A stretch of DNA of 64,000 nucleotides from Bacteroidota bacterium. Lineage in GTDB: Bacteria > Bacteroidota > JABWAT01. The first letter of the stretch is position 1, and every line of letters starts with the position of its first letter. The stretch is from NCBI GenBank assembly GCA_013360915.1, contig JABWAT010000001.1:718981-782980 (forward strand). The letters run 5' to 3'. Below the pieces are notes generated by a model. The model was not told where the DNA came from. It saw only the letters and a list, made by a program, of their open reading frames with translations, and did no database searches. Positions 1 through 64,000 of this stretch are shown here, one piece after another. Position numbers and translations under genes: made by a program.

Positions 1-149
1 AAATCGGGTACTTGTAACCGGGTCTCCAGGGCCGGTTCAGAGTCAAGCAAAAGGTCCCCGTTCAGAGCGACCTGATCCGACCGGAGAGGTTGCGCCGTCA
101 GGCTGGAAACCAAACTCATTAAAAGCAGAAATAAAACTGGAAATTTCAT
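1..149 (-). CDS. Secreted protein of unknown function, 5' part only
   Basis: This is the first 49 codons of a gene that runs off the left edge. The frame begins MKFPVLFLLLMSLVSS and continues LTAQPLRSDQ, which is a typical signal peptide with a likely cleavage after the Ala-Gln region near residue 20. Its ATG overlaps the TGA of the upstream gene in an ATGA arrangement (146-149), so it is probably translationally coupled to the metallopeptidase/barrel gene and belongs to the same porU-led operon. Too little of the mature protein is visible to assign a family. Export to the periplasm or beyond is an inference from the signal peptide. Confidence 0.7.
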   Translation of the reverse strand, partial: MKFPVLFLLLMSLVSSLTAQPLRSDQVALNGDLLLDSEPALETRLQVPD

Positions 150-3100
150 CGTTTTTCGAGTCCAAGATCAAAATTGAATAGCATCCCAAAATAGTATAAC
201 CACTCACGACCAAACCGGACGGAGTCCCGTCCATCAACGGTCCGGAAACCATCTTTTAACTGAATATTGATTGGTTGAAAGCCATAGGCCCCGCTCAGGA
301 ATAACCGGATGGGCATCAGGTAAAATGCGGATGATTCCAGCCGGAGTTCCCAGCCGGCATCGGTCAGAATTCCGGCCCGGCCAGGGTAATCCCCGGTCCA
401 GGCTTGCCCGGCATTGGAAAAAACACCTGCAAACAGACGGTCGAAATACCAGAATCCGACATATTTATCGATGGATGGAACCAACGGAAACCGCCAGGCC
501 ACCTGCGCCTGATAAAACTGATAGCCACCGATCGAATAGAACGGATAGCCCCGCATGCCGGTCAGTCCGCCGCCGTAGTTATAGAAGAACCCTTCGTCAC
601 CCCGGGCCCATGTGGCTGCTCCACGGATCCACAGATTCAGAGTCTGGGATTTAAAGGGAAGTTCCAGATACTCCTTGTAGCCGAAAGTAAGCCGTTTCAG
701 CGGATACCGGTCATAAACCGGCAGCAACACCCCGCCTTCCACCCGGAAATCATCGAGCAGATCATTTTGCTCGATGGCCGCGGTGATGCTGAATTCCCTT
801 CCAACCGGATTGATCTCCCGTTCTCTGGTTGGTTTAATAAAACTGGCCTGCCAATTCAGACTCACCGACTTACCCTTGAAATAATACTGAGAGGATCCCG
901 GAATGCGGGCGCCAACCGGCTGCCAGAAAAAGCCATCGATTTTGCTGCTGTAATAAGACAACCCATATTTCAGGGTAACCGATTGAACCGGGGAAATTTG
1001 GAATTGCCCGTAGAAATCAATCAGGCTCAGGTTATAAATGGCATCGGTTATGGCACTATCCAATCCTTCCCGGATGGTAACGGCATCATCCGCCACCCGC
1101 GACAGATTGTATATATCGACACCCCACCGGATTGGAGTGAGGTTTTTCAGAAACGGATCCGATACCGACAGCCCTAAATATAAATCCCGGTCCAATTCAG
1201 TATAAGATGCCTTTCCGGTTCCGGGAGCAACCAATGCTGCGCCGGTCAGTTGGATCCAGTCCAGCCGGTCAGCCGAGAAAAAGTAGGTTCCGATCTTCGT
1301 ATCTCTGGAAAGGTTTTCTCCGATTCCCTTCAGGTCGGACCTGCTGAACAGATCGCTGTATTCTCCTGCTGGCTGTGCATAAGAGTCCAGCCTGAGTACC
1401 GGATAAAAGGCAAAAGGGGCCTTATCGATCGCAGGCCGGTAATCCTTCTGTGCGGAAACCGCAGGTTTTGATCCCTCAACCAGATTTATTTCTGCAGGAA
1501 AAACCGGTTTTACGGCTGATTCGGGATGGTTGCTGAACGGAAACTCCCGGTGAGGCACCGCTTTGGGGTACCCGGGTCTGAAACGATGCACTTTATATCC
1601 CGTGCCGGTAAACAGACTGGCAGCCCAGGTGGAATCGTTCAACGGAAGTCCCTGAAAAACACCTCCCATCACCTGAGTCCTCTGAACGCGGTTTCCGGTG
1701 CTGAGGGTGTGCTCGTATAAGTTAAATATTCCGGTCTGATCACTGGTCAGCAACAAACGGTCCTGATCCAGCCAGCGGGGTTCACGGTCATCACCGCCTG
1801 GCCGGTTTACAAACGTCATTGTCCGATTCACAGGATTCAATACATAGACTTCTCTGCCATGAAGCCTGGTGATATCACCAGTCAGCAATCCGTTTTGCTG
1901 GTTGTAATCAAGCGTGTGAAAATCATAATCATCGGCGTTTTCAATCAGGGTGATCAGCGAGTCATTGGAAAGGCACTCCCCGGTAAGTAGATCGGGCAAC
2001 TCAACGCGGATGATCGATTTTTTCGCATGGGCATTCCGGATCGCATAGACCACACCATTGCCATCATACACCGGAGAAAACAACCGGGCACCTGTGGTCA
2101 GACGGATTACCTCTTTCTTCCCTGCATCGTACCAATACAAGTCGGACCATTTGGATTGAAAACGGTCGGGCGGTGAGATCATCGTAAACAGAATACCCCG
2201 GTTTCCCTTATGTGTCACCCAGCGCATGCGGCTGTTGGCCTTTACCGCAGGTATTTCTTCCTGAACCACGCCAGCCTGATCGGTCACCAGCGCAGAAACG
2301 GTGCTGAGATAGTCGGTGCCGCGGTTGCTCCTGATCAGCCACAAACCGGTTTCCGGGTCCAGATCATCTGCCCAATTGGAAAATCCGTCACCAACCACCG
2401 GCTGACCATGATCGATTTCATCCTTTATCGGCTGAATCTGGCGTTCATAATGCCTTCTTAAATCGGAAACCCATTCTGCGTACAATTCCTCGCCGGGTTT
2501 ACCATACGCTTTTTCCATGGCAGAACCGATGGACCAGGCGGTCATAGACTCGAGTTCCTCATTCAGCTTTTTCATGGCTCCCGAACCGTACCGGGTGGCA
2601 AGCCAGGAGGTCAGATGAAACCCCTGGTTGTAAACCGTTTCCCCATCCAGACTGGTTTTATTAAAGCTCATCATTCCGGACCATGTCAGCAGGGTGCTGT
2701 CAATTGTTCGTGCCCGCAGAATCATATCGCGGTGTGAGTCCCAGAAATCATAATACATCCCGGGTACGTTGAACTGGGCTGTTCCCTCAGCCAACCAGGC
2801 AGGAACCATGATGTTCAGTATCGGGACCGATACCAACTGATTCGGATAACCGTATAAAATGTCGGGGCGTCTGACATTTTCATATCCAAAAATCTGAAGA
2901 TACCAGGCTGGAAATTTCTTCGACCATTTCATGCTGGCCTGTATCTGCACAATGTGGGTCAGTTCATGAGAAATCACATCTTCCAGCCAACGATGATTTC
3001 CCCGGAAAGGAAAATCGAGTGAAGTGGCCCATATTTCGATTTTGTCATCGTAGAAATAGGCAGCCCCGTTCGAATAATCATCCGTATCACGAAGAATCAC

Positions 3101-3334
3101 CGTCTGCCTGGACGGATAGTAACCATACAATTTACAAATGGCCAGATAAACCGAATCATAAACGGCTGCCATTTGCCGGGCTTTGGCACTCAACGGTTCA
3201 TGATATAAAATGGTGGCATGAGCAGACTCGAACTGCTTCCATTCAAGATGCCGGTAAGTCAGCGGAAAGTATCCCTGTGTCTTCGCCACAACCGGGACAA
3301 GGAACAAAAGACTGAGAAGAAACAATTTTTTCAT
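146..3334 (-). CDS. Outer-membrane metallopeptidase (MA-like) with beta-propeller and Omp85-like barrel
   Basis: This 1062-residue protein starts with a signal peptide (MKKLFLLSLLFLVPVVAKTQ). A gluzincin-type peptidase region follows, with HELTH at residues 123-127 and a candidate third zinc ligand, Glu183, in WLAEGTAQF. This matches the peptidase MA-like pattern of HExxH plus a later W-x-x-E-G. Residues of about 320-620 read as TolB/WD40-like propeller repeats. From about 680 to the end there are alternating amphipathic strands typical of an outer-membrane barrel, including MRGY around Arg928, which resembles the conserved L6 RGY/F motif of Omp85 proteins. The start overlaps the stop of the preceding M6-like gene (TGATG) and the stop overlaps the next start (ATGA). 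The likely location is the outer membrane with a periplasmic or surface protease. The substrate is unknown, and the Omp85 assignment of the barrel is an inference from the motif. Confidence 0.75.
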   Translation of the reverse strand: MKKLFLLSLLFLVPVVAKTQGYFPLTYRHLEWKQFESAHATILYHEPLSAKARQMAAVYDSVYLAICKLYGYYPSRQTVILRDTDDYSNGAAYFYDDKIEIWATSLDFPFRGNHRWLEDVISHELTHIVQIQASMKWSKKFPAWYLQIFGYENVRRPDILYGYPNQLVSVPILNIMVPAWLAEGTAQFNVPGMYYDFWDSHRDMILRARTIDSTLLTWSGMMSFNKTSLDGETVYNQGFHLTSWLATRYGSGAMKKLNEELESMTAWSIGSAMEKAYGKPGEELYAEWVSDLRRHYERQIQPIKDEIDHGQPVVGDGFSNWADDLDPETGLWLIRSNRGTDYLSTVSALVTDQAGVVQEEIPAVKANSRMRWVTHKGNRGILFTMISPPDRFQSKWSDLYWYDAGKKEVIRLTTGARLFSPVYDGNGVVYAIRNAHAKKSIIRVELPDLLTGECLSNDSLITLIENADDYDFHTLDYNQQNGLLTGDITRLHGREVYVLNPVNRTMTFVNRPGGDDREPRWLDQDRLLLTSDQTGIFNLYEHTLSTGNRVQRTQVMGGVFQGLPLNDSTWAASLFTGTGYKVHRFRPGYPKAVPHREFPFSNHPESAVKPVFPAEINLVEGSKPAVSAQKDYRPAIDKAPFAFYPVLRLDSYAQPAGEYSDLFSRSDLKGIGENLSRDTKIGTYFFSADRLDWIQLTGAALVAPGTGKASYTELDRDLYLGLSVSDPFLKNLTPIRWGVDIYNLSRVADDAVTIREGLDSAITDAIYNLSLIDFYGQFQISPVQSVTLKYGLSYYSSKIDGFFWQPVGARIPGSSQYYFKGKSVSLNWQASFIKPTREREINPVGREFSITAAIEQNDLLDDFRVEGGVLLPVYDRYPLKRLTFGYKEYLELPFKSQTLNLWIRGAATWARGDEGFFYNYGGGLTGMRGYPFYSIGGYQFYQAQVAWRFPLVPSIDKYVGFWYFDRLFAGVFSNAGQAWTGDYPGRAGILTDAGWELRLESSAFYLMPIRLFLSGAYGFQPINIQLKDGFRTVDGRDSVRFGREWLYYFGMLFNFDLGLEKR

Positions 3335-6309
3335 CAGCGGCTCAGAACCACTTTAATGATCCGGGTGTGCGACTTTCCGCCACCGCTGGCATGAAACCGG
3401 GCCAGGTACAATCCCGGTTGTGAATCGGCACAATTCCAGACCACTTCAGATTCCACAAAGGCCGATGATTCAAAGGATAATTTCTTCACAAGGTCACCCG
3501 TCAGATCGGTTATCGTGACCGTTCCCGATCCCGTAAACGGTAGCTGGTAACGGAATCTGACTTCTGAACCGGTCGACGGATTGGGCCAGGCGTAGGATTC
3601 TGCCTGTTCACTGTTAGTGGTTGCCTGCTGGGCCCTGTTGAAGGAAATCACGCCTGCCTGTTGGCTGCGTGGATCACCCGAAGCAACCACACGGCCGGTC
3701 CAGCGCTGAAATTCCACACTTTGTTCTCCGATCAGACGAACAGGAAACACTTCATTTCCGGCTGAGGATGTCGTTTTCGGATCCAGATACGTGTATCTGA
3801 ACTGTCCCGGTGAATTAAACGGAATCCTGACCACCGACCCACCGGCACGAACCAGCAGGAAGGGATCATTTACACTGTCTGCAACCAGGACCTGGTCAAT
3901 GGAATCCCGAAGTACCACCGGGAACCCGGGGAGCAGTATTTCATTGTACCAGACTGATAGGGCAGTTCCTTCATGCGAAACTGAATACCAGCCATCCGGG
4001 GCAGAAAACAGCAGATCAGGATCGGTTGTCTGAATCTGACCCACTAGCAAAAAGTCTCCGTCGGTCAGGCTGCTGATTCCTCCGGAAAAAAGCCTTCCCC
4101 CGGTATCCTGCCCAATAAGCAAGGTCCGGTCCCCGCTGATCCGGATGGATGTAAACCGGGTATTCACAGGAGTCCGACCGGTGGAAAGTGGCATCCAGCT
4201 TTCTCCGTTAGCTCCCTTCCAGAAAAGGACGGGGATCCAGGTACTTCCTGATTGCAGCCAGAAACTCCGGCGAACTGCCGACGGTTCCGAAGCAAGATTC
4301 ATGGTGGAAGTGACTGCTGGTTGCCCGGTTCGCTGATCGATACGAACGCCCAGGTACTCCGTCCCTGACCGGTAAATCAGACCCCAGCCGGCACCTGCCT
4401 CATCAATTTCCGGCTCTGATTTGAAAGCAGGTGATACCAGCGTGGAAAGATCGATGGAACTGGAAACCAGACCGCCGGCAGTTAACTGCCATTGTTTAAA
4501 AAGCCGGTCCCCTGTACTGAACATTACCAGCAGGGTATCGGTTTTAATAGCTGTTTTGAACAGGGCTGGTGAGCCGGTCAACCGTTCCTGACTGACCAAT
4601 GACCGGTTCCTGAAAACAAAGACTGAGTCTGCAGAGCGGAATGCAAAAAGGGAATCCGCTCCTGAAACCATCCATAAAGACTGTACCGGTGAAAACGAAA
4701 AGGACCGGGTGAAGCGGGATCCGGTTGGTATCATTCCGGCCGGATCTTCCCATGCGGTCTGAACCTGGAAATTCCGACCTTCCCTCCTGAACCCGGATAG
4801 GGTCAGTCCCGTTGGGTCTCTGAAATCCCAATCCGATGAAGGGGTCGAGCGTTCAGACCACTCACCGGTGAAAAGAGGTGCGATATTGGTTTCATACCAG
4901 TAGTCGAAAACAGTGCCGGTTTCAGAACCTGAACCTGCCGAAAAATCACCAAAGGAGGCCCCGATATCCGCACTGCCATCCGCTTCGATCAGAGTTAAAA
5001 CGGGCTTTGATCCGGTGTTTAACTCCGACTCCTTTCCCGAAGCAAGCAATTCCCTGAGCCGGGAATCATCGAGCCTCCAGATAAGCAAACCACCATCGAT
5101 GGTATCATTAACCCCATTCCTGAGCGTGTATCCCGAAGGAATTACCCATTCAGGATTGTCTATGTCGGTAAGAACCCCTTTCAGATCGGTTTGGTTGTAC
5201 GGATAAAACCGGCTTGCATCGAATGTATAGGTCTTTTGATTCACCGTTCCCTGATCGGTGGTGGTTACTGTCACCTGCCGCTGTGAACCCGCTGAATACC
5301 GAAGTCGCCGTTCCACCAGAAAATACCGTCCGTTTCCGGCATGAATAAAAACCGGCTGGGGTTCACTATCCGAAAAGTTGAGTTGGGCAGGCAGATTCCA
5401 GACATCAAAAACCCGGGGGGTCACCCAACCCAGCTGATACAGCTCCCAGGCCGATGGTGGGGTGGGTAAAAAGCCATTGTAATTAAAAAAGCCGTATCCA
5501 TCCATCAGACCAAACCGACCTGCACGGCTGCGGCCGGTTTTGGAATCATACAGGTCGGGCAATCCGAGAAAATTTCCGGTATTGGCGACCATCAATCCGT
5601 TAATTCCAAAATTGATGAGAACCGTTTGTCCGAAAGAAGTCACTGTTCGTGAGAGGGTTTCCGGAAGTACACTGAGGTTATCAAGCGGTAAGCCTGATTT
5701 AATCTCAGGAACCGTTCCGTAAACGCGGTCAAACCACTTTTTCCCCAGGAAAATCGAAGAGAGATCAGCCGGCGTGGGATCCCCGCCCAGAATCTGGATC
5801 CAGTTGATATCACGACCGAGTCCGGCATGAAACAGAATGAAATGGGTTGGAATGGAACTGACTGGCAATGCAGCAACGGAGGGATGTGCAGCGGCAGCCC
5901 TCGAAAAATCCCTTATCAGCCTGGCATACCCGGTATCAGCCGGTTGTCCGACCGACGAATAAGTTGCCATGGGATTGGGTAATCGGATGGTTCCTGAAAC
6001 CAGAAGCGGCTGGATGGAAAGCCGGTTTTGAGAGACCCGTTCCCACCAGTTTTTCAGGAAAACCAGATGATTGGCAAAGAAACTGGAATCATGCGGCCAG
6101 GAGCCCAGAAAGCCGCTATCTCTGGCTGCCAGATTAAAGGTACCGTCACCAAAGGTTAACGGATTGCTGTCCGGCTGAAATTCCACCATAAAGGCCACCA
6201 CCCTGATCGCGTTGGGAGTGTCCGTCTGAATCCGGGTGGGTAATTGGGCAGAAAGTTGGGAGAACCCAGCCGCTGTTGCCAGCAGCAGGGTCAATAATAG
6301 TCGGGTCAC
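3334..6309 (-). CDS. M6-like protein with T9SS sorting domain; zinc motif lost
   Basis: The 991-residue product has a signal peptide (ending near SQLSAQ), an M6 metalloprotease-like N-terminal domain, a long beta-rich middle and a C-terminal T9SS type A sorting domain (YAWPNPSTGSEVRFRY, later GLYLARFHASGG and a basic end IKVVLSR). In M6 enzymes the zinc helix reads roughly HExGHxLGLPDLYD. Here the same place reads ANTGNFLGLPDLYD, so His, Glu and His are replaced by Ala242, Asn243 and Asn246 while the flanking GLPDLYD is intact. The protein is therefore probably not a zinc protease; it may be a binding or structural pseudoenzyme. The start codon is GTG. It lies 25 nt after porV and overlaps the next gene by one base. 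Surface export by T9SS is inferred from the sorting domain. Confidence 0.82.
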   Translation of the reverse strand: MTRLLLTLLLATAAGFSQLSAQLPTRIQTDTPNAIRVVAFMVEFQPDSNPLTFGDGTFNLAARDSGFLGSWPHDSSFFANHLVFLKNWWERVSQNRLSIQPLLVSGTIRLPNPMATYSSVGQPADTGYARLIRDFSRAAAAHPSVAALPVSSIPTHFILFHAGLGRDINWIQILGGDPTPADLSSIFLGKKWFDRVYGTVPEIKSGLPLDNLSVLPETLSRTVTSFGQTVLINFGINGLMVANTGNFLGLPDLYDSKTGRSRAGRFGLMDGYGFFNYNGFLPTPPSAWELYQLGWVTPRVFDVWNLPAQLNFSDSEPQPVFIHAGNGRYFLVERRLRYSAGSQRQVTVTTTDQGTVNQKTYTFDASRFYPYNQTDLKGVLTDIDNPEWVIPSGYTLRNGVNDTIDGGLLIWRLDDSRLRELLASGKESELNTGSKPVLTLIEADGSADIGASFGDFSAGSGSETGTVFDYWYETNIAPLFTGEWSERSTPSSDWDFRDPTGLTLSGFRREGRNFQVQTAWEDPAGMIPTGSRFTRSFSFSPVQSLWMVSGADSLFAFRSADSVFVFRNRSLVSQERLTGSPALFKTAIKTDTLLVMFSTGDRLFKQWQLTAGGLVSSSIDLSTLVSPAFKSEPEIDEAGAGWGLIYRSGTEYLGVRIDQRTGQPAVTSTMNLASEPSAVRRSFWLQSGSTWIPVLFWKGANGESWMPLSTGRTPVNTRFTSIRISGDRTLLIGQDTGGRLFSGGISSLTDGDFLLVGQIQTTDPDLLFSAPDGWYSVSHEGTALSVWYNEILLPGFPVVLRDSIDQVLVADSVNDPFLLVRAGGSVVRIPFNSPGQFRYTYLDPKTTSSAGNEVFPVRLIGEQSVEFQRWTGRVVASGDPRSQQAGVISFNRAQQATTNSEQAESYAWPNPSTGSEVRFRYQLPFTGSGTVTITDLTGDLVKKLSFESSAFVESEVVWNCADSQPGLYLARFHASGGGKSHTRIIKVVLSR

Positions 6310-6334
6310 GTTGCTGAGTCTCTCCGGTTCCTGA

Positions 6335-7435
6335 TCAGAGCCTGTCTACATTCAAGCCAAGTGAAACCCGTACCGTCCCTTCGAGCGGATGTGCTTCTTC
6401 AAACGCCGAAATATAACTGAAATCAAAATTGAGGAAAGAATAAACCAATCCCACCCCATAGGTCATGAATTTGCGGTTACCATATTTTTCATCTTCGTGA
6501 AAATAACCCATGCGCAGAAATACAAACTTATCATAAACAAATTCACCACCAATGGTGTAATTCGCCTTCTTCAATTCTTCACCAACACCATCCTTGTACC
6601 AGGCCTTGTAAACCGCCTGATAAACCGGGTAACTGGTTACCGAATCTTTCTTGGCCACCATCAGTTTCGAAAATTCAGCAAAGGTTTCAAGTGAATAATA
6701 CTCATCATCAAACCACCGGTAGGCAACTCCTGCCCTGAAATTGGTAGGAAGCGGATCGGCCTGATCTTCATCGATATAGGTCATTTTAGGCCCGATGTTA
6801 CTCAGAGAAACTCCCAGTCTTACTTTGTTGGAAAAATCCATTCCGATGGCATCGATCATCAGATTCTTTGGATGCCACTCAGTTGCCAGATCGACTCCAA
6901 ATCCCGAAGCAATCCCCTCTCCGCGCTCACCTGCTGTAGGGACAGGCGACAGGCGCGAATAAATAAACCGAGCCCCGGTTCCGAAACTCCAATCCTCATT
7001 AATCGGAAAGCCATAGGAAATACCAACGGCACCTTCCCAGGAGAAAAATCGTCCCAGTTCCTGATTGGTCTCGCTGGTCCGTACGTTTTCACCGAGATTC
7101 AGATAAGTCACGTGCATTCCGAGGGTTCCGAGGTCTTCCCCGAGCGGATAGGTGACCGCCAGATAATCGTAAAACAAATCACCGGTCAGCTGCGGAAGCC
7201 AGTTGGCATGGGTGATGGCAACCATGATTTCTTCCACCCGGTATAAGGCAGCCGGATTCCAGAAAATGGTGTTCGGATCCCGACCCGACATGGCCACTCC
7301 CCCTTCACCAAATCCACTTGAACGGCTGTCTGGTGCAATCTGCAGGAAAGGAACGGCCGTAACTCCGGCCTGTCCGAAGGATTGAAAACTGAAAGCCGTC
7401 ATCAGGCTGAAAAACACAGCCACTTTTTTCAACAT
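6335..7435 (-). CDS. porV: Type IX secretion outer-membrane protein PorV
   Basis: This is a 366-residue protein with a signal peptide (ends SFQSFGQ) followed by the PorV/PorQ signature: FLQIAPDSRSSGFGEGGVA, then NTIFWNPAALYR. The rest is a 14-strand-type FadL-like barrel with strong alternation and a terminal strand ending SLGLNVDRL. PorV is the shuttle that brings T9SS cargo from the translocon to the PorU sortase and carries it in the outer membrane. It lies 12 nt downstream of porU, the usual order in Bacteroidota, so cotranscription is likely. Length and motif positions match the family. I see no missing part. Confidence 0.92.
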   Translation of the reverse strand: MLKKVAVFFSLMTAFSFQSFGQAGVTAVPFLQIAPDSRSSGFGEGGVAMSGRDPNTIFWNPAALYRVEEIMVAITHANWLPQLTGDLFYDYLAVTYPLGEDLGTLGMHVTYLNLGENVRTSETNQELGRFFSWEGAVGISYGFPINEDWSFGTGARFIYSRLSPVPTAGERGEGIASGFGVDLATEWHPKNLMIDAIGMDFSNKVRLGVSLSNIGPKMTYIDEDQADPLPTNFRAGVAYRWFDDEYYSLETFAEFSKLMVAKKDSVTSYPVYQAVYKAWYKDGVGEELKKANYTIGGEFVYDKFVFLRMGYFHEDEKYGNRKFMTYGVGLVYSFLNFDFSYISAFEEAHPLEGTVRVSLGLNVDRL

Positions 7436-7447
7436 GGGTATCTCCGT

Positions 7448-10400
7448 TTATTTATTTTTTAAAATTTTCAGAACCGATTGCCGTGAAACCCCACCGGTCA
7501 GATCGGTTACCTGCAGACGTACCATATAAAGGCCGTTCGCCACTTCATCGGTGTCTGAATCCCGACCATCCCATACGAGAAACGCCGATGCAGAGGAACC
7601 TGCAAAGGTCTGATCCAGTGTACGGACAAGCAATCCGTTCAGGGTATAAATTTTTGCTGTCATGCGCAGGGACACATCGCTCAGGTTGTGTGGCACATAA
7701 AACCTGACTTCGCTGCTGAACGGATTCGGATACGGCATAACCTCTCCCAGTTCAAGACTGGTCTGCCCGGTTATGGTAAACCTGGTGGATGACCGGGAAA
7801 AGTTATTGAAAGAATCCCACACCGTTACTTCGATGGAATGCGGCCCGGCGGGCAGACTTTCCAGCGGGAAACGAATAGAACCCGAGGTGTAATCATCTTC
7901 TGCAGACCGGTAATAGGGCCCCAGATCAATCGGATTTCCCTGATCTCCATTTAAAACACCCGTCAGCTGATGCCCGATTCCCAATCCGGTCATGTTAATT
8001 CCCGATTCATCAGTGACATCCGCAATCAGAAACCCGGTCGGGGCCACTGGCTGACCTGGTTGGTAGGTCGGATCGTTCACGTACAACCGGATGGTTGGAC
8101 CGGTGGAGTCAGCTATTCCGTGACCGGTACCAGATATGAAGTACAAGGCTGGTGATTTGAGAACTCCGGTCTGATTCCCGCTGTACAGATACCCGCTTAT
8201 CCGGCCCGGCAGCAGATTATTGGGCAACACGTCTCTTGGAACCATAAACGTGACCGAAAAATCACCTCCGGTAATCGTTGAGGTTCCTCTGAACAAATCA
8301 GGACCATCAATCTGATAGGATTTTATTGCACCCGGAATCGCCTGCCAGTCTGTGATATTGACACGCACCGGTTCACTTTTTATCCGGACATCCAGTTTAC
8401 CGGTAAACCCGGAATCTCTGGTTCCATCCACCGCAGCCACATATCCATTCAGAGTGAACTGGTTTCCGGTTTCCACCACCATCGGATCAATTTCCCGGAG
8501 AACACTGCCATTTTTCGTAATCAGTCCATTACGTTCCGGCAAAATCAGTTGCATGGCCGGGTCGGCCAGAAGACTGAACTTTTTCACGTTTGGTGAAAAG
8601 ATATATGGCGAGGAAGAGGAACTGCGTTGTGCGAAGATGTTTTTTGTTTCTGTGTAGATCTCTCCCAGACTCGGATTTCTGCCATCCGGTTTCCGTTTGT
8701 ACATGGTTCTGAACAAATGGTAGTTCAGAGCCAGATTGTTCGATCCGCCGATAACCTTGTTGGTAAAGACCACCCGGGTGGTCGTGAACAATCCCACCGC
8801 ACCAGATGGGGTCCAGGTCACCAGCTGCTCGGCTGCGCTCTGCAGGTCAGGATCATCAAATTTTCCAAAATCGCAAGTGGCAGTGATTACAAACGGCAAC
8901 CGGTTCTGGTTCGTCAGCTGAGGTAAAAATTCCGCAATTTCCAGAACACGTTCATGGGTCCAGACCCTGGTATTCCCGTGACCCGAATAATTCACCACCG
9001 CCGACCCTGAATTGAACAGACGGACCAATGCAGAAGCCGCTTCCGGTTTACGACGCCCCTGACTGGTAACAATGGTCGGAAAGTTCACAATGTACAGTTT
9101 GTTTCGCGTCAGGTAACCAGGAATCTGGGCCGCTACTGTTTCTGCATTTGAAACATGCAGGTCCTCATCATCCGTCGAGGTGGTGAGGCCATCATCGGCA
9201 ACCAGACTGACCAGAGAACGCCAGTCACCCGGTTCTGATTCTGTATCGTATCGGATCAGTTTAGAAACAATGATGTCGGCTTCTTTAACCGTCCGGACGG
9301 GCAAACGGCCGATTCCGATCTTGTGCAGTCCGTCTGATAAAAGGTAGGAATACTCATCATCGGTGGCATAACTCTCTTCCTCACTGAACGACTCCGGACT
9401 CTGGAAGGTCGGTAGATGATTGTAAGTGGTCTCCTTTTTCATCCGGTTTTTGAAGTCAAAGGAGGTATCTCCAAACAGCAACACGTTTTTCAGACCGCCG
9501 CCAGAGGCTGTGTAACAATCGGCCAGAAACTGCCTGATCGCATACAGGTTTGGCTTTCCGCCCGAGTAATAAGAATAGATGTCCCCGGCAAGAACCACCG
9601 CTCCGTTCCATCCCTGCGACTTCCGGTGATTCAGCAAACGGGTGGCTTCGGCCTTGAAAGCCGGAATGGTAATGATAAGATAATCGGGATTCTGGTCGAT
9701 GATTGGCGAAAGAGAGATGGGAGAAAACACCTCTGTTTTATCGATTGCCCTGAAACCCTCTCTGGTGTTGAATGCCCAGAAGCGGTTTGGAGCCGAAGGA
9801 GTCACCAGCCAGTTAAAACTGAATTCACCCCCATTAACCACCGCCGGACTGACCCGGACCGGATTGAGGGGATCATCGATTGAAAGGACTTCAATATTTG
9901 AATTGGGAAATCCGGACAGAGAAACCGTCCAGGTTTCCTGATTAGCGGGTCTCAGGTAAAAATCGGTCTGAACCTTGTTCTGGCTTAATGACTTCTGATA
10001 GTCAATGGTCAGCCAGTCAACCCATGCCGAGGCCGACCCTGTGGCGGTAAATTGATAGTCCAGCATCACCCGGTCATCCTGTAACAAGGCCGGAATGGTG
10101 GCAGGGGAGGTTTTCGAAGTGGCGATAACCCCGTAACCGGTAAATGAGATAACCGATCCGGTGGTCAGATTGGTAATCACCGGTCTTCCCGACTCCATTA
10201 CTGTGATTTTCCCGTCCTGTTCTTTCTTATACTGTGAAACAACCGAGGTTTGAAAATTCAGCGTGGTGCCCGTCTTGTATTCGGGCAGACGAAGGGTGTA
10301 GGCCTGTGTTGAGTTCGACACCAGCCGGCTTCCCATCCAGATCTGCCCCGTGTTGAGAAGGTTTTCAGAATCCGGATTGATAAAAACGGTTTTCCAACCT

Positions 10401-11221
10401 TCCCTTACTTCACGCGCCGGTTGAGTGCCGGGTACAGTACCCGTTTGCATCCGGCGACCGGGTGTGGTTCCGATGGTGATAAACACCTGGTGAAGACTGG
10501 TTAACTGATCATCATAAAAGGTCATCCGTCCCTGTGAGGTATTCCATACGGTTCCGGAAGCGGAGGTGGTGTAAAAGAAGTACTCCGAGCTTTCCTGAAA
10601 ACCTTCAGGCTCGGTTCCTCGTAGCAGCAAGGGAATTTCTTCAAGTCCTTGCTTTTCGGGCTGATAACCAGACACGGTGAACACTTTCAGGTTTCTCAGG
10701 TCGGAATCGGTTGGAAATCCCCATTTTTTCAGGTCACTGCCGGTAATCCGGTACACCCCTTCTTCGGTTATTCTGGCCGTGACCCACCGCCCCGACTCCA
10801 GAACCGGGTTATAACTGACGTTCTGCTGACGCTTCAGTAAGCCCGATGTCTGCAAGTCCTGCCGGATTCCGGTCTGGCAGGATGTGGCCAGATAAAAATC
10901 TTTTCCGTCGAAAAATCCGATAGCACCGGGGTCAGTGATCCCGGGACCTCCGCCCAGGCGGCTGATGGCCAGATTGCGTGAATCTGATTCACCGCCAATC
11001 CGGATCCAGCCGGACTGAGTGCCAGGTTGAATCTGGTGGGATTCATGGATATATAAAAGATCACCCGAAGGGGTCTGGTGAAGGAAAGGGGAGGCAACAA
11101 CCGCCACGAACTTTTGCCCGGCACGGATTGTCTTAAAAAGGGAGTCAGGGCTGAAATAAAGACTGGTTTGTGCACTACCCAGCGCAGGGATCAATAGCAG
11201 CAGCCAGATCAGGTGATTCAT
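7448..11221 (-). CDS. porU: Type IX secretion sortase PorU (C25 family)
   Basis: A 1257-residue gingipain-like cysteine peptidase that acts as the T9SS sortase, cleaving the C-terminal signal of cargo and attaching it to the cell surface. The signal peptide is MNHLIWLLLLIPALGSAQ. The C25 domain spans about residues 510-900, with the catalytic His748 in NYSGHGNTRVW and Cys783 in TATCDFGKFDDP. After it come Ig-like beta domains and a FlgD-like/T9SS-type C-terminal domain (PYPNPFSSEVRFYV, then NGLYMVRLQV), as in known PorU proteins. It heads the operon porU-porV-M6-like-peptidase/barrel. The 128-nt leader upstream contains only a weak promoter candidate (TTGT, about 20 nt, TATCCTAG). Confidence 0.92.
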   Translation of the reverse strand: MNHLIWLLLLIPALGSAQTSLYFSPDSLFKTIRAGQKFVAVVASPFLHQTPSGDLLYIHESHQIQPGTQSGWIRIGGESDSRNLAISRLGGGPGITDPGAIGFFDGKDFYLATSCQTGIRQDLQTSGLLKRQQNVSYNPVLESGRWVTARITEEGVYRITGSDLKKWGFPTDSDLRNLKVFTVSGYQPEKQGLEEIPLLLRGTEPEGFQESSEYFFYTTSASGTVWNTSQGRMTFYDDQLTSLHQVFITIGTTPGRRMQTGTVPGTQPAREVREGWKTVFINPDSENLLNTGQIWMGSRLVSNSTQAYTLRLPEYKTGTTLNFQTSVVSQYKKEQDGKITVMESGRPVITNLTTGSVISFTGYGVIATSKTSPATIPALLQDDRVMLDYQFTATGSASAWVDWLTIDYQKSLSQNKVQTDFYLRPANQETWTVSLSGFPNSNIEVLSIDDPLNPVRVSPAVVNGGEFSFNWLVTPSAPNRFWAFNTREGFRAIDKTEVFSPISLSPIIDQNPDYLIITIPAFKAEATRLLNHRKSQGWNGAVVLAGDIYSYYSGGKPNLYAIRQFLADCYTASGGGLKNVLLFGDTSFDFKNRMKKETTYNHLPTFQSPESFSEEESYATDDEYSYLLSDGLHKIGIGRLPVRTVKEADIIVSKLIRYDTESEPGDWRSLVSLVADDGLTTSTDDEDLHVSNAETVAAQIPGYLTRNKLYIVNFPTIVTSQGRRKPEAASALVRLFNSGSAVVNYSGHGNTRVWTHERVLEIAEFLPQLTNQNRLPFVITATCDFGKFDDPDLQSAAEQLVTWTPSGAVGLFTTTRVVFTNKVIGGSNNLALNYHLFRTMYKRKPDGRNPSLGEIYTETKNIFAQRSSSSSPYIFSPNVKKFSLLADPAMQLILPERNGLITKNGSVLREIDPMVVETGNQFTLNGYVAAVDGTRDSGFTGKLDVRIKSEPVRVNITDWQAIPGAIKSYQIDGPDLFRGTSTITGGDFSVTFMVPRDVLPNNLLPGRISGYLYSGNQTGVLKSPALYFISGTGHGIADSTGPTIRLYVNDPTYQPGQPVAPTGFLIADVTDESGINMTGLGIGHQLTGVLNGDQGNPIDLGPYYRSAEDDYTSGSIRFPLESLPAGPHSIEVTVWDSFNNFSRSSTRFTITGQTSLELGEVMPYPNPFSSEVRFYVPHNLSDVSLRMTAKIYTLNGLLVRTLDQTFAGSSASAFLVWDGRDSDTDEVANGLYMVRLQVTDLTGGVSRQSVLKILKNK

Positions 11222-11349
11222 AATCGTTCTCAGGCAATAAATAATGACTAGGATAACGTTTTCAGATGCCCGCTAACAACAAACCGATATGGAATCTCTC
11301 CTGATTGATTGAAACGAAAGTAGGGTCCGGCGGGGAAAATTACAACGGT

Positions 11350-11697
11350 TCAGCCCGGAGGCCATAAAAATTTGCGCTTTCCCATCAGGTGGGCGTGCAG
11401 ATGAAACACCGACTGTCCGCCATCTTCGTTTGTATTGATGGCCACCCTGTACCCCGGACCCGCAATCTGGAGCTCTTCGGCCAGGCTGGCGGCCTTCCTT
11501 AACAGCTTTCCAAGAAGGACGGTATCGGCATCGGTCGATTCATTCAATGAACGGATGTGCACCTTGGGAATGATCAGAACATGGACCGGTGCTTTCGGTC
11601 CGATATCATGAAAAGCCAGTAATTCATCATCCTCGTAAACCTTTTTGGCAGGTATCTCACCCGCCACGATCCGGCAGAACAGACAATCCACAGTCAT
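11350..11697 (-). CDS. HIT-family nucleotide phosphoramidase/hydrolase (HinT-like)
   Basis: A small histidine-triad protein. It opens with CLFCRIVAGEIPAKKVYED and ends with the triad region VFHLHAHLMGKRKFLWPPG, the HxHxH motif of the HINT branch, which hydrolyses AMP-linked phosphoramidates or acyl-adenylates. I chose the ATG at 11697 (MTVDCLFC, 115 residues) because family members begin a few residues before the first Cys. An in-frame ATG at 11724 would add nine residues (MIKICEKQV) and cannot be excluded. The two CxxC cysteines seen in many zinc-binding HINT proteins are present. It lies between porU and the divergent GlgA-like gene, with no obvious functional link to either. Confidence 0.85.
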   Translation of the reverse strand: MTVDCLFCRIVAGEIPAKKVYEDDELLAFHDIGPKAPVHVLIIPKVHIRSLNESTDADTVLLGKLLRKAASLAEELQIAGPGYRVAINTNEDGGQSVFHLHAHLMGKRKFLWPPG

Positions 11698-11734
11698 CAC
11701 CTGTTTTTCACAAATCTTAATCATAGTGACTTTA

Positions 11735-11766
11735 TTTGTAAAAAGAAATAGGTTTCCGTACCTTTG
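11735..11766 (+). promoter_or_regulatory. Bacteroidota-type promoter for the GlgA-like operon
   Basis: TTTG at 11735-11738 is followed after exactly 20 nt by TACCTTTG at 11759-11766, an excellent match to the -33/-7 consensus TTTG-N19-TAnnTTTG of the primary Bacteroidota sigma factor. Transcription would start near 11772, leaving a leader of about 50 nt before the ATG at 11821. Confidence 0.75.
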
Positions 11767-11820
11767 CGAATATTTTTTTCGTTCCGGTAAACCACAGTAT
11801 TCTAGACAGACGGATGTTCA

Positions 11821-13305
11821 ATGGCTAAGCCTGTAAGTGTTCTTTATGTTTCCACAGAGGTGAGCCCGTTTGCCAAAACGGGAAGTCTCGCCGATGTTGC
11901 AAATGCCCTTCCCATGTCCTTATTCAACATCGGGACCGAGATTCGGGTGGTCATGCCCAAGTATGGATTTATCAGCGAACGCAGAAGCCGCCTGCATGAA
12001 GTGATCCGTCTGAAGGACATCAGCGTGACCCTGAACGGGACCGAGCGGAAGATCAACGTGCGGGTCGGAGTCCTTCCTGATACCCGGGTACAGGTCTACT
12101 TCATTGACAATGAAGAATTCTTCAAACGAGATTCTCTGTACACCAACCCGAAAACCCAATCGGATTACGAAGACAACCACGTCCGTTTTGCCTTTTTTGC
12201 AAAGAGCATCTTCGAAATGCTCAAACGTCTGGGCTGGCAACCCACCATCATTCACTGCAATGACTGGCACACCGGCCTGATCCCCTACTATCTGAAACAG
12301 TATTACCGTCAGGATGAGTTCTTCTCATCCATGAAAACCTTGTTTACGGTTCATACCACTGCCTACCAGGGTATTTTTGCTTCACAGGGTGCATCAGAGA
12401 TTGATATTGCTCCCGACCACCAGAACGAAGATGTCATTCTTCAGAATGGAAGCCTGAATTTTCTGAAATGCGGCATTACCCAGGCCGATTTCGTTTCAAC
12501 CATCAGTGAACGGTATGCACGGGATACAGCCGAAACCCCCGAGGTTTCCAATGGTCTTCATCCCTACTTTAAAAAACTGAGCAACCACTATACCGGCATT
12601 TCCAACGGTCTGGATTACAAAGTATGGGATCCTGAGAAGGACAAGCTGATCCCTGCCAATTACTCTGCTGATCACCTGTCGGGAAAACTGGAATGCAAAA
12701 AGGCCATCGTTGAGAAATTGGGACTTCCCTTTAACGAGTCCACTCCGGTGGTCGGAATCGTCACCAGAATGGTCGATAACAAGAGCATTGATCTGATGAT
12801 CGACGTAATTCCCGACCTTCTGGCTAAGGACATTCAACTGGTTTTCATGGGACAGGGGGAAGAAAAGTACCAAAAGGTACTCGAATCCCTGAAAAACCGC
12901 TATCCCGGACGCATGGGCGTGACGTTTACTCATGACCATCAGGTGTCTCACATGATTTTTGCAGGCGCCGATATCTATCTCATGCCTTCCAAATTCGAGA
13001 ACAGTGCAGCCAGTCATTTATCATCCCTGCGCTACGGAACCATTCCTGTGGTATTTCCGACCGGTAATCTCGATGATTGCATTGTGGATCTGAAACAATC
13101 TTCGGTCAAAACGGCTACCGGTTTCAAAATGGCTGCCCTGACCCGGGAAAGCCTCATTGAAACGGTTTCTCTTGCACTCGAAACCTATGGCAACCGTGAT
13201 AAATGGAACCACCTGGTCCGTAATGCCATGGCAGCCGATTTCTCCTGGGAAAAAACGGCAGCCGACTATCTGGCATTGTATAAAAAATTGTTGAAGGAAA
13301 AGTGA
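11821..13305 (+). CDS. GT5 glycogen/starch synthase-like protein with altered donor loops
   Basis: A 494-residue, two-Rossmann-domain GT5 protein like bacterial GlgA (ADP-glucose to alpha-1,4-glucan). The acceptor/donor regions are recognisable: KTGSLADV (19-26), HCNDWHTGL, TRMVDNKS (315-322) with Arg316 and Lys321, and FENSAASHL with the catalytic-type Glu393. Compared with canonical GlgA, several glycine-rich donor loops are changed: KTGGL to KTGSL (Ser22), QKG to NKS, FEPCGLTQ to FENSAASH, and TGGL to TGNL (Asn416). The N-terminal half strongly resembles the short GlgA-N-like protein that precedes DUF4270 genes in many Bacteroidota (for example YGFISERRSRLHEVIRL). Catalysis is therefore uncertain. 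The gene leads a plus-strand cluster and overlaps the next gene by GTGA. Confidence 0.85.
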   Translation: MAKPVSVLYVSTEVSPFAKTGSLADVANALPMSLFNIGTEIRVVMPKYGFISERRSRLHEVIRLKDISVTLNGTERKINVRVGVLPDTRVQVYFIDNEEFFKRDSLYTNPKTQSDYEDNHVRFAFFAKSIFEMLKRLGWQPTIIHCNDWHTGLIPYYLKQYYRQDEFFSSMKTLFTVHTTAYQGIFASQGASEIDIAPDHQNEDVILQNGSLNFLKCGITQADFVSTISERYARDTAETPEVSNGLHPYFKKLSNHYTGISNGLDYKVWDPEKDKLIPANYSADHLSGKLECKKAIVEKLGLPFNESTPVVGIVTRMVDNKSIDLMIDVIPDLLAKDIQLVFMGQGEEKYQKVLESLKNRYPGRMGVTFTHDHQVSHMIFAGADIYLMPSKFENSAASHLSSLRYGTIPVVFPTGNLDDCIVDLKQSSVKTATGFKMAALTRESLIETVSLALETYGNRDKWNHLVRNAMAADFSWEKTAADYLALYKKLLKEK

Positions 13306-13877
13306 AACCGGCCATTTTTCTGGACCGGGATGGCACCTTGATTGAAGAAGTGAATTTCCTTCACAAACCCGAGCAGGTCAGACTGACACCGGGTGTGGTT
13401 GAATCGATTCGTAAGGCCAATCAACTTTCTGTACCGGTTATTGTTGTATCGAATCAATCGGGAGTGGCCCGGGGACTCTTTTCCGAAGCGGATGTTCACA
13501 AAGTCCATCAGCATATCGATTCCCTGCTCGGAAAGGAAGGCGCACGCATCGATTCGTGGTTTTTCTGCCCCCACTATCCCCTCAAAGACGGATCTGCCTA
13601 TGACCGCTCCTGCCGTTGCAGAAAACCAGGCACCGGCATGTTCGAAGAAGCCGCTGGCCGCTTTCCCATTCATTTCGGAACGAGTCTGATGGTCGGTGAC
13701 AAAGAAATGGATATTCTGGCGGGAAGATCCATGGGAATGCGTTGTGCCCTGGTTGAAACTGGTTACGGACGTTCCCTGTCCACCCGAATTGAACTAACTC
13801 CCTCCGACTACGTCTTTGTCAATGCCGGACAGGCAATAAGATGGTTTACCGACAAATTAGAGGCTTATGAAAATTAG
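13302..13877 (+). CDS. gmhB: D,D-heptose 1,7-bisphosphate phosphatase-like HAD protein
   Basis: A 191-residue HAD-IIIA phosphatase. Motif I is FLDRDGTLI (Asp8 and Asp10), motif II is VVSNQSG, and the GmhB-type zinc loop CPHYPLKDG...SCRCRKPGTGM supplies Cys-x-His and Cys-x-Cys ligands; motif IV is VGDKEMDI. GmhB removes the 7-phosphate from heptose 1,7-bisphosphate during ADP-heptose synthesis for lipopolysaccharide or S-layer glycans; related enzymes act on histidinol phosphate. The start is GTG, overlapping the TGA of the GlgA-like gene, with GAAGGAAA upstream, so translational coupling is likely. No other heptose genes are visible nearby, so the substrate is assigned by family only. Confidence 0.82.
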   Translation: MKPAIFLDRDGTLIEEVNFLHKPEQVRLTPGVVESIRKANQLSVPVIVVSNQSGVARGLFSEADVHKVHQHIDSLLGKEGARIDSWFFCPHYPLKDGSAYDRSCRCRKPGTGMFEEAAGRFPIHFGTSLMVGDKEMDILAGRSMGMRCALVETGYGRSLSTRIELTPSDYVFVNAGQAIRWFTDKLEAYEN

Positions 13878-15090
13878 CATTTTCCCCATTCTCTCCCTGG
13901 CGACCCTGGTATTTACGGCCTGTTCAGATGACAACCCAACTCTGGGTTCCGATCTGATTTCTGCCGACGAACAGGTGAAACTGGAATCCATTTCGACCGA
14001 CACGCTCAGCGGATTCAGGTTCTCTGTTTCCTATGAAGACTACAATCCGGTAACCGCCAATGCATCATATCTGACCATTGGCGAAACCAATAATCCACGC
14101 GCCGGAAATCTGACCACTCAGGCTGCCATCCGGCTGATTCAGGGAAGTCAGAACGGTTTTGTCCCCGATTCACTTGTTTCCGTACTGGAGGCAAAACTGT
14201 TCCTCACCCCCTCTGCTATCAATCTGGGAGACACGACCCGTCCGTTTACACTCCGGATCCAGGAATTACAGAACCTGCCGGTTTTTTCATCCATGAAACT
14301 GAAAGACCAGCTTTCTGCAGGCCCGGTGGTGGCCGATACCACATTTGCCGGTATTCTCCGCTCCCGGTTTTCGGTCACGGTCTCTAACCGTTCCTGGGTG
14401 GAGAACATGCTGAAACTATTCGGGAACACCTCAGACACCCTTTTACTGAATCAATATTCCAAGGGATTACTGCTGAGCAGCCCGGCTTCAAACGGCCGTT
14501 CCATTGGCTTATTCGGGTTTGCAAGCAACCTGTCCTTTTTTGGTTACCTCGATGACCCAGAAGTCCGAGTCCGCACTGTTATCCGTACCGGCAACCAGCA
14601 AACCGACACGGTCACAGTCACCTTTACGCTGGGATCGGCCAATCAATTATCATCCTTTACCCCGGGTCCGGTTTTCTCTGATCCCAATTCACTTGGAATT
14701 TATGCCCTGTCTGGTAAACGTGCCAAGCTGACTTTCGATACCTCGGTTATTCCCACAAAGTCCACGGTCTTTTCCGGCAAACTTGTCTTTTCTGATATCA
14801 CAACCGATACCACTCAATACCGGTCTTCGATTCTGGTGTCTCTCACAAGTATTAATCCGACCGATCAGTCAGCCACCAGTCCTCTCAATTCCACCAGACT
14901 TGCTTCCAACCGGAAACTGTCCTTCAACATTGCCACCATCATGCAATACTGGAGCCTGCGCGGCGCTGGTCCCGGGTTGTATCTGATTCCCGGTTCAGAA
15001 GCCTCTGCAACCGATTACATGGAGTTTTCACTTGACCCTGCTGTGACATCCTCCCGTCCCGTACTTTCACTCGTTTTCTCACGGCGGTAA
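13867..15090 (+). CDS. DUF4270-like outer-membrane lipoprotein
   Basis: A 407-residue lipoprotein. The N-terminus MKISIFPILSLATLVFTAC ends in a lipobox-like FTAC, after which DDNPTLGSDLI matches the opening of DUF4270 proteins. The rest is Ser/Thr-rich beta structure and ends DPAVTSSRPVLSLVFSRR. DUF4270 proteins have no established function; in Bacteroidota they are commonly encoded next to a GlgA-like gene, as here, which supports the assignment. It overlaps the gmhB-like gene by 11 bp and is followed after one base by an outer-membrane protein gene. Location in the outer membrane is inferred from the lipid anchor. Position -3 of the lipobox is Phe rather than the usual Leu. Confidence 0.72.
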   Translation: MKISIFPILSLATLVFTACSDDNPTLGSDLISADEQVKLESISTDTLSGFRFSVSYEDYNPVTANASYLTIGETNNPRAGNLTTQAAIRLIQGSQNGFVPDSLVSVLEAKLFLTPSAINLGDTTRPFTLRIQELQNLPVFSSMKLKDQLSAGPVVADTTFAGILRSRFSVTVSNRSWVENMLKLFGNTSDTLLLNQYSKGLLLSSPASNGRSIGLFGFASNLSFFGYLDDPEVRVRTVIRTGNQQTDTVTVTFTLGSANQLSSFTPGPVFSDPNSLGIYALSGKRAKLTFDTSVIPTKSTVFSGKLVFSDITTDTTQYRSSILVSLTSINPTDQSATSPLNSTRLASNRKLSFNIATIMQYWSLRGAGPGLYLIPGSEASATDYMEFSLDPAVTSSRPVLSLVFSRR

Positions 15091-15091
15091 T

Positions 15092-16321
15092 ATGAACGTA
15101 ATGAAAACCCTCTTCATCTTCGCCTGTTTGTTATTGGTTCCATCCCTGTATGCCTCAGGCCCCCTGAGCGGAAAATCCGGACTGGGAACACTCAGTCATC
15201 CGGTGTTGAATAATCTTTCCGGATTGGCCGGAGCAGGATTGGCAGTCCGTGATCCTGAATTGTTTCATCCGCTGAATCCTTCACAATGGGTATTCAGCAG
15301 AAAGACTCATATCATCTCCTCTTTCAACTGGGAGGGGTTTTCTCAGTCAGGAACCTCAGGAGAAGCCTTTTACAGCGGATTCGGATACCAGGGAACCATG
15401 CTCGTGTTTCCGGTCAAAGCCGACTGGTCTGTCGGATTTTCGCTGCTTCCTTATTCACGCTCCGATTATGAAATCAATCAGACACTGAATGCACCCGATG
15501 GGTCCGTCATCAGCACCTATTATGGTTCTGGCGGACTTTCCGCACTTCGGGCAGGAGCCGGCTACCGGTTATCTGCGACCTGGTCGGTCGGTGCCTCGGC
15601 TGACTACTATTTTGGTGTCATCAGCAAAAACCGCACAGTGGCGTATTCGACCGGAACGAATTCCTACCTGTCCGATGCATACAAAGTGTACGGCTATGGT
15701 ATCACTCTGTCTGCCACAACTTTTCTGCGCCCGGAGTGGATTGGTGAAAAGGAACAACTGACCGGTGCCATCAGCATTCAGATTCCCTTTGGTCTGAGTG
15801 GTACCCGCACTCAATATGAATATTCCGATCTGATTGGTGACACCACCCAAACTGTTACCGATATCACCGGAGCTCTTCCATTTACTCTGCTGGTTGGAAT
15901 GGCCTATTCCAGAGATGACCGGTTAACCATCGCTGGCGATCTTGTTTTCAGTTCTTCCTCCTCCATTGACATTCCTGCCAACGAGGCCAACCCCTCAAAG
16001 GATGTTTTGACATTAAGAACAGGGTTTTCCTATATTCCTGACAACAGCCCGGGAGCCAGATTCACCAACCGGATCCGCTACAAAGCCGGATTTTCGGGTG
16101 GATTAAGCCATGTGGTCTACTCTGGTATCCAACAGGATGAATGGGGGATTTCATCCGGTTTTGGGCTCCCCCTGCCCGGCCTTGGAAGTGTATTGGATGT
16201 GGGTGGCGACATTATCTGGAGAGGATATCTCGCAGGGACTCACTATAAAGACCAGGTGTACCGCCTGAATGTCGGTATCAACCTGACAGAACTTTGGTTT
16301 CAAAAACGTATGATCGATTAA
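15092..16321 (+). CDS. Outer-membrane beta-barrel protein, function unknown
   Basis: This 409-residue protein has a signal peptide (MNVMKTLFIFACLLLVPSLYAS) followed by GLAGAGLAVRDPELFHPLNPSQW, the pattern seen at the start of FadL/OmpP1- and PorV-like barrels (small plug, then the 'many Asn-Pro' stretch). After that come strongly alternating strands such as WSVGFSLLPYSRSDYEI and LRAGAGYRLSATWSVGASADYYFG. It starts one base after the DUF4270-like gene and is followed by a TPR protein gene, so these three likely act together in the envelope. A transport role would fit the fold, but no substrate can be named. Confidence 0.7.
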   Translation: MNVMKTLFIFACLLLVPSLYASGPLSGKSGLGTLSHPVLNNLSGLAGAGLAVRDPELFHPLNPSQWVFSRKTHIISSFNWEGFSQSGTSGEAFYSGFGYQGTMLVFPVKADWSVGFSLLPYSRSDYEINQTLNAPDGSVISTYYGSGGLSALRAGAGYRLSATWSVGASADYYFGVISKNRTVAYSTGTNSYLSDAYKVYGYGITLSATTFLRPEWIGEKEQLTGAISIQIPFGLSGTRTQYEYSDLIGDTTQTVTDITGALPFTLLVGMAYSRDDRLTIAGDLVFSSSSSIDIPANEANPSKDVLTLRTGFSYIPDNSPGARFTNRIRYKAGFSGGLSHVVYSGIQQDEWGISSGFGLPLPGLGSVLDVGGDIIWRGYLAGTHYKDQVYRLNVGINLTELWFQKRMID

Positions 16322-16337
16322 TCGAAAGGATTCGGCC

Positions 16338-17645
16338 ATGAAACAATTTACAATGGCAACCCTTGCTCTGATGGTTTTTACTGTCTCTGCATATTCGCAG
16401 GAAACACCCCCTCCCGCTGCTGAGAACCCTGCCGCCCAGCAACAAATTAACCGGAACTGGAGTCTTTTTTCAGAATATCATAAGAACAAAGACTACATCT
16501 CCTCCATCAAATACGGAATGTGGTTGGCCAAAAATGCACCCGAGGCCAAAAGAACCCTGTGGCAACGTCTTCAGGAATCCTTTGTGAATGTTTACCTCGA
16601 CTCCACACTGGCCCCTGAAGCAAGAGCGCCCTATCTCGATTCATCCATGATCGTTCTGGATCTTGGCCGTTTCTATACCCCCGATAAAGCACAGAGTTTC
16701 TGGCTTAGAAAGGGCTTCAACTTCGAAACCTATTACAAAAATGCGGATAGCGCCATAGCCAACTATCAGTCTGGTATTGCCATGAATCCGGCCGAAGTGG
16801 ATGTTGCGTATGCAGTCATGTGCGGCCGTCTTATGATCCAGAAGGAAATGGTTCAGGAGACCATTGACCTTTACTCTTCCCTGATTGATGCCTATGAAGC
16901 TGCAGGAAAGCCTGAGCCAGCACAAACCCTCCGCTATGAACTGAGTGCCATTGCCAATCCTGAGCAATTGATTGAGGTTTATAAAAAGGCCCTTGAAGGT
17001 GAAAAGGATCCCGAAAAACGCAAAAAATTGTTCCTCTCCCTTTATAAGCTGTATGCCGATTCCATGAAGGAAGATGAAAAAGCAATTGAGTACATCAACC
17101 AGCTGATTGCTGTTGACCCTTCCGCAACCAATTACCGTCTGCAGGGAAAAACCCTTTACAGTCTTGGTAAATACAACGAGGCCATCGGTTCCTATCAGAA
17201 AGCTCTGAAAGCGGAAGAAACCAAGGAAGACCTCCTGAACATTGCTCAGGCTTACGTAAACCTTGAAAAAGGGTCGCAGGCACGTGACTATGCACGCCGG
17301 GCTCTAAAAATTGATAAAAATCTCGGACGTGCCTACATCCTGATTGGTCAAGCCTATGAAGCGGCTGTTGCTGATTGTGTTGGAAAAAAGGGTGGCTGGA
17401 CGAAAATTGAGTTTTCTGACAAGGTGGTTTATCTGGCCATTGAAGAAGCCTATCTGAATGCAGCCCGGGTAGATGAATCGGTAGCAGGAGAGGCTAAAAA
17501 CCGGATCCAAGCCAATAAACGCAGCAATCTTTACCCGACCAAGGAAGACTATTTCCTTCGCCAGCAAAAAGCGGGCGACGTCATCAACATCAATTCAGGT
17601 TGCTATGCATGGATTGGTGAAACGGTCACCGTTCCAAAATTATGA
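16338..17645 (+). CDS. Secreted TPR-repeat protein
   Basis: 435 residues with signal peptide MKQFTMATLALMVFTVSAYSQ and then a Pro/Ala-rich stretch. From about residue 35 on the protein is all helical with tetratricopeptide repeats; the clearest units are around INQLIAVDPSATNYRLQGKTLYSLGKYNEAIGS and YQKALKAEETKEDLLNIAQAYVNLEKG. The C-terminus carries a Cys-containing tail (NINSGCYAWIGETVTVPKL). TPRs bind proteins, so this is a periplasmic scaffold or adaptor candidate for the adjacent barrel and lipoprotein. A good ribosome site (AAAGGA) precedes the ATG. The stop overlaps the rpiB start by ATGA. Confidence 0.75.
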   Translation: MKQFTMATLALMVFTVSAYSQETPPPAAENPAAQQQINRNWSLFSEYHKNKDYISSIKYGMWLAKNAPEAKRTLWQRLQESFVNVYLDSTLAPEARAPYLDSSMIVLDLGRFYTPDKAQSFWLRKGFNFETYYKNADSAIANYQSGIAMNPAEVDVAYAVMCGRLMIQKEMVQETIDLYSSLIDAYEAAGKPEPAQTLRYELSAIANPEQLIEVYKKALEGEKDPEKRKKLFLSLYKLYADSMKEDEKAIEYINQLIAVDPSATNYRLQGKTLYSLGKYNEAIGSYQKALKAEETKEDLLNIAQAYVNLEKGSQARDYARRALKIDKNLGRAYILIGQAYEAAVADCVGKKGGWTKIEFSDKVVYLAIEEAYLNAARVDESVAGEAKNRIQANKRSNLYPTKEDYFLRQQKAGDVININSGCYAWIGETVTVPKL

Positions 17646-18073
17646 TCGGAATTGCCTCGGATCATGCCGGGGTTGACCTGAAATCTTTCCTGATAGCCGA
17701 CCTTTCCCGGACCGGGCAACCGATCCGGGATTTTGGTCCATCAGGAACCGAGTCGGTTGATTATCCCGATTTTGCGCAATCACTCTGCCGTGAATTGCAA
17801 TCTGGCCAAGTTTCACGCGGTATTCTGATTTGCGGAAGCGGCATCGGAATGAGTATTGCCGCCAACCGGTTCAGAGGAGTCCGCGCTGCGCTGGTATGGA
17901 ATCGTGAAACTGCTGCTCTTTCACGTCAGCATAACAATTCAAATATTCTGGTTCTTCCCGCCCGCTTTCTGGATAAACCAACAGCACTCGACATTGTTAA
18001 TATCTGGTTGTCCACCGATTTCGAAGGTGGACGTCATACCCGCCGGGTCGAAAAAATCGAACTTCCCGGTTAA
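17642..18073 (+). CDS. rpiB: Ribose-5-phosphate isomerase B
   Basis: A 143-residue LacAB/RpiB isomerase that interconverts ribose 5-phosphate and ribulose 5-phosphate in the pentose phosphate pathway. The family motifs are in place: IGIASDHAG at the start, VDYPDFA, then GILICGSGIGMSIAANR with the catalytic Cys64, and SRQHNNSNIL. The usual Leu-Gly-x-Arg segment reads LPARFL, a small variation. It is translationally coupled to the TPR gene and lies 36 nt upstream of glyA. The rpiB-glyA pairing is frequent in bacteria, linking pentose and one-carbon metabolism. Length is normal. Confidence 0.9.
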   Translation: MIGIASDHAGVDLKSFLIADLSRTGQPIRDFGPSGTESVDYPDFAQSLCRELQSGQVSRGILICGSGIGMSIAANRFRGVRAALVWNRETAALSRQHNNSNILVLPARFLDKPTALDIVNIWLSTDFEGGRHTRRVEKIELPG

Positions 18074-18109
18074 AAATTTCCCTTCCATTCCCATTCAAAC
18101 AGAGGACCC

Positions 18110-19405
18110 ATGAGCACACTGATGAGTTTTGATCCGGAATTATATAAGGCCATACAGGGCGAAATCACCCGTCAGACCGAAAAAATCGAACTGATTGCCT
18201 CAGAGAATTTTGTTTCCAGACAGGTGCTGGAAGTGGCCGGAAGCGAGCTCACCAATAAGTATGCAGAGGGTTATCCTGGTAAACGGTACTATGGAGGCTG
18301 TGAGTGGGTAGATGTGGCCGAAGATCTGGCCCGTGAGCGTTTAAAAAAGCTGTTTGGTGCAGCCTATGTGAATGTTCAGCCCCATTCGGGAAGCCAGGCC
18401 AACATGGCCGTGTATTTTTCACTGCTTCAGCCAGGCGATACCGTGTTGGGCCTCGACCTGAATCATGGCGGCCATCTCACACACGGATCCGCCGTGAATT
18501 TTTCCGGACAGCTCTATAAAGTCGTCTCCTACGGTGTAGAAGAAACCACTGGCCGGATCAATATGGAGTCGGTGCGGGATCAGGCAATCAAACATCGCCC
18601 CAAAATGATCATTGTTGGGGCCAGCGCCTACTCCCGCGATTATGATTATGAGACCTTCAGGAAAATTGCCGACGAAGTGGGCGCCTTCCTCTGGGCCGAT
18701 ATTGCTCACCCCGCTGGTCTTATTGCAACCGGACGTCTTAAAAATCCGCTTCCCCATTGTCACATCGTGACCAGTACCACGCATAAGACTCTGAGAGGTC
18801 CACGTGGCGGAATCATCATGATGGGCTCCGATTTCGAGAATCCGTTTGGAATCACCATGCCCAAGAGTGGTCGTCTTAAAATGATGAGCGAAATTCTTGA
18901 TTCGAAAGTAATGCCCGGAATTCAGGGCGGACCTCTGATGCATATCATTGCTGCAAAGGCAGCTGCCTTCCACGAGGCCCTTCAACCCGGATTCAAAACC
19001 TATACAGGTGCCCTTCAGGCCAATGCCGCAACATTGGCTGGTGCCATGGTTGAGAAGGGATATAAAATCATCTCGGGCGGAACCGATAACCACCTGATGC
19101 TGATCGATCTGCGGAATAAAAATATCACCGGCAAGGATGCCGAAATAGCCTTGGGAAAAGCAGGAATCACCGTTAACAAAAACATGGTTCCCTTCGATAC
19201 TCAATCACCGTTTATTACCAGTGGTATCCGGCTTGGTACTCCTGCCATGACCTCCCGCGGTTTTCGTCAGGATCATTTTAAGCAGGTGGCTAACTGGATT
19301 GATCGGGCCATTCTTTCCTGGCAGGAAGATGCCACCCTTTCAAAAATCAAGGGTGAAGTGGCCGACCTCTGCCGCACTTTCCCGATTCATCCGGAGATCG
19401 GTTAA
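18110..19405 (+). CDS. glyA: Serine hydroxymethyltransferase
   Basis: A 431-residue PLP enzyme that converts serine and tetrahydrofolate to glycine and 5,10-methylene-tetrahydrofolate. Clear motifs include [38 protein letters not shown], and the PLP-binding lysine Lys226 in [13 protein letters not shown]. The C-terminal [15 protein letters not shown] is also family-typical. The ATG follows CAGAGGACCC, a reasonable ribosome site. The order rpiB-glyA-tatC suggests a shared transcript. Length and motifs give no sign of divergence. Confidence 0.95.
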
Positions 19406-19411
19406 TCCCGG

Positions 19412-20185
19412 ATGAGCCAGCCACAGGATCAGGAACAGGAATCGGGAGAACAGACCGGTTCCTTCCTCACTCATCTCGAGGCCCTGAGATGGACTCTTGT
19501 ACGATCCTTTATTGCCCTTCTGGTAACCTCTGGGGTCTGTTTCTATTTTTCCGATTTTATTGTCAATGACATACTGCTAAGGCCACTGCATCAGCTTTCA
19601 ACCCCTGTAATGCTGCAGAACCTGAAGCCTTTCGGGCAGATTATGCTTTACCTTCAGGTGTCATTTTTCTCTGGCCTTGTGCTGGGTATCCCCTATGTGC
19701 TCTATGAAATCTGGCGGTTTGTGTATCCTGCCCTGCGCCAGAAGGAAATTAAGTACATCCGGTCAATTGTTGCCTTCTCCAGTTTTTGTTTCCTGGCAGG
19801 GGTCGCTTTTGCATACTTCCTGATCATTCCCTACTCTGTCCAGTTTTTCATGTCCTTTGGTTCTCCCTCCATTGTAAACAATCTGGCAGCCGATGAGTAC
19901 ATGTCCTTTATTGTTCAGATTATGTTGGCCAGCGGATTGTTGTTCGAACTCCCGATGGTTTCCTATTTCCTCAGTCATCTGGGTCTGCTCACTCCCAACT
20001 TTATGAAACATTACCGGCGGTATGCCTACTTCATCGTGGTGGTACTGGCAGGAATATTCACCCCCCCAGATGTAATCTCACAGATTTTCCTGGTTGTGCC
20101 AATGATGATTCTTTACGAAATTTCGATTGTGATATCTGCTGCCATACAAAAACGGAAGCAGGCTGGTTTGCGGAGTACAACCTGA
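19412..20185 (+). CDS. tatC: Twin-arginine translocase subunit TatC
   Basis: A 257-residue inner-membrane protein with six hydrophobic segments, which with TatA forms the pathway for folded proteins with twin-arginine signals. The cytoplasmic N-terminus has the HLEALRWTLVRS motif (HLxELRxRL in the family). The first periplasmic loop ends LQVSFFSGLVLGIPYVLYEIWRFVYPALRQKE, the family signature with its F-V-x-P-A-L core. The last segments include GIFTPPDVISQIFLVVPM. It begins 6 nt after glyA and ends 1 nt before the prenyl synthase ATG. No tatA is visible in the window. Confidence 0.93.
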   Translation: MSQPQDQEQESGEQTGSFLTHLEALRWTLVRSFIALLVTSGVCFYFSDFIVNDILLRPLHQLSTPVMLQNLKPFGQIMLYLQVSFFSGLVLGIPYVLYEIWRFVYPALRQKEIKYIRSIVAFSSFCFLAGVAFAYFLIIPYSVQFFMSFGSPSIVNNLAADEYMSFIVQIMLASGLLFELPMVSYFLSHLGLLTPNFMKHYRRYAYFIVVVLAGIFTPPDVISQIFLVVPMMILYEISIVISAAIQKRKQAGLRSTT

Positions 20186-20186
20186 T

Positions 20187-21155
20187 ATGAGTTCTGTTTC
20201 GGAAATATTACGACCTATCGAACCCGAACTGCAGGAATTTCATACCCGGTTCAGTTCCTATCTTGAGAGCAAATCTTCCCTGCTCGAAGAAATTATCCGG
20301 TACATCCTTCAGCAAAAGGGTAAGCGGATTCGTCCTGCACTGGTTCTCCTATCGGCAAAATTGACCGGAGGCGTGAATGACCGGTCTTACCGCGGTGCCA
20401 TCCTGGTCGAGCTCCTTCATACTGCCACTCTTGTTCATGATGATGTGGTGGATGATGCCGATATGCGGCGCGCAGTCCCCAGTATCAACGCCCTATGGAA
20501 AAACAAAGTCGCCGTTCTGATCGGGGACTACCTGCTTTCCCGCGGATTGCTTCTTTCCCTTGACAACGGTGACTATGACCAGTTAACCATTCTAAGCCGG
20601 GCCGTCAGGGACATGTCTGAAGGTGAATTGGTTCAGATTGAAAAAAGCCGGATGCTGAACACAACCGAAGAAGTCTATTTTAAAATCATTCAGGGAAAAA
20701 CCGGAAGCCTGATTTCCAGCGGATGTGAAATCGGGGCCCTCAGTAACACCACCTCACCCGAGATTCTGGAAAGACTGCGAACCATTGGAAGTTACCTGGG
20801 TATTGCGTTTCAGATACGCGATGACCTGCTCGATTTTACCGAAGGGGGAACCGGTAAGCCGGCCGGACTCGATCTGAAAGAAAAGAAAATGACCCTGCCA
20901 CTCATTTATGCCCTGGCAAGTTCCCCTGCCGATGAGCAGAACCGGATCCGGCGAAAAATCCGGCTGGCAAAAAAGGTGGCCGATTTTGAAGAAATCCGTC
21001 AGTTTATCATCGATAAGAACGGAATCGGGTATGCACATGAGGTTGCAGGCAGGTATGCACAGCAGGCGACCGATGAACTGATGAAATTTCCGGACAGCGA
21101 GGCACGTTCTGCCTTCACAAACCTGATCCGGTTCATTGTAAACCGGTCCTACTGA
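20187..21155 (+). CDS. Trans-polyprenyl diphosphate synthase
   Basis: A 322-residue all-alpha isoprenoid synthase of the octaprenyl/heptaprenyl group, which elongates farnesyl or geranylgeranyl diphosphate with isopentenyl diphosphate for quinone side chains. The first Asp-rich motif is LVHDDVVDDADMRR, preceded by KGKRIRPALVLL. The second is QIRDDLLDFTEGGTGKPAGLDL. The residues before the first motif (ELLHTATLVHDD) lack large aromatics, consistent with a long-chain product, but chain length cannot be read reliably. The gene sits one base downstream of tatC and converges on the Omp85 gene with only 6 nt between stops. Confidence 0.9.
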   Translation: MSSVSEILRPIEPELQEFHTRFSSYLESKSSLLEEIIRYILQQKGKRIRPALVLLSAKLTGGVNDRSYRGAILVELLHTATLVHDDVVDDADMRRAVPSINALWKNKVAVLIGDYLLSRGLLLSLDNGDYDQLTILSRAVRDMSEGELVQIEKSRMLNTTEEVYFKIIQGKTGSLISSGCEIGALSNTTSPEILERLRTIGSYLGIAFQIRDDLLDFTEGGTGKPAGLDLKEKKMTLPLIYALASSPADEQNRIRRKIRLAKKVADFEEIRQFIIDKNGIGYAHEVAGRYAQQATDELMKFPDSEARSAFTNLIRFIVNRSY

Positions 21156-21161
21156 AAACGA

Positions 21162-23450
21162 TCAGAACGAGTGACCGATGCCGATATAAAACGACATCTG
21201 GTCAAAAAAGCCACCGGGATCATTCAGACGGTAGGTGGAAGGTAACCACCGCTGACCGGCAGGTGCCGATGGATTCCAGGCTTTCCAGGCAAAATCGAGT
21301 CTGGCGGGCCCGATAGGCAGAAAATACCGGATTCCCACACCGTAATTCACTGCAATTTCCCGGTAGAGGTTCTTAAAAGTGAACGAACCCGGTTTTCCTT
21401 CCCGATTCCACAGGTTACCGTAATCCACAAACAAGGCATATCCCCAGTCTGAATTCCACTTTTTACGATATTCGACCGATCCCTCGAGTTTGATATCAAA
21501 ATACCCCCGGGAGGTGCTGTCGGCTGCTGATCTTGGTAGACTTCCCGGTCCAAGTTCGGTGGGAAGCCAGCCCCTCAGACTGGTGATTCCTCCACCAAAG
21601 AACCGGTTGATTTCGGGGGTATCTTTCGAAATACCATAAGGTGTGATATAACCCAATACGAGCTTAAACGCATAGTTATCTGTGGTGGTGACTGGGATGT
21701 ACCAACGCAGATCGGTCTGTAACTTCAGGTACTGATAATAGTTGACACCAAAAATCCGGCCGGTCTGACCATCTTCCGATGTCTGCACATCCGACTTATC
21801 AACCGTGGTACTCAAAAGTCTGGGAATCAAGCCGGATTCTTCAAGAGAGATTTCCTGGCTGCCGCCATAATTTCTTTCGATGATGTTTGTATTCAGCCAT
21901 TGGGTGGTCCAGCGGAACACGCTGTTCACGTAAGGTTCCCGCAAACGCCGGTCATCGGTCAGGGTGGTGAAATAAGACTTACCTGCCTTTACCCAGTTCA
22001 CTTCAAGGATATCGATGTAGGAGCGGGTGTATTCCGCATGCCGCCACTGAACGCGAAGACCGGTGGTGATGATGGTCAGGTCATAGGGTTCGCGTTTGTT
22101 GGTTGCACGCTGCAGGGCCGTTTTCGACGCTTGCTGCCATCTTGCAGAAATCTGAGAGCGATTGGAGGTTCCCATGAAATAGGGAAAATTAAGATCGATA
22201 CCGCCATTCACACTCCACTCACTGTATTCAGTTTTATTCCCGGTGAGTGAGGCTGGAATCTGAACACTCCCCCCCACACTGATGCGAAGGTTTTCGGCAG
22301 CATTGAATATATTTTTATTGGTATAGATCAGATCCGAACCGAAAGAACCGTCGCTTTTATCATCTAACCGAATCTGCGGGCGGATTTCATGTTTGGGGGC
22401 CATTTGCATGGTGTAGGCTGTATACACCTCATACTGGTCGTTTACCCGATCATAGGCCAGGCTATCAATCGAAACATTCACCGAGTTAAAAACACCCAAT
22501 TCATTCAGATTACGCAGGGTGTTAACCCGCCGTCCCGGAGAAAACAACTCGCCCGATTCCAGATCAATATGCCGGGTAATAATATCAGGTTTAAGCTCTC
22601 TGCTGCTGGTTGTCCTGATTCTGATTCCATTGACCGACAGGGTATCACGCAACCGTTCACCAGAATCGATGCTGTTGGTATAGATGGTCATGGATTGGCC
22701 AGCCACCACACTTTTAGAACTGGGCCTGACGACGAGCGTAAGGGAAATGTCAGGAAAGCCTGTGGTATCGGCCACCACTGTAATCGAGTCGGATTGTGTG
22801 AATGCGTAACCTTTTTCCTGAAGGGAAGAAAGAATCCGGGCGCGTTCATCACGGATTTTAAAAACGGACCAGGGTTCGCCTTCCTTAACAATCTGGTTGT
22901 TGTAGACCACCCTGGCAATTTGTGCCTCATCCTTCTGCGGGAGGTCGTACCGGATGGTTTCAAGTTTGCCCTGCGGCCCCTCGTTTATCCGGAATGTCAC
23001 CTTTACACCATCGGGAGAACGCACGGTCGCCGTATCCACACGGATCCGGAAGAAACCCAGATACCTGTAGTACTGCTCAAGATAGGAGCGGTCGTCGGCC
23101 AGATTGATATCTGAGAAATAAATGGGCGCTTCACCAAAATTGTTCCTGAAATAGTTCCCGACATAATTCAGTGAAGAAAAACGGGTTTCAGGAAAAATAA
23201 AGCCGAAGGTTCGGTAAAGCCATAATCCGGGTTTTACCGATTTATTAATCAGCCAGTAATTCTGTCTGGTCTGGATGTTTCCTGCAAGGAAATCTTCATC
23301 GATGCTTTTAACTCCTTCGAAATCAACTCTCAGAATGAGTTGTTTGCCAGTCGAATCGGGCACCTGGGCCAACAGGGATTCCTGTATAATCCAGACGACC
23401 AGAAGGAGTGTGAAGAAGGATTTTAACAAAATGGTTGGAGCCGGACCCAT
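21162..23450 (-). CDS. Omp85/BamA-TamA family outer-membrane protein
   Basis: About 762 residues. After a signal peptide (ends IIQESLLAQ) come POTRA-like repeats (about residues 35-330: VDFEGVKSIDEDFLAGN, later RVNTLRNLNELGVFNSVNV) and then a 16-strand-type barrel. The barrel carries the Omp85 L6 signature FFGGGITSLRGWLP (RGW in place of RGF/Y), and the protein ends in an aromatic strand with terminal Phe (MSFYIGIGHSF), the usual barrel-assembly signal. Members insert or export outer-membrane proteins; length and few POTRAs suggest a TamA/TamL-like rather than the main BamA role, but this is an inference. I take ATG 23450; a GTG lies one codon upstream. It follows the DUF2795 gene by 36 nt. 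Confidence 0.88.
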   Translation of the reverse strand: MGPAPTILLKSFFTLLLVVWIIQESLLAQVPDSTGKQLILRVDFEGVKSIDEDFLAGNIQTRQNYWLINKSVKPGLWLYRTFGFIFPETRFSSLNYVGNYFRNNFGEAPIYFSDINLADDRSYLEQYYRYLGFFRIRVDTATVRSPDGVKVTFRINEGPQGKLETIRYDLPQKDEAQIARVVYNNQIVKEGEPWSVFKIRDERARILSSLQEKGYAFTQSDSITVVADTTGFPDISLTLVVRPSSKSVVAGQSMTIYTNSIDSGERLRDTLSVNGIRIRTTSSRELKPDIITRHIDLESGELFSPGRRVNTLRNLNELGVFNSVNVSIDSLAYDRVNDQYEVYTAYTMQMAPKHEIRPQIRLDDKSDGSFGSDLIYTNKNIFNAAENLRISVGGSVQIPASLTGNKTEYSEWSVNGGIDLNFPYFMGTSNRSQISARWQQASKTALQRATNKREPYDLTIITTGLRVQWRHAEYTRSYIDILEVNWVKAGKSYFTTLTDDRRLREPYVNSVFRWTTQWLNTNIIERNYGGSQEISLEESGLIPRLLSTTVDKSDVQTSEDGQTGRIFGVNYYQYLKLQTDLRWYIPVTTTDNYAFKLVLGYITPYGISKDTPEINRFFGGGITSLRGWLPTELGPGSLPRSAADSTSRGYFDIKLEGSVEYRKKWNSDWGYALFVDYGNLWNREGKPGSFTFKNLYREIAVNYGVGIRYFLPIGPARLDFAWKAWNPSAPAGQRWLPSTYRLNDPGGFFDQMSFYIGIGHSF

Positions 23451-23486
23451 CACCGCCAGGAAATGGGTCCGTGCATGAGAAAGGAC

Positions 23487-23711
23487 TTAATATTCGTCTT
23501 CGTCGGAATAATAGAATTCACTGCTGGTAGGAAAGTCCGGCCAGATTTCCTCCATGTTTTCATAAACTTCCTCATCGTCTTCCAGGGCCTGAAGGTTCTC
23601 AATAACCTCATATGGGGCACCGGTCCGATAGGCGAAATCGATTAGTTCAGCTTTGGTGCATGGCCAGGGGGCATCGTTCAGATGGGCAGCCAGTTCCATT
23701 GTCCAATACAT
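23487..23711 (-). CDS. DUF2795-family small protein
   Basis: A 74-residue acidic protein matching the DUF2795 pattern, with LAAHLNDAPWPCTKAELIDF and APYEVIENLQAL, then a clustered acidic tail (EDDEEVYENMEEIWPDF and SDEDEY). No function is established for the family. GAGG lies at a proper distance before the ATG, and a good Bacteroidota promoter lies at 23748-23779. It is followed by the Omp85 gene 36 nt downstream, so that gene may share the transcript. Confidence 0.8.
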   Translation of the reverse strand: MYWTMELAAHLNDAPWPCTKAELIDFAYRTGAPYEVIENLQALEDDEEVYENMEEIWPDFPTSSEFYYSDEDEY

Positions 23712-23747
23712 GGGTACCTCGTTTAATGACAGGGGCGTGAAATTGCG

Positions 23748-23779
23748 CGAAAATACAAAAGAGGAACTGCAAACACAAT
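23748..23779 (-). promoter_or_regulatory. Bacteroidota-type promoter for the DUF2795 gene
   Basis: On the minus strand ATTG (23779-23776) is followed after 20 nt by TATTTTCG (23755-23748), close to TTTG-N19-TAnnTTTG. The start codon is 36 nt further on. Confidence 0.55.
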
Positions 23780-23796
23780 ACCATCAGAAAGGGAAA

Positions 23797-24765
23797 TCAG
23801 TCGAGGCTGGGGCGATCTTTATCGGCCTGATGAATAGCGATGGCGTATTCGATCGGGTCGAGATCATTGAGGAAGAATAAAGAGGGATCCTGAGGTTTCC
23901 GGTTCCAATGGACTTCATAGTGCAGGTGCGGTGAAGTGGACACACCGGTGTTGCCCGAGTAAGCAATGACATCGCCACGTTTAACCTTCTGGCCTTTCTT
24001 CACTGCCACGGTTGAAAGGTGGGCGTAATAAGTCTTGAGTCCGAATCCGTGGTCGAGAATCACCAGCCGGCCGTATCCGGTTCTTGGGTTGCCTCCCACA
24101 AAATCCACGGTTGCTCCTCCGGTGGCATAAACCGGGGTTCCCCTCGGAAGTGAAATATCGATTCCCTGATGAGGCCGCTGAATTTTATAGATCGGATGAA
24201 TCCTGGACCCAAAACCAGAGGTCAGTCTTCCGCGTGCTGGTTTCAATGCAGGGAAGTTGTCAAAATACTGACTGTTTAATTTGTATTGCTGGTAGATCAG
24301 ATCGTAAGATTCTTTCTGTATCTGCAGTTGCCTGTCAATCTGATCCAGAGCCAGACGGGTGGAATTGAGCATCTTATCAATATCCACATCGCCGGTTACC
24401 ATCTGATTCTCAGAAGTACCACCCACTCCGGCCTTTCTGGAATCCTGGTCCAGACTAGGTAAATCGACCAGCACCCGCAATTGCTCATCTTTGCTGGCCA
24501 GATTGGATACCACCGAATTAAAAGAGGCAATTTTTTCGGCAAACTTTCCGATCTGCTGCCGGAGCGATTCATTCTCAACCTTAAGGCTGCGTGAATACTC
24601 GCTTTCCAGAACATCGCCGAACAGATAGAGGGTTGCAGTGCTCAGAATGGAGGAGGTAAACAGAATCAACCCGAACCAAAAGAGGTAGTGAGAGAAAGTC
24701 CTGCGGACTTCCACCAACTGCAGGGTGTGCGGATCGAGTATGTATTTACCTGTTTTTTTGAACAT
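23797..24765 (-). CDS. M23-family (LytM) peptidoglycan endopeptidase, membrane anchored
   Basis: A 322-residue protein with a short basic cytoplasmic start, one transmembrane helix (about residues 28-50: YLFWFGLILFTSSILSTATL), coiled-coil segments (about 57-95 and 130-165), and a C-terminal M23 zinc endopeptidase domain. The zinc and catalytic residues are visible as HQGIDIS (HxxxD), YYAHLS and HLHYEVHWN (HxH), with GFGSRIHPIYK opening the domain. Such proteins cut cross-links in peptidoglycan during growth or division, as MepM does. The domain has all ligands, so it is probably active rather than an EnvC/NlpD-type activator. It has its own promoter at 24797-24828. Confidence 0.9.
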   Translation of the reverse strand: MFKKTGKYILDPHTLQLVEVRRTFSHYLFWFGLILFTSSILSTATLYLFGDVLESEYSRSLKVENESLRQQIGKFAEKIASFNSVVSNLASKDEQLRVLVDLPSLDQDSRKAGVGGTSENQMVTGDVDIDKMLNSTRLALDQIDRQLQIQKESYDLIYQQYKLNSQYFDNFPALKPARGRLTSGFGSRIHPIYKIQRPHQGIDISLPRGTPVYATGGATVDFVGGNPRTGYGRLVILDHGFGLKTYYAHLSTVAVKKGQKVKRGDVIAYSGNTGVSTSPHLHYEVHWNRKPQDPSLFFLNDLDPIEYAIAIHQADKDRPSLD

Positions 24766-24796
24766 TTTTTATGTCTTGGCGGAACGGTCAGACTGC

Positions 24797-24828
24797 TAAA
24801 TCTATGTGCCAAATCCCTGATAATCAAT
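24797..24828 (-). promoter_or_regulatory. Bacteroidota-type promoter for the M23 peptidase gene
   Basis: ATTG (24828-24825) lies 20 nt before TAGATTTA (24804-24797) on the minus strand. The start codon is 31 nt downstream. The last base deviates from TAnnTTTG. Confidence 0.5.
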
Positions 24829-24877
24829 TCATTGACAAGATGGTGTGATCAAACGCATAAGAACAGCATATGGTTCC

Positions 24878-25909
24878 TTATTCGAAATCATGTTCAAAGT
24901 ATTCGGTGGTCCGGTCGGGCTCTTCTCCTGCCTTTACTCTGGTTTTCCTTTCGATGGCAGATTGAAGTTTATCGGCAAAAACCTGGGCAGAATCATAGCC
25001 ATAATGTTTCAGCAGGTGATTCAGGGCTACTGTTTCGAGGATAACCGTTACATTCTTCCCGGCAAAAATGGCCAGTTCAATTTTTGGTATTTTCACCCCG
25101 AGAATCTCGGCATAGACGGTATCGAGCCCGGTGCGGGTGTATTCCTCATCCGGATTCCAGTCAAGCAATTCAACAACAATCTCAACCCGTTTCTGGAACC
25201 GGATGGCACGAACCCCGAAAATGGACCGTATGTCGATGATTCCAACTCCCCTGATTTCCATAAAATGCTGGACCATGTTGTTGGAACTGCCCATCAGGAT
25301 GCCTTCTCCTTTACGGGTAATCATGACCACGTCATCAGAAACCAGCCGGTGGCCTCTCTCGATCAGGTCCAGACCAATCTCTGACTTGCCGATCCCGCTG
25401 CGCCCGGTAATAAGAATTCCGATCCCGTACACATCAAGGAATACCCCGTGTACCGATTGCTGCGGACTAAACTGATCATCCAGAAAGTCGGTGACAAGGT
25501 AAATCAGTTTGGAGGATTCATAAGTTGTTGTGAACAGGGGAATCCCCTTCTCGGTCGCCAGTTCGGTTAACTCGGGATAGTCGGTGTTTTTATTGGAATC
25601 CGTCATGATGATACAGGGAATCTCGTAGGCAAGCAGGGTGCTGAACGCCTGACGCCGCTGCTCGGGGTTCAGTTTATTCAGAAACCGGCATTCAGTATTA
25701 CCGAGCACCTGGACCCGGTGATAGGTAAACAGGTCGGTAAAGCCAGCCAGGGCCAGTCCGGGTCTGTGGATTTCGCGTTCCCTGATCGTCTTGGCTGATG
25801 CATCAACTTCATTCACCTGCTCGAGGGGAACCCGGAGCCGGTGAACCAACCGATCGGCCAAAAACCTGACTGTGATTTCCTGACGACGGATAAGAGGTCC
25901 CAGTTTCAT
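24878..25909 (-). CDS. hprK: HPr kinase/phosphorylase
   Basis: A 343-residue bifunctional enzyme that phosphorylates HPr (or Crh-like proteins) on a serine and also removes the phosphate. The N-terminal domain contains IHRPGLALAGF, typical of the family. The P-loop is GRSGIGKS with Lys175, followed by the second conserved block RLVSDDVVMI and the C-terminal signature GVGIIDIRSIFGVRAI. The protein begins ATGAAACTG directly at the end of a T-tract that follows a strong hairpin, and no Shine-Dalgarno sequence can exist there (see the regulatory feature). No PTS gene is visible in the window. In Gram-negative bacteria hprK often lies near hpf, as here. Confidence 0.93.
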   Translation of the reverse strand: MKLGPLIRRQEITVRFLADRLVHRLRVPLEQVNEVDASAKTIREREIHRPGLALAGFTDLFTYHRVQVLGNTECRFLNKLNPEQRRQAFSTLLAYEIPCIIMTDSNKNTDYPELTELATEKGIPLFTTTYESSKLIYLVTDFLDDQFSPQQSVHGVFLDVYGIGILITGRSGIGKSEIGLDLIERGHRLVSDDVVMITRKGEGILMGSSNNMVQHFMEIRGVGIIDIRSIFGVRAIRFQKRVEIVVELLDWNPDEEYTRTGLDTVYAEILGVKIPKIELAIFAGKNVTVILETVALNHLLKHYGYDSAQVFADKLQSAIERKTRVKAGEEPDRTTEYFEHDFE

Positions 25910-25941
25910 AAAAAAACAGGCACCAGTGGTGCCTGCTCCAT
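25906..25941 (-). CDS. Possible 11-codon leader ORF overlapping the hprK start
   Basis: On the minus strand an ATG at 25941 opens MEQAPLVPVFL and stops with a TGA that overlaps the hprK ATG (ATGA, 25906-25909). The hairpin at 25917-25935 lies inside this frame. There is no clear ribosome site in front of it, and a frame this short can arise by chance. Its stop-start overlap would explain how hprK is translated without its own Shine-Dalgarno site. Treated as a hypothesis only. Confidence 0.25.
   Translation of the reverse strand: MEQAPLVPVFL
25910..25935 (-). terminator. Intrinsic terminator after hpf, abutting hprK
   Basis: Reading the minus strand, an 8-bp perfect stem (CAGGCACC with GGTGCCTG, 25917-25935, three-base loop) is followed by seven T residues (25916-25910). 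It fits a rho-independent terminator for the xer-hpf transcript. The hprK ATG begins at the next base, so it may instead act as an attenuator for hprK. Confidence 0.75.
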
Positions 25942-25970
25942 GTAAAAGTGAATATTTCAGTCCGGGCGGC

Positions 25971-26279
25971 TCAGTGGGCCCGGTGGGTTTCTTTGTATTT
26001 CTTCAGTTGCTTGATAATATCATCGATGGCTGCATCTACCGCCACCTCAAAATGCTCGGATGTTTCCTTTGATTTCATAATCTGATTAAAAACCGTCACT
26101 TTGATTTCAACGATTTTTGTCCGGTTGCCATTGTGTTTTTCATTCTGTTCATAATCGAGAGTTACCCGGCAGTCAATGATTCCATCATAGTACTTTTCCA
26201 GTTTTGCCGTTGCATCCATGATGTAATTTTTCAGGTCTTCGCGTGCGTTGAAATGTCTGGCAGTCAGAAACGTATTCAT
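25971..26279 (-). CDS. hpf: Ribosome hibernation promoting factor (HPF/RaiA family, short form)
   Basis: A 102-residue protein of the HPF/YfiA family, which binds the 30S decoding region and dimerises or silences ribosomes in stationary phase. It shows the beta-alpha-beta-beta-beta-alpha pattern: LTARHFNAREDLKNYIMDATAKLEKYYDG, then CRVTLDYEQN, KIVEIKVTV, and the terminal helix EVAVDAAIDDIIKQLKKYKETHRAH. It lacks the C-terminal dimerisation domain of long HPF. The start overlaps the stop of the upstream xer gene by ATGA, and a strong terminator follows. Confidence 0.92.
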   Translation of the reverse strand: MNTFLTARHFNAREDLKNYIMDATAKLEKYYDGIIDCRVTLDYEQNEKHNGNRTKIVEIKVTVFNQIMKSKETSEHFEVAVDAAIDDIIKQLKKYKETHRAH

Positions 26280-27178
26280 AGAGTCTCCTTATCATGGGTT
26301 GCTGTAGGATGTGCTTGTTTATAAACAGATTTCAGTCTTTCCACACTGACGTGAGTGTAAATCTGAGTCGTTGACAGGGATTCATGTCCCAGAAAATCCT
26401 TAACCGCTCTCAGATCGGCACCATGGTCAATCATATGGGTGGCAAACGTGTGCCTCAGCAGGTGAGGACTTTTCTTTTTCACCTCGGTGACCGGTAACAG
26501 ATACTTTTTAACCAAACGCTGAATGAATCCCGGATTAACAGGTTGTTCCTTATCAGTCACAAACATCCGGTCCGTTCCGGACCCGATGGACTGACGGCTG
26601 ACCATCCATTCAGACAACAGATGTGCACAGGAGGTTCCCACCGGAACAATCCGGTTTTTTGATCCTTTTCCCCACACACGAATTGTCTGGTGGGCAGGCT
26701 CATAATCCGATATTTTCAGATTGGTCAGTTCACTTAACCGGATACCAGTGGAGTAAAACAGTTCGAGAACAAGCCGGTCCCGAAGCCCCATCCAGTGGGT
26801 GACATCTGGTTGGGCCATCAGCCGGGTGATGGTCTCTTCCGAAAGAAATTCGGGCAGATTGCGACTGGTTTTGGGAAAAGAAAGGGACACAGCCGGGTTT
26901 ACCGAAACGGATCCGGACCGACGGGCATACCTGAAAAAGGCCCGCAGGGATGCAACCTTGCGTGAGATACTTTTTCTGGAAAGGCCCGATGAAAACAATG
27001 AAGCCAGATACCCTCTCAGGTCTGAGAGAGTCACTTCATGTATGTGGAGAGAGTGATTTTCAGTTTCGAGCCAGCTGATAAACTGGTCCAAGTCGGTCTG
27101 ATATGCAATCAGTGTGTGGCCGGAATAATTCCGTTCAACCTGCAGATAGCGAAGGAATTTCGGAAGGAAGTTTCTCAT
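26276..27178 (-). CDS. xerC: XerC/XerD-type tyrosine recombinase
   Basis: 300 residues, the usual Xer length, with an N-terminal SAM-like core-binding domain (FLRYLQVERNYSGHTLIAYQ) and a C-terminal catalytic domain. Catalytic residues are visible as STGIRLSEL (Arg), VWGKGSKNRIVPV (Lys), HLLRHTFATHM (His-x-x-Arg), LGHESLSTTQIYTHV (His, then Tyr near residue 274). It resolves chromosome dimers at dif; XerC versus XerD cannot be decided here. I chose ATG 27178 because the open frame upstream begins only with TTG (27202) inside the intergenic region. An xer gene followed directly by hpf is a known Bacteroidota arrangement. No dif site was seen. Confidence 0.88.
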   Translation of the reverse strand: MRNFLPKFLRYLQVERNYSGHTLIAYQTDLDQFISWLETENHSLHIHEVTLSDLRGYLASLFSSGLSRKSISRKVASLRAFFRYARRSGSVSVNPAVSLSFPKTSRNLPEFLSEETITRLMAQPDVTHWMGLRDRLVLELFYSTGIRLSELTNLKISDYEPAHQTIRVWGKGSKNRIVPVGTSCAHLLSEWMVSRQSIGSGTDRMFVTDKEQPVNPGFIQRLVKKYLLPVTEVKKKSPHLLRHTFATHMIDHGADLRAVKDFLGHESLSTTQIYTHVSVERLKSVYKQAHPTATHDKETL

Positions 27179-27243
27179 CCAGCCGTTCTTGTTTAGCTTC
27201 AATATAGCTCAAACGATCAGATGAATCAAGACCCACCGGAACC

Positions 27244-29511
27244 TCAGGCAGGTGCAGGTTCAGACGATTGACACTGGGGACACAAAATCTGATCACCTGT
27301 TTTTGAACGTTTCAGCAGGCGGTAGCCATGTCCACAGGATGGGCAGGCTCCCGGAACCGGTTTGTCCCACAGAGCAAAATCGCATGCCGGGTAATTATCG
27401 CATCCGTAAAAGATTTTTCCTTTCCGGCTTTTCTTTTCCCTGACCGTTCCCTTCCCGCAGGATGGACATGGCATCAGTGAGTCAGCCGGGGCTTCTATCC
27501 GTTCGGTGTATTTACAAACCGGGTAGGTGGAGCAAGCAATAAACAACCCGAACCGGCCCTTCCTTTTGACCAGCGGATTCTGACAGGTCGGACAGGCGCG
27601 TCCAATGTACTCAGGTTCTTCTTTTGGCGTTTCGGCAGCGGTTGGTTCTGTGAGAGACCGGGTGTTTTTACATGCCGGAAAATTGGAGCAGGCCAGAAAC
27701 TTCCCATTTTTACCCCATCGGATAATCATGGGAGAGCCGCATTTATCGCAAATCACATCGGATGACTCAGTCATTTGTTGTCTGATCGAGGTCACCTCTT
27801 TTTTCAGACCTTCCAACTGCTTTTGTAAAGGCAGATAAAATCCGTCCAGAACAGCCTTGTACTGTTTCTTACCTTCGGCGATTTCATCCAGAAACTCTTC
27901 CATCCGGGCTGTAAAATCGTAACTGAACAGATCTGGAAAACTTGTAACCAGAATATCATAAACATTCATACCGATTTCGGTGGCCTGAAACTTCCGCTCT
28001 TTCAGTTCGGCGTACTTTCGGTCAATCAGGGTTGAGATGATACTCGAATAGGTTGAAGGGCGTCCGATGGCCTTGCTTTCCAGTTCACTCACCAGACTCG
28101 CCTCGGTATATCGGGCGGGTGGTTTTGTAAAGTTTTGTTTGGGAGTCAGACCCGTCAACTGGGTCCGCTGACCGGATGTCAGACCGGCTGGCAGGGACCC
28201 GTTTTCTGTATTCTGGTCATCCGGTTCAGAATCTTTCTCGGTTGCCACATCTCCGTACACGGCCAGAAATCCGGAAAACCGGGTAACACGGCCGGTTGCA
28301 CGAAACTGAAAGGGTCCGCCGGTAATATCCACCGTGGTCTGATCAAACCGGGCAGATTCCATCTGGCTGGCCACAAACCGGTTCCAGATGAGTTCATACA
28401 GTTTGAACTGATCGGCTGTAAGCGATTTTTTAACCGATTTCGGGTCAAGATTCAGGCTGGTGGGCCGGATGGCTTCGTGGGCATCCTGTGCACTTTTCTT
28501 TGTCTTATACTGACGTGGACTTTTCGGCAGATATTCCACCCCATAGGCAGTGGCAATATGGGAACGGACAGCCTGGATGGCCTGCTCGCTGACCCGGACC
28601 GAATCGGTACGCATATAGGTGATCAGACCGACAACCTCACCAGAATCCAGTTCAACACCTTCATACAATTGCTGAGCCACCGACATGGTCTTTTTCGTCG
28701 AGAACCGCAGACGGTTCGAGGCATCCTGCTGAAGGGTGCTGGTAATAAACGGTGCACCCGGATTCCGGCGAACTTCGCGGGTTTCCACAGACCCGATCTG
28801 GTAGCTCTGAGCAAGAATGGCATCATTCAGGCGGGAAGCTGCCGCTTCATCCGGAATGTCTGGTGCCTGCTGGTCAATTTTAAACAATTTGGCTGGAAAG
28901 GCAGGCGAAGTCTGGGTTTTAAACAATCCGGTGAAGGACCAATATTCTTTCGTCTCAAAAGCCGAAATTTCCTTTTCCCGTTCGCACAGAAGGCGCAAGG
29001 CGGCGGTCTGCACTCTTCCTGCACTTAACCCACGATAAATGGCCTTCCAGAGAAACGGACTGACCTGATAGCCAACGATACGGTCCATCACCCGGCGGGC
29101 CTGCTGAGCCTCTACCAGTTTGTCATCGATCCGGATGGGATTGCTGATACTTTCAATAACGGCATCACGGGTGATTTCATGGAAAAGTACCCGGTGAATG
29201 GACGAGTCCGGTTTTCCAACTTCCTTTGCCAGGTGCCAGGCGATGGCCTCACCTTCCCGGTCAGGGTCAGTGGCCAGAAAGACCTGGTCGGCTTTTTTAG
29301 CAGCATCTTTTATTTTTTTAATGACATCCGCTTTGCCCTTGATGGTCTCATACTCGGGCGTGTATCCGGAATCCACATTGATTCCGAGTTTCCGTTCAGG
29401 AAGGTTTTTAATATGACCAGCCGAGGACTCGATGATATAGTCCTTGCCCAGGTATTTGCTGATAGTTTTTGCTTTTGTCGGAGATTCGACAATAACCAGA
29501 GATTTTGGCAT
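27244..29511 (-). CDS. topA: DNA topoisomerase I
   Basis: A 755-residue type IA topoisomerase that relaxes negative supercoils. The Toprim domain opens LVIVESPTKAKTISKYLG and contains ATDPDREGEAIAWHL. The active-site tyrosine is Tyr299 in GLITYMRTDSVR. The C-terminal part has zinc ribbons: CDKCGSPMIIR...CSNFPACKNTR, CPTCQNPLVKR...CSTYPVCKYTE, CPSCGKGTVR...CDNYPACDFAL, plus a fourth, shorter Cys pair set CPSCGHGYRLL...CPQCQS. The gene lies 42 nt after the DUF494 gene. topA next to a smg/DUF494 gene recurs in other phyla. Confidence 0.95.
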   Translation of the reverse strand: MPKSLVIVESPTKAKTISKYLGKDYIIESSAGHIKNLPERKLGINVDSGYTPEYETIKGKADVIKKIKDAAKKADQVFLATDPDREGEAIAWHLAKEVGKPDSSIHRVLFHEITRDAVIESISNPIRIDDKLVEAQQARRVMDRIVGYQVSPFLWKAIYRGLSAGRVQTAALRLLCEREKEISAFETKEYWSFTGLFKTQTSPAFPAKLFKIDQQAPDIPDEAAASRLNDAILAQSYQIGSVETREVRRNPGAPFITSTLQQDASNRLRFSTKKTMSVAQQLYEGVELDSGEVVGLITYMRTDSVRVSEQAIQAVRSHIATAYGVEYLPKSPRQYKTKKSAQDAHEAIRPTSLNLDPKSVKKSLTADQFKLYELIWNRFVASQMESARFDQTTVDITGGPFQFRATGRVTRFSGFLAVYGDVATEKDSEPDDQNTENGSLPAGLTSGQRTQLTGLTPKQNFTKPPARYTEASLVSELESKAIGRPSTYSSIISTLIDRKYAELKERKFQATEIGMNVYDILVTSFPDLFSYDFTARMEEFLDEIAEGKKQYKAVLDGFYLPLQKQLEGLKKEVTSIRQQMTESSDVICDKCGSPMIIRWGKNGKFLACSNFPACKNTRSLTEPTAAETPKEEPEYIGRACPTCQNPLVKRKGRFGLFIACSTYPVCKYTERIEAPADSLMPCPSCGKGTVREKKSRKGKIFYGCDNYPACDFALWDKPVPGACPSCGHGYRLLKRSKTGDQILCPQCQSSEPAPA

Positions 29512-29553
29512 AAAAGATTGAGTTAGTACCCGGGTAACAATAAATGGGAGAAA

Positions 29554-29850
29554 TTAATTCGGACTGTCTTCGTTTCCGATCATCCGGATGGACCTTCCCC
29601 CGGGCCCAAGCCGCTCGTACAAAACCGAACTGACCAGGTTCTTCAGGTCCTCCAGAGACCAGATCATTTCATTTTCAGCCATCAGACGCTCCATCAGGAT
29701 TTCGGTTTCCTCGGCTGAAATCAGACCTGAACTGGATAAACTGATCATAAATCCCTGAAATTCAAGCGGGATCATGGACCGTTCGGCCTCACTGAAGATC
29801 CGGAATCCGGATGTTCCGGCAGGATCGGTGATGGGGTTGGTGTTAATCAT
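29554..29850 (-). CDS. DUF494/Smg-family protein
   Basis: A 98-residue acidic helical protein. The pattern LEFQGFMISLSSSGLISAEE, then ETEILMERLMAENEMIWSLED and NLVSSVLYERLG matches DUF494 (Smg), whose members share the 'hydrophobic-E-x-hydrophobic-I-D-R-L-M' and 'LEDLKxxVLxVL' blocks. Its function is unsettled; gamma-proteobacterial smg also lies by topA and dprA. The ATG (29850) overlaps the TGA of ybeY by one base, with an alternative TTG one codon upstream. I am fairly but not fully sure of the family. Confidence 0.65.
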   Translation of the reverse strand: MINTNPITDPAGTSGFRIFSEAERSMIPLEFQGFMISLSSSGLISAEETEILMERLMAENEMIWSLEDLKNLVSSVLYERLGPGGRSIRMIGNEDSPN

Positions 29851-30275
29851 CAATCAGGAACCTTCGTCAGGTAAAATTCTTCCTTTTTCCGCATGATTTC
29901 CTGCTGGGAAATTGTTTGATCATCGTATCCGCAGAGATGCAGGGCTCCGTGAATCACCAGGCGACTGATTTCCTGTGCCACCGGAACCTTGTATTCCCTT
30001 GCCTGAACCCGTGCCTGATCAAGACTGATATAAATTTCTCCAACCACCGGTTTGCCGGGTTCGTGCAGACCGAAGGAAATCACATCGGTTTCATAATCAT
30101 GCTGCAGATAGGTACGGTTCATGGCCAGCAGGGACTCATCGGTGGTCAGAATGATATTCACCGACTCCCAGGATACTTTTTCATGCAGCGAAACATCACC
30201 GGCCTGCCTGATAAGCAACCGTTTTTTAATCGCCGGTGGTTTGGGGTGGTCAATGAATAGTCGGATGGTTGCCAA
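29850..30275 (-). CDS. ybeY: Endoribonuclease YbeY (rRNA maturation)
   Basis: A 141-residue UPF0054 metalloprotein that acts in 16S rRNA 3'-end maturation and ribosome quality control. The core motif is VIHGALHLCGYDDQT, so two of the three histidines of the usual HGxLHLxGYDH are kept and the third ligand position is Asp. As I recall, this Asp is common in Bacteroidota homologues, so activity is not ruled out. ISFGLHEPGKPVVGEIYISL is the second conserved block. The start codon appears to be TTG (30275). It is 5 nt from the upstream gene and overlaps the DUF494 gene. Confidence 0.88.
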   Translation of the reverse strand: MATIRLFIDHPKPPAIKKRLLIRQAGDVSLHEKVSWESVNIILTTDESLLAMNRTYLQHDYETDVISFGLHEPGKPVVGEIYISLDQARVQAREYKVPVAQEISRLVIHGALHLCGYDDQTISQQEIMRKKEEFYLTKVPD

Positions 30276-30280
30276 ACCGG

Positions 30281-30736
30281 TTACTTTCCGGAATCGGGCG
30301 GATTCTGAAGAATGTGTTCGGTGAGGGAAAGTGCAATGCTGCTCATCATGACTTCGGGTGCCATCTGGGTAAAGTCACCGGAAAGCACATCACGATTAAC
30401 ATTGCAGAACAGCGAACATCCCCCCTGCTTCTCAATAATCAGTCCGGAAACTTTCTGTCCGTCTTCTGCAACAAACGTTACTTCTTCACACATTTCACTC
30501 ACAACGAATCCCGTACAGAAATGAAGCTGAAGGTGTGAATTGATGGTGTAGACCGAGACCAGGGTTCCGGTTTCGGATCCGATCGGGATACCTGAGTAAA
30601 CTTCCACTGTCAGTTTCCGGGTCGGATCGGCATGATTGACCTCGAAACGGACGTTATCACCCATCACAACCGGTTCCACACCGAGGACAGCTGTTATCTG
30701 TTTCAGATCTTCAGAAGAGAAAGTAAAAGGTTTCAT
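30281..30736 (-). CDS. Unknown cytoplasmic protein leading the ybeY-topA operon
   Basis: I do not recognise this 151-residue protein. It has no signal peptide or membrane helix and looks like an alpha/beta fold: MKPFTFSSEDLKQITAVLG forms an N-terminal helix, then beta strands (VRFEVNH, KLTVEVYSG, TLVSVYTINSHLQLHFCTG), and a C-terminal helix (EVMMSSIALSLTEHIL). Three Cys occur, including HFCTG, EMCEE and SLFCN. It has its own promoter at 30754-30761 and lies 5 nt before ybeY, so it is likely in the ybeY-DUF494-topA transcript. Confidence 0.75.
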   Translation of the reverse strand: MKPFTFSSEDLKQITAVLGVEPVVMGDNVRFEVNHADPTRKLTVEVYSGIPIGSETGTLVSVYTINSHLQLHFCTGFVVSEMCEEVTFVAEDGQKVSGLIIEKQGGCSLFCNVNRDVLSGDFTQMAPEVMMSSIALSLTEHILQNPPDSGK

Positions 30737-30753
30737 ACTGGATTTCCTGCCTG

Positions 30754-30761
30754 CAAATATA
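30754..30761 (-). promoter_or_regulatory. Bacteroidota -7 element upstream of 30736
   Basis: TATATTTG on the minus strand (30761-30754) matches TAnnTTTG exactly. The -33 region about 20 nt upstream is T-rich (GTTT/TTTT) within the end of the glycosyltransferase gene. AGGAAATCC sits before the ATG, 17 nt downstream of the element. Confidence 0.6.
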
Positions 30762-30776
30762 CTTCCGAATCACCGA

Positions 30777-31802
30777 TTAAAAAACCTTACCTGCCTGCAA
30801 CGCCCGCCGGACCACCACCGGAACGGGGTCCATTTGCTTAAAAACACGCCGGAAACCCTTCCAGCGGATGGTAGACTGGTTTTGCCTTCGCAAATCTGCC
30901 AGAACCTTCCGGTTGGTCCATAACCATTTCCATGCACGCAGAATGATCTTAAACCCTTCCCAACCCTGCTTTTTCGAATAGGACAGACCCGCCAGCAGGT
31001 CGAGCAGGATGCGGAACGGGGAAATCATGACCAGATAAGGAACAGGTGTATTCTTTATGACCATCAGCCAGTTATTCCGGTGATTCAGATACATTTTGCG
31101 CGGATGTCCCAGGGCGAGTGTCTGCCCACCAAGGTGCCAGACCACACTGGCCGGAACTGATATCACCTGACCACCGGCCGACAAAAGCCTCCAGCAGAGA
31201 TCGATTTCCTCCATGTGGGCAAAAAATGCGGGGACAAAAAAGTTAAGCTGCACTGCTTCCTGCCGACGAATTACCATGGCAGTTCCGCTTGACCAGAAAA
31301 GACGCTGGGAATGGTCATACTGACCTTCATCCTTTTCTATGGAATCCATCACCCTTCCCCAGGCAAAAGGGTAACCCAGCCAGTCAAGCCGTCCGCCGGC
31401 TGCCCCGGCATAGTCAAACACCGACCTTCCGGCACGATGGGCTTGCAGTGAAAGGATTTTTGGCTGAAGGCAGGTGGCATCGGGATTATGGGAAATGGCT
31501 GTTTCAAGCTGAATCAACCACTCAGGATCGACCATGGTGTCGTTGTTCAGAAACACCAGCCAGTCACCCTTGGCAAAGGCAGCACCGGCTGTACAACCGC
31601 CAGCATACCCCAGGTTTTCACCGGGTTCGTGAATCAAGACCCGGGGGAACTTCGTACGGACGACAGACACCGAGTCATCTGCGGACCCATTATCTACCAG
31701 AATCACTTCGAACTGTCCGGATGCCCTGTAAAGGGAATCCAGACAATCCGTCAGAATGTCTATTCCGCTGAAATGGGGAATAATAATCGAAAAAAAAGCC
31801 AT
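30777..31802 (-). CDS. Family 2 glycosyltransferase
   Basis: A 341-residue GT2 enzyme. It starts FFSIIIPHFSGIDILTDCLDSL, then VILVDNGSADDSV, NLGYAGGCTAGAAFAKGDWLVFLNNDT (the DxD-like NND motif), and the acceptor-side EEIDLCWRLLSAG, a rhamnosyltransferase/WcaA-type layout. C-terminal residues 240-300 hold a hydrophobic patch (YLVMISPFRILLDLLAGL) that may contact the membrane. Probably builds surface polysaccharide; donor and acceptor cannot be named. It lies 20 nt after the DUF2723 gene. No other saccharide genes surround it. Confidence 0.85.
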   Translation of the reverse strand: MAFFSIIIPHFSGIDILTDCLDSLYRASGQFEVILVDNGSADDSVSVVRTKFPRVLIHEPGENLGYAGGCTAGAAFAKGDWLVFLNNDTMVDPEWLIQLETAISHNPDATCLQPKILSLQAHRAGRSVFDYAGAAGGRLDWLGYPFAWGRVMDSIEKDEGQYDHSQRLFWSSGTAMVIRRQEAVQLNFFVPAFFAHMEEIDLCWRLLSAGGQVISVPASVVWHLGGQTLALGHPRKMYLNHRNNWLMVIKNTPVPYLVMISPFRILLDLLAGLSYSKKQGWEGFKIILRAWKWLWTNRKVLADLRRQNQSTIRWKGFRRVFKQMDPVPVVVRRALQAGKVF

Positions 31803-31822
31803 TCAGTACGTTTGGGTACCAA

Positions 31823-34450
31823 TCAGGGTACCGGCGGAAGCCCGGCTTTGGTCCGATAGTCATTCATCCGGCTCTTCAGGGATGGCTGATTCGGGTACAT
31901 CTGAAGCATTTGCTCAACGACCGTGGCGGCCTCACTCCAGCGTTCCTGTCCCGTATAGAGTCTTTCTAACAGAATGAGGTTGACCGGATCGGTTCCCATC
32001 GGATCACTGATTTTCTCGCGGAGAAGCTTTTCAGCCATCTGGTTGTACTCCTCAGCAATGGTCTCATGCTCGGGTCGTGTGCTCAGGACCTCTGCAGCAT
32101 TGATCAGGCCGCGTGCATCTTCAAAGGGAACGTTGGTCTCACTCATTTTCTCGCGCATGGCCAGTGTAAGCTCGACGGCCGAATTGGTATCGCCTGCATC
32201 CATGTAATAGAAGGCCAGTCTCTGGAACAGGTTGCGGTAGTTCTGCACCACTTTCCTGATGTTGTCATCATATCTGACATTTTCCATATCCAGATTGGTA
32301 AACGCGTAGTTTTCCAACAGGTTCTTCTTCATTTTCTCTGCGTAAATGCGATCGAACGGATTTCCGCCTTTAGAGGGTACCACGCGGTAAACCATCCCTT
32401 CAAGTTGAAGGTAATTGTCCAGACCGATCCGATTGTCTTCGGGGACGGTGATGGCAAAATAGATGGGTCGTTCCCATTCATTGGCTTGAATGATGTCAAA
32501 AATCATAAAATCCTGTACCCTGATGAGGGGAATTCCCCGGTAACTCATGGTTGGATTGATTTTAAAACGCATCAGGGAATCAACAGCAAGACCTGGCTGG
32601 GATCCCAGATCGCTGGCTTTAACCCGACTGGAATCGACAGGAATCACCACTTCACGGCCCTCTTCAAACCAACGCATGGGCTGGATTTCCACGATGTCAG
32701 CATCGCGGTGACGGGAAGGCAGCTTCACCTTTTTGGCTCCCCTTGGTTCTTCATTCTTCAGCTGAAGGATATACCAATGGGTATTGAGCAGCGACAGATT
32801 CACCACACGGACATCGGTGCGGTATCGTTCCACTTCCTGCTGGTACCACAGCGGGAAGGTATCATTGTCTCCATTGGTAAAAATGATGGCATCTTTCTCC
32901 AATCCACCAAGGATGTTCCGTGCATAGTCACGCGGAACATACCAATGACTGCGGTCATTCACCGGGTAGTTGATGGCCAGCATCCGGCCGGGAACAAAAA
33001 TCAAAACCAATCCGACCAGAACCGGGACTCCGATTTTCTGTAATTTTTCGGAGTTGAGCAGTTCTTTCCGGATGGTTTCTATAAACCCGAGAATACCGAT
33101 TCCAATCCAGATGGCATAGGCAAAAAAGGCACCTGCATAGGAGTAATCCCGCTCCCGCGGCTGGGGTTGCGTCTGGTTAAGGTAGAGTATAATGGCATAA
33201 CCGGTCACAAAGAATAAGGCAAGAATGGCCAGTGCCCGGTGCCTGTCCTCTTTAAAGTGATACCAGATTCCGATCATTCCGAATATGAAGGGGAGCGCCC
33301 AGAACTTGGTCCAGTCAACGCCGGAATCCTGAATATCACTTTCACGTCCAATAAAATTCCAGCCCAGGTAACGGTTAAACATGTGATGCACCTGGTAATT
33401 CCAGAAGTAATCCCAGTCACTATCGTACATGTTGTAGTATCGCTGGTGTACCGGATCGGAGCTCCAGCGACGTTCTAAAAAGGGACTGTCACCATACTGT
33501 TCACGGTTTAGATAGGACAGCATCTGTTCCGGTGTGGAAGGGTCATTTTCATTGATGGGGGGATGTGCATTCGACCGGATGTAAATCATGGCATAAGACG
33601 CATACCCCATAATGATCAGAAGCACAGACAGTAATGCAAGGTTGGCAATTTTATACCGGTTCACATGGGTCCAGTAAATACCAAAAATGAGGGCGCCCAG
33701 CGAGATGATCTTAATCAGGATATTCACTTCGAGTAATTTGGGGACTCCTTTAATGATTCCCGGGTAAATACTCAGAAAAACCAAAACTGAAATACCCACC
33801 ATCTTTGCAAATCCGGAATAGCTGAAGGTGAATTTTCTGAAGTAGATAATTACAGCCACCATGAAAATGGTCAGCATGTTCAGCAGGTGAATACCGATGG
33901 CCAGTCCGATCATGTAGGCAATAATTAACAGGTAACGCTCATTATGCCCTTCATCACTGTGGTCAGCCCATTCAAGAACAAGCCAGACCACGATGGCCGT
34001 AAAGAACATGGAAAGGGCATACACTTCCGCTTCAACTGCATTGAACCAGAACGATTCACTGGCCGAGAACACCAGAGCCCCGCCGAGTGCCGATCCGTAA
34101 CTGACGACTTTATCGACCCAGGACCATGAATCGGGATTGGGTTTCATATACAGGATCAGCCGTACAATAATCAGGTAGGTGAGCATAATGGTCAGGGAAG
34201 ATGAAATCACACTCATGTAATTCATCCGTAAACCAATATCCTCTACGAATGGAATGGAGGTAAATAAACGACCCAGCAACAGAAAGATGGGAGATCCGGG
34301 GGGGTGCGGGACGCCGAGCGTATAGGATGTTGCAATAAATTCACCGCAATCCCAAAAGGAGACTGTGGGGCTGACCGTCAGGCCATAAAGAATGGTTGCA
34401 TAAATTAAAACCAGAACAGCAAGAGTCCGGTTAATCATCTGATGAGTCAT
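31823..34450 (-). CDS. DUF2723 polytopic membrane protein, glycosyltransferase-like
   Basis: An 875-residue protein with about 11-13 membrane segments in the first 530 residues, then a soluble region with TPR-like helices at the end (FEDARGLINAAEVL, ERLYTGQERWSEAATVVEQML). The opening GLTVSPTVSFWDCGEFIAT followed by GVPHPPGSPIFLLLGRLF is the DUF2723 signature, with the acidic residues on the first periplasmic loop as in GT-C enzymes. Members have been proposed as protein O-mannosyl-transferase-like enzymes in Bacteroidota. Its exact substrate is unknown. It lies 15 nt downstream of hemW and 20 nt before the GT2 gene, so they are likely cotranscribed. Confidence 0.88.
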   Translation of the reverse strand: MTHQMINRTLAVLVLIYATILYGLTVSPTVSFWDCGEFIATSYTLGVPHPPGSPIFLLLGRLFTSIPFVEDIGLRMNYMSVISSSLTIMLTYLIIVRLILYMKPNPDSWSWVDKVVSYGSALGGALVFSASESFWFNAVEAEVYALSMFFTAIVVWLVLEWADHSDEGHNERYLLIIAYMIGLAIGIHLLNMLTIFMVAVIIYFRKFTFSYSGFAKMVGISVLVFLSIYPGIIKGVPKLLEVNILIKIISLGALIFGIYWTHVNRYKIANLALLSVLLIIMGYASYAMIYIRSNAHPPINENDPSTPEQMLSYLNREQYGDSPFLERRWSSDPVHQRYYNMYDSDWDYFWNYQVHHMFNRYLGWNFIGRESDIQDSGVDWTKFWALPFIFGMIGIWYHFKEDRHRALAILALFFVTGYAIILYLNQTQPQPRERDYSYAGAFFAYAIWIGIGILGFIETIRKELLNSEKLQKIGVPVLVGLVLIFVPGRMLAINYPVNDRSHWYVPRDYARNILGGLEKDAIIFTNGDNDTFPLWYQQEVERYRTDVRVVNLSLLNTHWYILQLKNEEPRGAKKVKLPSRHRDADIVEIQPMRWFEEGREVVIPVDSSRVKASDLGSQPGLAVDSLMRFKINPTMSYRGIPLIRVQDFMIFDIIQANEWERPIYFAITVPEDNRIGLDNYLQLEGMVYRVVPSKGGNPFDRIYAEKMKKNLLENYAFTNLDMENVRYDDNIRKVVQNYRNLFQRLAFYYMDAGDTNSAVELTLAMREKMSETNVPFEDARGLINAAEVLSTRPEHETIAEEYNQMAEKLLREKISDPMGTDPVNLILLERLYTGQERWSEAATVVEQMLQMYPNQPSLKSRMNDYRTKAGLPPVP

Positions 34451-34465
34451 GAGTATTCCGTTGAA

Positions 34466-35638
34466 TTAATGCTTTGTGGGTACCATCAAATCTGTTGCCA
34501 GTGAGTCACCGAAGCGCAACCCGGCCGGGGTTGCAGACAAGTCGGGTTCAAACCAGTTAATATAGCCATCTTTTTGAAGTCGATCGAATTTTTGCCTCAA
34601 AACCGACTGTTCTGAAGGGTTCAGATTCTGCCAGACCGGTAACAACGAACAGCCTTCGGTGGTTCTGACCGCCAGCATGAGTCTTTCATTCAATTCCGTT
34701 TCCGGACTGATGGTTTCCTTTTCTGCCGCCGGGAGCGTGCCTGTTTCAATCTTTTCACAATACTGGCTCAGGTTTCTGACATTTTTATACCTGAAACCGG
34801 ACCAGAATCCCCATGCAGACGGACCGAATGCAAGCCATGGCTGATAGCTCCAGTAAGTGCGGTTGTGCACCGATTCGTGTCCGGACTTTGCAAAATTGCT
34901 GACTTCATAATGACCAAAACCGGCCGATCCCAATTCACTGATCGTCAGGTCATACATGTCGGCACAGTCATCCTCTTCTGCCACCCGAATGGAACCCTGC
35001 CTGACCATGTGGTATAAGGGTGTTTTCTCCTCTACAATCAGATTGTAGGCAGAGACATGCTGAATGGGAAGCGCGATGACCTGAGAAAGGTTTTTTTTCC
35101 ATTTTTCAGTATCCTGTCCGGGTAAACCGAAGATGAGGTCGACTGATATGGATGAAAAGCCCACCCTTGCTGCATCTTCAACCGTCCGGATGGCCGTTTT
35201 GGCTGAATGGATCCGGCTGAGGGTTTTCAGATCCTGGTCATCGAACGATTGAACTCCCAGTGAAAGCCGGTTGATTCCCACCGAACGAAAATCCCTGAGT
35301 TTTCCCGGATCGAGTGTGCCCGGATTTGCCTCCAGGGTCACTTCACATCCGGCAGCAGGCGGCCGGTGGGCAAACAGCTTTTCAAGAAACCTGCCTATCT
35401 GGTCAGGGTCGGTCAGTGAGGGGGTCCCCCCTCCGAAGAAAACCGAGGTGAGGGGGCCTTGAGGAATCTCACTTTGTGATGAAAACCAAAGGTCGGTTTC
35501 TGCCAGCAGTGCGCTGTAAAACCGTGAAGCCTGCTCCGTATTGGTCAGGCTGAAAAAGTCACAATAAATGCATTTGGTATCGCAGAAAGGCAGATGGAAG
35601 TAAGCCCCGAAACGACCACTATTCAATCGGTCGCCCAA
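34466..35638 (-). CDS. hemW: Radical SAM heme chaperone HemW
   Basis: About 386-390 residues. The radical SAM CxxxCxxC is in FHLPFCDTKCIYCDFFSL, with HemW-specific features: SVFFGGGTPSLTD, EANPGTLDPGKL, NRLSLGVQSFDD and the C-terminal HemW domain (FGPSAWGFWSGFRYKNV). HemW inserts or traffics heme, and the Cys-rich triplet plus following Cys-x-Phe fits it better than HemN. There is no ATG; TTG at 35638 or 35626 (MNSGRFGAYF) must serve, overlapping the lepB end by 8-20 nt, so translational coupling with lepB is likely. Confidence 0.88.
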   Translation of the reverse strand: MGDRLNSGRFGAYFHLPFCDTKCIYCDFFSLTNTEQASRFYSALLAETDLWFSSQSEIPQGPLTSVFFGGGTPSLTDPDQIGRFLEKLFAHRPPAAGCEVTLEANPGTLDPGKLRDFRSVGINRLSLGVQSFDDQDLKTLSRIHSAKTAIRTVEDAARVGFSSISVDLIFGLPGQDTEKWKKNLSQVIALPIQHVSAYNLIVEEKTPLYHMVRQGSIRVAEEDDCADMYDLTISELGSAGFGHYEVSNFAKSGHESVHNRTYWSYQPWLAFGPSAWGFWSGFRYKNVRNLSQYCEKIETGTLPAAEKETISPETELNERLMLAVRTTEGCSLLPVWQNLNPSEQSVLRQKFDRLQKDGYINWFEPDLSATPAGLRFGDSLATDLMVPTKH

Positions 35639-36458
35639 TCCGGCTCCAGCGGATGCTCATCACAAGATCGATTGGATTGGCAAAACTGATGTTCGGATCC
35701 CAGCTCCAGTATGTAAAAAGGGGCTTTCCCCTGACGTGTGAAAAAGGTACAAACCCCCAGTAACGTGAGTCGGCCGAATTGTTCCGGTTGTCCCCCATCA
35801 TGAAAAAGTAATCCTGCGTAAACGTGTAGTCTTCAATCACTTTTCCGTTCAGCCGGACAGTGTTGCCACTCAGCTGTGGCTTCATTCCGGTTTCGTAGAT
35901 AATACAATCCTGGTAAAGGTGAAATGTTTCAGCATTCAGGGGAATCACATCTCCCTCTTTCGGAACATACAACGGTCCGTAATTGTCTGGATTCCAGGGA
36001 CGCCGGTTCGGGAAGGTATCTCCAAAGTAACGGATACCTGCCAGCAGGGTGTCACCAGAGAACTGAGCTTTGGGTGGATTTTCAAAGGCCACCCCATTGA
36101 CAAAAACCTGTTTATTGATGATCTGAATGGTATCTCCGCCAACGGCAATACAACGCTTGATATAGTCGAGCGAATTGTCCTTCGGATACATAAAAACCAC
36201 AATATCACCCTGGACCGGTTTCCGCAATCCGGGCACACGCCAGTCGGTAAAGGGAATTTTGGCCCCGTAGATAAAATTGTTCACAAATAAAAAGTCACCG
36301 GCAAGCTGGGTTCCTTCCATCGACTCGGTGGGAATGCGGTAAGCCTGAAAGAAAAAGATCCTGATCAGACCTGCCACCACCACCGCAAAGATGATTGCAT
36401 CTAGCCATTCTGCCAGTTTCGAATTATACTTTTTCTTCTCTTTTTTTCGTCCGAACAT
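35619..36458 (-). CDS. lepB: Signal peptidase I
   Basis: A 279-residue S26 leader peptidase with a basic N-terminus (MFGRKKEKKKY), one membrane helix (about residues 17-33) and a periplasmic catalytic domain. The nucleophile is Ser46 in RIPTESMEGTQ and the general base is Lys101 in DYIKRCIAVGGDTI; the last block is MGDNRNNSADSRYWGFVP. It cleaves Sec and Tat signal peptides. A single-helix, mid-size form is typical of Bacteroidota and Gram-positives. It sits between lepA and hemW in a lepA-lepB-hemW order. Confidence 0.94.
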   Translation of the reverse strand: MFGRKKEKKKYNSKLAEWLDAIIFAVVVAGLIRIFFFQAYRIPTESMEGTQLAGDFLFVNNFIYGAKIPFTDWRVPGLRKPVQGDIVVFMYPKDNSLDYIKRCIAVGGDTIQIINKQVFVNGVAFENPPKAQFSGDTLLAGIRYFGDTFPNRRPWNPDNYGPLYVPKEGDVIPLNAETFHLYQDCIIYETGMKPQLSGNTVRLNGKVIEDYTFTQDYFFMMGDNRNNSADSRYWGFVPFSHVRGKPLFTYWSWDPNISFANPIDLVMSIRWSRIGRPIE

Positions 36459-36484
36459 GAATCAGTTCCTGTAATCAGATTCCA

Positions 36485-38284
36485 TTATTTATCATCCATT
36501 GCAAGAACGGCCAGGAAGGCCTCCTGAGGGATTTCCACCGATCCGACCTGTTTCATCCGTTTCTTTCCCTCTTTCTGCTTTTCAAGCAGTTTACGTTTCC
36601 GGGAAATATCACCGCCATAACACTTGGCCAGTACGTTTTTTCGCATGGCCTTAATGGTTTCACGGGCAATAATCTTTGCCCCGATGGCTGCCTGAACCGC
36701 AATTTCGAACATTTGACGAGGGATGAGGTCTTTTAGTTTCCCGGTCAGCTTTCTGCCCCAGTCATATGCCTTATCCTTATGCACCATCATCGACAGTGCA
36801 TCCACGACTTCTCCGTTCAGCATCACATCCAGTTTGACCACCTCAGAGTGCCGGTATCCGTGAATTTCGTAGTCAAAAGAAGCATATCCGCGACTGATTG
36901 ATTTCAGGCGATCATAGAAATCGAAAATCACTTCACCCAAAGGCAGGTAGAAGGTCATATCCACCCGGCTGGATCCAATGTAGGCCGTGTTCAGCCATTC
37001 ACCGCGACGGTCGATACAAAGCTGCATGATGGCACCGATGTACTCTTCAGGGGTAATGATCTGGGCCTTGATGAATGGTTCTTCAATGTGGTCGATTCTG
37101 GCAACTCCCGGTAAATGGGCCGGGTTATCAATTTTCAGGACTTCACCATCGATGGTATAAACCAGATATTCCACGTTGGGTACAGTGGTGATGATATCCA
37201 TGTCATACTCGCGGGTAAGCCGTTCCTGGATGATTTCCATATGAAGCAGCCCCAGAAAACCGCAACGGAAACCAAATCCGAGTGCAGCAGAGGTATCTGG
37301 TTCGAAAAACAGCGAGGCATCATTGAGACTAAGCTTATCCAGCGAGGCCCTCAAATCTTCGAAATCATCAGAGTTAGTAGGATAAACACCGGCAAAGACC
37401 ATCGGTTTCACGTCTTTGTAACCAGCCACGGCTTCGGTTGCCGGACGTTCAGCATTGGTCAGGGTATCCCCGACTTTTGTATCCTTTACATCCTTCAGAT
37501 TTCCGATCACATAACCAACTTCTCCTGCCCGCAGAATCTCGGTTGGCTGCCGGCGCAAACCCAGAACGCCGATTTCATCGGCAAAATAGGTTTTGCCAGT
37601 GGCGAAGGATTTAATCTTGTCGCCCCGGCGGAGAGTCCCTTCAAAAACGCGGATGTAAGAAACAGCTCCGCGGAAAGCGTCAAAAGTTGAGTCAAAGACC
37701 AAAGCCTTCAACGGTCTTTCACTGTGATCGGCAGGAGCCGGAACCTTATCGATGATTTGTTCAAGAATTTCCTCAATTCCGATACCTTCTTTGGCAGAGG
37801 CGGGAACGATATCCTCCTCTTTACAGCCAATCAGGCCGATCACTTCGGCTTTGGCGGCAGGAATATCGGCGGCCGGCAGATCGATTTTGTTGATAACCGG
37901 TACAATTTCCAGCCCGGCATCAATGGCAAGGTACAGGTTTGAAATGGTCTGAGCCTCAACTCCCTGTGAGGCATCGACGATCAGGATGGCCCCTTCACAG
38001 GCAGCAAGGGAACGGGAGACTTCATAGGTAAAATCCACGTGTCCGGGCGTATCGATCAGGTTGAGGGTGTATTCCTTCTGGTGCTTTTTGGACCAGTATT
38101 TCATCTGGATGGCGTGAGCCTTGATGGTGATTCCCTTTTCGCGTTCCAGATCCATGTCATCGAGCAGCTGTGCTTTCATTTCCCGCTGCGAAACCGCGCC
38201 GGTAAATTCGAGAAGACGGTCGGCGAGCGTGGATTTTCCATGATCGATATGGGCGACAATACAGAAATTACGGATAGTAGACAT
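36485..38284 (-). CDS. lepA: Elongation factor 4 (LepA)
   Basis: A 599-residue translational GTPase, the usual LepA length. Motifs: G1 [11 protein letters not shown]2 region [10 protein letters not shown]3 DTPGHVDF, G4 NKIDLPAAD, and the C-terminal EF4 domain with [22 protein letters not shown] and [18 protein letters not shown]. LepA acts on ribosome biogenesis or stalled translocation. A -7 element at 38304-38311 lies 19 nt from the ATG, so lepA probably starts its own transcript (lepA-lepB-hemW-DUF2723-GT2). Confidence 0.96.
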
Positions 38285-38303
38285 AGGTATTTTTTAAAGG
38301 GCA

Positions 38304-38311
38304 CAAAGATA
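38304..38311 (-). promoter_or_regulatory. Bacteroidota -7 element upstream of lepA
   Basis: TATCTTTG on the minus strand (38311-38304) matches TAnnTTTG. The -33 region is not a clear TTTG, so this is a half-supported promoter. Start codon 19 nt downstream. Confidence 0.45.
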
Positions 38312-38334
38312 TGAAACGGTGCAGGTAAACCCTA

Positions 38335-39327
38335 TCAGGAACGCAGACGGGTCACCGGCCGTTCCATCGGATAGGAAATCATCTGACGAAGAACGCGTAA
38401 CCGGACACCCCAGGCATCCAGATCGCAGACCATCCGCTGACGACTGACCGTATCGAGCGGAATCTGTCGCCGGCGGCCCTGAATGACCTGGTACTGACGC
38501 AGACAGTGAACCATCACACCGGGAAAATAGGCCAGAAGGGCCATTGTTCGTTTCTGCCGGGAAGTGGGTACTTTCACAGCTTTAACGGAAGAAACCATGG
38601 AACGAACCTGCCTGATCATCAGACCTTCAAGAGAGGCCACATCCGGCTGATGAGTGGCCATGGTCCTGAGTCCGGCATGATAGTCATCATACAGATCCAG
38701 AATATCATCCATGAGCTGGCTTGCGGCCGCCATGGACCGGAACACCCCGGCTTCTTCTTCTGTCAGGGGATCAGAAAGAAGAGACCGCGCACTCAGCAGG
38801 GTATGATAAGCTTTATCAACCGAGATCTGGTTAATTTCCAGTACCGATAACTGCCGGTTTCCCTGGGCCCTGGAGAGTTTTTCAGACCGCCAGAAATCAA
38901 CAACTGCCGACCGGAAAGCGTCGGAATGATCCACCTTTTTCAGCAGATCCGACATGAGAAGCACGACCAGTTTTTCGGATACATCGGTCGGGGTCTGACT
39001 GACCGGCTGTCCCATCAGAAGGGACAGGATGGATTCATCAGACCGGGTTGTGTCATCAAACCAACTGTCGGCAATGGCGACCACCGTGCTGAACCAGGCC
39101 AGCTGTTGGATCTGGTTTTTTTTCAACGGTCTTCCGCGCAGCACAGCCACCCAGTCTGCTGCCAGGCAAGCCAGCAGAAAGTAATGTTTCAACCGAAGCT
39201 TCCATCCGGGAGCAACGGCCATTAATTCATCGGTCAGCGCCCTGATCTGCGGATTCTCTTTCAGGGCAGCTGCATAAACGCGACGGTAAACCGACACCCG
39301 CCAGCCCATCCAAAGGACCTCTTTCAT
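38335..39327 (-). CDS. Isoprenoid-synthase-like protein, class I fold, function unknown
   Basis: A 330-residue, mostly helical protein. Two Asp-rich clusters sit where terpenoid synthases bind diphosphate through Mg: ADSWFDDTTRSDES (about residues 86-99) and MDDILDLYDD (206-215), the second resembling DDILD of polyprenyl synthases. A Lys/Arg-rich region (LRGRPLKKNQ) lies upstream of the first. It does not look like squalene/phytoene synthase or the trans-prenyl synthase at 20187; overall it recalls tetraprenyl-curcumene-synthase-like proteins. Substrate is unknown. I chose ATG 39327, since the open frame upstream runs antisense through the smpB promoter and coding region; ATG 39345 is an alternative. 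It lies 50 nt before lepA. Confidence 0.6.
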   Translation of the reverse strand: MKEVLWMGWRVSVYRRVYAAALKENPQIRALTDELMAVAPGWKLRLKHYFLLACLAADWVAVLRGRPLKKNQIQQLAWFSTVVAIADSWFDDTTRSDESILSLLMGQPVSQTPTDVSEKLVVLLMSDLLKKVDHSDAFRSAVVDFWRSEKLSRAQGNRQLSVLEINQISVDKAYHTLLSARSLLSDPLTEEEAGVFRSMAAASQLMDDILDLYDDYHAGLRTMATHQPDVASLEGLMIRQVRSMVSSVKAVKVPTSRQKRTMALLAYFPGVMVHCLRQYQVIQGRRRQIPLDTVSRQRMVCDLDAWGVRLRVLRQMISYPMERPVTRLRS

Positions 39328-39392
39328 TGTCTGAACTTGAACCATAACGGTAAAAATCGCTAGAAATCTGCCAGTTTCCAACCGACCGGTCA

Positions 39393-39424
39393 TTTCAGGC
39401 CGGGCTGCAGCCGGTGTATCTTTG
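39393..39424 (+). promoter_or_regulatory. Bacteroidota-type promoter for smpB, possibly leaderless
   Basis: TTTC (39393-39396), 20 nt, then TATCTTTG (39417-39424). The last G is only 6 nt before the smpB ATG at 39431, so transcription would begin at or within a few bases of the start codon. Confidence 0.6.
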
Positions 39425-39430
39425 CAGGCT

Positions 39431-39898
39431 ATGACCGAAAAAAAAGCCCCTCCCATTGTTGATAACCGGAGGGCCCGGCACGAGTATTCAATCATTGAAA
39501 CCTTTGAAGCCGGGATCGTTTTACAGGGAACCGAAGTGAAGTCTCTGCGCGCAGGCAGAGCCAACCTGAGTGATGCCTATGCCAGAATTCTCAGTGGCGA
39601 GGTGTTTATTCTCGGTATGCACATTTCACCCTATGAGCAGGGCTCATACAACAATCATGATCCGCTCCGAAACCGGAAACTGCTGCTGAACTCGAGAGAA
39701 ATCATGAAACTGAGATCGAGAATTGAGCGCGAAGGATATACCCTGGTCCCGCTGAAAGTCTATTTTAATGAACGCGGACGGGTCAAGGTTGACCTGGCAG
39801 TCTGCAAAGGGAAACAATTACACGACAAACGCGAATCCATCCGTGAACGGGAATCCAAACGTGAACTGGACCGGATGAAGAAACATAAAACAGGTTGA
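39431..39898 (+). CDS. smpB: SsrA-binding protein SmpB
   Basis: A 155-residue tmRNA-binding protein needed for trans-translation rescue of stalled ribosomes. Family motifs: NRRARHEYSIIETFEAGIVL, GTEVKSLRAGRANLSDAYA, HISPYEQGSYNNHDP, RNRKLLLNSREI, and the basic tail KQLHDKRESIRERESKREL. The ATG at 39431 gives the family N-terminus MTEKKAPPIVDNRRA. A TTG at 39422 in frame is less likely. The promoter leaves almost no leader, a possible leaderless mRNA. The stop overlaps a TTG and lies 2 nt before the tyrS ATG. Confidence 0.94.
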   Translation: MTEKKAPPIVDNRRARHEYSIIETFEAGIVLQGTEVKSLRAGRANLSDAYARILSGEVFILGMHISPYEQGSYNNHDPLRNRKLLLNSREIMKLRSRIEREGYTLVPLKVYFNERGRVKVDLAVCKGKQLHDKRESIRERESKRELDRMKKHKTG

Positions 39899-39900
39899 AA

Positions 39901-41109
39901 ATGACATTTCCTCCAATCAATGAACAAATGGATCTGATCCGACGGGGAGTCTCCGAAATCATTCCGGAAGAGGAACTGGTCCGGAAACTGGAACGATCGC
40001 TGGCAACCGGGAAACCGATCACCGTCAAACTCGGGTGTGACCCTTCCCGCCCCGATCTGCACATTGGTCATGCGGTGATTCTCAGAAAAATGCGGCAGTT
40101 TCAGGATCTGGGACATCAGGCCATCCTGATCATCGGCGATTTTACCGGCATGATCGGCGACCCGACCGGAAAATCTAAAACCCGCCCCCCGCTGACGCTT
40201 GAGGAAACACGGGAAAACGGACGGTCCTACACCGAGCAGGCTACCCGCGTTCTGGATCCGAAACGGCTTTCCATTGTGCACAACAGCGACTGGTTGGGTA
40301 AGCTGTCCTTTGAGGAGGTGGTCAAGCTGGCCGCACGGTTTACTGTTTCACAAATGCTTGAACGCGATGACTTTCATCGTCGGTTTAACAACGAGCAGCC
40401 CATTTCTCTTCATGAATTTCTTTATCCGCTGGCCCAGGCCCAGGATTCCGTAGCCATCCGGTCGGATATTGAATTGGGAGGAACTGATCAGAAATTCAAT
40501 CTGCTTATCGGACGGGAACTGATGCGGACCCTTTCAATGGAACCCCAGTGTATTCTCACCATGCCCATCCTGGAAGGGACGGATGGTGTGGAAAAAATGT
40601 CGAAATCGCTGAATAATTACATCGGCATCAGCGAAGATCCGTTCGATATGTACGGTAAAACACTGTCGATCCCCGATGCATCCATTTACAATTGGTTTGT
40701 ACTCTGCACCAACTACCCCACCGACCAGCTGGCCAGCCTGAAAAAGCAAATTGCAGAGGATCCGCGCAATACCAAGCGTTTGCTGGCCAGGGAAATTGTA
40801 TCCGTTTACCACCATCGGGAAGCGGCCGCTCAGGCTGAGGAAAAATTCGACACCCTCTTCATCAGAAAGGATATTCCCGACGACATTCCCGTTGTAACAG
40901 TGCAGTATGAATCGGGTGTCCTTCCGTTGTCAACGGTGGTCACCGATCAGAAAATGGCCGACTCAAAGGGTGAGTTTAAACGACTGGTGGCCGGCGGAGC
41001 TGTGTCGGTTAACGGAGAGAAAGTGGAAGATCCCGGCTATCTGATCAGACAGGGCGGTGAAAAAATCATCCGGGTCGGAAAGCGGAAATTTATCAGACTG
41101 ACCGATTAA
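39901..41109 (+). CDS. tyrS: Tyrosyl-tRNA synthetase (TyrS, TyrRS2/TyrZ-like form)
   Basis: A 402-residue class I aminoacyl-tRNA synthetase. The class motif is LHIGH (HIGH at 54-57) in KLGCDPSRPDLHIGHAVIL, and the KMSKS motif is at 232-236 in GVEKMSKSLNNYIG. The C-terminal S4 RNA-binding domain is recognisable (KGEFKRLVAGGAVSVNGEKV). The opening CDPSRPDLHIGH and KMSKS form resemble the TyrZ group. I chose ATG 39901, preceded by ACAGG; a TTG at 39895 overlaps the smpB stop. Converges on the oxidoreductase gene after 17 nt. Confidence 0.94.
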   Translation: MTFPPINEQMDLIRRGVSEIIPEEELVRKLERSLATGKPITVKLGCDPSRPDLHIGHAVILRKMRQFQDLGHQAILIIGDFTGMIGDPTGKSKTRPPLTLEETRENGRSYTEQATRVLDPKRLSIVHNSDWLGKLSFEEVVKLAARFTVSQMLERDDFHRRFNNEQPISLHEFLYPLAQAQDSVAIRSDIELGGTDQKFNLLIGRELMRTLSMEPQCILTMPILEGTDGVEKMSKSLNNYIGISEDPFDMYGKTLSIPDASIYNWFVLCTNYPTDQLASLKKQIAEDPRNTKRLLAREIVSVYHHREAAAQAEEKFDTLFIRKDIPDDIPVVTVQYESGVLPLSTVVTDQKMADSKGEFKRLVAGGAVSVNGEKVEDPGYLIRQGGEKIIRVGKRKFIRLTD

Positions 41110-41126
41110 CCGGATCGGATTAACCC

Positions 41127-42167
41127 TTACAACTTAAAGGTTTTCCAGACCCCATCCCGGGCCGATTCCAACGCCAGGTCGGTCAGATAGACCTGCAGGT
41201 GGCCATCGGCAAAGGTAGCAGCAGACCCGGGACCGTTGCCCTCGATCCAGCCAAGGAAATCCTGGAAAACCTCGAACTGACCATGGGTGTTATACCTGGA
41301 GTCTTCCAGTTCGATCACTTCGTCTTCATCATTGTAATTTTTAAACGTGAGCTGATCAGGATTTCGTTCTTCCCACCGGATTCCCCGTCGGGTACATGAT
41401 ATTTCGAGCCACATGTCGCTACCCACGTGTCCCGGCGCCGTCTGGCAGAAAGTAAAAACGCCATGAGCGCCTGAATCGAACCGGATGAGCAAAACGCCAT
41501 AATCTTCATTCTCAATTTTCACCCACTCACCGTTGGGTTTTTTACGCTCAGGAATCAACGTCTGGCGTTCATAAAACAACGCAGCCGGTTTCAACCCGGT
41601 TACAAACAAGCTGGTATCGACTGCGTGTGAACCGATATCTGAAAGCGCACGGGACACCTCGCCGTTTGCCGGATCAACCCGCCAGTTCCAGGTTTGGGGA
41701 AACAACAACCAGTCCTGCAAATAATTTCCGCGTATCATCAGCACATCGCCCAGTTCCCCTGATTCCAGAATCTTTTTCATTTCACGAAGAGCGGGAAAAC
41801 CGCGCCGGTTATAATTAATCACGTTTGGAACCGGTTTTTTCTCCAGTGCCGCAATCATCGCGGCGGTTTCCTGAACATTCCGACCCAATGGCTTTTCTGA
41901 ATAGATGGGTTTGCCCAACTTCAGGCATTCCATGTTCACATCATAATGCAGATAATTAGGGGTGTTATTGATTACGATGTCAATTTCAGGAGAATGAACC
42001 AGATCCATCCAGTTTTGAAAGGGCTTCGAATCATACAACTCGGCGTACACATTGGAGGAATGCTGAGAGGACCCCGACACACCAGCCAGCTGATTTCCAG
42101 ATCTGGTGATGATCTCGATATATCGTTGCCCGATTATACCCATTCCGATTAACCCAATACGGTACAT
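41127..42167 (-). CDS. Gfo/Idh/MocA-family NAD(P)-dependent oxidoreductase
   Basis: A 346-residue protein with N-terminal Rossmann fold (YRIGLIGMGIIGQRYIEII, GxGxxG) and the family motif YSEKPLGRNVQETAAMI (EKPxG) and the conserved INYNRRGFPALREMKKIL. The C-terminal alpha/beta domain follows (GDVLMIRGNYLQDWLLF, SDIGSHAVDTSLFVTGL, with the DIGSHxxD catalytic-site motif). Members oxidise sugars or sugar-like polyols; the substrate is unknown here. AGGGGGAATT precedes the ATG. It is divergent from the 42375 gene across a 207-nt region with inverted repeats. Confidence 0.9.
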   Translation of the reverse strand: MYRIGLIGMGIIGQRYIEIITRSGNQLAGVSGSSQHSSNVYAELYDSKPFQNWMDLVHSPEIDIVINNTPNYLHYDVNMECLKLGKPIYSEKPLGRNVQETAAMIAALEKKPVPNVINYNRRGFPALREMKKILESGELGDVLMIRGNYLQDWLLFPQTWNWRVDPANGEVSRALSDIGSHAVDTSLFVTGLKPAALFYERQTLIPERKKPNGEWVKIENEDYGVLLIRFDSGAHGVFTFCQTAPGHVGSDMWLEISCTRRGIRWEERNPDQLTFKNYNDEDEVIELEDSRYNTHGQFEVFQDFLGWIEGNGPGSAATFADGHLQVYLTDLALESARDGVWKTFKL

Positions 42168-42374
42168 AATTCCCCCTTTGTTCAGAAAATTAATTTACAT
42201 GGATAATCAGATTATAGCAACCAGTCCATCCGGACAGGTAAAAAACCACTGTGGCCGGTAACTGACAGATTGGTGACAGTGGTTAATAACCACAAATTAT
42301 ACTCTAATCTGATTTTAACAGTACCATTTACCGTTTCATTGTATTTTATTATTGTCAATCTGAAGGAGGAAGCC
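42168..42374. promoter_or_regulatory. Divergent intergenic region with mutually exclusive inverted repeats
   Basis: This 207-nt gap between divergent genes holds AACCACTGT (42244-42252), its complement ACAGTGGTT (42276-42284), and a second partial copy AACCAC (42288-42293). The middle segment can pair with either arm: a 9-bp stem with a 23-nt loop, or a 6-bp stem with a 3-nt loop. ATAATC-A-GATTAT is a short palindrome near 42202-42215. No T-tract follows, so a terminator is unlikely; an operator or leader RNA is possible. Confidence 0.4.
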
Positions 42375-43109
42375 ATGATTACCGATGTGGAAAAATGGTA
42401 CGAACAACGGATTCCCGACTATCGTGAGGTCATGACCCCGCTGAAACTCAGAAATCCCGAGATTTTTAAAAACATCATTCCCTGCCTGCCCCATATCGAC
42501 CCGGCCTATCTTGAACCCGGGGTGATCAGGGTGCTGCATATCGGATTAAATTCCTATCTGAGTAAACGCGAATACCCGGCCGAATTTGTTCACTATGAGT
42601 TCATGGAACATGAAGACTGGTGGAAGGAGCACATCAACGAAAAAATCTGGATGCAGCACCATCATATGAATGAGGTACAGGCACAGGTACTGCATCACTT
42701 CCCCACAGCCGCAGAATACCGGACCAACCTGATTAAGATTTACATGGGTCAGGCCATCGGAAACAAAGACCACATCATTTCAGGACATGTGAAGGATTTA
42801 TCGCGCCGGCTCACCGAAGAGGAATTACAGATGCTGGAATCCAGGAACCTGTTTCCCCATCTGATCTTCTGCTATAAACCCCTGGCGTGGGATGCCATCA
42901 GAGGATATTTCCAGCTTTTCCATCCGTATCAGACACGGGAAATTGAAAAGGGACAGATTCTGCTCACCGGAACGTTGGAAAACAAGACAGTGGTGATTCA
43001 ACTGCACCGTGAGCACTCGATTTTTGGATTCAGCGATCACACCAATATCGGTCAGGTTCTCTCACACCACATGCATGATATAGAGGAGCACCTGGGCATC
43101 ACCATCTGA
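42375..43109 (+). CDS. Unknown soluble protein
   Basis: A 244-residue protein I do not recognise. The start at 42375 is supported by AAGGAGGAAGCC, a strong ribosome site; the open frame to 42270 is the untranslated leader. It is rich in His, Trp, Tyr and Glu. Possible alpha/beta core: VIRVLHIGLNSYLS (strand plus loop, about residues 49-62), then a helical Trp/His-rich stretch (EFMEHEDWWKEH, WMQHHHMNEVQAQVLHHF), HLIFCYKPLAWDAIRGYF, and VVIQLHREHS followed by the helix LSHHMHDIEEHLGI. The HIGLNSY and LHREHS blocks faintly recall uracil-DNA glycosylase-fold motifs, but this is weak. The many His suggest a metal site. Single gene; converges with the GS-like gene. Confidence 0.75.
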   Translation: MITDVEKWYEQRIPDYREVMTPLKLRNPEIFKNIIPCLPHIDPAYLEPGVIRVLHIGLNSYLSKREYPAEFVHYEFMEHEDWWKEHINEKIWMQHHHMNEVQAQVLHHFPTAAEYRTNLIKIYMGQAIGNKDHIISGHVKDLSRRLTEEELQMLESRNLFPHLIFCYKPLAWDAIRGYFQLFHPYQTREIEKGQILLTGTLENKTVVIQLHREHSIFGFSDHTNIGQVLSHHMHDIEEHLGITI

Positions 43110-43120
43110 CCGGATCGGTT

Positions 43121-44653
43121 TCAGTGCAGATGTATATCCTTGTGAAGCGTCCGGCGGGTTTCCGTTAACCGGGCCTCCGGGGCCAATCCTGCAAGGAACC
43201 GCGCCAGATTGGCATCATTTTCCTGTTCAAGCTGCCTGATCAGGTAGTCGGTCAGCGAGAGCGGGAATACCCCGTTTGCCTCATACAAATGACGTTTCCG
43301 GGAAAATATTTTTGCCGACTCTATGCAGTGCCGCGGAAGCGGAGTCAGTTTTTCCCACACCTCCCGGTTTTCAAAAATGTTGCCTCTCACATATAATTTA
43401 GCGGCCTTCTCTTCAGATTCGGAATCCTCTGCACCGGATGTGCAGGCCAGAGCAATGCCAGCCAGCAGCAGGTAAACATAGGCACTGCCATCACCGGTTC
43501 TTAATTCAACGGTCTGCCGGCCTTCCGGATCGGTAAAGGAGACGTCCTGGGACGGATTGATTTTCCGGGATAGATCACCGGTATCTGACCAGCCCAACGG
43601 AACCCGCACCATGGCGCTCCGGTTCAGATCGCTCCAGCAGACACGGGTCGGGGCCTCCTGATCGGGAACCAGCCGCAGATATGAAGAAGCCACCGTATTG
43701 CCAACTGCGGTAATGGAATCGGCATACTCACAAAGACCTGCCACGAGTTGACGGGCCTCACGCGACAATTTTCCCGTGGAATCCAGCATGATGTTTTTTC
43801 CGTTCCGCATGCGGGCGATGTGAACATGAAGCCCGGAACCAGCCACCCCTTCCTCGAGCTTGGGAGTAAAAGTAGCCAGCATGCCATATTTGTAGGCAAT
43901 GTTTCTGATCATCCATTTAGAAAGTGCCAGATAATCGCCCATATCGGCGATTGGAGCAGGAAGAAACTCAATCTCGACCTGCTCGGCCATTTTTCCGTTC
44001 AACTCAGGGTTCAGACTGACCAGTTTGTCGATGGTCCCGACTTCGTAATGACCATACTTCACCGATCCGGTGATGGAAGCAATACAGGACAGCATTTCGT
44101 TCAGTACATCGCCCGATTTGGCGTAAGGTGCAGATGAATGATATCCACGCTGCTGAACCTGAGGGTACAAAGCAGAATCGTGATCCCACAACAGATAAAA
44201 TTCCAGTTCGCCCAGAGCATATAAATCATCTCCGGTCACCTGTTTAAAGCGCGATGCAGCATTGAACAGAACGGTGTCATGGGCGAAGGAAAGGCGATTC
44301 CCGTCCCTATCAAGAAACCGGCAGATAAAGTCCAGACTTTGGTCATCGAACGGATTGAAAAAGGCTGTCCGGTAATCGGGAATAATATAAAGGTCAGAGA
44401 CTCCCGTATCGACAAGTCCTTTAAACAAAGAGGAGCCATCCACCCGTTCGCCTGTTGCCAGGATCCGTTCGGTCTGCAACCGGTTCTGTACCGGTATTTT
44501 CAGTTCTTTCAGCTTTCCGTCCAGTGCAGTGTAATGCAAGGTCAGACGTTCGATCTGACGGGTCTCAAGCACGGTCAGAATATCTGCTCTGGTCAGTTCA
44601 TTGGGCATTTTACCGGTAATGAGAGATACCGGATTGGTCAATGCGAAGGACAT
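43121..44653 (-). CDS. Glutamine synthetase family protein
   Basis: A 510-residue protein of the GS fold (glutamate + NH3 + ATP to glutamine, or a gamma-glutamyl ligase variant). The N-terminal beta-grasp is followed by the catalytic domain: ALGELEFYLL, EQVEIEFLPAPIADMGDYLAL, then TFTPKLEEGVAGSGLHVHIA (the G-x-G-x-H-x-H block), VPDQEAPTRVCWSDLNRSAMVRVPLGW, and VELRTGDGSAYVYLLLAGIALA. It differs from classic GlnA in an extra stretch in the HEVG region (TIDKLVSLNPELNG) and by TGDGSA where RFPDGSA is usual. A functional GS is likely, a variant ligase possible. GGAGA lies before the ATG; the hppA terminator ends 25 nt upstream. Confidence 0.85.
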   Translation of the reverse strand: MSFALTNPVSLITGKMPNELTRADILTVLETRQIERLTLHYTALDGKLKELKIPVQNRLQTERILATGERVDGSSLFKGLVDTGVSDLYIIPDYRTAFFNPFDDQSLDFICRFLDRDGNRLSFAHDTVLFNAASRFKQVTGDDLYALGELEFYLLWDHDSALYPQVQQRGYHSSAPYAKSGDVLNEMLSCIASITGSVKYGHYEVGTIDKLVSLNPELNGKMAEQVEIEFLPAPIADMGDYLALSKWMIRNIAYKYGMLATFTPKLEEGVAGSGLHVHIARMRNGKNIMLDSTGKLSREARQLVAGLCEYADSITAVGNTVASSYLRLVPDQEAPTRVCWSDLNRSAMVRVPLGWSDTGDLSRKINPSQDVSFTDPEGRQTVELRTGDGSAYVYLLLAGIALACTSGAEDSESEEKAAKLYVRGNIFENREVWEKLTPLPRHCIESAKIFSRKRHLYEANGVFPLSLTDYLIRQLEQENDANLARFLAGLAPEARLTETRRTLHKDIHLH

Positions 44654-44678
44654 TGAAGGTCTCCATGGTTATACATAT

Positions 44679-44706
44679 AAAAAACCCGGGCTGGTCAGGC
44701 CCGGGT
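44679..44706 (-). terminator. Intrinsic terminator between hppA and the glutamine synthetase-like gene
   Basis: On the minus strand an 8-bp stem ACCCGGGC/GCCCGGGT with a 7-nt loop is followed by six T residues (44684-44679). It begins 15 nt after the hppA stop codon and ends 25 nt before the glutamine synthetase-like ATG. Confidence 0.85.
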
Positions 44707-44721
44707 AACTGAGTTTTTAAA

Positions 44722-47136
44722 TCAGGATTCAATACGCATGGCGTAGAAGGAACGCCACACGAATATTACCGAGATGGCAAAGAAAACAGCAGCAAGTATG
44801 GTTGTAAGTGTGCTGCCTCCATCTGCATTCATGCTCACTGCCAGTTCAACAGCGAGCAATCCGAACAAGGTTGTGAATTTTATAATCGGATTCATGGCCA
44901 CAGAAGAGGTGTCCTTAAACGGGTCACCTACTGTATCACCGACAACGGTTGCTGCATGAAGAGCGGTTCCTTTTTCATGCAGTTCAGTTTCCACAATTTT
45001 CTTGGCGTTATCCCAGGCCCCGCCGGCATCGGCCATAAAAATGGCCTGGAACAACCCAAACAGGGCAATGGATATGAGGTACCCAATAAAGAAATAGGGT
45101 TCAATGAAGGCAAAGGCCAATGTACTGAATAAAACCACTAGGAAAATGTTAAACATACCCTTCTGTGCGTAGATGGTACAGATTTCGACCACCTTTTTGC
45201 TATCGGCGACCGAGGCTTTTTCGGTGCTTTCCAGATTCATATTCCGCTTGATAAACTCAACAGCCCGATAGGCACCGGTTGATACTGCCTGGGTGGCAGC
45301 CCCGGTGAACCAGTAAATCACAGCACCACCTGCGATCAGTCCCAGCAGGAAAGGCGCGTGAAGCACCGATAGGTTGGCCAGATTTTCGGAAAGTCCGTTG
45401 GTCAGCAGCACAATGATCGTGAAAATCATGGTGGTGGCCCCAACCACAGCGGTACCAATCAGCACGGGTTTGGCAGTGGCTTTAAAAGTGTTACCGCAAC
45501 CATCATTTTCTTCGAGGTACATTTTAGATTTTTCGAAGTCGACCGTGTAACCGAAATCCTTTTTCAGTTCCTCCCTGATTCCCGGTTTTGATTCAATCAT
45601 GGATAATTCGAAAATAGACTGGGCATTATCGGTAACCGGACCATAGGAGTCGACTGCAATGGTAACAGGACCCATACCAAGGAAACCGAAGGCCACCAGG
45701 CCAAAGGCAAAAACGGCCGGAGCGATCATCAGTTGGGAAAAGCCAAATCCACTAACGAAATAGGCAATTCCCATCAGCGAGATTATGGCCAGACCCAACC
45801 AGTAGGCAGAGAAGTTACCAGCCACAAAACCAGAAAGAATATCCAGTGAGGCCCCGCCTTCTTTGGCAGCCTTGACCACTTCTTTCACGTGTCCGGAATG
45901 GGTGGAAGTAAACACCTTTACCAATTCAGGAATCAGAGCGCCGGCAATGGTTCCGCAGGTAATCACGGCAGAAAGTTTCCACCACAGGGATCCATCTCCG
46001 AGATCCGGGATCAGGATTGCAGAAACCACAAAGGTCATCACGATGGACAGAATGGACGTCAGCCAGACCAGGGTAGTCAGTGGAATTTCAAAGTTGATCT
46101 TATCTTTTCCGCGATAAACCAGATTGGTGTACCAATGATTAATTCCCCAGGACAATGCAGAGGTCACGACCATCAGAACACGCATACTGAACAACCAGAC
46201 CAGTAATTGAACCTGATTCACTGAATCGGGAACAGCCAGCATTATGAAAGTAATCAGTGCCACACCGGTTACCCCATAGGTTTCGAATCCATCGGCTGTT
46301 GGTCCGACCGAATCACCCGCATTGTCACCCGTGCAATCCGCAATCACACCCGGGTTCCGGGCATCATCTTCCTTGGCATTGAAGACAATTTTCATCAGGT
46401 CTGAACCGATATCGGCAATTTTGGTAAAGATGCCACCTGCGATACGAAGCGCAGCGGCTGCCAGAGATTCACCAATCGCAAATCCGATAAAACAAGGACC
46501 AGCATACTCATTGGGAATAAAAAGCAGAATTCCCAGCATAATCAGAAGTTCCACACTGATGAGCATCATACCAATACTCATCCCTGCTTTCAGCGGAATG
46601 TTGAAGACTGGCAGCGGTTCGCCCTTAAGTGAAGCAAAGGCTGTGCGTGAATTGGCATAGGTGTTCACCCTGATTCCAAACCAGGCCACTCCATAACTTC
46701 CGGCAATCCCAACCAGAGTAAAGGCCAGAATAATCAGAACGCGTTCAACAGGGAATTCCTGCAGGTAACCGAAGTAATAAATGATGACAATGGCAATAAA
46801 TGCTTCGAGAATCAGAATAAACCGTCCCTGAGTAATCAGATAGGTTTTGCAGGTTTCATAAATCAGTTCGGAAACCTCGCGCATCGATTCATGAACGGGT
46901 GCATTTTTCAATTGGCGGAAAATGATAAATCCAAAGACATAGCCACCCAAACAGATCAGGATTCCCCATGCCAGAAGAGTCCAGCCATCCATCCCGAGAA
47001 ATTGGACAGAGCTCAGATCTGGAATGACCAGATTGGCTTCTCCACCCCCCGGATTTGCCATGGCAACAAAAGGGATAAAAAGACCGGTAAGAGTGAAAAA
47101 GAGAAAAGAGACCAGTTTCTTGAAGTCAGGATGCAT
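44722..47136 (-). CDS. hppA: Membrane-bound ion-translocating pyrophosphatase
   Basis: An 804-residue protein with about 16 membrane helices that couples pyrophosphate hydrolysis to H+ and/or Na+ pumping. Signature blocks: DIGSDLMKIVFNAKEDDARNPGVIADCTGDNAGDSVGPTADGFE split over two loops, GMGPVTIAVDSYGPVTDNAQSI, and MADAGGAWDNAKKIVE. The K+-dependence position reads GNTFKA with Lys552. By the Ala/Lys rule that would suggest K+ independence, but the flanking residues differ from the classic GNTTKA so this is uncertain. A 6-bp hairpin (47160-47179) sits in the leader. A strong terminator follows. Confidence 0.94.
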   Translation of the reverse strand: MHPDFKKLVSFLFFTLTGLFIPFVAMANPGGGEANLVIPDLSSVQFLGMDGWTLLAWGILICLGGYVFGFIIFRQLKNAPVHESMREVSELIYETCKTYLITQGRFILILEAFIAIVIIYYFGYLQEFPVERVLIILAFTLVGIAGSYGVAWFGIRVNTYANSRTAFASLKGEPLPVFNIPLKAGMSIGMMLISVELLIMLGILLFIPNEYAGPCFIGFAIGESLAAAALRIAGGIFTKIADIGSDLMKIVFNAKEDDARNPGVIADCTGDNAGDSVGPTADGFETYGVTGVALITFIMLAVPDSVNQVQLLVWLFSMRVLMVVTSALSWGINHWYTNLVYRGKDKINFEIPLTTLVWLTSILSIVMTFVVSAILIPDLGDGSLWWKLSAVITCGTIAGALIPELVKVFTSTHSGHVKEVVKAAKEGGASLDILSGFVAGNFSAYWLGLAIISLMGIAYFVSGFGFSQLMIAPAVFAFGLVAFGFLGMGPVTIAVDSYGPVTDNAQSIFELSMIESKPGIREELKKDFGYTVDFEKSKMYLEENDGCGNTFKATAKPVLIGTAVVGATTMIFTIIVLLTNGLSENLANLSVLHAPFLLGLIAGGAVIYWFTGAATQAVSTGAYRAVEFIKRNMNLESTEKASVADSKKVVEICTIYAQKGMFNIFLVVLFSTLAFAFIEPYFFIGYLISIALFGLFQAIFMADAGGAWDNAKKIVETELHEKGTALHAATVVGDTVGDPFKDTSSVAMNPIIKFTTLFGLLAVELAVSMNADGGSTLTTILAAVFFAISVIFVWRSFYAMRIES

Positions 47137-47279
47137 GGTGGTTTCCTTTTTTAAAGTTTACCCGGCACCGATACCGGGTCGACTTTCAAGTTACAGGATT
47201 TCACCGGTCCGGGTGATTAGGATTGAATTAAACTTTTAGCGAAGACCCGAAAAATAACAAAACGACCTGATTGGCTGGT

Positions 47280-47912
47280 TTACTTTCTGACTTTAAATTT
47301 TTGAATATCTGCTGATTCCAGGATGGTTACTTTTTCAGAAACCTGCAGTACCGATTTGACCATTGCACGGGCGACTGTGGAGGCAGGGACGGTTCGCCAT
47401 TTATCTGGAAGGAGATTCATAACAGGCATAGCCATCATCTCACCGAGACGGAATTCGTTCCGGTCACCCGAGAGCAGAGATGGTCGCAGAATGATCAGGG
47501 AAGGAAATTCAAGGTCAATCAGTGCGGATTCCATCTCACCTTTTACCTGATTGTAAAACACCCGGGAGTTTTTGTCTGCACCAATGGAACTGATGACTGC
47601 AAAACTTTTCACACCAGATTCGCGTGCAGCCTTGGCCATCCGGACAACCAGATCAAAATCCACGGCCCGGAACGCTTCACGGGAACCGGCCTTTCTGATT
47701 GTGGTACCCAAACAGCAAAAACCGCAATCAAACTGGACAGGTCCGAAGGTGGTCTCATCAAATGTGCTGATGCGGTAATCAACCGACGGAACCGGGGCAA
47801 CCGGATTATGTCGGACGGGTGCGAAAATGTGAGAAAATCCCCGGTGAGTAGTCATTTCAAGTGCAACAGCCTGACCAACCAGGCCGGTACTGCCAAACAA
47901 CAAGGCTTTCAT
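47280..47912 (-). CDS. NAD(P)-binding Rossmann protein (atypical SDR, HTATIP2-like)
   Basis: A 210-residue atypical short-chain dehydrogenase. The N-terminal GSTGLVGQAVALEM is the glycine-rich nucleotide loop, and CCLGTTIRKAGSREAFRAVDFDLV and FAVISSIGADKNSRVFYNQVKGEME carry the S-x-x-x-Y-x-x-x-K pattern (YNQVKGE). LIILRPSLLSGDRNEFR is the last conserved part. The family includes HTATIP2/CC3-like proteins; in bacteria substrates are unknown. It lies 9 nt downstream of uvrA, so it is likely cotranscribed. Confidence 0.85.
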   Translation of the reverse strand: MKALLFGSTGLVGQAVALEMTTHRGFSHIFAPVRHNPVAPVPSVDYRISTFDETTFGPVQFDCGFCCLGTTIRKAGSREAFRAVDFDLVVRMAKAARESGVKSFAVISSIGADKNSRVFYNQVKGEMESALIDLEFPSLIILRPSLLSGDRNEFRLGEMMAMPVMNLLPDKWRTVPASTVARAMVKSVLQVSEKVTILESADIQKFKVRK

Positions 47913-47921
47913 AATCCCCTT

Positions 47922-50738
47922 TCAGAGAAACCGGGGTTCACGGTTCAGATATTTCCCCAGAAATCGTCCGGTATGACTTTCAGGATGAGTGGCCACAGTT
48001 TCAGGAGTTCCTGCAATGACCAGGTTGCCACCTTCGTCTCCGCCCTCGGGACCCAGATCGATAATCCAGTCGGCACATTTAATGACTTCCAGATTATGTT
48101 CAATAACCACCAGACCATGGCCGCGGTCAATCAGTCGCTGAAAACAGTCAATCAGCTTTCTGATGTCGTCAAAATGAAGGCCTGTGGTCGGTTCATCAAA
48201 GAAAAACAAGGTGTATTCCTGTTTTTCATCGGCCAGATGGGAGGCCAGTTTCAATCGCTGTGCTTCACCGCCCGACAAGGTGGTGGCACTTTGTCCGAGT
48301 CGCAGATAACCCAGTCCCACATCATCCAGTACCTGAAGACGGTTTTTAATCTTTCGGTATTTTCCAAAGAAACGAATGGCTTCTGAAACCGTCAGTTTAA
48401 GGATATCCGAGATGGATTTCCCGCCAAGTTTCACTTCGAGCACTTCCTTTTTAAACCGGCTGCCGCCACAGGCTTCACAAACCAGCTGTATATCGGCCAG
48501 AAACTGCATTTCGATGGTCACCACGCCATCGCCCTGGCAGGCTTCGCACCGACCGCCAGGTACGTTGAAGCTGAACGTTCCCGGTGTGTAATTTCTCAAT
48601 TCTGATTGCGGCAATCCGGCAAAGAGCTGACGGATGTCATCATAAATTTTCAGGTACGTAACGGGATTGGAACGTGGTGTTTTTCCAATCGGAGACTGAT
48701 CCACCATTTCGACATGCCGGATCAGTTCTGACCCGGTCATGGTCTGGAACCGACCCACCTTTTCATTGTATCCGCCGCGTTCTTTTTTGAGGGCCGCATA
48801 GATCACCGAATGAACCAGTGTCGATTTACCCGAGCCGCTCACCCCGGTCACACACACAAAATTGTGAAGCGGAATTTCAACGGTCAGACGTTTCAGATTG
48901 TGGTGCATGGCACCTTTCACCACCAGTTTCTCTGCAGAAGCGGGACGCCGGTTTGCCGGAAGCGGAATCGATTTTTTGCCCGACAGGTAATCACCGGTCA
49001 GGGTGCCCTGGGCTACCATCAGATCACTGAGCGGACCGGAAAACACCACTTCACCACCGAGTTCTCCTGCCTGAGGTCCCATGTCGACCACATAATCGGC
49101 AGCCAGAATGATATCCGGATCATGTTCAACAACAAGAACGGTGTTGCCCAATGATTGCAAAGCCCTCAGAATCCTGATCAGACGTTCACTGTCTCTCTGA
49201 TGCAGGCCGATGGAGGGCTCATCGAGCACATATAAGGACCCCACCAATGAGCTGCCCAGACTGGTTGCCAGATTGATCCGCTGACTTTCCCCGCCGGAAA
49301 GGGTATTGCTCAGTCGGTTCAAAGTGAGATAATGAAGTCCGACATCATTCAGATACCTGAGCCGTTTTCGCAATTCGAACAGGATGGTTTTGGCAATTTC
49401 CTGTTCATGGTCCGGAAGCACCAGGTCATGAATCCAGCGGTTGCCATCGCGGATGGTAAATCGGCAGATGTCATCAATCGTTTTTCCATCCACACGGATA
49501 TTCAATGCATCGGGGCGGATCCGGCTGCCGTTGCACGTGGGACAGGTTGTGTATCCCCGGTACCGTGCAAGCATAACGCGATAGTGAATTTTATAGGTCT
49601 TTTCCTTCAGTTCCTCAAAGAAACCATCAATACCAAGAAAACCTTTACCGCCTTTTCTGATTTTTTGCCGGTGACTTTCTTCCAGCATGAACCACGGCAC
49701 ATTCACCGGAATCTGTTCGGACCGGCAAAAGGACAACATCAGAGTCTGATAGTGAGCATGAACCGGTGTTGAAAATGGATGAATCGCTCCGTCGGACAGT
49801 GTCCGGGTGGTATCGGGAATCACCAGATCCATGTCAATTCCCATGGTGTTTCCGAATCCCTGACAGGTGGGACAGGCACCAAAAGGGTTATTAAAACTGA
49901 ACAACTGAGGTTCAGGAACAGGATACATGATCCTGCAATGAGCACAATCGAAGGCATCGGAAAAATGGTGCCAGTCACCGTTTCCCGTCAGGACGGAACA
50001 TCTTCCCATCCCTTCCCGGAAGGCTGTTTCGGCTGAATCGGAAAGACGGTTATCGGCCAGAATCCCGGGCGAGGCTTTCAACCGGTCCACCAGCACGTAA
50101 ACATCTTCTTTCTTAGCTCTGACCTTCGGCTGTTCCTCCAGGTCGACCACTTCTTCCTTCACCAGCAACCGGGTAAAGCCACGGTCCTTCAGAACAGCCA
50201 GTTCTGCATCCAGAGTCTTACCCTTATGACCATGAAGCGGAAATACAATCCGGATGGGAGTTCCTGCCTTCAGTCCGGCGACCAGTTGTTGCACATCCCG
50301 TGCGGAATGGCGGCTGACTTCCCTGCCGCAGGATGAGCAGAACGTATGTCCGATGCGGGCAAACAGCAGTCGCAGATAGTCATAAATCTCGGTGGTTGTC
50401 CCTACCGTGGAGCGTGGGTTCCTGGTGTTGGTTTTCTGCTGAATGGCCATGGCGGGCGAAATACCCTGGATGAAATCCACATCGGGTTTTTCCATCCGGG
50501 ACAAAAATTGTCTTGCATAGGCACTCAGGCTTTCCACATAGCGTCGGTGCCCTTCTGCATAAATGGTATCAAAGGCCAGGGAGGACTTTCCGGAACCGGA
50601 AACCCCTGTGATCACAATAAACCGGTTACGTGGTAACTCAAGGCTTACATTTTTTAAGTTATGGACCCGGGCACCACGGATTAAAATGGAAGATTTCCTG
50701 GTCTGAGGGGACGTCGGTTTTTTTGCCGTTGTTTTCAT
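47922..50738 (-). CDS. uvrA: UvrABC excision nuclease subunit A
   Basis: A 938-residue double ABC ATPase that finds bulky DNA lesions for nucleotide excision repair. Two Walker A sites ([14 protein letters not shown] and [14 protein letters not shown]) and two signature blocks ([24 protein letters not shown]) are visible, as are zinc modules [10 protein letters not shown]...CPTCQGFG and [10 protein letters not shown]...[10 protein letters not shown] chose the ATG at 50738 (MKTTAKKP) rather than one 24 codons upstream because the promoter at 50751-50782 lies between them. Length is then normal. Confidence 0.95.
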
Positions 50739-50750
50739 GGTTCGAAACGG

Positions 50751-50782
50751 TGAAGATACCGAGTAAAGCTGGTTTTTTGAAA
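50751..50782 (-). promoter_or_regulatory. Bacteroidota-type promoter for uvrA
   Basis: TTTC (50782-50779), 20 nt, then TATCTTCA (50758-50751) on the minus strand. The last base is 12 nt before the chosen ATG, so the leader is very short. The -7 is not a perfect match. Confidence 0.5.
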
Positions 50783-50843
50783 TAAATCTCACCAGCCCGG
50801 ATCGGTTCATTCCCAGTTCTGTTAATTTTTACCCGGTTCCGGC

Positions 50844-50875
50844 ATTGCGTTCTTTAAACCCATCCTCTATATTTG
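50844..50875 (+). promoter_or_regulatory. Bacteroidota-type promoter for rpsT
   Basis: ATTG (50844-50847), 20 nt, then TATATTTG (50868-50875), a good TAnnTTTG match. AAGGAA follows before the ATG at 50902. Confidence 0.7.
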
Positions 50876-50901
50876 CACCTCTTTTATTTCAAGGAAATCG
50901 T

Positions 50902-51153
50902 ATGCCCAGTCACAAATCTGCCAAAAAGCGGATGCGCCAGAGTGCAAAACGGAATGAAGCCAATCGCGCTGCACTTGGTAAAATGCGGACTCTTATCAAA
51001 AAAGTGTTAAGTACCAAAGAGAAGCCAGAAGCAGAATCGTTGTTGAGTGATACTTACTCTGTCATTGACAAGGCCAGCAAAAACGGCCTGATTCACCACA
51101 ACAATGCTGCACGTAAGAAAGCCAGCATTGCCGGCTATATTAAAAGCCTCTGA
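50902..51153 (+). CDS. rpsT: 30S ribosomal protein S20
   Basis: An 83-residue, strongly basic protein: MPSHKSAKKRMRQSAKRNEAN, KMRTLIKKVL, and NGLIHHNNAARKKASIAG, the standard S20 pattern (a 16S-binding helical bundle). I chose ATG 50902 because it gives the family N-terminus and has AAGGAA upstream; the frame open further left lies over the promoter. A hairpin at 51170-51198 follows 17 nt after the stop. Confidence 0.96.
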   Translation: MPSHKSAKKRMRQSAKRNEANRAALGKMRTLIKKVLSTKEKPEAESLLSDTYSVIDKASKNGLIHHNNAARKKASIAGYIKSL

Positions 51154-51169
51154 GCCCTTTTCCCTTTTC

Positions 51170-51198
51170 CATTTACCCGACGGGTTGTCGGGTAAATG
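51170..51198 (+). terminator. rpsT terminator hairpin
   Basis: A perfect 12-bp stem (CATTTACCCGAC with GTCGGGTAAATG, five-base loop) follows rpsT. The T-tract is weak (GTCTTCCTCC), so termination may be incomplete and allow read-through into the EamA transporter gene 24 nt later. Confidence 0.65.
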
Positions 51199-51222
51199 GT
51201 CTTCCTCCTACCTGCTGATCTA

Positions 51223-52149
51223 ATGTTCCGGGCTTCTGGTTCATCCGTCCGGGGACTGATCTTTGTTTTACTCGCCGCCTTTTTCTGGGGGATCTCAGGA
51301 ACGGCTGCCCAGTTTCTCTTCAGCCATCAGATTGAAGTCATGCAGGTTGTCCAGACCCGGTCCAGCTTTGCTTTTGTTCTTTTTGCAGCCTCCATCCTTC
51401 TTTTCAGACGGGAAAGCCTCCGGGTCACCCCGCCACGACTTGGTTTGCTTGCCCTGGCCGGTATCATTGGTATTGGCTTTTCCAACTACACTTACTATGC
51501 CACCATCTCGGTCTCAACCGTATCCACCGCCATTATTCTTCAATACACTGCCCCTGTGCTGGTGATGGTTTATGGTATCCTGACCCGAACCGAATCGGCA
51601 GGATTGACCAAATGGCTGGCACTCAGCATCAGCCTTTCCGGCTGTCTGCTTGCGGTGGGAACCGGTGGTGCCGACCTCTTCTCTGCAGGACCTGCTGCCA
51701 TCGCCATCGGTACGGCCTCGGCCTTTTGCTTTGCATTCATGAGCATCATCGGAAGACGGCTGAATGCTGACCCCACGTCTGATCTGTGGGGGAATCTGGT
51801 TTATACCATCGGATTCGCTGCTCTTTTCTGGGCGGTTTTTCAGCCTCCCTGGCAATGGTCAGACTGGAATCTGGATACAACAGCCTGGCTGATGCTGATC
51901 GGGTTCAGCCTGATTTCTGTTCTGCTTCCCTATCTCTTTTTCTACCTCGGACTTACCTTTCTGCCTCCCACAACCGTGCTGATTATTTCTACTGCCGAAC
52001 CCGTAACGGCTATGATCAGTTCCTGGCTGATTCTTGGTGAATCCATGTCTGCATTTCAGATTACCGGTGCCAGTCTGGTTCTGCTGGCCATTCTGATCCT
52101 TGGATTGGATTACCGGCGTCGCCCCCCTTCTCAAGCAAGCCAGACCTGA
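51223..52149 (+). CDS. EamA-family (DMT) transporter
   Basis: A 308-residue inner-membrane protein with ten hydrophobic segments and internal duplication, as in drug/metabolite transporters that export amino acids or other metabolites. Typical blocks: GLIFVLLAAFFWGISGTAAQFLF at the first helix, YTAPVLVMVYGILTR near helix 5, and PTTVLIISTAEPVTAMISSWLILGESMSAFQ near helix 9, split here by position. I chose ATG 51223 (MFRASGSS). ATG 51196 would put nine residues inside the rpsT terminator hairpin. Substrate unknown. Confidence 0.85.
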   Translation: MFRASGSSVRGLIFVLLAAFFWGISGTAAQFLFSHQIEVMQVVQTRSSFAFVLFAASILLFRRESLRVTPPRLGLLALAGIIGIGFSNYTYYATISVSTVSTAIILQYTAPVLVMVYGILTRTESAGLTKWLALSISLSGCLLAVGTGGADLFSAGPAAIAIGTASAFCFAFMSIIGRRLNADPTSDLWGNLVYTIGFAALFWAVFQPPWQWSDWNLDTTAWLMLIGFSLISVLLPYLFFYLGLTFLPPTTVLIISTAEPVTAMISSWLILGESMSAFQITGASLVLLAILILGLDYRRRPPSQASQT

Positions 52150-52214
52150 CTCTTTTTCATCCGATCGGGGACCAAAACGGAACAGGACCACTACGATCTG
52201 ACGTTTCATCAGTC

Positions 52215-53696
52215 ATGAAATCAACTCCCCATCAGGACATTGTAATTATTGGAAGCGGCATCGGCGGACTGACCGCCGGAGCACTGCTGGCACGATCGGG
52301 CAGACGGGTGCTGATTCTCGAAAAAAATCACCTTCCCGGTGGCTGTTGCTCCACCTTCACCAGACAGGAATTCCGGTTCGAAGCCGGTGCCACCACCCTG
52401 ATGGGATTTGATCAGTTCCAGCCGCTGGGTCGCCTGGAGCGGGAAATCGGTCTTCAACTGGATAAAATCCGGCTGACGCCCCCCATGACGGTCTGGCTGG
52501 ATGATCAACCCATCGTCCGCCACGAAAACCTGACCGACTGGATCTCAGAGGCCAGCTCGGTATTCGGCCCTGAAGGTCAGGATGCTTTCTGGCAGCTTTG
52601 TTACCAGGTGGCTCAGGATGCCTGGGAAATCTCTTACTCGATGCCCTACTTTCCCCCGGGGAACCTTCATGACTGGCTGATGCTCTCAAAACCTGACAAC
52701 TGGAGGTTTCTGAAGTCTTTCCCCTGGGTCATGAGATCCACCGCACAGGTTATCAGAAATCTGGGACTGGCAGACAATGAGAAGTTCATGCGGTTTATCA
52801 ATCAGCAAATGCTCATTGCCTCACAAGCCTATTCGGCGGATACCCAGTTTCTGGTCGGTGCCCCGGTTCTGACTTACACCAATTCCCCAAATTACTACCT
52901 TTCAGGCGGTCTCATTCAGTTACCCGATCAGCTGATATCCATCATCCGTGAAAATGGAGGTGCCATTCACTACCGTAAAGAGGTCAGCAAGGTGAAACGA
53001 ACCACTTCCGGCTTTGAACTGACCTGCACGGACGGATCGCTTTACCAGACCAGGAAACTGATTTCTAATACCACCATCTGGAACATGCAGGACCTGATGA
53101 AAGGAACGCAAACGGACTATTTCAAAGATCTGAGTGATCGTTTTTCATTCGGATGGGGAGCCTTTATTCTTAATCTGGGAATCAGAGATCGTTTTCCGGT
53201 ACTGGATTCACTCCATCACCAACTCATTTTCAAGACACCGCTTCCCTGGCTGGAAAGCACCTCGGTTTTTCTTTCTGCCAGTCATCCTGCCGATGAATCA
53301 AGGGCCCCGGACGGGTACCGGGCTATCAGCATATCAACTCATGATCCGCATCCCGAGGTGTGGTTTTCGCTCAACCCTGCAGAGTATCAACGGCGCAAAA
53401 CCGATATCATTTCAGCCATCAGGGACAGACTCAGCCAGGTACTGCCACTCGGTCCGGATGACATCCGGGTGGAGTTCTCGAGTACTGCAAAAACTTTTGA
53501 AGAATGGATCGGGAGAAAATACGGACGGGTTGGAGGCATTCCGGCAGCCGGTCTGAAAACCATTTTCAGAATGGCCAGCCCCAGAACACCCGATGATCAT
53601 TTGTATCTGGTTGGTGACACCACATTTCCCGGCCAGGGAATTTCAGCCGTGGCACAAAGCGGAATCAACACTTTTCTGAGGGTCATCTCGGACTGA
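52215..53696 (+). CDS. FAD-dependent oxidoreductase, CrtI/phytoene desaturase-like
   Basis: A 493-residue flavoprotein. The FAD loop is IVIIGSGIGGLTAGALLARSG near the N-terminus, followed by LEKNHLPGGCCSTF and RFEAGATTLMGF; GGLIQLPDQL is the middle motif and LYLVGDTTFPGQGISAV the C-terminal FAD-binding block. It fits the CrtI/CrtO/CrtISO group, which desaturates, oxygenates or isomerises carotenoids or related lipids, but no phytoene synthase or other carotenoid gene is adjacent, so the substrate is open. Convergent with the HD-GYP gene; a shared hairpin ends it. Confidence 0.85.
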   Translation: MKSTPHQDIVIIGSGIGGLTAGALLARSGRRVLILEKNHLPGGCCSTFTRQEFRFEAGATTLMGFDQFQPLGRLEREIGLQLDKIRLTPPMTVWLDDQPIVRHENLTDWISEASSVFGPEGQDAFWQLCYQVAQDAWEISYSMPYFPPGNLHDWLMLSKPDNWRFLKSFPWVMRSTAQVIRNLGLADNEKFMRFINQQMLIASQAYSADTQFLVGAPVLTYTNSPNYYLSGGLIQLPDQLISIIRENGGAIHYRKEVSKVKRTTSGFELTCTDGSLYQTRKLISNTTIWNMQDLMKGTQTDYFKDLSDRFSFGWGAFILNLGIRDRFPVLDSLHHQLIFKTPLPWLESTSVFLSASHPADESRAPDGYRAISISTHDPHPEVWFSLNPAEYQRRKTDIISAIRDRLSQVLPLGPDDIRVEFSSTAKTFEEWIGRKYGRVGGIPAAGLKTIFRMASPRTPDDHLYLVGDTTFPGQGISAVAQSGINTFLRVISD

Positions 53697-53697
53697 G

Positions 53698-53737
53698 AAG
53701 CCCTACCCGTTCCTGATCAGGAAGCGGGCTTTTCTTC
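53698..53737. terminator. Terminator between convergent genes, with inner palindrome
   Basis: AAGCCC (53698-53703) pairs with GGGCTT (53726-53731), and the interior holds the perfect palindrome TTCCTGATCAGGAA. On the plus strand the stem is followed by TTTCTTC. The HD-GYP stop codon (53717-53719) lies inside the hairpin. Likely serves the CrtI-like gene, perhaps both. Confidence 0.65.
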
Positions 53738-55801
53738 AATGACCGAATACACCTTTGCTTCGACAAACAGGTTGAAAAGCGTTTCATCCACTTTTTTCGC
53801 CTTGACTTCATAACCCAGAATATCCAACGCTTTCTCAACCGGAACCGCCCGTTTATAAGGACGGTCATTGGCGGTCAGCGCATCAAAAATATCCGAGATG
53901 GTCATGATTTTTGACTGAATGGGGATCTGGTCAGAAACCGCCTTTTGCGGATAACCGGAGCCATCGAGTTTTTCATGGTGCATGTAGGCAATCTTCGGAA
54001 CATGCCTCAGATCATTGGTCCACGGTATCTGTTTAAGGAAATTAAACGTGTGGGTCACGTGGCTTTCAATTTCAAGTCGCTCATCTTCTCCTAAAGAGCC
54101 CTTTTTGATGGACAGTCGTCTGACTTCATGTTCGGTCAGGAAGGGAAGCTCACCCACACCTTCCACATCGAGGCGCCGTGTTTTGATTTCCTGTAGCAGA
54201 TCGAAACCAGCCGATTCCAGTACGGTGGGTTCATTTGTTTTTATAATGAACTCGAGGTAATCATCCAGTTCCTTCAGACGCGAGGCGGCTTCGGCATCAA
54301 CCTGCTGAATCAGCGGTAACGCCTTGTCCCTCGACTGGTCGAGCAAATACCGGACCTTCTGTTCACAATAAGCCAGTTTCATGGATTGACGGAGTATGAG
54401 GTACCGGCTTTTCAGTAACTCCAGCTCTCCTTCATATAATTTCTTTGCTTTGACCAGAACGGGTTCCCTGACACCAATTTTCCCGAAATCGTGCAACAGG
54501 GAGGCATATTTGATTTCCTGAAGATCTTTCCAGTTAAACTGGATACCGCTGAACAGCGATGTTTTTGCTTTATTCACGGCTTCAGCAATACCAACCGACA
54601 ACGTTGCCACCCGCTCGGAGTGACCCGAAGTGGTTGGATCCCGGGCCTCGATGGCAGTCACGCTGGCTTTAATGAATCCTTCGAACAGAATTTTGATAGA
54701 TTCATACAAGCTCCGGTTTTCATAAGCCACAGCAGCCTGAGAGGCAAATGACAGAGTCAGTTCTTCATCCTTTTGCGTAAAGGGAATGACCTGATCGGTG
54801 ATATTTTGTTCACTGTCCAGTTTGACTGCCTTGTCCCGCTTCTTATTGATCAGCTGAATAACACCGATCGTTTGTTTCTCGCGGTTAAGCATCGGGACCA
54901 CCAGCATCGATTTGGTCCGGTACTTGATGAAATCATCGAAGCTTTTGTTAAAGTGGTATGGAGTGCCTTCCGGAATAAAATACACATCCTCCAGGTTCAG
55001 AATGTTGCCGGTCAGGGCGGTGTATCCCGACAAGCTCTTGTCGGAGATTTCCATTGTGAACTCTTTGAAGGGAATCGACTTGGTATAATTATAGGTATGC
55101 TTAAAGCATAAAACCTTATTTTTCAGATAGTTATGTTTATCATATTCCACATCCGGCTTATCCTGAAGGATGTAGAGTGACCCTGAATCGCAACCGGTGA
55201 TGTCAATGGAAATGGTCAGAATCAGATCGAGGAGCTTGTGAATATCGGTTTCAGAGGACAAGGCAATCCCGATATCATTCAATTTCTTGAGCGCAGAAGC
55301 CTGCGCATCCAGATCGTCGTGCAGTTTTCTGATTTCGATCCGGTTAATCACTTCGGTCTGGACTTTACGGAGGGATAAAATCAGGCTGGCCGGTGTAACG
55401 GGATCCTCGATGATATCGACCACTGCTTTTGCCGAAATCAGTTTCTCAAGACCAAACTGGTCGTGCAATTCAGCAGCATTTCCGACAGCGATCACCGACA
55501 CTTTATCGAGCATGGAAGGAGAAATTCTGGCCCGGACCGTTTCAAGGACGGATAAATCGACCAGAATGACCGAGGAGAACAACTGGCTGATCGTGGCATC
55601 ATCCGATACAGTGTTGATTTTTCTGAAATCCAGTTTTTTAATCTGTGTGACGGAGAGGTCCTGACCAAAAGCGGCTTGCAACTTTGCGAGTAACGACTCA
55701 TCAAGCCCAACTCCATCAAAAAGGTGAAGATGTGGCTTGAACCCATTGTGGAACCCCGTGGTGGAACCGGCTTTTTTAGCTGGTGCCAAGGTGTTTTTCA
55801 T
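53717..55801 (-). CDS. Signalling protein: receiver-like, GAF and split HD-GYP domain
   Basis: A 694-residue cytoplasmic protein. Residues about 25-150 look like a degenerate receiver fold (SVILVDLSVLE, VSVIAVGN, VVDIIEDPVTPASLI). A GAF domain follows at about 170-380 (DIHKLLDLILTISIDITGCDSGSLYI, MLVVPMLNREKQTIGVIQLINK). Next is an HD-GYP phosphodiesterase domain: the HD pair is His437-Asp438 in LLHDFGKIGV, and HHEKLDGSGYP starts at 608. The two are 171 residues apart instead of the usual 60-65, so roughly 105-110 helical residues are inserted. Both motifs are intact, so c-di-GMP hydrolysis is possible. Divergent from the RsmI-like gene. Confidence 0.85.
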   Translation of the reverse strand: MKNTLAPAKKAGSTTGFHNGFKPHLHLFDGVGLDESLLAKLQAAFGQDLSVTQIKKLDFRKINTVSDDATISQLFSSVILVDLSVLETVRARISPSMLDKVSVIAVGNAAELHDQFGLEKLISAKAVVDIIEDPVTPASLILSLRKVQTEVINRIEIRKLHDDLDAQASALKKLNDIGIALSSETDIHKLLDLILTISIDITGCDSGSLYILQDKPDVEYDKHNYLKNKVLCFKHTYNYTKSIPFKEFTMEISDKSLSGYTALTGNILNLEDVYFIPEGTPYHFNKSFDDFIKYRTKSMLVVPMLNREKQTIGVIQLINKKRDKAVKLDSEQNITDQVIPFTQKDEELTLSFASQAAVAYENRSLYESIKILFEGFIKASVTAIEARDPTTSGHSERVATLSVGIAEAVNKAKTSLFSGIQFNWKDLQEIKYASLLHDFGKIGVREPVLVKAKKLYEGELELLKSRYLILRQSMKLAYCEQKVRYLLDQSRDKALPLIQQVDAEAASRLKELDDYLEFIIKTNEPTVLESAGFDLLQEIKTRRLDVEGVGELPFLTEHEVRRLSIKKGSLGEDERLEIESHVTHTFNFLKQIPWTNDLRHVPKIAYMHHEKLDGSGYPQKAVSDQIPIQSKIMTISDIFDALTANDRPYKRAVPVEKALDILGYEVKAKKVDETLFNLFVEAKVYSVIEEKPAS

Positions 55802-55912
55802 GAACGTTACTCCGTTTTTTACCGATGGGAATGGTAGTGAAAAAATTGTTTAGATTCAATTTACACAGTTTTTTTCATTAAAATTGTGACCTGGCTTATT
55901 GGAAATTAAAAA

Positions 55913-56635
55913 ATGGAAACCGCTCTCTATCTGCTCCCAAACCGCCTGTCGGAAAGCGGGCAATCTCCGTGGCTCGACCACCAGGGACTCCGTGAACTGG
56001 TCACCGGCCTGGACGGACTGTTTATAGAGTCTGAACGGGGTGCCGGTCGGTTTTTGCATGCATTGGGCGTGTCGCGTCATATCAGGAACTACCCGGTCTG
56101 GTTCCTGCCTGATCTTTTAAAACCAGATCGGCTGCAACAGGCGATTGCCTCGGTAAAACAAGGCGAACGATGGGGCGTGGTGTCCGATGCCGGGTATCCG
56201 GGAGTGGCTGACCCCGGCGCAGAAATTGTCAGAATGGCGCATATTCAGAGTTGGAAAGTGGTTCCCTTTCCGGGTCCATCTTCTATCATTCTGTCACTGG
56301 CTGCCACCGGATTAAATGGTCAGCGATTTCTCTTTCAGGGATACCTGACCCGCAAGAGCACGGACCGGATTCCGGTCTTGCAGGCACTGGAACGCGAATC
56401 GGCTGCAAGAAACCTGACCCAGATTTTTATCGAAGCTCCTCATCGGAACCAGGATATGCTGTCCGACTGCCTCAGAGGCTTGCAGCCAGAGACCTGGCTG
56501 GGCATTGCAACCGATCTGACCGGACAGAACGAATCGATCCGGAGCAGGCAGATCCATGACTGGAAAAAGGCCCAATGGAAAGCAGATGACAGTCTTCCTG
56601 CGATTTTCCTGATACAGGCACGGCCGGAATCATAA
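55913..56635 (+). CDS. SAM-dependent methyltransferase, RsmI-like (tetrapyrrole methylase fold)
   Basis: A 240-residue protein of the tetrapyrrole methylase superfamily. Motifs: WGVVSDAGYPGVADPGAEIV (RsmI: SDAGTPxISDPG) and VVPFPGPSSIILSLAATG, then FLFQGYLTRKSTDR. RsmI itself 2'-O-methylates C1402 of 16S rRNA; in Bacteroidota a second, RsmI-like paralogue of this length is common, and the changed SDAGYPGV makes this the likelier identity. The target is then uncertain. It opens METALYLLPNRLSESG and lacks the C-terminal domain of full RsmI. Confidence 0.8.
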   Translation: METALYLLPNRLSESGQSPWLDHQGLRELVTGLDGLFIESERGAGRFLHALGVSRHIRNYPVWFLPDLLKPDRLQQAIASVKQGERWGVVSDAGYPGVADPGAEIVRMAHIQSWKVVPFPGPSSIILSLAATGLNGQRFLFQGYLTRKSTDRIPVLQALERESAARNLTQIFIEAPHRNQDMLSDCLRGLQPETWLGIATDLTGQNESIRSRQIHDWKKAQWKADDSLPAIFLIQARPES

Positions 56636-56682
56636 TCCGCCGCCGTTTGTTATGATGCCTGTTCATCAATAAAGACAACTAC

Positions 56683-57183
56683 ATGCCACATCCACACGAG
56701 ACACCCACCCTGGCTGACCTGAAGGAATCGGTCTACTCACTTTCCTACGGAGTCTATCTGATCACCGTGGGCAACGGACCCATCCGATCGGGAATGACCG
56801 TCGTTTGGGCGTGCCAGCTTTCCAAAGATCCGATCCGCATCGGAATCGGAATCACCCCCGATTCTGTCACGGCCGGGCAACTAACCGCTGTCAGACAATT
56901 CTGCATTCAGGTTCTCACGGCCGGACAGGAACCGATTGCCTACCGGTTCGGGTCCTCTTCCCTTTCTCAGGATGAAAAATTCGGCACGGACCAATGGGAG
57001 GTCACCCCTGCCGGTCATCCTCTCCTGCCTGGCACCCTCGCCTGGATGGATGCCGAGGTGGAAACCATCACCGACCTGGGTACACATCTCTGGGTGACCG
57101 CCAGTGTGGTGAATGGAAAAAAGCGCAATGGATCCCCCCTGATTTATCACAATGGACAGATTAAGACCTTTCCGGGTCTCTAA
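56683..57183 (+). CDS. Flavin reductase-like (FMN-binding split barrel) protein
   Basis: A 166-residue FMN-binding split-barrel protein. Family features: SYGVYLITVGNGPIRSGMTVVWACQLSKDPIRIGIGI (the flavin-reductase-like start, with the WxxxxS segment), VRQFCIQVLTAG, and a final strand LWVTASVVNGKK. Such proteins reduce free flavin with NAD(P)H or bind FMN as an oxidoreductase partner. No monooxygenase partner is adjacent. Starts 47 nt after the RsmI-like gene. Confidence 0.82.
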   Translation: MPHPHETPTLADLKESVYSLSYGVYLITVGNGPIRSGMTVVWACQLSKDPIRIGIGITPDSVTAGQLTAVRQFCIQVLTAGQEPIAYRFGSSSLSQDEKFGTDQWEVTPAGHPLLPGTLAWMDAEVETITDLGTHLWVTASVVNGKKRNGSPLIYHNGQIKTFPGL

Positions 57184-57261
57184 TCTTCTTCTAATCTGAT
57201 TTAATTGAATATAGGCAGGGTAACTCCTAAATTTCTTTCGGGAAACGACCGGGAGGTTGCC

Positions 57262-57456
57262 ATGTTCGAAGAATCACTAACCTACGTTTGCCAGTTTTGC
57301 GGCAGTGTCAATAACATTGACATCGACGAGCTGGATGCCTACCATCAGGAGTTTTATGAAGGTTGCGAAATTTGCGACCACATGAACCTGATCATCATCG
57401 ACAAAGATGACTATACAAAAACGTATCACCTGGCAGTTTATGGTGATTACGACTGA
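57262..57456 (+). CDS. Small CPXCG-type cysteine-rich protein
   Basis: A 64-residue protein MFEESLTYVCQFCGSVNNI... with CQFCG near the start and CEICDH later (CxxC and CxxC), the layout of CPXCG-family Cys-rich proteins; probably a small zinc ribbon. The function is unknown. GGGAGG stands before the ATG at 57262; the frame upstream to 57205 is likely leader. A weak stem (57453-57491) covers its end and is followed by TTTAGT. Confidence 0.75.
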   Translation: MFEESLTYVCQFCGSVNNIDIDELDAYHQEFYEGCEICDHMNLIIIDKDDYTKTYHLAVYGDYD

Positions 57457-57491
57457 AAAGAACCTCATTTAACACCCCCTCTTCTTTTCAG
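57453..57491 (+). terminator. Weak hairpin after the CPXCG gene
   Basis: CTGAAAAGAA pairs with TTCTTTTCAG (10 bp, 19-nt loop). The T-tract is poor (TTTAG). It overlaps the -33 element of the HAD-gene promoter. Confidence 0.4.
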
Positions 57492-57516
57492 TTTAGTCCC
57501 CCCGGTTTTATCTTTA
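57486..57516 (+). promoter_or_regulatory. Bacteroidota-type promoter for the HAD gene, possibly leaderless
   Basis: TTTC (57486-57489), 19 nt, then TATCTTTA (57509-57516). The ATG at 57524 begins 7 nt after the element. Confidence 0.5.
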
Positions 57517-57523
57517 CTTTTCT

Positions 57524-58336
57524 ATGCCAAAACTTTCCTGGATTGCCGATATCCGTCATTTCATTTTTGATCTGGATGGAACCCTGATTCTTGGGAATCA
57601 GGTTCTTCCCTTCGCCCGGGAATGTCTGACAAGAATCCGTCAGACCGGCCGTCAGTTTACCATCGTCACCAATAATTCCTCCCGGTCCATCGACAATTAT
57701 TACCGGTTCCTGAATCACCTCGGGTTTCCGGTGCAGCCGGGTGAAATACACACCTCGGGTAAGGCCACCGCCCATTACCTGAGCCAGGTAAAACCAGAAG
57801 CATCGGTTTATCTGATGGGGACACGGGCGCTGGTTGAAGATTTCAGCCAGTTTGGAATCGTCTGTGTGAATGAACTGGATGCCGAACCCATTGATTTTGT
57901 GGTACTGGCTTTTGATCAGGAACTGTCTTACCGGCGTATTGTGGAAGCCAGTCAGCTGATCCGGCAGGGAATACCGTTCATCGCCACCCATGCCGATATC
58001 AACATTCCGACCGACCGGGGTTTGCTGCCCGATTGCGGTGCCATGATCTCCCTGTTCGAAACCGCCACCGGGGTCAGTCCCAAGGTGATCGGAAAACCCA
58101 ATCCCGAAATGATCAGGCCAATCCTTCAGGAGTATCAGCTGAACCCCGATCAGGTGGTGATCATCGGCGACCGGCTATACACCGATATCGAGATGGGCAC
58201 CCGCAGCGGAATCAGAACCATCTGGGTGCAAACCGGCGATACCAAGCCAAGTCAGAATCCGAAAGTGACAGGTACTCCCACCGTTACCCTTCCGAATCTG
58301 GGTCCGTTGTGGAATCAGCTCAGCCAGATTGGTTAA
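57524..58336 (+). CDS. HAD-IIA phosphatase (NagD-like)
   Basis: A 270-residue HAD-IIA hydrolase: motif I FIFDLDGTLILGN (DxD), motif II IVTNNSSRS (Thr/Ser), motif III/IV GKPNPEMI and VIIGDRLYTDIEMGTRSGI. The type IIA cap (middle 140-residue module) is present. Members dephosphorylate small metabolites such as nucleotides, 4-nitrophenyl phosphate or glycerol phosphates; the substrate here is unknown. The promoter lies only 7 nt before the ATG. Confidence 0.9.
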   Translation: MPKLSWIADIRHFIFDLDGTLILGNQVLPFARECLTRIRQTGRQFTIVTNNSSRSIDNYYRFLNHLGFPVQPGEIHTSGKATAHYLSQVKPEASVYLMGTRALVEDFSQFGIVCVNELDAEPIDFVVLAFDQELSYRRIVEASQLIRQGIPFIATHADINIPTDRGLLPDCGAMISLFETATGVSPKVIGKPNPEMIRPILQEYQLNPDQVVIIGDRLYTDIEMGTRSGIRTIWVQTGDTKPSQNPKVTGTPTVTLPNLGPLWNQLSQIG

Positions 58337-58404
58337 TCCGGAACCCAAGACCTGCATCATCGTCAGATACGAAGCCTAATTAAACCAGAAAACGGACAAA
58401 GAGT

Positions 58405-59397
58405 ATGAGTGTAGACATCGCTGCATTGAATGAGCAGATACGAATCGAATCGGCCTTTATCGATCAGGTTCACCGGGAGTTTCAGAAAGTCATTGTGGGG
58501 CAATCCTACATGATCGACCGGCTGATGATTGGTTTGCTCTGCAACGGACACATCCTGCTGGAAGGAGTTCCCGGTCTGGCGAAAACCCTCACAGTCTCGA
58601 CACTGGCAAAAATTATTGACGCCCGGTTTCACCGGATTCAGTTTACTCCCGATCTGTTACCAGCCGATCTGACCGGAACCCTGATGTATAATCAGAAGGA
58701 ATCGACCTTTTTTGTAAGGAAGGGACCGGTCTTTGCAAACATCATCCTGGCTGATGAAATCAACCGGTCACCGGCAAAGGTTCAGTCAGCCTTGCTGGAG
58801 GCCATGCAGGAAAAGCAGGTTACCATTGGCGAGGAAACCTTCAGGCTGGAAGAACCCTTTCTGGTTCTTGCCACACAGAATCCGGTTGAGCAGGAAGGAA
58901 CCTATCCACTTCCCGAGGCACAGGTGGATCGTTTCATGCTGAAAATTCTGGTCGGTTATCCGAGCCGGGAGGAAGAATTGACGATCATGCGTCAGAATGC
59001 AGTCACCACCTCCCGGCCAGAGGTTCAGACCATAATCAAGCCGGCACAGGTAATGAAGGCACGACAGGTTATCAACCAGATTTACATGGATGAACGGATC
59101 GAGAAGTACATCATTGACATCATTTTTGCGTCGAGGAATCCGGAAATAGTCGGCCTGAAATCCCTGAAACCTCTGATTCAGTATGGCGCTTCACCCCGTG
59201 CCAGCATTTACCTGAATCTGGCGGCGCGGGCGCATGCATTTCTCAAACATCGCGGGTATGTAACCCCCGAGGATATTAAGGCGGTTGCATGGGATGTTCT
59301 CAGGCACCGGATCATTCTTTCCTATGAAGCCGAGGCTGAGGAAAAGACCGCTGATAACATCATAACCGACCTTCTTTCTAAAATTGAAGTACCCTGA
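58405..59397 (+). CDS. MoxR-family AAA+ ATPase
   Basis: A 330-residue ATPase that heads a bat operon. P-loop GVPGLAKT (residues 54-61 area), Walker B ILADEINRSPAKVQSALLEAMQE, sensor VLATQNPVEQEGTYPLPEAQVDRF. MoxR proteins act with the VWA-domain proteins encoded next to them (BatA and BatB), probably as chaperones in envelope assembly or oxygen tolerance. AAGAG stands before the ATG. The DUF58 gene starts 6 nt later. Confidence 0.93.
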   Translation: MSVDIAALNEQIRIESAFIDQVHREFQKVIVGQSYMIDRLMIGLLCNGHILLEGVPGLAKTLTVSTLAKIIDARFHRIQFTPDLLPADLTGTLMYNQKESTFFVRKGPVFANIILADEINRSPAKVQSALLEAMQEKQVTIGEETFRLEEPFLVLATQNPVEQEGTYPLPEAQVDRFMLKILVGYPSREEELTIMRQNAVTTSRPEVQTIIKPAQVMKARQVINQIYMDERIEKYIIDIIFASRNPEIVGLKSLKPLIQYGASPRASIYLNLAARAHAFLKHRGYVTPEDIKAVAWDVLRHRIILSYEAEAEEKTADNIITDLLSKIEVP

Positions 59398-59402
59398 TTT
59401 TC

Positions 59403-60317
59403 ATGGTTGCTGACCATCAGAATTCCGGTCCGGCCGGCACCGGTGTTCCGCCCGCCGTTTATAAAAAGATACGGCAGCTCGAAATACGCACCCGCGGCAT
59501 CGTTACGAACCTGTTCGCCGGGGAGTACCGGTCGAACTTCAAAGGCTCCGGAATGGAATTTTCCGAGGTCCGGGAATATCAGTTCGGTGATGACATCAGG
59601 AGTATTGACTGGAATGTGAGTGCCCGCCAGGGAAAACCCTTTATCAAGGTTTTTCAGGAGGAGCGCGAACAGACCCTTATGCTGATGATTGATGCCTCGG
59701 GGTCCTTGTGGTTCGGATCGAAATATCCCATCAAGTATGATTATGCCATTGAACTGTCGGCAGTGCTGGCTTTTTCGGCCATTAAAAACAATGACAAAGT
59801 CGGCCTTTGCATTTTTTCAGACCGGATCGAACGTCTGATACCACCAAGGAAAGGCCGCACGCACGTGCTGCGGGTCCTCAGAGAACTGTTTGCTCATCAG
59901 CCTTCTGAACGCCCGACCAATCTGGCTATGGCCATTGATTATGTGAACCGCCTGCTCAGACGCCGGAGCATCGTTTTCCTGATTTCTGATCTGGAAGCTA
60001 CCGGATTTGATAAATCGATACGGATTCTCAACAGTAAACATGACCTGATCACCCTTTTACTGCGTGACATGGGTGAACTTGTTCCTCCACCGATCGGACT
60101 CACTCATCTGCGGGATCCTGAAACTGGTACCACTCAACTGGTGGATCTCAGTTCCGAAAAAGTCCGGGACCGGATCAGAGAACATTATATCAGGCAACAT
60201 GCAGATACCCGTGACCTTCTGAAAAAACTGCAGGTGGATAGTGTCGAATTGTTCACCAACCAGGATTATGTGGATAAACTGATGACCTTTTTCAGAAAAA
60301 GAGGAAAACGCTACTGA
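59403..60317 (+). CDS. DUF58-domain protein
   Basis: A 304-residue soluble protein. It shows the DUF58 block MEFSEVREYQFGDDIRSIDWNVSARQGKPFIKVFQEERE, split at normal positions, followed by a VWA-like half with LMLMIDASGSLWFGS (metal-binding DxSGS) and a later IVFLISDLEA. In bat operons it lies between the MoxR gene and batA. Its exact role is unknown. The stop overlaps the next ATG (TGATG). Confidence 0.9.
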   Translation: MVADHQNSGPAGTGVPPAVYKKIRQLEIRTRGIVTNLFAGEYRSNFKGSGMEFSEVREYQFGDDIRSIDWNVSARQGKPFIKVFQEEREQTLMLMIDASGSLWFGSKYPIKYDYAIELSAVLAFSAIKNNDKVGLCIFSDRIERLIPPRKGRTHVLRVLRELFAHQPSERPTNLAMAIDYVNRLLRRRSIVFLISDLEATGFDKSIRILNSKHDLITLLLRDMGELVPPPIGLTHLRDPETGTTQLVDLSSEKVRDRIREHYIRQHADTRDLLKKLQVDSVELFTNQDYVDKLMTFFRKRGKRY

Positions 60318-61249
60318 TGACCCGCTGGATTGTTTTTCTCGGTTTGTGGATGCCTGTTTCAGCGTTAGCCCAACATCCGGCCGACTGGAAGGTGGTTTTC
60401 CTTCCGCCCGATTCCATGATGATCGGAGATACCCTGTCCCTGTCGGTTGAACGCACACTCTCCCCTGGTTACCAGTGGAGTTTCAAACCAGACAGTGCCC
60501 GGATGAAGAACTGGGAACTGCTTCCTCCCGAGGTCCGGACCGATTCGGCGGGATGGTACAGCTGGAGGCAGCAGCTGGTGTTCTGGGGAATCAAACCAGA
60601 TACACTGACCCGATTAAAATTCACCCTGAAAAAGGACACCGATTCGGTATGGTTTGAACTGCCAACCACCCTCATTTTCCCTGATCTGATCACCACACCA
60701 GCTGATACCACTCCGCGACCCGAGAAGGATATTTATCTGACTTACCGTCCATGGTGGCACTGGGCACTGATGATTCTGGCCGGTCTGATCCTGGTTGGAT
60801 TGATCACTGGTGCCATCATCTGGTACAAAAACCGGAAAAAGGCACCAGCAGAATCCTTGCTGCAACCCGTAGCTATTCCAGATCCCTATCAGCAGTTTCT
60901 TGAAGGAATGGCTGCGCTTAAGTCACGCGGTCCGGAATGGATGACCGACATCAAGGGTTTTTATACCGATCTCATTGACCTGCTCAAATCCTATCTCGAG
61001 TCAGTAACCGGGAAGCCAGTCAGAGAAATGACCAGTGATGAACTGCTGAACTGGCTGTCAGGTGAACCGGATCTGCAGGGAAAACTGCCCGACATGCTTC
61101 TGCTGCTGGGAAGGGCTGATCTGATCAAGTTCGCCAGACAATCGGCTGCGAATGAGCAGATGCTGGCCGATTTTGATGCAGTCGGAAATTCGGCTTCACT
61201 CATTGAAACATCCAGAACATCCGGTGAAACGGGAGGACCTGTTTCGTGA
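60317..61249 (+). CDS. Membrane protein of the bat operon, DUF4381-like
   Basis: A 310-residue protein with a signal peptide (ends SALAQHPADW), an Ig-like periplasmic domain with PGYQWSFKPDS, a transmembrane helix (about residues 150-172: WALMILAGLILVGLITGAIIWY) and a cytoplasmic tail with a helical DUF4381-like part (YLESVTGKPVREMTSDELLNWL). The position, between the DUF58 and batA genes, is where a short membrane protein of varying sequence is usually found in bat operons. Coupled to both neighbours. Function unknown. Confidence 0.75.
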   Translation: MTRWIVFLGLWMPVSALAQHPADWKVVFLPPDSMMIGDTLSLSVERTLSPGYQWSFKPDSARMKNWELLPPEVRTDSAGWYSWRQQLVFWGIKPDTLTRLKFTLKKDTDSVWFELPTTLIFPDLITTPADTTPRPEKDIYLTYRPWWHWALMILAGLILVGLITGAIIWYKNRKKAPAESLLQPVAIPDPYQQFLEGMAALKSRGPEWMTDIKGFYTDLIDLLKSYLESVTGKPVREMTSDELLNWLSGEPDLQGKLPDMLLLLGRADLIKFARQSAANEQMLADFDAVGNSASLIETSRTSGETGGPVS

Positions 61250-62262
61250 ACCTGCAATTCGAAAATCCGGTCTGGTTCTGGCTGCTGCTTTTTCTTCCCG
61301 CCTGGATCACGGTTCACTTATTCTACCTGAGGAACCGTCGGCCCGCCCTGATTTACGGTTCTCTGGCTCCTGTAAAAAGCCAGCGGAGAACCCTGTGGGT
61401 CTGGATCGCACACAGTCTTCCATGGCTGGTGATGGTGGCCTTCGTTTTACTGGTAACCGCTCTGGCCAGACCGCAGTTGGTAAACACTGAGCGAGTGATC
61501 AGCTCGGAGGGAGTCGACATTGTTCTGACTCTGGATATTTCGGGGTCCATGCGTGCCACCGATCTGAACCCGAACCGGCTGGCGGCTGCACGTGAAGTGG
61601 CGCGGGACTTTGTTGCCGGTCGCGAAGCAGACCGGATCGGGCTGGTGGTCTTTGCCGGTGAGGCCTACACCCAGGTGCCGCTGACCCTTGACTACCAAAT
61701 GCTTAAGGATATGATCAGAACCACCACATTTGATGATCAGAATCCCGGAACCGCCATTGGAATGGCCCTTGCCGCCAGCATAAACCGTTTACGCGATTCG
61801 GAAGCCAAAACCAGAATCATCATTCTTCTGACCGACGGACGGAACAATCAGGGATCGATTGACCCCATTACCGCAGCCGACCTGGCACTGAGTCTGGGAA
61901 TCCGTGTTTACACGGTTGGAGTCGGTCGGCTGGGTCAGGCCGAGATTCCGGTCACCGACCAGTTCGGGAGGACGGTAATGGTGCGGCAGGAAGTGGATGT
62001 TGATGATGAAACCCTTACAAAAGTAGCCACCCTGACCGGAGGCAAGTATTACCGTGCAACAGACAATACGTCGCTCCGGAACATTTATACAGAAATCGGT
62101 CAGCTGGAAAAAACCAGAATTGAAGTAAAGACCTTTAATCAGTACGAGGATGTGTACTGGTGGTTTATGATTCCTGCACTTGCCTTGCTGTTTCTCGAAT
62201 GGGTGCTGATCAATACCCGCCTCAGACAGGTAACCATCGTAAAAAAATGGAGAACCGGATGA
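61246..62262 (+). CDS. batA: BatA, VWA-domain membrane protein
   Basis: A 338-residue protein with two membrane helices (about 8-25 and 50-70) at the start, a VWA domain in the middle (MIDAS DISGSM with Asp97, then VVFAGEAYTQVPLT and IILLTDGRNNQGSID), and a C-terminal helix near 310-330. The start is GTG at 61246 with GGGAGG upstream, overlapping the previous TGA. BatA works with BatB and the MoxR ATPase in the Bacteroides aerotolerance system; its molecular role is not settled. The stop overlaps batB by ATGA. Confidence 0.92.
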   Translation: MNLQFENPVWFWLLLFLPAWITVHLFYLRNRRPALIYGSLAPVKSQRRTLWVWIAHSLPWLVMVAFVLLVTALARPQLVNTERVISSEGVDIVLTLDISGSMRATDLNPNRLAAAREVARDFVAGREADRIGLVVFAGEAYTQVPLTLDYQMLKDMIRTTTFDDQNPGTAIGMALAASINRLRDSEAKTRIIILLTDGRNNQGSIDPITAADLALSLGIRVYTVGVGRLGQAEIPVTDQFGRTVMVRQEVDVDDETLTKVATLTGGKYYRATDNTSLRNIYTEIGQLEKTRIEVKTFNQYEDVYWWFMIPALALLFLEWVLINTRLRQVTIVKKWRTG

Positions 62263-63305
62263 AATTTGCCTGGCCGGACTACGCACTCCTTTTTCCGATT
62301 TTGCTGATTGCCGGGGTCCTCGTATGGATCTATCAGCGATATCAGAACCGGCAATTACTGAACTATTTTTCCACCTCGAATCTCGAAAAGCTGGCAGACA
62401 GACCCTCGCACCATTTACCGGTTCTGACCTTAATCCTCTGGTCTTTCATGTGGATTTTCCTGGTGGTAAGTCTGATGGGGCCTCTGCTTGGTGAACGGAT
62501 ACGGGAAGTGAAATCGAAGGGAACCGACATCATCATTGCCCTTGATGTCTCCAATTCCATGCTTGCGCAGGATATACAGCCCAGCCGGCTGGAAAAAACC
62601 AAACTGGAAATCAGAAATTTCGTCAGTCAGCTGAAAGGCGATCGGGTCGGATTAATTGTTTTCGAAAACGATGCCTTCCTTCAATGTCCGCTGACCACCG
62701 ATTACTCAGCCATATACATGTACCTGGATGCCATCACCACCGGCTACCTTCCCAATCCGGGCACCAACCTGGCCGGACCGGTTTATCAATCCGCAGAAGC
62801 CTTTAAGCGAACACTTTCCATTGGGGAAACAGCCGAAGACAAGGAACGAACCCGCATTCTGGTGGTTTTATCGGATGGAGAGGACCACGAAGGAGGCCTG
62901 AACGAAGCCATTGCCTTCGCGAAGGAAGAACGGATCCGTGTTTACACAGTTGGGGTGGGTACTGCTGCTGGCGGTCCGATTCCGGTAACCGACCGGTTTG
63001 GAAAAGTCACCGATTTCAGGCGTGACCGGTCGGGCAATGTGGTCACCACACAGCTTAAGGAACAGAATATGGCAGAACTCGCCAGTGGAACCGGCGGAGA
63101 GTATTTCAGAATCGGGTCGGCCTTCTCTGATTTTTATAAACTGAGCGATGTGGTCAGTTCCCTGAAAAAGGAGGATTACAAAGCTGAGGAAGTGCTCGAT
63201 CTGGATAATAAATTCCAGTATCCGCTTGCGGCCGGATTGGTTTTATTCATGTGCCTGACCGGCTTAACTCTTTTCACCACCCGTAAAAAGGAACCCCTGT
63301 CATGA
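62259..63305 (+). CDS. batB: BatB, VWA-domain membrane protein
   Basis: A 348-residue protein like BatA: helices at about 8-27 and 50-70, VWA with MIDAS LDVSNSM (Asp96) and VVLSDGEDHEGGLNEA, and a last helix near 325-342 (AAGLVLFMCLTGLTLF). I chose ATG 62259 because it overlaps the batA stop and has GGAGAACC before it; 62247 and 62160 also open the frame but overlap batA more. The stop overlaps batC by 4 bp. Confidence 0.92.
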   Translation: MKFAWPDYALLFPILLIAGVLVWIYQRYQNRQLLNYFSTSNLEKLADRPSHHLPVLTLILWSFMWIFLVVSLMGPLLGERIREVKSKGTDIIIALDVSNSMLAQDIQPSRLEKTKLEIRNFVSQLKGDRVGLIVFENDAFLQCPLTTDYSAIYMYLDAITTGYLPNPGTNLAGPVYQSAEAFKRTLSIGETAEDKERTRILVVLSDGEDHEGGLNEAIAFAKEERIRVYTVGVGTAAGGPIPVTDRFGKVTDFRRDRSGNVVTTQLKEQNMAELASGTGGEYFRIGSAFSDFYKLSDVVSSLKKEDYKAEEVLDLDNKFQYPLAAGLVLFMCLTGLTLFTTRKKEPLS

Positions 63306-63976
63306 TCTGGTTGATTCTGGCGTTTCTTTCCCTGGATATCGGGAATCTTCAGAAGGCCGATCTTCTTTATAAGAAGGGCCAATATGCAGAGGCACTTCAA
63401 CTGTATCAGAACGAGCAAAAGGAAAGACCGGATGACCCTCTGCTTGCATTCAACATTGGTAATACCCTGATGAAACTTGGCAGGCAGGATGAAGCGGTCC
63501 GCCAGTATCAGTTATCTGAATCCCTCACAAGATCGGCCCCGGTGGCCGGCAAGTCGGCCTATAACCGGGCGCTTGCCAATATGAAGCAACAGGAAATGGA
63601 AAAAGCACTGCTGGACGCACGCCAGGCTGTGAAATTAAATCCGGCCGATCCTGATGCCCGTGCCAATGCCGAGGTGATTTCCCGTCTGATTGACCTCAGG
63701 CAGCAACAACAGAAACAGCAACAGAACAAAGACGATAAAAAAGACCAGAACAAACAGGATCAGCAAAAACAGGAACAACAAAAGCAGGACCAGCAGAAAA
63801 ACGATCAGAAGAAACAAGATCAGCAAAAGCCAGATCAGCAGCAGCAACAAGCCACCATGCCAAAAGAGCAGGCTCAGCGTTTACTGGATGCTTTGAAAAA
63901 AAATGAACAGGAAGCACTTCTGAAAAAGAAAGAAATGCAAACCCGTCAGCGACGGAAAACCGACAAGGACTGGTAA
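63302..63976 (+). CDS. batC: BatC, TPR protein with a Gln/Lys-rich region
   Basis: A 224-residue protein with an N-terminal helix (MIWLILAFLSLDIGNLQ, a possible weak signal or anchor), then TPR units at about 10-115 (YKKGQYAEALQLYQNEQKE, AFNIGNTLMKLGRQDEAVRQY, ARQAVKLNPADPDARANAEV). From about 135 to 185 it is almost all Gln, Lys, Asp and Asn, then a short Lys-rich end. BatC in other Bacteroidota has the same TPR-plus-QK architecture and sits between batB and batD. Coupled to batB by ATGA. Confidence 0.9.
   Translation: MIWLILAFLSLDIGNLQKADLLYKKGQYAEALQLYQNEQKERPDDPLLAFNIGNTLMKLGRQDEAVRQYQLSESLTRSAPVAGKSAYNRALANMKQQEMEKALLDARQAVKLNPADPDARANAEVISRLIDLRQQQQKQQQNKDDKKDQNKQDQQKQEQQKQDQQKNDQKKQDQQKPDQQQQQATMPKEQAQRLLDALKKNEQEALLKKKEMQTRQRRKTDKDW
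63701..63856 (+). repeat. Low-complexity CAG/AAA-rich tract within batC
   Basis: About 155 bases made of units such as CAGCAAAAACAGGA and CAGCAAAAGCCAGAT with irregular variation encode a Gln/Lys/Asp-rich linker. Codon use looks normal for the gene, and the tract is a plausible place for length variation between strains. Confidence 0.7.
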
Positions 63977-63977
63977 C

Positions 63978-64000
63978 ATGCGATTGATTCTGTTTCTTCT
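63978..64000 (+). CDS. Start of the next bat-operon gene (BatD-like), truncated by the window
   Basis: An ATG one base after the batC stop begins MRLILFLL, the start of a signal peptide, and runs off the right edge. In bat operons the gene after batC is usually batD, a secreted BatD/oxygen tolerance protein. The identity is from position only. Confidence 0.5.

Follow-up and report, generated by a model that had tools for sequence, protein, structure and literature searches.

The gene at 11821..13305 (+) of the window, the whole 64,000-nucleotide stretch of Bacteroidota DNA analysed here, encodes a 494-aa GlgA-like protein of the GT5 fold, as established from its ORF, profile matches, a tree and an AF2 model. 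With moderate confidence, and judging from sequence comparison, we regard it as a cytosolic, non-glycogen derivative of the GT5 enzymes that would bind through its N-domain and be made together with BamH and BamG. Such a protein would descend from a glycogen synthase that long ago became established at the head of a bamH-bamG operon in the Bacteroidota/Ignavibacteria/Chlorobia group, the role of glycogen synthase in the cell presumably being left to a separate GlgA.

The full two-domain GT5/GT-B fold is preserved. The protein matches Pfam PF08323 and PF00534, and its AF2 model has the GlgA fold with a pLDDT of 93.9 and TM-scores of 0.91/0.94 against the A. tumefaciens glycogen synthase 1RZU; for E. 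coli 2QZS and 1RZU together, the TM-scores span 0.85-0.94 at 30-32% identity. There is no visible signal peptide. With TIGR02095 (GlgA) it scores 478.8 bits for a cut-off of 328.45, which places it inside GlgA by score; among the matches listed, no NCBIfam glycogen-synthase equivalog model gives it a score that reaches the model's own cut-off.

A residue-by-residue comparison with E. coli GlgA as the reference reveals four altered loops, all encoded on the plus strand. The donor loop KTGGL is changed to KTGSL (K19-T-G-S22-L, residues 19-23, 11875..11889), QKG to NKS (N320-K321-S322, residues 320-322, 12778..12786), FEPCGLTQ to FENSAASH (F392-E393-N-S-A-A-S-H399, residues 392-399, 12994..13017) and TGGL to TGNL (T414-G-N416-L, residues 414-417, 13060..13071). 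Lys321 and Glu393 are kept within their loops, as are Lys19, Asp25, His178 and Arg316; together they correspond to K305, E377, K15, D21, H161 and R300 of E. coli. The initial annotation had described the four loop changes and the retention of Arg316, Lys321 and Glu393 correctly for this ORF. It had missed two further substitutions: His371 stands in place of the adenine-stacking Tyr/Phe (Y355 in E. coli), and the conserved His-Asn motif reads His-Thr (N179T; N162T by the E. coli count). The role of the stacking residue is known from ADP-bound structures (PMC6086201). Tested for GlgA membership, the protein has the charged catalytic and diphosphate-binding residues and lacks the intact KxGGL/QKG/EPCGL(T/N)Q/TGGL loops with their aromatic adenine stacker.

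The altered positions hardly vary elsewhere. Among 80 GT5 proteins from other genomes, drawn by two N-domain peptide patterns and hence biased to typical N-domains, N162 and G306 are unchanged in 80/80, G18, P378, G380 and G400 in 79/80 and Q383 in 78/80 (E. coli positions); the exception at P378, G380 and G400 is L119, a sister species of the window's. Because these positions are near-invariant, the altered loops are not a matter of chance. The window's family comprises four genomes of its class in our comparison. Residues P378, C379, G380, L381, Q383, G400 and Y355 (E. coli numbering) are changed in 4/4 of its members, the loop FE(T/N)SA(T/A)SH is common to all four species, and their TGGL loop reads TG(S/N)L. 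The changes at S22, S322 and T179 occur in the window's species alone, whose protein therefore carries G18S, G306S and N162T (E. coli numbering) beyond what its sisters have. Identity in the C-domain is 63-64% between the window protein and its sister species, and the dN/dS of the linked gene lies at ~0.01-0.11 in the pairs with estimable dS, dS being saturated. Purifying selection thus acts on the window gene, which is intact. Neither chance nor a frameshift produced the altered loops, given the uninterrupted ORF, the low dN/dS and the FE(T/N)SA(T/A)SH loop in four species. The strong claim of relaxed C-domain selection in the window's family was rejected, since its C/N rate ratio does not exceed the canonical GlgA value in a consistent way.

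Glycogen genes are found elsewhere in the genome, and the window gene lies outside any glycogen gene cluster. A second GT5 at C3:71624-73084 has the intact motifs KAGGL, QKG, EPCGLNQ and TGGL, two GlgC matches score 429.9 and 421.7 bits, around the cut-off of 424.9, and GlgP is present, plus a GH57 match. The initial annotation had suggested looking for a second, canonical glgA with glgB and glgP: GlgA, two GlgC and GlgP are indeed there, but no GH13 branching enzyme scores over the cut-off in this genome. With a canonical glgA, glgC and glgP elsewhere, the window gene is not needed for glycogen. Its being the genome's only glycogen synthase was rejected given the separate intact GlgA.

The gene heads an operon of the order GlgA-like, HAD phosphatase, BamH-like, BamG, TPR and RpiB, all on the plus strand with overlaps or short gaps. 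The stop of the GlgA-like gene is overlapped by 4 bases by a GmhB/HisB-N-like HAD-IIIA phosphatase (13302..13877, profile match), and the latter by 11 bases by a BamH-like (DUF4270-type) lipoprotein (13867..15090, profile-profile comparison) with the lipobox LVFTAC followed by SDD. A BamG-family outer-membrane protein comes next (15092..16321; NCBIfam NF053685 BamG, E 1.3e-53); its 182.6 bits are under the curated cut-off of 250, and the place beside the BamH-like gene supports the assignment. Then follow a TPR-repeat protein, a recurrent operon member (16338..17645, profile match and synteny), and an RpiB-type sugar-phosphate isomerase (17642..18073, profile match) that shares 4 bases with the TPR gene. 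The HAD-IIIA phosphatase of the window scores under the GmhB cut-off. Upstream of the operon, on the opposite strand, lies PorU, the Type IX secretion sortase (NF033707, 801 bits; window 7448-11221 (-)); several relatives (f11, f4) likewise have it beside the operon. A search of the window for RNA families found none.

Ahead of the GlgA-like gene, 11735..11766 (+) matches what we take to be the consensus of a Bacteroidota-type promoter, with a -33 TTTG, 20 bases and a -7 TAccTTTG. TTTG-N20-TAccTTTG has its sole match in the 64 kb window here, and since 0.52 are expected in the window the match alone is weak. All four family members, and several relatives as well, carry the same motif at -79 to -86. 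Motifs of this -33/-7 type are in use at F. johnsoniae promoters (PMC12611786).

We name the lipoprotein only BamH-like because it has no PF14092 (DUF4270) match at E 5, and no Pfam match of any kind, and is related to BamH by profile-profile steps. Iterated profiles and hhalign steps between separately built alignments join it to DUF4270 proteins: from the window-family lipoprotein to the Ignavibacteria-type (99.2%) and on to Bacteroidia DUF4270 (98.8%), or from the Ignavibacteria-type to the Rhodothermia-type (99.75%) and on to the DUF4270 set (99.3%), the direct step from the window-family lipoprotein to the DUF4270 set being weak (81.9%). DUF4270 is BamH: the DUF4270 gene BT1786 (PMC10434189) is BamH2, a paralogue of the BamH Bt4306 (PMC12578637). 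The two gene families downstream in the window operon are those of the Bacteroidota BAM complex (PMC12611786, PMC12578637), of which BamG and BamH are parts; both are essential in F. johnsoniae (PMC12611786). In the available portions of the same two papers, the GlgA-like protein is not described as a BAM subunit. The fjoh_0824 promoter is used in inducible expression systems for bam genes, bamH itself being Fjoh_0823 (PMC12611786); fjoh_0824, numbered next to bamH, would be the short GlgA gene of that species.

The tie to bamH extends well beyond the window. Among 52 genomes carrying the linked gene, 47 have the GlgA-like gene followed by BamH, with or without the HAD gene in between: 4/4 in the window's family, 25/25 among other full-length forms, 18/20 among short forms and 0/3 in f8, which is probably Chlorobiaceae. 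L112, a further genome outside the 52 that belongs to f17 (probably Kapabacteria-like), has this order too. The statement in the initial annotation that Bacteroidota often have short GlgA-like proteins before DUF4270-type (that is, BamH) genes is borne out by this synteny and by PMC10434189 and PMC12578637. The HAD gene stands between GlgA-like and BamH in most full-length relatives and also beside the GlgA-like gene in f8; it is absent from the short-form loci and from the f15, f17 and f22 loci. In L046-L050 the linked gene is retained with BamG no longer adjacent. As f8 keeps the linked gene without an adjacent BamH, there are exceptions to the tie with BamH. BamH-like lipoproteins behind the HAD gene were also observed in Chloroherpeton/Thermochlorobacter-type genomes (f5, f26; L082:3488-4780, L083:4210-5415, L086:8616-10058), with no BamG seen beside them there; PMC12611786, by contrast, describes Chlorobiota as lacking BamG and BamH.

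Linked GT5 proteins form one clade in an N-domain tree (100/98), apart from 39 ordinary GlgA, and again on full length with the motif columns removed (100/100). This clade takes in short and linked full-length forms, intact-motif members included; within it the short forms are one clade, and the window's family, f8 and f17 are one clade each. The GT5 tree with short forms proposed in the initial annotation accordingly sets the window protein outside ordinary GlgA. Its likeness to GlgA (GT5; TIGR02095; E. coli 2QZS, A. tumefaciens 1RZU) resides in the full-length GT-B fold and the charged catalytic side chains, whereas its rewritten loops, its Tyr-to-His stacker, its place away from a glycogen operon and its clade, apart from that of the genome's own GlgA, set it off.

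Most full-length linked relatives have intact motifs, and so do the ordinary GlgA copies in the relatives' genomes. Besides the window's family, the exceptions are f17 (KTSEL; His161, Arg300 and Lys305 lost), f8 (RVSSL; Arg300 and Lys305 lost) and the short forms, which are without the C-domain and have in most cases lost Lys15/His161. In the f8 genomes checked, no GlgC or GH13 GlgB scores over the cut-off and the linked gene is the sole GT5 match; its GT5 therefore cannot serve the usual ADP-glucose glycogen pathway. The f8 protein (L110:3886-5349, L111:6672-8135, L031) reaches 879 bits with the 'starch synthase' model NCBIfam NF010698 (cut-off 754), an equivalog name that is probably wrong in function for f8. 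This PRK14098 / NF010698 type resembles the window protein in its linked clade, HAD neighbour, full length and altered donor loops; the window protein keeps the Arg300/Lys305 equivalents and has BamH, while f8 has lost both residues and has no adjacent BamH. In f4 (G006, G077, G096) the bamH-linked copy, with intact motifs, is the sole GT5 match, GlgB is present and there is no clear GlgC, so that the linked copy may be a real glycogen synthase there.

What the linked clade shares lies mainly in the N-domain. R42, G49, R54, H59, R63, L64, Q91, N97 and N119 are conserved across the clade but not in ordinary GlgA; R42, R54, H59, R63, Q91 and N97, which lie outside the named donor-binding loops, reach 96-100% in the linked clade versus 0-15% in others. 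The window protein has R42, R54, H59, R63, Q91, N97 and N119. Most of the clade-specific invariants fall in the segment of residues 38-119 (11932..12177, +), as defined by alignment, and the short forms, too, show little or no variation at these positions. The basic patch of this segment would suit a phosphorylated ligand or an acidic partner. With the active site lost repeatedly among its relatives and these N-domain residues kept, the window protein probably has another job than making glycogen.

The other part kept by the short forms is the C-terminal helix, located at residues 476-492 of the window protein (13246..13296, +) by AF2 and profile. In GT-B enzymes the C-terminal helix packs back on the N-domain. 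A helix profile from the full-length forms has its best match at most 7 residues from the C-terminus in 15/20 short proteins, with an individual shuffle p of up to 0.02 in 8/20, these being related and not independent sequences; AF2 likewise predicts a C-terminal helix in the short form (L035-L053 are short-form genomes keeping it). Since the helix was kept after loss of the C-domain, the short form is better described as a domain excision than as a simple truncation. This short 'glycogen synthase' of Bacteroidota (~270 aa, N-domain) shares with the window protein its clade, its place before DUF4270/BamH and its N-domain invariants; the C-domain is complete in the window protein, though with altered loops, whereas the short form is without the C-domain Rossmann fold and ends in the C-terminal helix. 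BT_4307 is presumably one such short form. PMC10797578 cites it as a potential glycogen synthase. Apart from a 'fragment' remark, literature searches on this family turned up nothing.

The initial annotation had further proposed that the full-length protein represents a precursor stage of the degenerate short family. Clade and neighbourhood agree with this, and in an rpoB+rpoC host tree the short-form lineages sampled all have the window's family as their sister (94/94); with such a sister relationship a full-length stage would be expected there, although a living sister lineage is no ancestor. The gene tree itself does not discriminate between shared and parallel decay. A first version had intact-motif full-length forms separating the window's family from the short clade (98/93), but the order that put the window's family outside the intact Chloroherpeton-type forms vanishes without the motif columns and was dropped; the grouping of the window's family with the short forms is then neither supported nor rejected (p-AU 0.43, support 14/35). 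Nearly as plausible as not is a history in which the window gene decayed independently of the short-form event and is therefore no intermediate. Active-site loss elsewhere in the clade, in f17 and f8, makes this a live alternative, as f17 did decay on its own (AU p 8.9e-6 against grouping with the window's family) and as the first tree would have it; the disappearance of that tree's order and the host phylogeny speak against it. It concerns history only and is compatible with the reading of a non-glycogen, N-domain-binding protein.

The main rival to that reading, which we hold to be rather unlikely, is that the window protein, rather than being a pseudoenzyme, remains a glycosyltransferase whose donor or acceptor has changed, for instance to another nucleotide sugar, the loops being specificity changes. 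The six retained residues from Lys19 to Glu393 and the conserved C-domain would fit such an enzyme, the altered positions (FEPCGLTQ, TGGL, the stacking Tyr now His) surround sugar and base, and the neighbouring GmhB/HisB-type HAD phosphatase and sugar-phosphate isomerase suggest sugar chemistry; there is also a precedent in CpGBSSI, a GT5 enzyme that diverged near the adenine-stacking residue and prefers UDP-glucose (PMC6086201). Yet the window's species goes beyond its sisters at G18S, G306S and N162T, as in relaxation, and sister lineages lost catalytic residues or the whole C-domain and still kept the gene. That the protein could be a second, weak ADP-glucose glycogen synthase with merely tolerated variation in its loops draws on its TIGR02095 score and on the intact-motif linked relatives, but seems improbable in view of the near-invariance of the changed positions, the scores under every listed glycogen-synthase equivalog cut-off, the canonical GlgA and the gene's place outside a glycogen cluster. 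Least credible of all, and very improbable, is a decaying passenger at the operon head, kept since its removal would disturb bamH/bamG expression: the gene does head the operon, with overlapping genes downstream, but dN/dS is low, clade-specific invariants persist across the whole group, and the gene is kept in L046-L050, where BamG is non-adjacent, and in f8, where no BamH adjoins it.

We thus favour a non-glycogen GT5 derivative binding through its N-domain, against which it must be said that every charged catalytic side chain checked is still present in the window protein, beyond what a dead enzyme would require, that many linked relatives are fully intact and the f4 copy could be a real glycogen synthase, and that the window-family C-domain is not clearly relaxed compared with the canonical copy. 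Selection would chiefly keep the N-terminal Rossmann domain, above all the Arg/His/Gln/Asn patch (38-119), plus the C-terminal helix, and the protein would likely not polymerise glucose but bind either a ligand (phosphorylated or a nucleotide) or a partner protein. In the window's lineage the C-domain has stayed, with the diphosphate-contacting Arg316/Lys321 and Glu393 kept and the loops for glucose and adenine rewritten; in crown Bacteroidota it was cut out. We infer from these comparisons that the window protein does not make glycogen, has a binding role and is functionally tied to BamH/BamG. Co-production with BamH and BamG makes a regulatory or assembly role in outer-membrane protein biogenesis, or in envelope sugar status, likely. 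More tentatively, a glycogen synthase recruited to the bamHG operon may have become a non-catalytic cytosolic partner or sensor that regulates or assembles BAM, by way of repeated active-site loss and finally excision of the catalytic C-domain, the window protein standing for the full-length stage.

Altogether, short Bacteroidota GlgA-like proteins are annotated as glycogen synthase although they are without the catalytic C-domain. The window's family adds to them a version that is full-length but has its loops rewritten, in a lineage adjoining those that lost the C-domain. The conserved tie to bamH, essential or important in the newly described BAM complex, gives the family a testable role, and the invariant residues of the linked clade show where to mutate.
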